Shown here piece by piece: positions 1 to 32,135 of a DNA stretch of 32,135 nucleotides. The notes beneath the pieces were generated by a model, which did no database searches, was not told where the DNA came from, and worked only from the letters and a program-made list of their open reading frames with translations. Position numbers and translations under genes: made by a program. Origin of the DNA: a virus; IMG/VR virus record IMGVR_UViG_3300020317_000005, positions 1 through 32,135 of that record; one strand, 5' to 3'. Numbering within the stretch: the first letter of the stretch is position 1; each line of letters begins with the position of its first letter.

Positions 1-2
1 TT

Positions 3-401
3 CAAGCAGAAAAAATAACGGCACCGGTAGAGGATAGATCTTCTAGATCTAGGTCCAAAGCTATTAGAGCAAAAAAGAAAGTTGCAGCACCAGCCCCAGC
101 ACCAGTCCCGGTTAAACTTAAATTAAATGTACCTCTGGGACATAGGTTTATAAGTAAAGAGCAAGAGATTAGGTTTTATGCAACTATGGAGAAGGCCATT
201 GCCAATGGAGAGTTTAAGTCTCAGGAAGAATTGGACAAGGCAGTAAAAAGGCAACTTAAACCGACACCTATTGTTGGTGTCCCTGGTGTGGAACCTGTTA
301 GACCTAAACCAGTAGAAAGACCTGGTCTAGAGGCGCCTGTCTTAGATGCACCTGTTTTGAAAGCACCTGTTAAAGGAGTAGCAGCTAAAATAGCAAAATA
401 A
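3..401 (+). CDS. C-terminal part of an unidentified Pro/Val-rich basic protein (5' end outside window)
   Basis: The reading frame is open from the first full codon at base 3 to the TAA ending at 401, with no stop, so the gene starts upstream of the window; 132 codons are visible. A methionine at 186 is a possible internal start, but the frame and composition continue upstream of it. The visible part begins with a basic, low-complexity stretch (SRSRS, then Lys/Ala and Ala-Pro repeats), passes through a short mixed segment (LGHRFISKEQEIRFYATMEK) that looks folded, and ends in a Pro/Val-rich tail holding three spaced APV units. This composition suggests a linker or unstructured tail. I do not recognise the family. 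The next gene starts 32 bases later after an A/T-only spacer. Certain as an open frame, unknown as to function. Confidence 0.7.
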   Translation, partial: QAEKITAPVEDRSSRSRSKAIRAKKKVAAPAPAPVPVKLKLNVPLGHRFISKEQEIRFYATMEKAIANGEFKSQEELDKAVKRQLKPTPIVGVPGVEPVRPKPVERPGLEAPVLDAPVLKAPVKGVAAKIAK

Positions 402-433
402 AAATTAATAATTAACAATTAAATTAAATCAAA

Positions 434-691
434 ATGAGTAAAGTAAAAAAAATGGAGGTAACTCCAAAGGCAATCACTAAAGACGAGTTAAAAAAAGTTA
501 CAGAGCTGCAAACAGAGCTGCAATCTTATTTAGCCAACATTGGTGTATTAGAAGTGCAAAAAGCTAAAGCTATTTTTCAGGTAAACATGCTTGAAAAAGA
601 AATGGGTGAGGTTAAAAAAGATATCGAGGCTAATTATGGCCCAGTCAATATTAATCTTTCCGATGGAACTTACGAAGAAATTAAAGAGTAG
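434..691 (+). CDS. Small coiled-coil protein, function unknown
   Basis: An 85-aa protein. Residues about 15-65 form a heptad-like amphipathic helix (repeated KVTELQTELQ and MLEKEMGEVKKDIE patterns), which predicts a coiled coil. The C-terminus (NINLSDGTYEEI) looks like a short beta strand. Small coiled-coil proteins with this layout are common near packaging genes in marine phages, but I cannot name a function. The start at 434 follows attaaattaaatcaaa, the A/T leader type used across this window. The next gene starts 3 bases after its stop, so the two are probably co-transcribed and may be translationally coupled. Confidence 0.75.
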   Translation: MSKVKKMEVTPKAITKDELKKVTELQTELQSYLANIGVLEVQKAKAIFQVNMLEKEMGEVKKDIEANYGPVNINLSDGTYEEIKE

Positions 692-694
692 GTT

Positions 695-922
695 ATGGAA
701 AGTGTTATAAGAAAAATTAGTATCGGGGCTGACTATAAAAACGAAGCAATGCACTACTCTGTTAAACAGACAGTTTACGGTGGCCACGAGATTTCTCATA
801 TAATATTTGAAGAGTCTGATAATTCTTATAACATATTTATTAAGAAAGTAGATGAGATAATGCCATGGAAGAAGTTTAATTCTAACATGGCAATATCCGT
901 TGAGTATGACCTAGAGTATTAA
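695..922 (+). CDS. Small conserved-looking protein, function unknown
   Basis: A 75-aa protein with no recognisable catalytic motif. It is rich in alternating hydrophobic and charged residues (SVIRKISIG, HEISHIIFEE, YNIFIKKVDE, MAISVEYDLEY), which suggests a small beta-rich fold. The stop codon TAA shares its last A with the ATG of the following GroES-like gene (TAATG at 920-924), an arrangement typical of translational coupling. Its position between a coiled-coil protein and the GroES-like protein suggests an accessory role in virion assembly, but that is only context. Confidence 0.7.
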   Translation: MESVIRKISIGADYKNEAMHYSVKQTVYGGHEISHIIFEESDNSYNIFIKKVDEIMPWKKFNSNMAISVEYDLEY

Positions 923-1527
923 TGCGAAGTATATATGACTTTATCATAAAGCCGGTAGGTGAAAGATATGATAACAAGGTCGAACTAGGAGAGCATACCT
1001 TGATAACAAATAGCTCTATAGAAAGTTTCAAGCACGTTAACAATGTTGCCGAGGTAATAGAAACCCCTGCGGCATTTGCAACACCTATTAAAAAAGGTGA
1101 TTTAGTAATAATACATCACAATGTTTTTAGGGTGTTTTATGACATGAAAGGAACTAAGAAGAACAGTAGATCGTTTTTAAAAGACGGTTTGTTTTTTTGT
1201 AGCATTGACCAAATATATTTGTACAAGAAAAGTAAAACTTGGAAATCATTTGGAGACAGATGCTTTGTTGCTCCCGTCAAAAATAAAGACATTTTAAGCA
1301 GCCAAAAAACAGCTGATCTTATTGGTATACTAAAAATAGGTAATAGCTCCTTAAAGAGCACTGGAATTAATCCAGGGGATATAATAGGGTTTACGCCAAA
1401 CAGTGAATGGGAATTTGTTGTGGATAACCAAATTATGTATTGTATGAAATCAAATGATATTGTTATAAAGTATGAACTCGATAGAAACGAAGAGGAGTAT
1501 AATAGCCGCTGGGCGCAAGGCAATTAA
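922..1527 (+). CDS. Tandem GroES-like (co-chaperonin-type) protein
   Basis: A 201-aa protein that reads as two consecutive GroES-type units. Unit 1 (about residues 7-101) opens with FIIKPVGERYDN, comparable to the IRPLxDRV opening of GroES, then has GDLVIIHHNVFR at 59-70 (the GD+hydrophobic strand near the end of the GroES core) and closes with FFCSIDQIYLYK, like the 'esDIlai' end. Unit 2 (about 107-186) repeats the pattern: SFGDRCFVAPV at 109-119, GDIIGFTPNSEWEF at 152-165, CMKSNDIVIKYE at the end. GroES-like proteins such as T4 gp31 help the host GroEL fold the major capsid protein; that is family knowledge. The doubled architecture, and a role in capsid folding here, are my inference. It overlaps the next gene by 56 bases. 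Confidence 0.6.
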   Translation: MRSIYDFIIKPVGERYDNKVELGEHTLITNSSIESFKHVNNVAEVIETPAAFATPIKKGDLVIIHHNVFRVFYDMKGTKKNSRSFLKDGLFFCSIDQIYLYKKSKTWKSFGDRCFVAPVKNKDILSSQKTADLIGILKIGNSSLKSTGINPGDIIGFTPNSEWEFVVDNQIMYCMKSNDIVIKYELDRNEEEYNSRWAQGN

Positions 1528-1744
1528 AGAATTAGTAAAGGTAGCAGAGGAAAAGATCGTTGACTCAGAGGAAGATATATCAGCTGACAGACTTAAAAAT
1601 GCTGCCGCTACTAAAAAGCTTTGTATATTAGACGCTTTTGAAATACTAAATAGGATACAGGAAGAAGAAAGTATGATTAACGAAGCAACTAAGACTTCGG
1701 ATAAACCTGTATTCAAAGGCTTTGCAGAAGGGAGATCTAAATAA
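1472..1744 (+). CDS. Candidate terminase small subunit
   Basis: A 90-aa, mostly helical, charged protein immediately upstream of the large terminase, the usual position of the DNA-recognising small subunit. Residues about 8-35 (IIAAGRKAIKELVKVAEEKI) and 40-68 (ADRLKNAAATKKLCILDAFE) form two amphipathic helices, followed by an acidic stretch and a flexible tail. I see no unambiguous helix-turn-helix, so the assignment rests mostly on position and size. Between ATG 1472 and the methionine near the C-terminus there is no in-frame ATG, GTG or TTG, so the 56-base overlap with the preceding gene is needed if a standard start is used. Its stop shares an A with the start of terL (TAATG at 1742-1746). 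Confidence 0.5.
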   Translation: MNSIETKRSIIAAGRKAIKELVKVAEEKIVDSEEDISADRLKNAAATKKLCILDAFEILNRIQEEESMINEATKTSDKPVFKGFAEGRSK

Positions 1745-3954
1745 TGGCTTACAAACAAGAATTATACAGTATAGTCAAAGACTATATTAGACCCCAAGCG
1801 ATTAAAAAGAAAAACCGTTATTCAAAATGGGAGTATGGTTATGACAAAGAACATGATGTTATCGTTATAAGCAAAACCGGCAAAATAGGTGATATATATT
1901 TAATAAGTGGAGTACATATTGCATTGCCGTTATTACAAGACAAACCTGACAAGGGCATGGATAAGTGGAAGGCCAAGGCTTACCCAAAAGAATTAAGTAA
2001 AATAAAAAGTGAAGCTGATTGGGTTAAATACCCCGATGCTTTCAAAGAAAAATGGCATGGGTATATTGACGAAGAGTTTAACAGGCGCGAAGAAGGCTTT
2101 TGGTTTTATAATAAAAATAAGCCTACTTACATTACTGGTACTCACTACATGTACTTGCAGTGGTCCAAAATTGACGTTGGGCAACCTGACTTTAGAGAAT
2201 CAAACAGATTATTCTACATATTCTGGGAGGCTTGCAAAGCAGACAGCAGATGCTACGGTATGTGCTACCTTAAGAATAGAAGATCGGGATTTTCTTTCAT
2301 GGCTTCCGGCGAGACCGTTAACCAAGCAACAATATCTTCGGATGCTCGATTTGGTATATTGTCCAAATCTGGACCCGATGCAAAGAAGATGTTTACAGAT
2401 AAAGTTGTACCAATATCGGTTAACTATCCATTCTTCTTTAAACCAATCCAGGACGGGATGGACCGTCCAAAAACAGAACTTGCATACAGGGTTCCCGCTT
2501 CAAAATTCACAAGGAGGAAACTTGACTCCAACGCGGTACCAGAAGAAATCACCGGCCTTGACACCACGGTCGACTGGAAAAATACAGGTGACAACTCGTA
2601 CGATGGTGAAAAACTAAAGCTATTAGTGCACGATGAAAGCGGTAAATGGGAAAGACCTACAAATATACTTAATAACTGGCGAGTAACTAAAACTTGTTTA
2701 AGATTAGGTAGTAGAGTTATTGGTAAGTGTATGATGGGGTCTACATCTAACTCTTTAGATAAAGGGGGTAAAAACTTTAAAAAATTATACGATAGTTCTG
2801 ACGTAACCAATAGGAACAAAAATGGCCAAACAAAAAGCGGTTTATATAAATTGTTTATTCCGATGGAATGGAATTACGAAGGATTTATAGACGAATACGG
2901 TTGGCCTGTGTTTGAAACGCCAAAAAAAGAAACAGAGGGGCCTCATGGAACTTCTATTGAGGAGGGCGTTATTAATCACTGGGAAAATGAAGTTGAAGGT
3001 TTAAAAGACGATCCGGATGCATTGAACGAATATTATCGTCAATTTCCAAGAACAGAACAGCATGCGTTCAGAGATGAATCAAAGCAATCTATATTTAATT
3101 TAACAAAGATATATCAACAAATAGATTATAACGAAGAGTTAAGAAACAATACGATGGTTACACAAGGTAACTTCCAATGGAAAAACGGTATTAAAGATAC
3201 CGAGGTAATATTTTATCCTAACAAAGATGGTAGATTTTATATTACATGGGTGCCTAACCAAGAGCAACAAAACAATATAATAATAAAAAATGGTATTAAA
3301 TATCCAGGAAATGAGCACATGGGTGCCTTTGGTTGTGACAGTTACGATATTAGTGGTGTCGTTGGCGGCGGCGGCTCTAACGGAGCTTTACATGGATTAA
3401 CTAAGTTTTCAATGGAGGATGTGCCTCCAAATCATTTCTTTTTAGAATATATTGCAAGACCTTCTACAGCTGAAATGTTTTTTGAAGACGTATTAATGGC
3501 TATGGTGTTTTACGGTATGCCTATACTGGCAGAAAACAATAAACCAAGATTACTTTATTATATAAGAAGAAGAGGTTATAGAGGCTACTCTATGAATAGA
3601 CCCGACAGAACATATAATAAATTATCAGTGTCAGAAAGAGAAGTAGGGGGAATACCTAATTCAAGTGAGGACATAAAACAAGCACATGCATCTGCTATTG
3701 AAACGTATATAGAAGATTTTGTAGGCGAAAAAGTAGATGGTTATGGCGATGTTTATTTACAAAGAACATTACAAGATTGGGCTAAATTTGATATAAACAA
3801 TAGAACGAAGCACGATGCGTCTATAAGTTCGGGGCTAGCTTTAATGGCTTGCAATAAACACAGGTATACGCCCAGAGCAGCGATGCAAAAAAAGGTATAC
3901 ACCTTAGGATTCAAAAAATACAATAACGAGGGAGCTACTTCAAAAATAATATAA
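1744..3954 (+). CDS. terL: Terminase large subunit (ATPase-nuclease packaging motor)
   Basis: A 736-aa DNA-packaging motor that pumps the genome into the prohead at the portal and cuts concatemers. ATPase part: a deviant Walker A at residues 177-185 (KNRRSGFSF), the K-x-x-R-x-G-[FY]-S form also known from lambda gpA; Walker B at 292-298 (KLLVHDE, D297/E298); and a coupling-motif-like segment at 330-336 (MMGSTSN). Nuclease part (RNase H-like fold): first acidic residues in GCDSYD at 530-535 and the final metal-binding aspartate probably D691 in KHDASI; the middle acidic residue is less clear, perhaps in AENN before the arginine-rich stretch. It is longer than the classical 500-600 aa terminases, with a roughly 170-residue N-terminal extension. 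It starts inside the stop of the previous gene, and the portal gene follows after 3 bases. Confidence 0.93.
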   Translation: MAYKQELYSIVKDYIRPQAIKKKNRYSKWEYGYDKEHDVIVISKTGKIGDIYLISGVHIALPLLQDKPDKGMDKWKAKAYPKELSKIKSEADWVKYPDAFKEKWHGYIDEEFNRREEGFWFYNKNKPTYITGTHYMYLQWSKIDVGQPDFRESNRLFYIFWEACKADSRCYGMCYLKNRRSGFSFMASGETVNQATISSDARFGILSKSGPDAKKMFTDKVVPISVNYPFFFKPIQDGMDRPKTELAYRVPASKFTRRKLDSNAVPEEITGLDTTVDWKNTGDNSYDGEKLKLLVHDESGKWERPTNILNNWRVTKTCLRLGSRVIGKCMMGSTSNSLDKGGKNFKKLYDSSDVTNRNKNGQTKSGLYKLFIPMEWNYEGFIDEYGWPVFETPKKETEGPHGTSIEEGVINHWENEVEGLKDDPDALNEYYRQFPRTEQHAFRDESKQSIFNLTKIYQQIDYNEELRNNTMVTQGNFQWKNGIKDTEVIFYPNKDGRFYITWVPNQEQQNNIIIKNGIKYPGNEHMGAFGCDSYDISGVVGGGGSNGALHGLTKFSMEDVPPNHFFLEYIARPSTAEMFFEDVLMAMVFYGMPILAENNKPRLLYYIRRRGYRGYSMNRPDRTYNKLSVSEREVGGIPNSSEDIKQAHASAIETYIEDFVGEKVDGYGDVYLQRTLQDWAKFDINNRTKHDASISSGLALMACNKHRYTPRAAMQKKVYTLGFKKYNNEGATSKII

Positions 3955-3957
3955 TAA

Positions 3958-6369
3958 ATGAATGTAAGTACAAATACTAATAGCCCATTTCCTGATCAGG
4001 TAGTCAGCGACGCTGAAAAAGCTACGATAGAGTATGGATTACAGGTTTCACGGGCTATTGAGCAGGAGTGGTTTAACTATGGCGGTGCCGGGTCAAACAG
4101 ATATGCTGTTAATTGGAATAGCTTTCATAACCTTAGGCTATATGCCAGGGGTGAACAAAGCGTACAAAAGTACAAAGATGAATTAGCTATTAACGGGGAT
4201 TTGTCTTATCTTAATTTAGATTGGAAGCCGGTCCCTATACTTTCTAAGTTTTCAAACATCGTTGCAAACGGAATTACACAAAAGCAATATGATATAACGG
4301 CTTACTCGCAGGACCCTGAATCTTTAAAAGCTAGAACAGATTACGCAAGTAATATACTTTTTGACATGAATACTCGGGAAGAGCGAGCAATGGCTTCTGA
4401 GCTGATAGATGTATCTTATAAAAAATCGCCTTTGCCTGAGGGGTCTTTACCCAATTCTTTGGAAGAAAGAGATTTGCACATGCAGCTTAATTATAAGCCA
4501 GCTATAGAAATAGCAGAGGAAGAAGCCATTAATACCGTACTTGCTACGAATGAATTTGATTTGACAAAATCTAGGGTTAATCAAGATTTAGTAAATATAG
4601 GTATAGGTATTACAAAAACAACTTTTAATCCAGCAGAAGGCATTGTTGTTGATTACGTAGACCCCGCATACTGTGTTTGGTCATACACTGAAGACCCTAA
4701 TTTTGATGATATATATTATGTAGGAGAAGTTAAATCTATAACAATACCTGAACTTAAAAAAGAATTTCCGTATATATCTAATGAAGAATTAGAGCGTATA
4801 CAAAAATTTCCAGGTAATAGAAGGATGATTCAAGGATTTGAAAACTACGATAATAACACTGTTCAAGTATTATATTTTGAATATAAAACCTATACTGACC
4901 AAGTATTTAAAATAAAAAGAACGGAAAATGGATTAGAGAAAGCTATTGAAAAAACAGATCTTTTTAATCCACCTCCTAATGATAACTTTGAAAGGGTGGC
5001 CAGGTCTATTGAAGTACTGTATGAGGGGGCTAAAGTTATAGGAACAGATATAATGCTTAAATGGAATATGTCTGAAAACATGACAAGGCCATTAGCAGAT
5101 ACAACTAGGGTTGAAATGAGTTACTCAATGTGCGCTCCAAGAATGTACAAAGGTGTAATACAGTCCCTTATAAGTAAATGTATAGGGTTTGCTGATGTTA
5201 TTCAACTAACTCATCTTAAAATGCAACAAGTGCTCGCTAGAATGGTACCGGACGGCGTGTTTTTAGATGTTGACGGCTTAGCTGAAGTTGATCTAGGCAA
5301 TGGAACGAATTATAACCCGCAGGAGGCATTAAACATGTACTTTCAAACAGGTTCTGTTGTGGGTCGATCCATGACTCAGGAGGGCGACATGAATAGAGGT
5401 AAAGTTCCTATACAGGAATTATCAAGTTCCTCGGGTATTGGGAAAATGCAATCTTTAATTACAGCATATAATTATAACATGCAAATGATTAGAGATGTAA
5501 CCGGATTAAACGAAGCAAGAGATGGAAGTATGCCAGATGCAAACGCTTTAGTCGGCTTACAGAAGATGGCAGCTAATACGTCTAATACAGCCACTAAGCA
5601 TATACAAAATGCTAGTATACAGATCGCTTTAAGCACTTGTGAAAATATATCATTAAAAATAAACGATGTATTAAATTTCCCGCTTACTAAGAATTCTTTA
5701 ATGAATAGTATATCTACTTTTAATGTTGAAACTTTAAAAGAAATTGAAAATCTTAATTTGCATGATTTTGGCATATTCTTAGAAATGGAACCAGATGATG
5801 AAGAAAAGGCGGAATTACAAAAAAATATACAAATTGCTTTACAAACTAAAGAAATTGACATTGAAGACTCAATAGATATCAATCAGATTAAAAACCTTAA
5901 GCTAGCAAACGAAATGTTAAAACTTAAGCGCAAGAAGAAACAAGAAAAAGCACAGGCTTTGGTTCAGCAAAATATTCAGGCTCAGGCTCAAGCAAATGCA
6001 CAATCTGCTGAAAAAGCCGCAATGGCTGAGGTGCAAAAGCAACAAGCACTTACAGCAGAAAAAGTTGCAATAGAGCAAGCTAAGTCAAACTTTGAAATGC
6101 AAAGAATGCAAACCGAAGCGCAAATTAAAAAGGAATTAATGGCAACAGAATTCCAATACAACTTACAGCTTGCGCAAATGAAAGCAAAAGAAGCTAACAC
6201 TAAAGAAGCACAAGCACAAGACCGCAAAGACCAAAGAATAGAAAAAGAAGGGACGCAGCAAAGCCAATTAATAGAGCAGCGTCAAACACAAGGATTACCA
6301 AAAGATTTTGAATCAGCGGGTAACGATAACTTAGGGGGATTCGATTTGTCACAGTTTGATCCCCAATAA
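3958..6369 (+). CDS. Portal protein
   Basis: An 803-aa protein directly after terL and before scaffold and capsid genes, the canonical portal position. The portal forms the dodecameric channel at one capsid vertex through which DNA enters and leaves. Features: an N-terminal alpha/beta region with the early motif WKPVPILSKFSNIVANG (about residues 90-108) typical of large podovirus/crAss-like portals; a central region including VDYVDPAYCVWS; and the long helical segment near ARDGSMPDANALVGLQKMA (about 520-540), the part that lines or supports the channel. Residues about 650-770 are a long Gln/Ala/Lys-rich helix (repeats such as QAQAQANAQ), predicted to form an extended coiled coil or the internal 'barrel' known from P22-type portals. 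The C-terminus is short and acidic/Gly-rich. Identity rests on context plus these patterns. Confidence 0.88.
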   Translation: MNVSTNTNSPFPDQVVSDAEKATIEYGLQVSRAIEQEWFNYGGAGSNRYAVNWNSFHNLRLYARGEQSVQKYKDELAINGDLSYLNLDWKPVPILSKFSNIVANGITQKQYDITAYSQDPESLKARTDYASNILFDMNTREERAMASELIDVSYKKSPLPEGSLPNSLEERDLHMQLNYKPAIEIAEEEAINTVLATNEFDLTKSRVNQDLVNIGIGITKTTFNPAEGIVVDYVDPAYCVWSYTEDPNFDDIYYVGEVKSITIPELKKEFPYISNEELERIQKFPGNRRMIQGFENYDNNTVQVLYFEYKTYTDQVFKIKRTENGLEKAIEKTDLFNPPPNDNFERVARSIEVLYEGAKVIGTDIMLKWNMSENMTRPLADTTRVEMSYSMCAPRMYKGVIQSLISKCIGFADVIQLTHLKMQQVLARMVPDGVFLDVDGLAEVDLGNGTNYNPQEALNMYFQTGSVVGRSMTQEGDMNRGKVPIQELSSSSGIGKMQSLITAYNYNMQMIRDVTGLNEARDGSMPDANALVGLQKMAANTSNTATKHIQNASIQIALSTCENISLKINDVLNFPLTKNSLMNSISTFNVETLKEIENLNLHDFGIFLEMEPDDEEKAELQKNIQIALQTKEIDIEDSIDINQIKNLKLANEMLKLKRKKKQEKAQALVQQNIQAQAQANAQSAEKAAMAEVQKQQALTAEKVAIEQAKSNFEMQRMQTEAQIKKELMATEFQYNLQLAQMKAKEANTKEAQAQDRKDQRIEKEGTQQSQLIEQRQTQGLPKDFESAGNDNLGGFDLSQFDPQ

Positions 6370-6401
6370 ATAAGTATTTAATAATTATATAATATCATAT
6401 C

Positions 6402-7529
6402 ATGAGTGAAAAAACAGAAGGATCTTTTAAGATCAAGTCTAAGCCAAAGCTAACTGAAGAACAATTAGGGGCTAAAAACAGGGAACCTTTAATAGACATT
6501 CCTAGTAACGTAACAAAAGTAGTAATTCCTAAAGAACCACAAGATGCCATTCAAGAGCCAAGCGCAAAGGAAGTGGATGTACATGAATCTTCCGAAGATA
6601 GCAAAAAAATGGTCGAAGAAGTATCCGAGCCGGTCATCAAAGAAATTACCGAAGAAAGTAAAAAAGAAGAAGAAATAAAGCAAGAACAAATAGTTCAACA
6701 ATCTGCATTACCAGAAAATATTACTAAGCTAGTATCATTTATGCAGGAAACAGGGGGTACCATGCAGGACTACCTTAGGTTAAATACTAATTACGATGAT
6801 ATAGATCGTGATGTTCTTGTTAAGGAGTATTATAAAAACACTAAATCCCATTTAAGCGCGGAGGAAATTGATTTCATGATCGATGACAATTTTGCATTTG
6901 ATGAGGATATAGATGAGGAGCGAGATATCCGAAGAAAAAAACTCGCATATAAAGAAGAGGTTGCAAAAGCCCGTAAGTTTTTAAACGATACTAAAGATAA
7001 GTATTATGATGAGATCAAGTTGAACTCACCTAAATTATCTGGAAATCAGCAAGAAGCTTCGGACTTTTTTAATCGATATAAAGAGGACCAGGAAAGAAAC
7101 GTCGCTAATCACGAAAAGTTTAAAACCAGTACTAATCAATTACTTAACAACGAATTCGAAGGTTTCGATTTTAATTTAGGTGAAAAGAAATTTAGATACG
7201 GTATACAAAACCCTTCGCAGATAGCAGAAAAGCAATCAGACATTAGTAATTTTATAGGGAAGTTCCTTGGAAAAGATGGTACGATTGAAGATACCGCAGG
7301 GTATCACAAAGCGTTGTATGCAGGTGCTAATGCTGATAAAATAGCAAATCACTTTTACGAACAAGGCAAAGCAGATGCTATTAGAGATGTTGTAAACAAA
7401 TCTAATAACACATCCAGTTCAGCTAGAAAAGCTGCGCCGATAGATGGAGCAAGGTTTGGTGCATACAAAGTAAAATCAGTTTCTGGAGCGGACTCAACAA
7501 AACTAAAAATTAAAAAGTTTAAAAATTAA
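6402..7529 (+). CDS. Probable capsid scaffolding protein
   Basis: A 375-aa protein between portal and major capsid, the usual place of the scaffold. Residues 1-105 are strongly charged and low-complexity (Glu/Lys runs such as EESKKEEEIKQEQ), predicted disordered. Residues about 110-170 hold a more conserved-looking segment (FMQETGGTMQDYLRLN, then DVLVKEYY and an acidic DEDIDEERD). Residues 170-270 are helical and the C-terminal 40 residues are basic (KLKIKKFKN at the very end). An acidic, helical body with a basic C-terminal tail that can bind the capsid shell is the common scaffold design. No protease motif is visible. It begins after a 32-base A/T-only spacer; its stop is 5 bases before the capsid start. 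Confidence 0.72.
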   Translation: MSEKTEGSFKIKSKPKLTEEQLGAKNREPLIDIPSNVTKVVIPKEPQDAIQEPSAKEVDVHESSEDSKKMVEEVSEPVIKEITEESKKEEEIKQEQIVQQSALPENITKLVSFMQETGGTMQDYLRLNTNYDDIDRDVLVKEYYKNTKSHLSAEEIDFMIDDNFAFDEDIDEERDIRRKKLAYKEEVAKARKFLNDTKDKYYDEIKLNSPKLSGNQQEASDFFNRYKEDQERNVANHEKFKTSTNQLLNNEFEGFDFNLGEKKFRYGIQNPSQIAEKQSDISNFIGKFLGKDGTIEDTAGYHKALYAGANADKIANHFYEQGKADAIRDVVNKSNNTSSSARKAAPIDGARFGAYKVKSVSGADSTKLKIKKFKN

Positions 7530-7534
7530 TAACA

Positions 7535-9007
7535 ATGAGTTTATTACCACAATTTGGGGATATAATCCCTTCACAATCACAGCAGATACTTAACACTAAC
7601 TACCTACAATGGACATCCAATGGGGGAGCTGGTGCAGTACCCGCTAACTTTGCTGATTTTGCTCAGCAATTTTTACCAGAGATTTACGAAGCAGAAGTAG
7701 AGCGTTATGGAAACAGAACGTTAGCTGGATTTCTAAACATGGTTGGCGCTGAAATGCCAATGACATCCGACCAAGTAATTTGGTCTGAACAAAATCGTTT
7801 GCATATTGCTTATGATGATTGTACTTACGCTGCTGGAGCACCTACTGTATTAATTATAGGAGGAGGCGCTACCGCGCAAAACGTAATGTCTATCAACGAT
7901 ACAGTTGTTCTTTTGGACACAGTAACAGGAACAGAGGCTAAGGCTGTTGTAACTGCTACTACCCCGGGAGTTGCTGGTGTTGGAAGTGTTACTCTTCAAT
8001 TCTATAACGGAAACGTATTGAACACTGCTGGATCTGTATTCACATCTGGTGCTATCAAAGTTTTTGTATATGGATCTGATTACTCTAAGGGTACTACTAT
8101 TGGTACTGGAGCTGGAAATTCAGCTGCTAGAGTATCTGTAGAACCTGTGTTATCACAGTTTTCAAACTCTCCAATCATTATTAGAGATCAGTATGTTGTA
8201 TCTGGATCAGATACTGCACAAATCGGTTGGGTAAATGTAGCAACAGAAGATGGAACTGACGGATACTTATGGTACCTAAAGGCCGCATCTGAAACTCGTT
8301 TACGTTTTCAAGATTACCTAGAAATGGCTATGGTAGAAGGAGAATTAAACACAAACGCAGGAGCAGGTGCTTATCAGGACCTACAGCAGCCAGGAACACA
8401 AGGTTTATTTGCAGCTATCCAAGATAGAGGTAATGTAGAAACTGGGTTTACAGCAGCCAACGGACTAACAGAGTTTGATAACATTCTTAAGAATCTTGAC
8501 ACTCAAGGGGCTATTGAAGAGAACATGTTGTTCTTACAACGTCAAACTGCTTTAGATTTTGATGATATGCTAGCTGCAATTTCTAGTGGACAAACTGGAG
8601 GAGTTGCTTATGGTTTATTTGAAAATTCAGAAGACATGGCGCTTAACTTAGGATTTAGTGGATTCCGTAGAGGATCTTACGATTTCTATAAGACAGATTG
8701 GAAATACTTAAATGATGCATCCACTCGTGGAGGAATCGCTGGAGTTAATTCAATCGAAGGTGTGCTAGTACCAGCTGGAACATCAACTGTTTACGATCAA
8801 ATTTTAGGAACAAATATCAGACGTCCATTCTTGCACGTACGATACAGAGCTTCTCAAACTGATGACCGTAGAATGAAATCTTGGTTAACAGGATCTGTTG
8901 GTGGAGCTAGTACTTCAACTCTTGATGCAATGGAAGTAAACTTCCTATCTGAGAGATGTTTAGTAACGCAAGCTGCTAACAACTTTGTACTATTCAAAGG
9001 AATCTAA
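7535..9007 (+). CDS. Major capsid protein (HK97 fold, crAss-like type)
   Basis: A 490-aa protein that builds the icosahedral shell. Its size, position after portal and scaffold, and C-terminal segment (RRPFLHVRYRASQTDDRR near residue 430, then the SERCLVTQAANNFVLF end) match what I know of major capsid proteins of crAss-like and related Bacteroidetes phages. Residues about 105-190 (Gly/Ala/Thr/Val-rich) look like an added beta-rich domain in the shell protein. Arginine codons set it apart: by my count 9 of 19 are CGT, while the neighbours use almost only AGA/AGG, a usual sign of very high expression. A strong hairpin terminator follows 21 bases after the stop, so this gene probably ends a transcription unit. 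Confidence 0.9.
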   Translation: MSLLPQFGDIIPSQSQQILNTNYLQWTSNGGAGAVPANFADFAQQFLPEIYEAEVERYGNRTLAGFLNMVGAEMPMTSDQVIWSEQNRLHIAYDDCTYAAGAPTVLIIGGGATAQNVMSINDTVVLLDTVTGTEAKAVVTATTPGVAGVGSVTLQFYNGNVLNTAGSVFTSGAIKVFVYGSDYSKGTTIGTGAGNSAARVSVEPVLSQFSNSPIIIRDQYVVSGSDTAQIGWVNVATEDGTDGYLWYLKAASETRLRFQDYLEMAMVEGELNTNAGAGAYQDLQQPGTQGLFAAIQDRGNVETGFTAANGLTEFDNILKNLDTQGAIEENMLFLQRQTALDFDDMLAAISSGQTGGVAYGLFENSEDMALNLGFSGFRRGSYDFYKTDWKYLNDASTRGGIAGVNSIEGVLVPAGTSTVYDQILGTNIRRPFLHVRYRASQTDDRRMKSWLTGSVGGASTSTLDAMEVNFLSERCLVTQAANNFVLFKGI

Positions 9008-9027
9008 GGATTCAAATAATGTAGAGA

Positions 9028-9065
9028 TAAGGGTGCCTTCGGGCACTCTTACTTTACTTTTTAAC
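9028..9065 (+). terminator. Intrinsic terminator after the capsid gene, with a cUUCGg loop
   Basis: A 10-bp stem: 9028-9037 (taagggtgcc) pairs with 9042-9051 (ggcactctta), with one G-T wobble. The loop is TTCG closed by C-G, the exceptionally stable UUCG tetraloop. The stem is followed by a pyrimidine/T-rich stretch (ctttactttttaac). Its location, 21 bases after the capsid stop and 33 bases before the next start, fits a terminator that limits read-through from the capsid transcript, or an mRNA 3'-end stabiliser. It is drawn directly from base pairing. Confidence 0.85.
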
Positions 9066-9084
9066 TATTAAATTATATTATATT

Positions 9085-9924
9085 ATGGCTAATAAAAAAC
9101 CAGTAGCTAAAAAAGCTACGCAAGTAGAAGAGATTGTAGAAAAAGTTACAATACCTACTATAAAAGAAACAAAAGTAGAGTCTAAACCTCAATGGGAAAT
9201 TAAGGATAGGATATACTACTTAGTGGGAGACAAATCCCCTTTAACATTAACAATACCAGGAAAGCATACAAGAAAACATTCTTTGTTGTATTTTGACACA
9301 GAAAATGGAAAGCAAAAAGAACTTAGATATGCTACTAACCATGATTCTCCTTTTAAAGAAGAGCAAGAAGGTGAGGCAACATTAGGGCATATAATGTTTA
9401 GAAATGGGGACTTAAAAGTACCAAAAGAAAAACAAAATTTGCAAAAGCTGCTTTCCTTATATCATCCCTTAAAAGGTAGACTATATCAAGAATTTGATGC
9501 AGTTGAAGAAGCTTATGATGATTTAGAATTACTAGATATACAAACAGATGCAGCCGTGTTTGCCAGAGAAATGGATATCGACGACGCTGAAGCTATATTA
9601 AGAGTTGAAATGGGTACTTCGGTAAACAAATTATCTTCTAAGGAAATAAAAAGAGACCTAAGGTTATTCGCAAGAAGCAATCCTTATTTATTCTTAGAGT
9701 TAGCTCAGGATGAAAATGTAGGACTTAGGAATACAGCTATTAAAGCAGCAGAAGCTGGTATTATTGCTTTATCTCAAGATCAAAGAACATTTTCTTGGGC
9801 TTCTAATGGAAGAAAGCTAATGAATGTACCGTTTGATGAAAACCCATATTCAGCAATGGCAGCTTATTTCAAAACCGACGAAGGCGGAGAGGTATTTAGA
9901 TCTATAGAAAAGAAGATTAATTAG
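9085..9924 (+). CDS. Conserved capsid-neighbour protein, function unknown
   Basis: A 279-aa protein. The first 40 residues are Lys/Val/Glu-rich and likely disordered. Residues 45-125 have a beta-rich character (YYLVGDKSPLTLTIPG, HIMFRNGDLKVP). The C-terminal half (about 130-279) is helical: an acidic stretch, then KEIKRDLRLFARSNPYLFLE, and it ends in VPFDENPYSAMAAYFKTDEG followed by a short helix. This C-terminal pattern looks familiar from structural-region proteins of marine phages, but I know no assigned function. Placed between capsid and neck genes, it may be an auxiliary capsid or head-completion protein. It lies alone between two hairpins (9028-9065 and 9973-10002), so it may have its own expression level. 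Start chosen at 9085 after an A/T leader. Confidence 0.75.
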   Translation: MANKKPVAKKATQVEEIVEKVTIPTIKETKVESKPQWEIKDRIYYLVGDKSPLTLTIPGKHTRKHSLLYFDTENGKQKELRYATNHDSPFKEEQEGEATLGHIMFRNGDLKVPKEKQNLQKLLSLYHPLKGRLYQEFDAVEEAYDDLELLDIQTDAAVFAREMDIDDAEAILRVEMGTSVNKLSSKEIKRDLRLFARSNPYLFLELAQDENVGLRNTAIKAAEAGIIALSQDQRTFSWASNGRKLMNVPFDENPYSAMAAYFKTDEGGEVFRSIEKKIN

Positions 9925-9972
9925 TAGTTTCTTAAAAAACTATGTGATTATATTATAGATGGTCAATTAATT

Positions 9973-10002
9973 TTAGCCGGCTTCATCACTGGGGCCGGTT
10001 AA
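9973..10002 (+). promoter_or_regulatory. GC-rich hairpin in the gap between 9924 and 10026
   Basis: Bases 9973-9981 (ttagccggc) pair with 9994-10002 (gccggttaa) in a 9-bp stem with one G-T wobble and a 12-base loop. It stands out as a GC-rich element in a very A/T-rich 101-base gap, one of the two longest non-coding stretches here. No clean T run follows (atatttataataaaaag), so it is a weak terminator candidate, or an RNA-stability or processing element. The rest of the gap holds no promoter I can support. Confidence 0.55.
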
Positions 10003-10025
10003 TATTTATAATAAAAAGAAATAAA

Positions 10026-10943
10026 ATGGCAGTAAATGTAAATGTAGTTTATAGAACAGTATTACTTATTCTGAATAAAGAACAGAGAGGTAACTTGACC
10101 CCGGATGAGTTTAATAAAGTTTCTACACAAGTTCAATTGGAAATATTCGAAAGTTATTTTGATATGCTTAATATGCAATTGCGCCGACCAGATAATGATA
10201 CAGAGTATGCGGACCGCATTAAAAACATCGATCATAACATATCTATATTTAAAGAATATGGCGCAGCAACTTACGTGCCGACAGGGGGGTATTTTACCTT
10301 ACCAACAATCTCAGGAGCAGGAGTGGCTACCCAAACACTCATAGGAGATGGAACTTCTATATCGTTTCCTTTTACATCAATATCTTCTTCGCAATTACAA
10401 ACAAGTGTTATTGCAGTTACAATTAATGGTGTATCAACCACTGCGTTCACTATAAGCGGTGCTAATATTATATTTGATTCTATACCAGCTTTAAATGATG
10501 CTGTAGTAGTTACAGCTACGCCGCAGGACTTTTATAAGCTAGGTACAGTTATATATAAAGATTCTAATGAAGCTCAACTATCTCAACGAAATGAGCTTCT
10601 ATATATAAATAACAATCCTTTAATTGCCCCAACTAAAACGTATCCAATATATTTGTTTGAAGAGCATAAATTATATTTGTATCCAAACACTATTACATCG
10701 GATATAAATGTTAGTTATTTAAGAAAACCAGCAGATGTTACTTGGAACTTTACGATTCCAACCGGACAGAACTACTATCAATACGACCCTACAAACTCTG
10801 TAGATTTTGAGTTAAATAAAACAGAGCAAGCTAATATTATATTAAAAATATTACTTTATTCCGGAGTAGTGATACGAGACCCTTCGATAGTAAATATAGC
10901 AGCACAACAAGTGCAACAAGAAAATCAACGCTCAATAATGTAA
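10026..10943 (+). CDS. Neck ring / head-tail adaptor protein with inserted beta domain
   Basis: A 305-aa protein. The N-terminal helical part (VYRTVLLILNKEQRGNLTPD, residues 8-27, then a helix to about 80) and the C-terminal helical end (about 255-305, EQANIILKILLYSGVVIRDP) resemble adaptor/ring proteins of crAss-like and related podoviruses that stack under the portal. Residues about 100-168 look like an inserted beta-sandwich: GDGTSISFPF, VIAVTINGVS, NIIFDSIPALNDAVVVTAT follow the strand-turn pattern found in fibre-associated phage domains. Residues 170-250 return to a beta-rich adaptor core (YLFEEHKLYLYPN, INVSYLRKP). The next gene starts 3 bases after its stop. Ring identity is inferred from gene order and these patterns. 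Confidence 0.7.
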   Translation: MAVNVNVVYRTVLLILNKEQRGNLTPDEFNKVSTQVQLEIFESYFDMLNMQLRRPDNDTEYADRIKNIDHNISIFKEYGAATYVPTGGYFTLPTISGAGVATQTLIGDGTSISFPFTSISSSQLQTSVIAVTINGVSTTAFTISGANIIFDSIPALNDAVVVTATPQDFYKLGTVIYKDSNEAQLSQRNELLYINNNPLIAPTKTYPIYLFEEHKLYLYPNTITSDINVSYLRKPADVTWNFTIPTGQNYYQYDPTNSVDFELNKTEQANIILKILLYSGVVIRDPSIVNIAAQQVQQENQRSIM

Positions 10944-10946
10944 GAT

Positions 10947-12164
10947 ATGCCTATACCTAATGGCGGTTTAATAACCGAAACTAATGAACAATATTACGCT
11001 GGAGCACAGCGATTTATTCTAGGTGCTGAATCTGAGGTAACAACAACTTTTAATACTAACTTAGTATTTGGTTCTTTTCTTCCTGCAGATCCCCTTTATG
11101 CGTTAAACAATTTTAAAGTTTATGTTAGTGCCAACGGAGCGGCTGGCAGTTACTCTGAATTCGTGGACCCATATACCGTAACTAATAACACAATAAAATT
11201 TACGGGCGCCTCCGCACCAGGAGCAGGCAAGCATATAGCTGTTCAATTAAAAATGTTAAGCGGAGGTGGTTTTGACGGTAAAACCGCTTTTGGTGATACC
11301 GTGCAAGAAAATTACGGTGGTTATTCGTACACATCTTTGAACGATGTTATTAACGGATTTATAGCCACTTATGTAGGAGAGCACAAATTAATAGGAGATG
11401 TTAAAAGAACCGATGTAATATTCCACGCTAAACGAGGATTACAGGAATTTAGCTATGATACTTTAAAAAGCATTAAGTCACAAGAGTTAACCATACCACC
11501 TAGCTTAAGTGTTATAATACCTCAAGATTACGTTAATTACACAAACATATCTTATATAGACGCTTTAGGGGTTAAGCACCCAATATATCCCGCAAATAAT
11601 TTAACAACCAGTCCATACGAAATTCCGGTGCAAGATAGCGCGGGGCAACCAACTCAGGATTCGCTAGGTGACAATATTGAAGGAACCTCTATAACAAGTG
11701 CCAGATGGGCCGAAGCAAATGATAGGTTTTTAAATGGCAACATCACTGTACAGGATTACTGGTCTTACGACAATTATTTAACAGGAAATCCTTTTTATGG
11801 GCAAAGGTATGGCAATGAGCCACAATATGCTCAAAGAAATGGCTGGTTTAATATGAATGAAAGAGATGGTACAATAGCTTTTTCTTCAAACTTAAAAGAT
11901 AGATTAATAGTGCTCGAATATATTTCAGATGGATTAGCCTACGATTTAGACGCTAGGATACCTAAGATGGCCGAGGATGCATTATATGCTCACATACTAT
12001 ATTCTATACTAGCGAGCAGAATAAATCAACCAGAGTACGTTATACAGCGTTTAAAACGCGATAGAGCGGCTAAGTTAAGGAATGCTAAGATAAGATTATC
12101 CAATATTAAGCTGAATGAAATAGTTCAAGTAATGAGAGGTAAATCTAAATGGATTAAATCATAA
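10947..12164 (+). CDS. Second ring / tail-adaptor protein with N-terminal beta domain
   Basis: A 405-aa protein. Residues about 20-108 look like an extra beta domain similar in plan to the one in the preceding gene (NNFKVYVSANGAAGSY, TVTNNTIKFTGAS, IAVQLKML). The adaptor body follows: residues about 125-215 with LNDVINGFIATYVGEH, VIFHAKRGLQEFSYDTLK and LSVIIPQDYVNYTNISYID; and the C-terminal region about 315-405 with RLIVLEYISDGLAYDLDARI, helices, and a basic end (LKRDRAAKLRNAKIRLSN). This body is characteristic of crAss-like neck proteins and of P22 gp4/T7 gp11-type adaptors in function. It lies between the first ring gene and the nozzle gene, spaced 3 and 4 bases. Confidence 0.75.
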   Translation: MPIPNGGLITETNEQYYAGAQRFILGAESEVTTTFNTNLVFGSFLPADPLYALNNFKVYVSANGAAGSYSEFVDPYTVTNNTIKFTGASAPGAGKHIAVQLKMLSGGGFDGKTAFGDTVQENYGGYSYTSLNDVINGFIATYVGEHKLIGDVKRTDVIFHAKRGLQEFSYDTLKSIKSQELTIPPSLSVIIPQDYVNYTNISYIDALGVKHPIYPANNLTTSPYEIPVQDSAGQPTQDSLGDNIEGTSITSARWAEANDRFLNGNITVQDYWSYDNYLTGNPFYGQRYGNEPQYAQRNGWFNMNERDGTIAFSSNLKDRLIVLEYISDGLAYDLDARIPKMAEDALYAHILYSILASRINQPEYVIQRLKRDRAAKLRNAKIRLSNIKLNEIVQVMRGKSKWIKS

Positions 12165-12168
12165 TTAA

Positions 12169-15100
12169 ATGGCACAAGAAATTAAAAACACATTTCTAAA
12201 ATCCAAGATGAATAAAGATCTTGATGATAGAATATTGCCTAACGGCGAATATAGAGATGCTCGGAATATATCTGTTGGTAGATCCGAAGATAATAATGTT
12301 GGTGCCTTAGAAAACATATTGGGTAATGAACTTGTTACGGGTACAGACATAGGTGCTAACCTGACTGTTATAGGAATTTTAAATGATAACTCTAATGACA
12401 AGTTATTTTTATTTTTAACAGATTATACAGATACTGACCCTAATAATCCAACAAATGCTCCGTCAACTTCAAAACATTATATATATTCATACAATAGCGT
12501 TACAGGAAACTATACTCTTTTAGCGCAAGGTGAGTTTTTAAATTTTTCAAAAACAAATCCAATAATAGGTATAAATTTAATTGAAAACCTTTTATTTTGG
12601 ACAGACAACAGAAACCAGCCTAGAAAAATTAATGTTAATTTAGCGGTTACTTTTTCGCCTTTAGTAGGGGGAGAGGATTATTATAAAAGAGAACATCAAA
12701 TATCTGTTGCTAAATATAATCCATATCAGACTATTGAATTATACAATAGAGCTGATTTGCAGGTTTTAGCTGGAGCAACCACAACTTTGATTGAAGTAGC
12801 TGGTGATAGATTAGCTGAGTTAACGCCTTTTATAGGTGGTACAGCTGTGTGCGCTGAAGCCGCTACTCCAACATTTGGTACTGATTATGTTAAGATTACA
12901 AACGTTACTTTAATTGCTACAACAGGGCCGACAAGAATAGCTCTTTCACCAGCATTAAATTCAGCACCAACTGTCAATCAATATGTATCGCTCATAAAAT
13001 CTACTATGAGCAATAAAAACGATGATAGCACATGGCCTGGGGATCCAAACTTTTTAGAAGATAAATTTGTTAGATTTAGCTATAGGTTTAAATTTGATGA
13101 CAACGAGTATTCTTTGATGGCTCCGTTCACTCAAATAGCATATATACCAAAACAAAATGGATATTTTATTGACGGGGATGAAGATGCGGCCTATCAATCG
13201 ACTATAGTGGGCTTTATGGAAAACTTAGTTCAAAATATTGGATTAGTTATTCCTTTGCCTTGCTCTGCCAATAACCTGGTATCTGATTATAAAATTAGTG
13301 AGGTAGAAATATTATTTAGAGAGAGCGACGGCATCGCAGTTAGGGTGCTGGATAGTGTTCCTGCTGGGGACATATCAGGAGAAATTGGTATTAGTAATTA
13401 TTATACTTATGAGTACCAATCAAGAAAACCTTATAGAACATTGCCAGAAGCACAAACAGTGCGGGTATATGATAAAACACCAGTAAGAGCGTTAGCTCAA
13501 GAATCATCTGGAAACAGAATAATATATGGTAATTATATAGACCAACAAACACCGCCTGATTCTATAAACTACAATTGTAGAATAGCGAATAAATCTAGCA
13601 CGGGTGTTTACAATAACTTTATAGAATATCCTAATAGCTCTGTTAAAAGAAATAGAAACTACCAGGTAGGATTTGTTTTATCGGATAAGTTTGGAAGACA
13701 ATCACCGGTGATATTATCTTCAGTAGATGCTGGTTTAGAAAATAGCGGGCAGTTTTATGCGGGGTCAACAATATATAGCCCTTATGATTTAAGTTCAGGA
13801 GATACAGATGTTATAACTTGGTTTGGTGACGCTATTCAAGTTCTTATTAATGAGCCAATAGCATCGGAAATAGATTTTTCTACGGGTACGCCCGGGCTAT
13901 ATGCTATAGAACAACAAGCTGTGTCTACTGGTAAAGGATTTGCAGTGTCAGCCGGATTTGTAGGAACGCCTCCAACTATATCTGGAAATACATATACATT
14001 TACATTAGATGATGGTGTTGGAAGATTTCCAAACAACGTGAACGTGCCAGTAAAAGATGCTCAAAATTATTTAAGAGGTGCTTACGAAGACTTCGTTGAA
14101 GTTACGAATGTTGTGAATACAGTAGGTTCTACCTATGTAATAACAACAGACGGCCAAGTAAACGATCTTTACTTAAGAACTGACAATATACCAGCAGGCG
14201 ATCCTGATTTAAAATTTGCATATACTATTAATGATTTAGGATGGTACAGCTACAAAATTGTTGTTAAACAGACCGAACAGGAATACTACAATGTATATTT
14301 ACCTGGTTTAACTAATGGTTATCCTGGACAAGTTGCTTCTAAAGCTACTACTGATGGAGCTTTCCCAACAGATGAAGTAAATTTAACAGCGCACACTGTA
14401 CTATTTAATGATAACATTAATAAAGTACCTCGTGATTTAGCAGAAGTTGGACCTGATCAAAAACAATTTAGAAGCTCTGTAACTTTATATGGTAGAATAA
14501 CCAATACTTTAGGTACCGCAGCAACAACATCTAATGAACAATACTATCCTAGATTAATTGCTACAGGTAAAAACGCTGTCGATCATACAGCAATAGCAAT
14601 AGCAGCAGCTGATGATTTTAACATGAGCTTTAGCGATCTTTCTACATTAACTTCCGGGGATTCTACTAATGGTATTAACGGTAATTTAGCATTTTACCAA
14701 ATAGAAACTAATCCTTTAATAGCTAGAATATCAACAACCGAAAAATCTATTGGGGCAACTGTCAATGACAATACATCAAGTAGTAGCAACATGCTGCCTT
14801 TCTTAGCAATATACGAAACAGCCCCTGTTGAGTCTTTTCTTGACATATATTGGGAAACTAGTTCGGAAGGATTAATAGTTGATTTAAACACAGATATTGC
14901 ATCTAGTAATTCAGGTGCAGTTGCATTTTCTGCAATTGGGTGGGATTTTACAGAGGCAACAACAACCGGAACAACGGTTAGTGCTTTTTTCCAGCCAATA
15001 GATAATACAGGAGCTACCTACGTAGCCACTCCAACAGCAGAACTTGTGTCTGCTATAAACGGAGTCGCTGGAAATGTTGATTTTTTCCAATTAAATGCAG

Positions 15101-16863
15101 GTGCGGTAGGAACAGCTAATGAGGGTAAGTTTCAATTAGAATATACCGGAGCTGGTATAGTTTATACCGAATCAAGTCCTTTAGTAGATATTTATACTTT
15201 TGTTATAAGAGTTACTACGTCAACAGGGGATATAAGCGATATTCAAATAGGCGGTGAAATAGGAGGCGTAGGCGCATTAAAAAATCTACAACCTAGCTTT
15301 GGCACTATAGCTAATAAAGTTAAGACAATAAATAGTAGTGTATTAATACCAGTGGGCGATTGGTCTACAGCGGCAAACGGAACGGCTTTAACGGGAGATT
15401 CCAAAAAACAACAATTAAAATTTACATTTGAAGGCACAGGTGGTTCAGACATACCAGATAACTGGGTTATGGACCCTAACAGCGGAAAATTAACACAGGA
15501 CATTCCTGACGCGGACTTTACAGGAAATCCTTTAGCAGTATACAATATTACGGTAAGGCTATCAGATGCTAACGGTATCGGTACTCCCGTAAACGCAGCC
15601 TCAGGATATACTTCATTATATGCGGAACAAGCTGTTGAAATAAGAATGCAGCCCGCAGCGGTTAATGCTGGAGCCCTCAGCACCACCTGCACAACTGACC
15701 CCGCTTCTCCTCCCGCTGGTACCGTTATCGATCCTGCCACAGGTGTTGTAGGCCCTTTTAACAGTGCTACCCAGCAAGTTGCTTGCGTTTATTATGTATC
15801 GGCAACAAATTTAACGCCAGGAGGGATAACCGATAATTCTGTATTTTTTGACAATGGAATAGAAAATCCAGACGATAACGAAACTATTAACGTTGTTAAT
15901 TACAGGATAGGTACGGATTGTCATAAGGTTGGTACTATATCATTTAGTTTAAATACTTATTCACCTTATAATGGTAGTACTAACAACATAAACTTATTTA
16001 AAACGCCCCTTATTACTTTTTATTATAGAGCATTAGGCGAAACGCAATGGTTGCCCGTGCCAAGAAGTACTGAGCATAATGGGGTTGGTCTATCGAATGA
16101 CATACAAAGTCCGGAATTAGATTTTCCAACAATCGTGCAGTCACTTGAACTTTCTAATACGGTGGTAATCGATGTAGATAGACTGATTTTAGATTACGGG
16201 CCAGATGATGTTTGGGTACAAACAATAAGAGCATTTGATTATCAAGACTTCGATATATCAGGGTCTATTGTAGCAGGTGCGGATGGTATAGAGTACGCAA
16301 TATTAGCAGATAATATTATTCAACTGAATCCAAATTCAAAAGCTAATGGGCTAGTTAGGTTTTGGGTGATAGCTGATGATTTAGAATACCCGACGTGTGT
16401 TCCTTGGCAAAGCAAAAATGCCGTAACTGAAAACGGAGGAGCTGGTAATTTATTTGAATACAGAAGATCTACAGAAACTAGTAGTTCAACAGGATTCAAC
16501 GCGGCAACTGTTGGTTCTGTTTATGCAAGAAGCCCTTACGGCGATTATGTTAACGAGTTTTACACAGGCGCAACTAATTTTACCCCCTATATTCCTTCAC
16601 TGCCATACATAAACACTAGGCTATTAAGAACAATTGGTACAACTTTAGATTCTTGGACCACGTTAAATGATCCTCCATTACCAGCATATGATTCTCCAGG
16701 TGGAGGCCCTGCTACAGATGTGAATGTACAATGGGTGGTTGGTTACGATACGACTAACGGTAAAAAATTGCCAAGAATTAGCGGGGTTGGAGCAATACAA
16801 ACAACTGGTGACCCGGCATCAATCCAATACAATCGAGGCACTTTAAGAATACATAAAAATTAA
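12169..16863 (+). CDS. Tail nozzle / stabilization protein (muzzle-like), large part
   Basis: A 1564-aa protein, probably the beta-propeller nozzle closing the short tail. The N-terminus (FLKSKMNKDLDDRILPNGEY, then RNISVG and ENILGNELV, residues 9-56) is typical of the P22 gp10/T7 gp12-like stabilization family as seen in crAss-like phages; NLLFWTDNRNQPRKI at 140-154 and DKFGRQSP near 506 are blade-like motifs. Residues about 1035-1150 resemble a cadherin/Ig-like domain (PDNWVMDPNSGKLTQDIPD, then YNITVRLSDANG), possibly surface-exposed and host-facing. The C-terminal region (about 1210-1564) is again beta-rich. No enzymatic motif was found. The next gene appears to carry the remainder of the same nozzle. 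Confidence 0.8.
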   Translation: MAQEIKNTFLKSKMNKDLDDRILPNGEYRDARNISVGRSEDNNVGALENILGNELVTGTDIGANLTVIGILNDNSNDKLFLFLTDYTDTDPNNPTNAPSTSKHYIYSYNSVTGNYTLLAQGEFLNFSKTNPIIGINLIENLLFWTDNRNQPRKINVNLAVTFSPLVGGEDYYKREHQISVAKYNPYQTIELYNRADLQVLAGATTTLIEVAGDRLAELTPFIGGTAVCAEAATPTFGTDYVKITNVTLIATTGPTRIALSPALNSAPTVNQYVSLIKSTMSNKNDDSTWPGDPNFLEDKFVRFSYRFKFDDNEYSLMAPFTQIAYIPKQNGYFIDGDEDAAYQSTIVGFMENLVQNIGLVIPLPCSANNLVSDYKISEVEILFRESDGIAVRVLDSVPAGDISGEIGISNYYTYEYQSRKPYRTLPEAQTVRVYDKTPVRALAQESSGNRIIYGNYIDQQTPPDSINYNCRIANKSSTGVYNNFIEYPNSSVKRNRNYQVGFVLSDKFGRQSPVILSSVDAGLENSGQFYAGSTIYSPYDLSSGDTDVITWFGDAIQVLINEPIASEIDFSTGTPGLYAIEQQAVSTGKGFAVSAGFVGTPPTISGNTYTFTLDDGVGRFPNNVNVPVKDAQNYLRGAYEDFVEVTNVVNTVGSTYVITTDGQVNDLYLRTDNIPAGDPDLKFAYTINDLGWYSYKIVVKQTEQEYYNVYLPGLTNGYPGQVASKATTDGAFPTDEVNLTAHTVLFNDNINKVPRDLAEVGPDQKQFRSSVTLYGRITNTLGTAATTSNEQYYPRLIATGKNAVDHTAIAIAAADDFNMSFSDLSTLTSGDSTNGINGNLAFYQIETNPLIARISTTEKSIGATVNDNTSSSSNMLPFLAIYETAPVESFLDIYWETSSEGLIVDLNTDIASSNSGAVAFSAIGWDFTEATTTGTTVSAFFQPIDNTGATYVATPTAELVSAINGVAGNVDFFQLNAGAVGTANEGKFQLEYTGAGIVYTESSPLVDIYTFVIRVTTSTGDISDIQIGGEIGGVGALKNLQPSFGTIANKVKTINSSVLIPVGDWSTAANGTALTGDSKKQQLKFTFEGTGGSDIPDNWVMDPNSGKLTQDIPDADFTGNPLAVYNITVRLSDANGIGTPVNAASGYTSLYAEQAVEIRMQPAAVNAGALSTTCTTDPASPPAGTVIDPATGVVGPFNSATQQVACVYYVSATNLTPGGITDNSVFFDNGIENPDDNETINVVNYRIGTDCHKVGTISFSLNTYSPYNGSTNNINLFKTPLITFYYRALGETQWLPVPRSTEHNGVGLSNDIQSPELDFPTIVQSLELSNTVVIDVDRLILDYGPDDVWVQTIRAFDYQDFDISGSIVAGADGIEYAILADNIIQLNPNSKANGLVRFWVIADDLEYPTCVPWQSKNAVTENGGAGNLFEYRRSTETSSSTGFNAATVGSVYARSPYGDYVNEFYTGATNFTPYIPSLPYINTRLLRTIGTTLDSWTTLNDPPLPAYDSPGGGPATDVNVQWVVGYDTTNGKKLPRISGVGAIQTTGDPASIQYNRGTLRIHKN

Positions 16864-16868
16864 TATAA

Positions 16869-18422
16869 ATGGCAACAGTTATAGAATTAAAATACTTTAA
16901 TACTTTTTGGTTGAAAAAGATTAAAAGCGTTGTTGATGTAGTGCCATCTACTACAAAATATACTTCTAATGTAGGAGCTACCTTTACCGTAGCACTAGTT
17001 GTTGCTTCAGAAATGAAAGTGGGCCAACAGGTAACTATAGTTGATGGAGTTAACACTTATAGTAGTTATGTAAAAGAAAGAAATAGCAATACAGAATTTG
17101 TAGGAGGTGCAATACCCGCCTTTACTATTACAGGAGGTGTAGATATTAATTTTGGCAAAATAATAAACTTTGATCAAGTACCTTCTGCTTATGCCGGTAG
17201 CAATGCAAATGATTGGCTAATAGAAGAGTCTAGAATCAGAGGAGGCTACAACAATACATCAATAGATTATGGAGTTAAAGCTTATTTAGTGGAAGACGAA
17301 CCCAATCAATCACATAGGTTTAGTTCGCTTATACATTCAGGTATATTCAATTCAAGAACAGGCATTAACCAAACTAATCAATTTTCTGTTGGGGAGGATA
17401 TAACTAGAACTATAGACCCAGCTAATGGCTCGATACAAAAGCTATATGCCGAAGACACTAACTTAATTATATTTCAAGAAAGTAAAGTAAGTAAATCTTT
17501 AATTGACAAAGACGCTATATATTCTGCAGAAGGAAACGCGAGCGTTACTAGTCGTAATTTAGTTATAGGGCAAAATGTGGCGTACGCTGGAGAGTATGGT
17601 ATAAGCACAGACCCTAGATCTTTTGCTGTAAACGGTTATAGAAAATACTTTACAGATAGAGATCAAAACGTTGTTTGTAGATTATCAATGGACGGAATTA
17701 CAGTAATATCTGATTATGGTATGACTGACTTCTTTAGAGATAAGCTATCTACAGCAACAAGTAATATAAGAGGCGGATGGGATGCTCATAACAAGCAATA
17801 TGTATTAACAATACCTGGCCCTCCGGTTGGTATAGGGCCTGCTTCTGAGCTTTCATATGAAACACTGGCTTTTGATGAAAGATCAAAGGGCTGGACTAGC
17901 TTTTTTGATTACGATCCAATTCAAATTATAAGTTTAAATAATGACTTTTTTACTACTAACGATGGTAAACTATATAAGCATTACACATTGGCTAATAATT
18001 CCAGCTCAAGAGCTACATTTTACGGCACAACATACAATTCAACTGTAACATTCGTATTTAACGGTGCGCCTTCTATGGTTAAAAACTTTCAAACAATAAA
18101 TTACGAGGGTGATACCGGCTGGAGAATGCGAACTTTTACAACTAATACAGATAGCGCATTGCAAATATCTGAATCAGTTTTTGCTACAACGTTAGAAGAA
18201 ATGCAGAATTCGTTGTTAGTAAATAGATTTAAACTAAAAGAAGATAAATACTATGCTGATCTTGTAAACAATACAGCCTCTCAAAATGGTGAGGTTGTAT
18301 TTGGAAAATCTTCTTCAGGAGTAAAAGGATTTTTTGGAGAAGTTAAAATGGGTATTAGCAATGTAAACGCAGGCAAAAAGGAATTGTTTGCCGTAAGCAC
18401 AGGATTTGTAAAATCATCTTAA
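16869..18422 (+). CDS. Tail nozzle (muzzle-like), second part
   Basis: A 517-aa protein beginning 5 bases after the 1564-aa protein. Residues about 30-105 look like an extra beta domain. From about residue 190 it has motifs I associate with the C-terminal half of crAss-like muzzle/stabilization proteins: YAEDTNLIIFQESKV (193-207), LIDKDAIYSAEG, YAGEYGISTDPRSFAV (239-254), GYRKYFTDRDQNVVCRLS, GITVISDYGMTDFFRD, then GWTSFFDY and a late GAPSMVKNFQTINYEGDTGW. Since such motifs usually occur in one long protein together with the motifs of the preceding gene, I infer that the nozzle is encoded here by two genes. The start at 16869 follows taatataa. Confidence 0.72.
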   Translation: MATVIELKYFNTFWLKKIKSVVDVVPSTTKYTSNVGATFTVALVVASEMKVGQQVTIVDGVNTYSSYVKERNSNTEFVGGAIPAFTITGGVDINFGKIINFDQVPSAYAGSNANDWLIEESRIRGGYNNTSIDYGVKAYLVEDEPNQSHRFSSLIHSGIFNSRTGINQTNQFSVGEDITRTIDPANGSIQKLYAEDTNLIIFQESKVSKSLIDKDAIYSAEGNASVTSRNLVIGQNVAYAGEYGISTDPRSFAVNGYRKYFTDRDQNVVCRLSMDGITVISDYGMTDFFRDKLSTATSNIRGGWDAHNKQYVLTIPGPPVGIGPASELSYETLAFDERSKGWTSFFDYDPIQIISLNNDFFTTNDGKLYKHYTLANNSSSRATFYGTTYNSTVTFVFNGAPSMVKNFQTINYEGDTGWRMRTFTTNTDSALQISESVFATTLEEMQNSLLVNRFKLKEDKYYADLVNNTASQNGEVVFGKSSSGVKGFFGEVKMGISNVNAGKKELFAVSTGFVKSS

Positions 18423-18431
18423 TTAAATTAA

Positions 18432-18902
18432 ATGAATAAAGAATTATCAACTAACTTTATAAAGCAGCTAGAGACATTACAAAATGTTTTCATAGAAAAC
18501 AACGATATCGAGGGAATATATGGGGACGGAAAGTCATTAGTTAACGTGCCCGATATATGCCCTATAACGCATAATTTTACAGACGGGTTATATATGCGAC
18601 AAATGAAATTAAAAGCGAACGATCTTGTTATAAGCGCAATGCATCATACAAATCACTTTTGGTTTTTACTTTCCGGCAAAGTTATAGTTGAGGCTGATGA
18701 CGAAGTGGTTGAGCATATTGCTCCATGTTGGTCCTACTCAATTAAAGGCACTAAAAGATTAATAAGATGTATTGAAGATTGCGTGTGGATTAATATAATA
18801 GCTAATCCATCAGATACTAAAAATATAGACGAAATAGATAACAACTTTTTCTCAATAACTCTTGAGGAATACAATAAAAAAGAAAAATTATGGCATCAGT
18901 AG
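18432..18902 (+). CDS. Cupin-fold phage protein
   Basis: A 156-aa protein with a single cupin-like barrel: CPITHNFTDGLYMRQMKL (about residues 43-60), MHHTNHFWFLLSGKVIV (70-86; H71, H72 and H75 could bind a metal), then APCWSYSIKGTKRLIR and a final strand (CVWINIIANPS). Cupin-like proteins with this H-containing strand followed by a Gly turn occur in several podoviruses near tail genes; their role is not settled, and the histidine set here is less regular than in enzymatic cupins (no clear second metal-binding motif), so catalysis is doubtful. It overlaps the next gene by 13 bases. The start follows taattaaattaa. Confidence 0.65.
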   Translation: MNKELSTNFIKQLETLQNVFIENNDIEGIYGDGKSLVNVPDICPITHNFTDGLYMRQMKLKANDLVISAMHHTNHFWFLLSGKVIVEADDEVVEHIAPCWSYSIKGTKRLIRCIEDCVWINIIANPSDTKNIDEIDNNFFSITLEEYNKKEKLWHQ

Positions 18903-19669
18903 CAATAATAGCGGCAGGCATAGGGGCTGTAGGAAGCATCGTAGGCGGTATTATGGGTAAAAAATCAGCGAAAAAAGCGGCAAGAGCAGCTGCAGCCGAA
19001 AAAGCAAGAATCACCCGGGAAATGAATATATTTGAACAGAACAGGCAAGAGGTTACAAACCCTTATACTTCTAACGTAGCAATGATCGAGGAAATGCGTG
19101 AAGGTCTTTCCAACCCGTTTGCTAGTCTAGGCGTTGCTACAAGCGCTGCGGAGATCCAGATGGAACAAACAGATATTGCTTTAGCAAATACATTAGATAC
19201 GTTACAAGCGACAGGTGCGAGTGCCGGAGGTGCTACTGCGTTGGCTCAGGCGGCTAAGCAAAGCAAGAAAGAAGTAGCTGCTAATATAGAACAACAAGAA
19301 GCTGCTAATGAAAAGCTAAGAGCGCAAGGAGAACAAGCACTTCAAGCAAAAGAAATACAACTTACTCAAATGGAAATGTCCGAGGAGGCTAGGGTTCAAG
19401 CCGGTGACATGTTTGCCTTCCAACAACAAGAAAACAGAGACATGGCTACATTAGATAGAATGCAATCAGGTATTGATCAGGCTAATGTAAACACAGCAAA
19501 TGCAAACGCAGCAAATGCTGCCGCTACTTCCGGCATGATTAGCGGGATCACTAGCTCGGTGGGTAGTTTACTAGGCTCTGGCGCATTAAAAAAAAAACTA
19601 ACGATTGATACGGACTATGTTCCAGATTTTAATTTTGACAACGCTTCCACTGATGGCACAGAAACTTAA
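18890..19669 (+). CDS. Likely internal virion / ejection protein with Gly-zipper N-terminus (T7 gp14-like role)
   Basis: A 259-aa protein. Residues 3-23 are a Gly/Ala-rich hydrophobic segment (IIAAGIGAVGSIVGGIMG) immediately followed by a basic Ala/Lys helix (KKSAKKAARAAAAEKAR). The middle is a long Gln/Ala/Glu-rich helical region (about 85-190), then an Ala/Asn repeat (NTANANAANAAA), a second small hydrophobic patch (GMISGITSSVGSLLGSG, about 215-231) and a short acidic tail. This layout, with membrane-compatible segment, basic patch and coiled coil, is that of podovirus internal core proteins ejected into the outer membrane, such as T7 gp14. No sequence identity to gp14 is claimed; the role is inferred from layout and from the two large proteins that follow. 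Confidence 0.65.
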   Translation: MASVAIIAAGIGAVGSIVGGIMGKKSAKKAARAAAAEKARITREMNIFEQNRQEVTNPYTSNVAMIEEMREGLSNPFASLGVATSAAEIQMEQTDIALANTLDTLQATGASAGGATALAQAAKQSKKEVAANIEQQEAANEKLRAQGEQALQAKEIQLTQMEMSEEARVQAGDMFAFQQQENRDMATLDRMQSGIDQANVNTANANAANAAATSGMISGITSSVGSLLGSGALKKKLTIDTDYVPDFNFDNASTDGTET

Positions 19670-19684
19670 TAAAAAACATTAATA

Positions 19685-21376
19685 ATGAGTTATAGAAATC
19701 CAAAAATAATAAACGATAGATCCGCAGAAATACTAGCTAAAGGTATATCTCAGGGTGTGCAAAATATATCTAAGGGTATTATGGCGTTTGGTGCCGAACA
19801 AAGAAGAAACGAAATACTCCAGAAAAAAGAAAAACAAAATCTTATTAAGCTTCAAAATGAACATTCACAAAGTTCCGCTGTTTTTAATGCTGGGCTAGAG
19901 GGTATGTCTGCGTCTATGAAGGCGGCTATGATTGAAGCAAATGAAGCAAATCTTACTAGGATTGACGAAATAAAAGTAAAGCAGCAGGGAGGGAATACCG
20001 ACCCAAAACTATCGGCAGAGCTAGGTATATTAAAAACACAGATAGGTTCTGATGTAGAGTTTGGTAAAACAGTAATAGGCACTACTACCCTCTTGAAAGA
20101 AAATAGAGAAAAATATGAAAAGATAGGAAAAACTGTGTTTTACAAAGAAGAGTTAATACCTGTTTTAGATGATAAAACTGGTGAACAAAAAATTGATCCC
20201 GATACTAACAAACCTATAACCGAGTACTCAACAGCAAGATCTGTAGCTATAGTAGATGGCTTTGGTGGAGACCCTGCTTATGAAGCAGATGTATATAGAA
20301 AAGAGGGCGTATTATATGCGCGATCTAAAAACAAAAAGACTGGAAAAATATTTGAGATACCTGCATCGGAATTTAAAACTATTGCAGACGATTTTATGAT
20401 AGAGCTGCCGAATTCTGCAGAAGCCGTGCGTAAAAGTATATTGGCTAACATGTTTGACGGAACTGACTTAACAGGAGGGGCTTTGTCGAATGCAAAAAAA
20501 TCTAACGCCACCGAAGTAGCGGCTGACGGAGACCAAATATTCTATAATGTTCAAACCCTTGATCCTGCATATATAGAGCAAGAGAAGAGTGCAGCTTATC
20601 AAAGCTCCGTAGCTGCCATAGAGGGTACATACGGAAATAGACAAGCACAACAAATACAATTAGTTAATTACGGAATAGATCCAAAAAAATATAATGATCT
20701 TGCAAAGAAAAATGACGAACCAGGGGTTGCTAATGAAGAACAACAGAAATTAATAAGGAAAAGAAGTAATCAAAACTTCGATGCGGCATTAGAACAAGAA
20801 GGCATAGTTATAAATAAGACCTCAACAACAACAGGAGAAGGCGAAGACGCTGTTACTACTACTACTTCATCGTACGAAAAAAGAACAAAAGATCCTACAA
20901 AAAGCTTAAATTTAACAGAAGCTCAAAAGAAAATAAATGTTAGCAATGCTAAATTTAATAAAAGGCTTAATGATAGTATCACACCTTACGAAACAGATTC
21001 AGGCCAATCAGTTCAGGAAAATGCCGCAACTGCTTTAAATAATTTATTTGAAATTTCTGGAGCTGAAGGCGAAGGAAAGAGAATGGATATTAACGCGGGT
21101 AAAAAGACCTACAGGGATGTTAAGTTCAAAACAAATAGCACTGGGCAATTAGTTCTTAATTACAAAACAGGATCAACACCAGGAGAAGAGACCCTTGCTG
21201 GCCAAGGAGATGACTCTAGGTCGCAAACATTTATAATAACCGACATCGGAAGGCTCAAAAACTTATTAAAAAATAATTTTAAAATGTCAGAATCACAATT
21301 ACAAAACGCTTTAAGTCGATTTGAAACAAGCTTGAAGATGGACAATTCTTTTTTTACTTCTAACTCTAACAACTAA
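19685..21376 (+). CDS. Likely internal virion protein, function unknown
   Basis: A 563-aa hydrophilic protein without transmembrane segments or a recognised catalytic motif. Residues 1-140 are helical (ILAKGISQGVQNISKGIM, then Lys/Gln-rich coiled coil). Residues 140-265 are mixed alpha/beta (KTVFYKEELIPVLDDKTG, ARSVAIVDGFGGDPAY). The centre is helical with a Thr/Ser-rich linker near residues 380-400, and the C-terminal region (about 460-545) has strands (YRDVKFKTNSTGQLVLNYK) and a final helix. Sitting between the Gly-zipper protein and the giant protein, it occupies the place of T7 gp15 in a gp14-15-16-like trio. That placement is the only functional hint. Confidence 0.62.
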   Translation: MSYRNPKIINDRSAEILAKGISQGVQNISKGIMAFGAEQRRNEILQKKEKQNLIKLQNEHSQSSAVFNAGLEGMSASMKAAMIEANEANLTRIDEIKVKQQGGNTDPKLSAELGILKTQIGSDVEFGKTVIGTTTLLKENREKYEKIGKTVFYKEELIPVLDDKTGEQKIDPDTNKPITEYSTARSVAIVDGFGGDPAYEADVYRKEGVLYARSKNKKTGKIFEIPASEFKTIADDFMIELPNSAEAVRKSILANMFDGTDLTGGALSNAKKSNATEVAADGDQIFYNVQTLDPAYIEQEKSAAYQSSVAAIEGTYGNRQAQQIQLVNYGIDPKKYNDLAKKNDEPGVANEEQQKLIRKRSNQNFDAALEQEGIVINKTSTTTGEGEDAVTTTTSSYEKRTKDPTKSLNLTEAQKKINVSNAKFNKRLNDSITPYETDSGQSVQENAATALNNLFEISGAEGEGKRMDINAGKKTYRDVKFKTNSTGQLVLNYKTGSTPGEETLAGQGDDSRSQTFIITDIGRLKNLLKNNFKMSESQLQNALSRFETSLKMDNSFFTSNSNN

Positions 21377-21391
21377 TAAAATTAAATAAAC

Positions 21392-24300
21392 ATGTTTAAA
21401 TACCTAATAAACAATAAAGAAGTTACTTTTGAAAATAGAGCCGATCTTATAAAGGCTTTAGAGGAAGCTGAAATGATGGGATATTCAATAGAGGATATCA
21501 CCGACAAAAAAGAAAAGCCTAAGAAAAAAGAAGAGGAAAAAGACCCAATACTAGCAAGTATTGAGGCTAATACTCCAAAAGAGGATTTTACACAAGGCCC
21601 TGTAGAGCGTGCGGATGCAGCGTCGGAAACTGTAGCACAAGACGGTATGGTATCACCGCCGGCAGATGGTTCTTTGGGTTTTCAGCCAATACCGCTAGGT
21701 GATGGCACAATGCCTGATGTTGGTGGCTCCGTGCCGTTTTCAATAGATGGCAAAGAAGTTACTGAAGAAGAATATAAAAAATATGAAGAGTCTTTAACTC
21801 CGGTTCCAGAATTTAATCCCTATATATCAGATGTAGTTGAAAGGAGTAACTTGCAGCAAGAACTAGAGCAAACCCAACAAGCGATTGAATCTACTCCCGC
21901 TATGTCAGAAGAGTACAAGGGCTTATCCAAAAGGGCCGCTGAACTGCAATCTATGCTTGATGAAAGTGTAGGGGATAGACTTTTTTCTATATACGGAATG
22001 CCAGATGGTATTGAAAAAAATCAGGCTATTAGTTTTTTAACTGAAGACCAAAAAAATGTTTTTAATGCTACTATAGAATTATCTAAAGACACAGGTGGAT
22101 ACAGCGCTGCGCTTGAGTATGATTCAGAAAAAGATTTAGAAACAGCAATGAATCAGCTGGATGGTCCATCGGAAGACGGCATGATGACGGTGGCCCCTAA
22201 AAGAAATAAGCAATATTTATTTGGCAATGTGCAGCGTCTTGTAAATGAAATGTTTGGTTTTTCTAAAGATACCGCACCTAATGAGGTTGTAAAATATGAT
22301 AAAGAGGTTTATTCTTTAATTGCACAAGATTTATTAAAAAATAAAGCAACAACGGGTAGATTAAATTACAATACACTTACTCTAACGCAAAAAAACAACC
22401 TAATAAAAGAAGCTAGGATTAATGCTTATAAAAATGCAAGCCAACAAAACAAATCGGAGGCTGAAGCAACTAATTTAGATTTTATTAAAAATACTACTAT
22501 TATACAAAATCAAGCGGCTCAGTTGTCTGCAGAAATAAAAGAAATTATAGGCAGCACTCCTAAAAATATGCTTACCCAAGCTCAGGTTGATGCTGTTAAT
22601 ATTAGAATAAAAGAAATAAATAGTTTACAGGCTAAGCTAGACCGAACTCAATCTGAAGCAAAAGATAAATTTAATCAATTAGTTACTAGCCAAGAAACTT
22701 TAGCAGGAACATATAAAATTGATACCAACAAGGAAACCATAGGCAATGTTTTTAAAAAATCTGATTTAATTGAGCAATTTAAAAAGCAACAAAGTGCTAA
22801 TTTAGGGGGGTGGGCTAAAGGCATAAATAGTACTCTACAAGGCTATTTTCAAATAGCATTAGAGGCAGAAGTAGCGTTACCTACAATGTTTCTAGCCAAA
22901 GGGGGTTCTCTTTTGCTTGGAGCTATGACTGATGATTTTGACTCTTACAATATATACGATGCTTTTGTAGATACCGCAGGCAACAACCTTAGCTACGACG
23001 CTTTAGGAGTAGAGGCTAGTACAGCTTTTGAAGGTGGAGGGGGTGTTCTTGATCAATCCGCTTCTGAATTGTTTGCTTTAGGTGGAGAGGGGCTAGGATT
23101 TACCCTTCAATTAATGAAAAAAGGTAGGAGTGGTCAAATTAAAAATATGCAAAATTCCATAGGTAAATTAACAAAGCCTGGAAGCAAATTTAAAAGAATT
23201 TTTTCTAATGAAAATGTAGAATGGATAACGGCTAAAGCAACTATGGAAGCTACACTACTTAGCAACTACACTGCCGCATTAGATTCTGGTATGGATAAAA
23301 ATGACGCCCTTTTGTATTCTACTGAGCAATCGCTTATGACCGCTGCGGTGCAGATGATATATCCAGATATTAAAATGGTAACCCCTGCTCCTGCTGTATT
23401 GAAGCAAATTAAGGGCTTAACAGGAAATCTACGTACCGCTGCTATCAAAAAAGCAGTTTATGGCACCGCTGCTAAATTACTAGGAGGCGTTTCAATGGAA
23501 TACCTTGAGGAGCTTACGGAAAGTGTTAGCGAAAGAGCTCTTAACTTATCGTTTGCTATAGACAATAGCGAGTTTATGGGAGGCGATTGGTGGATTGAAC
23601 AAAAAAAATTGATGGCTAGCACGCTTATGATAAGCGGTCCATTGTCGGGTGTGGGTGCTGCTAAAACAGGTATGAACATCTATGACAATTTCATGGGCGT
23701 TGCGGATTGGCAAATGAAGAATGTAATAATGACCTTTGACACTCAATTATCGGCGTTAAAAAAAGAAAAGGCAAAGCCTGGTAGTAGTATAACTGATGAG
23801 CAAATAACAAAACTAGAAGAAGCTATAAGTTTAGCTATAAAAGTACAAACAGCAATAAATAGCTCCCCTAAAAATGTTACTGGACAGGAATTAGAATTAC
23901 TCGTAGAAAAACAAAGGTTAATAGAAGAAAATAAAAAATTAGACCCCGCTTTTCAAAAAGAAAATAATGATAAAATAGAAAAAATTGATCAGCAAATAGC
24001 GGTGGTTAATAAAGAAGGTAAAACAGCTGTATTTATACAAGAAGCAGTTGAAGGTGATGTTAAAAGAGCCGAGGCTATAAATAAAGAGTTAGGATTAGGG
24101 GCGTCTATACAAGCGGCAGAAAGCCAGGAGGACTACGAAAAACAAATAGAAGCCACTAAAAATACTCGGGCAACAGACAAAAACGGTGTTCCAGTTGAAG
24201 TTAAAAGTGACGGATTTGGAGCTATAATACCGATGGCAGACGGTTCGGATGTCATAATATTAAATAAGCAAGCCGCAATAAGGGGGGGTAGAATAAACAC

Positions 24301-27300
24301 TGCTGCCCATGAGCTACTGCATAGGTATTTAAAAAATTCGTTAACGGACAAGGGTATGAGCATTAACGAAATAGGAGCTGCTTTAGAGGATTATTACCTC
24401 AGCTTAGGCCTTCAGTCTAATAAAGAATTTGAAGTTAGGCGTGCCCAATATGCGGAGATGTATGGGGGAGTTATAAAAAATAAAGCGGGACAAGAGGTTC
24501 CTGATTATAAAAAAGCTAGAGAAAACAGCGTTTATAACGAAGAAATGCTTACTCTGCTTAGTGAAGCTATGCTAGACAACAAGGTAAAATCCGGAGACGG
24601 AAGAATAGCTAGCTTAATAGATTCTGTTAAAAGAATGTTAAATTTAGGCAAAGACATATCTTTAGATGATGGAGCAAGCGTATTTAATTTTGTTAAGGAC
24701 TACAACAGATCTATTAAAAAAGGAAAGGCTTCTAAATCAATAAAAAAGGGAGTTGCTGGAATAAAAGGATCTTTGGTTAAAAAGCAAGGCGAAGTTTCTG
24801 AGCCCACTTCAAAACAATCAATGCAAATTGAAGGTTTAGAACAAACTTATTTTGATCTACAAGATCAAGCTGCGGAGGATCCAAACAATTTAGCTTTATA
24901 TGAAAGAATGGAAAAAGCCGGTGATGCACTTGATGCAGCGCTTGCCGCCCCAGCTACAGAGGCTACGCCTATGGCAGAAGCTGTTCAGGAAGCTTCTAAG
25001 GAGGTAATAGTTAGGCCTAAAGCAGATAAGTCTAAAAGAAAATATTCGTTAGATAAAGAGGTTAAAAAAGAAATAGAGCCTAAAATAGCAGAAGCGCAAA
25101 AACTAAACAAAGAGCTGATAGCACAAGAAAAGAAACTGAACGCTGACGCTATTGCAGAAATCGAAGCTATTGATGACAATGTTGAGAGTAGAACAAGTCG
25201 GGAAAAAAGAATAGTTGCTTTAAAAAACAAGCCATTAACTGTAAGAAAGCCACCTGCTCTTAACAAGCTAGAAAAAGAAATAACAGAAGCTTTAGAAACA
25301 CCTATAAACAAAGCGGTAAACTTATTTACTAAGCTTTATTACGATAAAATTGCTAAGAATGCAACCGCTGCTGTAACAAGAGAGGAGTTTATGCAATCGG
25401 CTAAAGCAGAAATAACAAGTCTTACTATTAACGAATTTAAACCTGAAACTATAAATAGAGCAGGGGAAGATGTTATTAACGACATCGAGGATATTATATT
25501 TCAAAGAGGGGGGCTTCGTCTTAGAAACTTAGCACAAAGACTAGGTGTTATAGGCAAGGACCAAGGTATATCAAGAGGAGCCGAGGCCTTAACTAAAATT
25601 GCTGCAGAAGATTCAACTACAACTGCTGAGCCTGCTGAGAAAAACCTAGACAGTGGCTTTAAAGGTGAAATAAGAAAGCCTAGCGCACTATTAGCGGATG
25701 AGTCTCTTATAGAGCAAGCTAAAAAGAAAATTATACAATTTTGGGAAACAAATAAAGGTAACAAAAAAGTAGAAAACTTTAAAAACTTACCAATTATTAT
25801 TGATTCTATATTAGCGGAAGTATATGGTATTAGTCTAGACACTTTAACAGCAAGGTCTGGTAACTTTAACAAAGTAACATACCAAAACGCAATTACAGCT
25901 TTTACTACAAAACAGGCCGTATTTAGAACAGAAGAAAACGGAGAAATGGTAGAGGTAAGGGTGCCTTACGATCAAAGAGACGCTAAATTAGAAGAACTAG
26001 AAAATAAAGCTAAAGAAAATTCTAATTTTACTTTTGAAGAATATTCGCCGGAATCTAGAGCTGAGGGCATATTAAGATTTTTACCGGAACTCAGTGTTCC
26101 TGAATATAAGTACTTTAGTGGAAAAAGGGGTAGAAGCGCTGGTAAGTCAACTGGTATGCCTAGAAGCTTTACAAGTCTAGCATACTTAGTTACAGGAAGA
26201 AGAACTCAAGCTCAGGGAAACAGAGAAGGGGAAATTCAAAAAATATCTAGAGAAGAGCTATTGGAATCAATAGGAGCTATTGACGATAGCAATGGAAATG
26301 CAGTACCAGATGTAGCTAAGGCTAGAGAAGCGGGCAAAGCGATTAATAAAATGCCTGGTGCGCAAACCTTACTAAGTTTGATAAAGCTAGAAGGTCGTAT
26401 GATAGCAAATCAGATGAGTAGGGAATTTGGTAACTTAGATCCTCTGACAGAGCTAGACATTAAAATGGGTAAAAATAAAACAATGTACTCTGCCCCCCTT
26501 AAAATTATCCTTGCTCCTGTTAACATAGAAATGTTTAAGCCTGAAAATTTTAAAAATAAAGCAATACCCTACGAAGCTGCAGATGAAATTTATAAAATTT
26601 TAAATAAGGAAAATAAAATAAGAAAAAAGAAGCTAAATATAATTGATGTATCTAATATAATTTTAAAGCAAACTGCTAAAAGCTACGGACGAGAAGTAGG
26701 AGCTGTATATAGAAATGCGGCGCTAGATGTTATGCAAAAATTTGACGCTGTTGGTTATAAAATAGCGGAAGCTAAAATAAAGTTAATTAAAGATTTACAG
26801 TATTCTTTTGGTAAAGCTTTTAAATATGTTATACAAAACAAAGCAATTAACAAAGAATGGGGTAAAGTAGAGGCTTTAAAAAAGAAAGGAGTTTCAAAAG
26901 AAACTAAAATACAGGTTATAAAAGATTACGTTGAAAGATGGAATAGAGCCGGTAGAGATATAGATTACAGATTTGACTTTGATTTTTTAAAAGCAACCAA
27001 CAATACAGCTGTATTTGACGCTATTAAAGAAGCAACAGGACTTAGCGATACTCAATTAAAAAACCTCGGCTTTACATTAGAAAAAATAGGGGGGCTAACT
27101 ACTATAAATTTTGAAGGAAAGCCTTTAAAGCTAAGCACATCTGCGGATTCGCTTAAAAAAGATCTTAATAGCGCAGACGTTGCAAAAAATAATGCAGCGG
27201 CCATTACTATAAATAAAGAAGCGGGTACTATAAGAAAAGTTATGTTTGACGTACTTGACCCGTTTATTAAAAAAGGAGATATAGAAGGAGCAAAAGCAAT

Positions 27301-30300
27301 GTTGGCTTTAATGGATCTTAGCCAAAACGGAATTGCTAGAAAGCTAGGCAAAATGGGGAGCTTAATAAAGATGAACGCTGATGATAAAACCATATTGGAT
27401 CATAATCCTAGTATGAGTGATGTTAACGCAAAAATTATTGAGTACATAGAAGGAAAAAGAAGTAAAACTTCTTTGAACAGCTATTTAGATAAAACTACCA
27501 TAAACAATATATCTGAGCAACTGAACGATCTACTAGATTTAAAGGGTGGTTTAGATAGCAAAAGGTACGATGTTTTAAAAAATACATACGCTAAAATTAA
27601 TGTAAATTATGCCGCAAAAGAAGTAGCTATTGCAAAAGAAAATAAAAATTCTTTGCCATTAAACCTTCGCCAAGAGGGGATTAGCTTAGAAGAGTCTATA
27701 AAGCGAGTTGAAAACTTTGATAAAGCTATAACTTTAGGTAATAGTTTAGATCAACCTACTAAAGGCATTAGTGTTTGGGATTTTGATGACACATTGGCAA
27801 CAACTAAAAGCAATGTATTATTTACAATGCCTGATGGCACTAAAGGAAAATTAAATGCATCGAGATTTGCTAAAGAAGGGGACGCTATGTTGGCAAACGG
27901 CGCTAAATTTGATTTCAGTGAATTTAGCAAAGTAATGAATGGTGGCAAAGGCCCGTTCTTCAACAAGGCTGTAGACAGAAACAGAAAGTTCGGTAACAAA
28001 GACGTTTATATATTAACAGCTAGGCCAGCTAATAGTGCTAATGCTATACACGAGTTTCTTAAGGGCATTGGCCTTGACATACCACTTGCCAACATTACCG
28101 GACTTGCTAGTTCAGATCCACAGGCTAAAGCTAACTGGGTTGTAGGTAAATTTGCAGAAGGATATAACGACTTTTACTTTGCAGATGATCACGTAGGTAA
28201 TGTTAATGCAGTAAGTACTGCGCTTTCTGCTTTAGACAATGTAAGAAGTAATGTTGAGCTTGCTAAAGCCGCAAGGTATTCTAAGAAAATACGCAGAGAA
28301 TACAGTACAATACTTGATAAGCTACGAGGAGGCGATGTGATAGAGGGCAATAAAGTGTTCTCAGCAGAGCAGCAAATAGACGAGGTATTCGACTGGGCTA
28401 ATTCTTTAAACATACCAGAAAAGAACAAAGGTAAGTATAAAAGAGCAGCATTAAACTTTGTAGCAAAAAGCCCTACTAATTTCCCTGTTGATGCGGAAAT
28501 TGTAAACGAGGCTATGCGAATAGCCGAGCTGAAGAAGCTGGACGTGATGAATTTTAATAATCCACGCGAAATTATAGATAAATTTGCAGGAGAAGTTAAA
28601 GCTAAAAGATTAGATCCTAATAAGGAAAAGGAATTTTTTAATAAAAAATCTTTACCAGAGGGGGTAGAAACATTTCAAATAATGCCTAATCGCTGGGGGC
28701 AACTAGCCGTTAGAAAAATGTTAGATACTCATTGGGGAGAAAAAACCAACCCTTGGTGTGTAACAGTTCAAGAGTCAGGATACACAGCTGCAGAACAAAA
28801 AGAATTAAAAGAAAACCCTCCTTTTCTTCCAGTTGGAACTAAAAGTGTAATACAGTACGAAGCTATAGTCGATGCCGGCGTTGTGGTAAAACAAGCGTTT
28901 GATAATGCAAGGATCCCAGAAACACGAGAGCTTCCACTTGACTTTGTTGGTAATTTAAAGACAGGTTGGGTCGCAGGAGAAACAACGTATGAAAGTGTAG
29001 AGTTTGATGATACTAAAGCAATACGGGAACGCAGCCAAGCTGATTATGACAGGGAACTTGCTGCTCGTGAAGCAAAAGGTTTTAAGGTGGAGGAAGGTAG
29101 TTTTAGTACAAAGGAAGGTATATGGTTTGCTCGTATACTACGCAATAATGACCCTAAAGTAAACAAGGTTCGTCAATACACTACTTACTACAAAGCTAAA
29201 AACCCGAACATGACTCAAGAGGAGTTTGATAACGGGCCTGCTAAAGGTGGAACTGTTAAAAACCCGGAGATAACGCCTACTGGCCCAGTTGAATTAACTT
29301 TCGGGTCTCGTAAAATGTGGAGAAATTACGGCAAACCGATTAGCCGCGAATTTGTTAACGAAGATACGGGAGACGTGGAGGTTGATGATGGCGGTTTTGA
29401 AATAGCATTTAAAGATGGTAAATTGCTGGGCCTTAAAAATCTAGGTGGACAAAAGCAACAATGGTTTGATAGAATGGATACAGGTACAGATCAATTGGCT
29501 TTAAACGTACCTAGAAATGCTAAAGGTAATATAACTGGACAGTCTACCATGATGAATACCGATTCAGGTAAGGTATTTAAAAAAGATTATACTGAGTTGA
29601 CTAGGTACTCTAAAAAAATAGAGCCTACACTTAACAATCTTATAGATAAGCTTTCTACTAAAGGTGATGCAGTTAATTCATCAACAACTAATTTAAAAGC
29701 ACAGCCTAAAGAAGTTAAAGAAGTAATCAATACTCTTGATGTAAAAAGTGATACGCAGCAAGCTAGAGTTAGATACAGCATGGATCTTAATAAAAGGTTT
29801 AATGAAATAATTGAGGAAAAATCTGGTATAGAATCATTTAAAGAATATCAATCTGTTAAAGCCGGAAAAAAAGGCGCTAAAAAAGGTAGGCTTAGTTTCT
29901 TTATTCCGCCGTCAGCAGAAGACTTCTTGGGGCTGCTATATAAAACCTTACCCAAAGGTAAGAAGGGCGAATCAGCTATGGCTTTTTACAAAGAGCATTT
30001 GATTGACCCTTATTGGAAAGGTGTTTCGGGACTTAGAACACAAAGAATATCAATAGCTAAACAGTATAAAGCACTTAAAAAAGAACTGGGTATTGTACCA
30101 AGAAAACTTAAGAAAACTTTTAAGTATGAAGACGAAAACGGTAACATGAAAGAAAGTCTATTTAGTAAAGAAGATGCTATTAGAGTTTATGTTTGGGATT
30201 CTCAAGGGCTTGATATAGAAGGCTTATCAAATGTAGACCTACCTGTTCTTGTTAACTATGTCAACTCCCAGCCGGATTTAAAGGCATTTGCTGATAAACT

Positions 30301-32125
30301 GCTAGAGCTTAACAAAAACAATCCTCCTAAAGCACCAACTGAAAGCTGGCCAGGCGGTACTATAACATCCGATTTACTTAACACGTTGAATACCGAGGGT
30401 AGAAAAAAAATGTTAGAAGTATGGCAACAAAACGTTGACGCTATATTTTCAAAAACCAATCTTAATAAATTAGAAGCCGCTTTTGGCGCTAAGTATGTTG
30501 AAGCATTAAAGTCTTCTTTAGACGCAATGGAAACTGGCAAGAGCTCAAAGCCTACAGGCAATAGAGTTACCGATGGATTTGTTAGATGGTTGAATGCGGC
30601 AGTAGGTAACATTATGTTCCTTAATAGAAGATCTGCTGTATTACAGCTAATATCTTTCACTAACTTTATAAACTTTGAAGGCAATAATCTTTATCAGGCA
30701 GGTAAAGCGTTTGCTGATCAGCCGCAATACTGGAAAGACTGGGCAATGCTGATGAATTCTGATTATTTAGTAGATAGAAGAGATGGATTAAAAATCAACG
30801 TAAATGAAGCGGATATTGCTACAACAGCAAAAGAAAACGGATTTCAAGGAGTATTAGCAAAGGTTTTGCAAGCAGGATTTACACCCACTAAAGTAGCAGA
30901 TAGTGTTGCAATAGCAACCGGTGGGGCCACGTTTTACAGGAACAAAGTCAATGCACTGGTTAAAGGAGGAATGAACCTAGCAGCTGCAGAAAAACAGGCT
31001 ATGCTAGAGTTTATGGATGTTGCGGAAAAAACTCAGCAGTCTAGCGATCCTATTATGACATCTAAGCAGCAAAGAGAGCCTATAGGGCGCATCATATTAG
31101 CCTTTGCTAATACGCCTTCGCAATATGCTAGAATAATAAAAAGATCCACACAGGACCTTATAGCAGGCCGTGGCGACCCTAAAACGCATTTGTCTAGAAT
31201 AGCTTATTACGGATTTCTTCAAAATGCTATTTTTAATTTCTTGCAACAAGGAATGTTTGCCGCTATGATGGGAGATGATGATGACGACGAGGACGATAGC
31301 GAAACACCAGAAGCTTTAGCAAAACAAGAAGAAAGCAAAAATAAAAAAATGTTTAAAGTTGCAAACTCTATGACGGACGGTATACTCAGAGGAACAGGAG
31401 TTGGAGGAGCTATAGTGTCTGCAGTTAAAAACTTAGCTATAAAGTTTTATGAAAGATCTCAGAAAACAAGGAATCAAAGGCTAGCAGAAACATTAAAAGA
31501 TGGCGTAACAGCTGTATCGCCTCCGCTTTCAAGTAAGCTAAGCAAAATTGGTAAAGTAGGTAACTCTCTTGAATGGGGTAAAAAAGAAATAGAATTTGAC
31601 GAAATGTCTTTGAAGCACCCTTATGTTACGGCAGCTAGTAATGCAATTGCAGCAGCTACTGGTCTTCCAGCTGATAGAGCGGTAGGTATGGCAATCGATG
31701 CAGTTGATATAGCTAGCAGTGAAACAGAAACATGGATGAAGCCATTGATTGCTTTAGGGTGGCCTAAGTGGCAATTGATGTCGGAAGAAGATACACAAAA
31801 GGAAAGAGAAGAAAAAAAGGAAAGGTTTACGGAACTAGAAGCTGACAAGGAATTTCAAGAACTTAATCCTACTGAACAAAGAAGGTCTGTATTGAAAAAG
31901 CTGAGTAAGAAGGAACAGGAAAAAATACTATGGAATTCAGGGGTTCTAACTAGAAAGCAAATTAGAAATCTTAAGTCCGAAGCCAATAGAGTAGATAAAA
32001 TTATGGCTCTTAGGGATAAAAAACAATTTGAAAAAGACATGGAATCCCTTAGCAAAGGCGGAGACATATTGCCTGAGCCAAAAGTTACAAGACCCCCAAC
32101 CAAAAGAAAAGACTCTTTAAAATAA
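21392..32125 (+). CDS. Giant modular virion protein: zincin peptidase, HAD domain, unknown modules, membrane-active C-terminus
   Basis: A 3577-aa protein filling a third of the window, last of the presumed ejection cassette. Order: short N-terminal domain and charged/Pro-Gly linker (1-135); helical region with hydrophobic patches (about 485-520 and 745-775); zincin-type peptidase site HELLH 973-977 with probable third ligand near E1051/E1058; linkers; helical unknown region (1219-2119) with SGKRGRSAGKSTGMP at 1576-1590; HAD domain (about 2120-2290); unknown module with NPWCV and WFDRMD (about 2414-2735); C-terminal ejection-like part (2797-3577) with a hydrophobic stretch ending at 3293 and an acidic run at 3295-3302. 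[R/K]YS motifs sit at 1217, 2295, 2738 and 2794. The layout fits the 'polyvalent protein' class (multi-domain proteins of phages and conjugative elements that enter the cell with the DNA). Delivery and self-processing are inferred. No RNA polymerase motif was recognised. Confidence 0.85.
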   Translation: MFKYLINNKEVTFENRADLIKALEEAEMMGYSIEDITDKKEKPKKKEEEKDPILASIEANTPKEDFTQGPVERADAASETVAQDGMVSPPADGSLGFQPIPLGDGTMPDVGGSVPFSIDGKEVTEEEYKKYEESLTPVPEFNPYISDVVERSNLQQELEQTQQAIESTPAMSEEYKGLSKRAAELQSMLDESVGDRLFSIYGMPDGIEKNQAISFLTEDQKNVFNATIELSKDTGGYSAALEYDSEKDLETAMNQLDGPSEDGMMTVAPKRNKQYLFGNVQRLVNEMFGFSKDTAPNEVVKYDKEVYSLIAQDLLKNKATTGRLNYNTLTLTQKNNLIKEARINAYKNASQQNKSEAEATNLDFIKNTTIIQNQAAQLSAEIKEIIGSTPKNMLTQAQVDAVNIRIKEINSLQAKLDRTQSEAKDKFNQLVTSQETLAGTYKIDTNKETIGNVFKKSDLIEQFKKQQSANLGGWAKGINSTLQGYFQIALEAEVALPTMFLAKGGSLLLGAMTDDFDSYNIYDAFVDTAGNNLSYDALGVEASTAFEGGGGVLDQSASELFALGGEGLGFTLQLMKKGRSGQIKNMQNSIGKLTKPGSKFKRIFSNENVEWITAKATMEATLLSNYTAALDSGMDKNDALLYSTEQSLMTAAVQMIYPDIKMVTPAPAVLKQIKGLTGNLRTAAIKKAVYGTAAKLLGGVSMEYLEELTESVSERALNLSFAIDNSEFMGGDWWIEQKKLMASTLMISGPLSGVGAAKTGMNIYDNFMGVADWQMKNVIMTFDTQLSALKKEKAKPGSSITDEQITKLEEAISLAIKVQTAINSSPKNVTGQELELLVEKQRLIEENKKLDPAFQKENNDKIEKIDQQIAVVNKEGKTAVFIQEAVEGDVKRAEAINKELGLGASIQAAESQEDYEKQIEATKNTRATDKNGVPVEVKSDGFGAIIPMADGSDVIILNKQAAIRGGRINTAAHELLHRYLKNSLTDKGMSINEIGAALEDYYLSLGLQSNKEFEVRRAQYAEMYGGVIKNKAGQEVPDYKKARENSVYNEEMLTLLSEAMLDNKVKSGDGRIASLIDSVKRMLNLGKDISLDDGASVFNFVKDYNRSIKKGKASKSIKKGVAGIKGSLVKKQGEVSEPTSKQSMQIEGLEQTYFDLQDQAAEDPNNLALYERMEKAGDALDAALAAPATEATPMAEAVQEASKEVIVRPKADKSKRKYSLDKEVKKEIEPKIAEAQKLNKELIAQEKKLNADAIAEIEAIDDNVESRTSREKRIVALKNKPLTVRKPPALNKLEKEITEALETPINKAVNLFTKLYYDKIAKNATAAVTREEFMQSAKAEITSLTINEFKPETINRAGEDVINDIEDIIFQRGGLRLRNLAQRLGVIGKDQGISRGAEALTKIAAEDSTTTAEPAEKNLDSGFKGEIRKPSALLADESLIEQAKKKIIQFWETNKGNKKVENFKNLPIIIDSILAEVYGISLDTLTARSGNFNKVTYQNAITAFTTKQAVFRTEENGEMVEVRVPYDQRDAKLEELENKAKENSNFTFEEYSPESRAEGILRFLPELSVPEYKYFSGKRGRSAGKSTGMPRSFTSLAYLVTGRRTQAQGNREGEIQKISREELLESIGAIDDSNGNAVPDVAKAREAGKAINKMPGAQTLLSLIKLEGRMIANQMSREFGNLDPLTELDIKMGKNKTMYSAPLKIILAPVNIEMFKPENFKNKAIPYEAADEIYKILNKENKIRKKKLNIIDVSNIILKQTAKSYGREVGAVYRNAALDVMQKFDAVGYKIAEAKIKLIKDLQYSFGKAFKYVIQNKAINKEWGKVEALKKKGVSKETKIQVIKDYVERWNRAGRDIDYRFDFDFLKATNNTAVFDAIKEATGLSDTQLKNLGFTLEKIGGLTTINFEGKPLKLSTSADSLKKDLNSADVAKNNAAAITINKEAGTIRKVMFDVLDPFIKKGDIEGAKAMLALMDLSQNGIARKLGKMGSLIKMNADDKTILDHNPSMSDVNAKIIEYIEGKRSKTSLNSYLDKTTINNISEQLNDLLDLKGGLDSKRYDVLKNTYAKINVNYAAKEVAIAKENKNSLPLNLRQEGISLEESIKRVENFDKAITLGNSLDQPTKGISVWDFDDTLATTKSNVLFTMPDGTKGKLNASRFAKEGDAMLANGAKFDFSEFSKVMNGGKGPFFNKAVDRNRKFGNKDVYILTARPANSANAIHEFLKGIGLDIPLANITGLASSDPQAKANWVVGKFAEGYNDFYFADDHVGNVNAVSTALSALDNVRSNVELAKAARYSKKIRREYSTILDKLRGGDVIEGNKVFSAEQQIDEVFDWANSLNIPEKNKGKYKRAALNFVAKSPTNFPVDAEIVNEAMRIAELKKLDVMNFNNPREIIDKFAGEVKAKRLDPNKEKEFFNKKSLPEGVETFQIMPNRWGQLAVRKMLDTHWGEKTNPWCVTVQESGYTAAEQKELKENPPFLPVGTKSVIQYEAIVDAGVVVKQAFDNARIPETRELPLDFVGNLKTGWVAGETTYESVEFDDTKAIRERSQADYDRELAAREAKGFKVEEGSFSTKEGIWFARILRNNDPKVNKVRQYTTYYKAKNPNMTQEEFDNGPAKGGTVKNPEITPTGPVELTFGSRKMWRNYGKPISREFVNEDTGDVEVDDGGFEIAFKDGKLLGLKNLGGQKQQWFDRMDTGTDQLALNVPRNAKGNITGQSTMMNTDSGKVFKKDYTELTRYSKKIEPTLNNLIDKLSTKGDAVNSSTTNLKAQPKEVKEVINTLDVKSDTQQARVRYSMDLNKRFNEIIEEKSGIESFKEYQSVKAGKKGAKKGRLSFFIPPSAEDFLGLLYKTLPKGKKGESAMAFYKEHLIDPYWKGVSGLRTQRISIAKQYKALKKELGIVPRKLKKTFKYEDENGNMKESLFSKEDAIRVYVWDSQGLDIEGLSNVDLPVLVNYVNSQPDLKAFADKLLELNKNNPPKAPTESWPGGTITSDLLNTLNTEGRKKMLEVWQQNVDAIFSKTNLNKLEAAFGAKYVEALKSSLDAMETGKSSKPTGNRVTDGFVRWLNAAVGNIMFLNRRSAVLQLISFTNFINFEGNNLYQAGKAFADQPQYWKDWAMLMNSDYLVDRRDGLKINVNEADIATTAKENGFQGVLAKVLQAGFTPTKVADSVAIATGGATFYRNKVNALVKGGMNLAAAEKQAMLEFMDVAEKTQQSSDPIMTSKQQREPIGRIILAFANTPSQYARIIKRSTQDLIAGRGDPKTHLSRIAYYGFLQNAIFNFLQQGMFAAMMGDDDDDEDDSETPEALAKQEESKNKKMFKVANSMTDGILRGTGVGGAIVSAVKNLAIKFYERSQKTRNQRLAETLKDGVTAVSPPLSSKLSKIGKVGNSLEWGKKEIEFDEMSLKHPYVTAASNAIAAATGLPADRAVGMAIDAVDIASSETETWMKPLIALGWPKWQLMSEEDTQKEREEKKERFTELEADKEFQELNPTEQRRSVLKKLSKKEQEKILWNSGVLTRKQIRNLKSEANRVDKIMALRDKKQFEKDMESLSKGGDILPEPKVTRPPTKRKDSLK
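24164..24721 (+). other. Zincin-type metallopeptidase region inside the giant protein
   Basis: Residues about 925-1110. The core is AAHELLHRYL with the HExxH zinc site at residues 973-977, preceded by strands (GFGAIIPMADGSDVIILN) as usual in compact zincins, and followed by a helical part with NEEMLTLLSEAMLD, where E1051 or E1058 could be the third zinc ligand (gluzincin-like). Peptidase domains of this compact kind are common in multi-domain phage proteins and are thought to cut the host's proteins or the carrier protein itself. Which of these applies here cannot be read from sequence. Confidence 0.72.
25040..25048 (+). repeat. KYS junction motif (residues 1217-1219)
   Basis: KYSL follows a Lys/Arg cluster (ADKSKRKYSL) after the low-complexity Pro/Ala/Glu linker that ends the peptidase part, and precedes a charged helix (DKEVKKEIEPKI). 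It is the first of four [R/K]YS motifs placed at module boundaries of the giant protein. Confidence 0.5.
27749..28261 (+). other. HAD-superfamily phosphatase-like domain inside the giant protein
   Basis: Residues about 2120-2290. Motif I is VWDFDDTLATT, with the nucleophile D2130 and D2132 in the DxDxT pattern. Motif II is VYILTARPA with T2209. A lysine in KANWVVGKF probably serves as motif III. Motif IV is YFADDHVGNV with D2265 and D2266. All four are in order, so an active phosphatase is plausible. The segment of about 70 residues between motifs I and II would be the cap. HAD enzymes of phages act on nucleotides or DNA ends (as in T4 Pnkp) or small phosphates; the substrate here is unknown. 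Confidence 0.85.
28274..28291 (+). repeat. RYSKKI junction, copy 1 (residues 2295-2300)
   Basis: The hexapeptide RYSKKI directly follows the HAD domain. At DNA level it matches copy 2 (29603-29620) at 16 of 18 bases; both differences are third-codon positions. It marks the left border of the NPWCV/WFDRMD module. Confidence 0.65.
28631..29596 (+). other. Unidentified module with NPWCV and WFDRMD signatures inside the giant protein
   Basis: Residues about 2414-2735. Recognisable points: an aromatic/charged opening, NPWCVTV at about 2453-2459 (W2455, C2456), a beta-rich middle (KSVIQYEAIVDAGVVVKQAF), then RKMWRNYGKPISREF, FEIAFKDGKLLGLKNLGG and QQWFDRMDTGTDQLA (W2691 to D2696). I have seen WC...AF+GKL...W+R.D patterns in other large phage or mobile-element proteins, but know no assigned function. 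C2456 with nearby acidic or aromatic residues might suggest a thiol enzyme; that is speculative. Confidence 0.5.
29603..29620 (+). repeat. RYSKKI junction, copy 2 (residues 2738-2743)
   Basis: Identical at protein level to the hexapeptide at 28274-28291 and 443 residues downstream of it. It closes the NPWCV/WFDRMD module. Confidence 0.65.
29771..29779 (+). repeat. RYS junction motif (residues 2794-2796)
   Basis: QQARVRYSMDLNKRF: the fourth [R/K]YS motif. It is preceded by VKEVINTLDVKSDTQQA, which resembles the helix just before copy 1 (VSTALSALDNVRSNVELAKA). It marks the start of the C-terminal ejection-like part. Confidence 0.5.
29780..32122 (+). other. C-terminal ejection-like region of the giant protein
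   Basis: Residues 2797-3577, largely helical. It contains NRRSAVLQLISFTNFINFEG near 3079-3097, ILAFANTPSQYARIIKRS near 3233-3250, a hydrophobic stretch (YYGFLQNAIFNFLQQGMFAA) ending at 3293, an eight-residue acidic run at 3295-3302, Gly-rich TGVGGAIVSAV, and a strongly charged C-terminal 100 residues. This mixture of amphipathic helices and one membrane-compatible segment fits a domain that lines or anchors a DNA-ejection conduit. No lytic transglycosylase or lysozyme motif was seen. Confidence 0.5.
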
Positions 32126-32135
32126 AACCCCTTAA

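Follow-up and report, generated by a model that had tools for sequence, protein, structure and literature searches.

The window, by which we mean the whole stretch of 32,135 nucleotides that was analysed (positions 1 to 32,135 of IMG/VR record IMGVR_UViG_3300020317_000005), carries a block of virion genes comprising GroES, terminase, portal, head genes and muzzle and ending, as the last gene of the structural operon, in a giant open reading frame (21392–32125, plus strand, as are the parts of it described below) that encodes a protein of 3577 aa. The block is ordered as in two cultured marine Bacteroidota phages, Cellulophaga phi38:1 and Flavobacterium elemoF, in which the equivalent of the giant gene is annotated as 'structural protein'. 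The product of the muzzle gene (12169–16863) matches Pfam PF25731 crAss_MUZ above cut-off (2.9e-11); with a crAss muzzle and head genes upstream of the giant gene, the block is of the Crassvirales type. The same 1564-aa muzzle protein weakly resembles, at residues 1363–1415, the poly(A) polymerase central domain, below cut-off (E 0.0067). Used directly as query against named phages, the giant protein gave zero matches; its gene position and the 'structural protein' label in the relatives suggest that it is probably packed in the virion and then ejected.

Polyvalent proteins are very large multidomain chains with a zincin-like MPTase, characterized by HExxH and a downstream Glu, and with interchangeable modules (Iyer 2017, PMC5512222). 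The window protein resembles them in its length, in a zincin-like region that has HExxH and the downstream E1051 together with a weak fold match, and in its HAD module, variable modules and conserved C-terminal part. Over the whole window protein none of the curated polyvalent-associated domains (LPD, ART-PolyVal, PBECR) was found as a Pfam family, and the tested members of homologue groups A1 and A2 likewise gave no polyvalent-associated Pfam family.

We compared the window protein with homologous giant proteins of crAss-like phages, a set of 33 "giants" that includes the window protein itself. Its zincin-like metallopeptidase region spans residues 780–1140 (23729–24812), with HELLH at 973–977 and E1051 as the candidate third ligand. 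A HAD-like module at residues about 2122–2290 (27755–28261) matches phrog_415, a polynucleotide kinase family (E=5.5e-5), and is found at 41–58% identity in about 15 homologues. Homologue comparison delimits an inserted module, here named NPWCV/WFDRMD, at residues about 2330–2737 (28379–29602); it has no credible match in Pfam and is present in only 3 of the 33 giants (the window protein, L116 and L119). The conserved C-terminal part spans residues 2797–3577 (29780–32122); query residues 2794–3577 have homologues in 34 of the 42 records searched, the longer matches at 36–91% identity.

A preliminary description of this DNA drew attention to four [R/K]YS tripeptides in the giant protein as candidate processing sites, and these occur exactly as described, as does HELLH at 973. 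They are KYS1217 (SKRKYSLDKE, 25040–25048), RYS2295 (AARYSKKI, 28274–28282), RYS2738 (LTRYSKKI, 29603–29611) and RYS2794 (RVRYSMDL, 29771–29779), the last at the N-terminal edge of the conserved C-terminal part; EYS at 2303 is a further aromatic-Ser tripeptide. Their placement at module boundaries fared better than their count, in that homologue coverage of the window protein steps at 2292–2324 and 2773–2803 and that alignment breakpoints fall near such sites (see below), but the four are not independent. The same junction, LDxVxSxxxxAxxRYSxxxxxxF, is found at both 2295 and 2794, flanking the NPWCV/WFDRMD module, and L118, which is without that module, has one junction only. On this comparison one junction has been duplicated to give 2295 and 2794, and 2738, which resembles the first copy, is probably a copy as well, so that the four window sites are to be counted as two or three independent events.

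The number of [RK]YS tripeptides is 4 in the window protein against 0.85 expected by composition (Poisson P(≥4)=0.011), yet of the 297 [RK]xy tripeptide classes 3 exceed expectation by as much in this protein, so that once selection is allowed for the count is no more than chance would give; [RK][FY]S occurs 4 times against 2.03 expected (P=0.15). As a class, [RK]YS is too narrow, since homologues use Phe as often as Tyr, and we dropped the tripeptide as such, [RK][FY]S being only 1.45-fold enriched in the 33 giants, for a longer motif. Comparison of the crAss-like giants with polyvalent proteins of Clostridia gave the loose form h-[RK]-[FY]-S-[K/L/R/h], in which h is hydrophobic, with typical forms of roughly I-K-F-S-K or L-R-Y-S-K. 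In the 33 giants [ILV][RK][FY]S[KL] occurs 24 times against 2.3 expected. Polyvalent proteins from bacterial genomes were then included, and copies whose flanks resembled one another were counted as one, contexts being clustered at a threshold above the 99.9% random score (a cut-off at score 30 was dropped because it merged unrelated flanks); the tight form [ILV][RK][FY]S[KLR] was left with 14 independent contexts against 3.6 expected. With the Ser swapped for T, A, N, G or D the tight form falls to 0.5–0.8 of expectation, with E it stands at 1.3, and with [NQ] substituted for [RK] at 2.2. The motif Ser is encoded 25 times by TCN and 23 times by AGY. Since both codon families are used, selection on the motif, as read from its codons, is at the protein level and keeps the Ser as an amino acid, not as a stretch of DNA; a DNA-level recombination seed, which we had also considered, is ruled out by the same codons.

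Sequence comparison places the motif at the seams between modules. Downstream of the peptidase, 76% of motifs have a breakpoint in the alignment of homologues no more than 10 residues away, against 26% of random positions, a proximity reached in 0 of 1000 random draws; control motifs were mostly near background. Leaving aside the C-terminal-junction class, the other 17 sites behave similarly (65% against 27%, P=0.0005). One pair of close relatives is the clearest case: L113 residues 1–1672 correspond to L110 1–1666 (75% identity) and L113 1665–2103 to L110 2421–2859 (92%), leaving in L110 an extra cassette (residues 1660–2421, about 756 residues) with KFSL at both ends, and the breakpoint falls within the motif itself, near L113 residue 1666. 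In this pair, as aligned, a single motif remains after loss or gain of a module. In L105 a module of about 190 residues is flanked by two copies of the junction S[KP]xQQx[RK]xKFS.

The sites had been described as lying between domains and not inside them, and in AlphaFold2 models none is seen inside a confidently folded core, the first of two models being the informative one. In that model (residues 780–1260) KYS1217 has pLDDT 31–37 and is directly N-terminal to a predicted helix. The model of residues 2090–2900 is poor (mean 49.8); in it the HAD-like domain has pLDDT about 70–83 up to residue 2290 and values are below 50 from about 2293, right after the domain, so that 2295 and 2738 are low and 2794 is about 50.

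Conservation at aligned junctions had been set beforehand as a test of the processing reading, and homologues without the motif there as one of the things that would speak against it. At the aligned C-terminal junction the motif is found in 14 of 32 giants and missing from 18, several of which have near-misses such as KSS, KLS, KHS and RNS; by the rule just given, this speaks in part against processing. KYS1217 is kept as DKSxR[KR]YSL[DE] in all five members of its subclade (the window protein, L116, L118, L119 and L088), the linker N-terminal to it varying in the most distant of the five. The giants of Flavobacterium elemo phages and Cellulophaga phi38:1 share gene order and position with that of the window. 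They differ in having no junction motifs and no detectable sequence match to the window protein in the phage collection; the elemoF (Elemovirus) giant, of 3694 aa, does have HEIFH, and in phi38:1 gp101, of 1691 aa, both motif and HExxH are missing. Because it is absent at the C-terminal junction of 18 of 32 giants and from both cultured relatives examined, the motif appears to be common yet not required. This speaks against a universal cut that the proteins could not do without, and agrees with a feature belonging to certain modules. Two giants, L108 and L109, are without both HExxH and the junction motif, and have ASKK at the aligned place.

The claim of a metallopeptidase in the same chain is supported: H973, E974, H977 and E1051, a zincin arrangement, are invariant across 16 aligned homologous sequences, and the modelled region is alpha/beta with zincins ranking top in a fold search, weakly (best E 0.04). 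HExxH is found in 30 of the 33 giants, and in proteins with HExxH 52 of 54 loose motifs lie C-terminal of it against 66% expected by length (P=7e-8, shared ancestry uncorrected). Presence of the motif showed no significant association with presence of HExxH (Fisher P=0.28). The motif occurs without HExxH in L090, L285, L288 and L293. The window protein and L119, 74% identical downstream of residue 1136, have the same four motifs despite peptidase regions that give no BLASTP match to each other, which suggests that no single peptidase subtype explains the motifs they share. The window peptidase region (23729–24812) is about 23% identical to that of L116, while the rest downstream is 53–74% identical in these two relatives; by this measure the peptidase seems either to have been exchanged or to evolve very fast.

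The motif is also found between domains of Clostridial polyvalent proteins, identified through ART-PolyVal. Pfam domain LPD23 starts at the motif in these proteins (748 versus motif R747, and 448 versus R447), as does PBECR5 (942 versus K943, and 591 versus K592), and in five of them ART-PolyVal ends 6–8 residues N-terminal to the motif. LPD38 proteins of gamma-proteobacteria have VRFSRS and ARFSRS. A held-out Clostridial set chosen by LPD3 contained 10 loose motifs against 3.95 expected (P=0.007), which is supportive of a wider motif, if modestly; ArdC-type conjugative proteins were tried as a control and were of no use, their matches being short frames. The seam motif, broader than the four sites first described, is a real feature of giant proteins from phages of unrelated bacteria and may mark points of cutting. 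A broader proposition is that h-[RK]-[FY]-S-[K/L/R/h] would be a common processing or recognition code, shared by polyvalent proteins of marine Bacteroidota phages, of Clostridia and of gamma-proteobacteria, by which the same class of peptidase could free any module joined through it; we consider this doubtful.

Internal head proteins of T4 and phiKZ are cut by prohead proteases at short recurrent motifs, which end in Glu. The window motif is instead basic-aromatic-Ser. In P1, Pro cleaves DarA (PMC12810830). Proteolysis of packaged proteins is the principle that the window protein, if it is cleaved, would share with T4, phiKZ and P1 DarA. Processing of polyvalent proteins by their zincin has already been argued (Iyer 2017, PMC5512222), with no junction motif described in the main text of that paper, unlike the case here. 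Gp45, gp46, gp47, gp49 and gp50 of crAss001, a phage whose muzzle protein is related, are large cargo-type proteins that can be likened to the window protein by kind, and the text describing them reports no such motif or cleavage (PMC10172136). In the open-licence literature we found no report of an RYS, KYS or KFS motif in phages and no earlier description of the present motif and its seam position; the zincin processing idea itself is older.

As the best explanation, held tentatively and taken as a whole at somewhat less than even probability, we propose that the giant, built as a chain of modules that can be exchanged, serves a crAss-like phage as a cargo protein of the polyvalent type, and that the [R/K]YS sites are copies of a recurring short linear motif in flexible linkers at the module seams. 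The most likely role of the linker motif would be recognition by a peptidase that separates the modules, at whatever time cleavage would take place, and the first candidate for this peptidase would be the zincin, N-terminal as it is to almost all motif copies. Cleavage by the embedded zincin is thus the leading reading, unproven, and docking is its main rival. Several things count against processing: N4 packages its virion RNA polymerase without processing, although that protein contains an MPTase domain (Iyer 2017, PMC5512222); the motif is missing at 18 of 32 junctions and in both cultured relatives; motif and HExxH are not significantly associated; and the window protein and L119 share their four motifs with unmatched peptidase regions. 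If the motif instead served docking or packaging, its binding partner would be a chaperone or a component of the capsid, portal or tail, and modules would be loaded or threaded correctly without any cutting. A position in flexible linkers at seams would suit docking equally well, the motif occurs in proteins without HExxH, and the crAss001 cargo, which occurs in virions and from them is believed to leave in a partly unfolded state, is presented in that text without mention of cleavage (PMC10172136). Yet many giants at the same genomic place, the cultured ones included, are without the motif though they too need packaging, and the Clostridial and gamma-proteobacterial occurrences would demand a common partner in unrelated virions; we regard docking as rather unlikely.

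The remaining readings dispense with any trans-acting partner or present function. The motif might be a structural hinge, [RK][FY]S capping the helix with which the following module opens, so tolerating fusions and being kept at seams for folding. KYS1217 does directly precede a predicted helix, helix-like stretches (such as SKKIxxxxxxIIDKL) follow 2295, 2738 and 2794, and near-misses such as KSS, KLS and KHS are tolerated, all of which a hinge would explain; it would not explain why T, A, N, D and G, some of them also helix caps, are not enriched in the place of the Ser, or why the sequence after the motif differs so widely (KFSLAEEENG, KFSLSTKADSKW and RYSFAGENA, for example), and we judge it unlikely. 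An inherited scar, left by duplication and recombination of one ancestral junction, would accord with 2295 and 2794 being copies of one element that 2738 resembles, and with the L110/L113 breakpoint inside the motif. It is made improbable by the use of Ser codons from both families and by the convergence of unrelated flanks on the motif in several phyla. Chance, that is, four tripeptides of a common kind in a long protein rich in Lys and Ser, would suffice for the count in the window protein, which is not significant after selection; the comparative enrichment and the seam position largely refute it, and it is very improbable.

That polyvalent proteins can contain embedded peptidases has been known since 2017. 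The seam motif would supply precise candidate cut positions, make module borders readable from sequence, and indicate which fragments of giant injected proteins work independently in the host cell. Should it serve for docking and not for cutting, it would still be a joining rule shared by phage proteins across bacterial phyla.

The giant gene of L100 is split over several frames close to the C-terminal junction; a natural fission was considered and rejected, the breaks being most likely frameshifts and probably sequencing errors. A small group of giants (L093, L094, L096, L097 and L112) carries another peptidase signature, LHELxHxQI, and has almost no seam motif.
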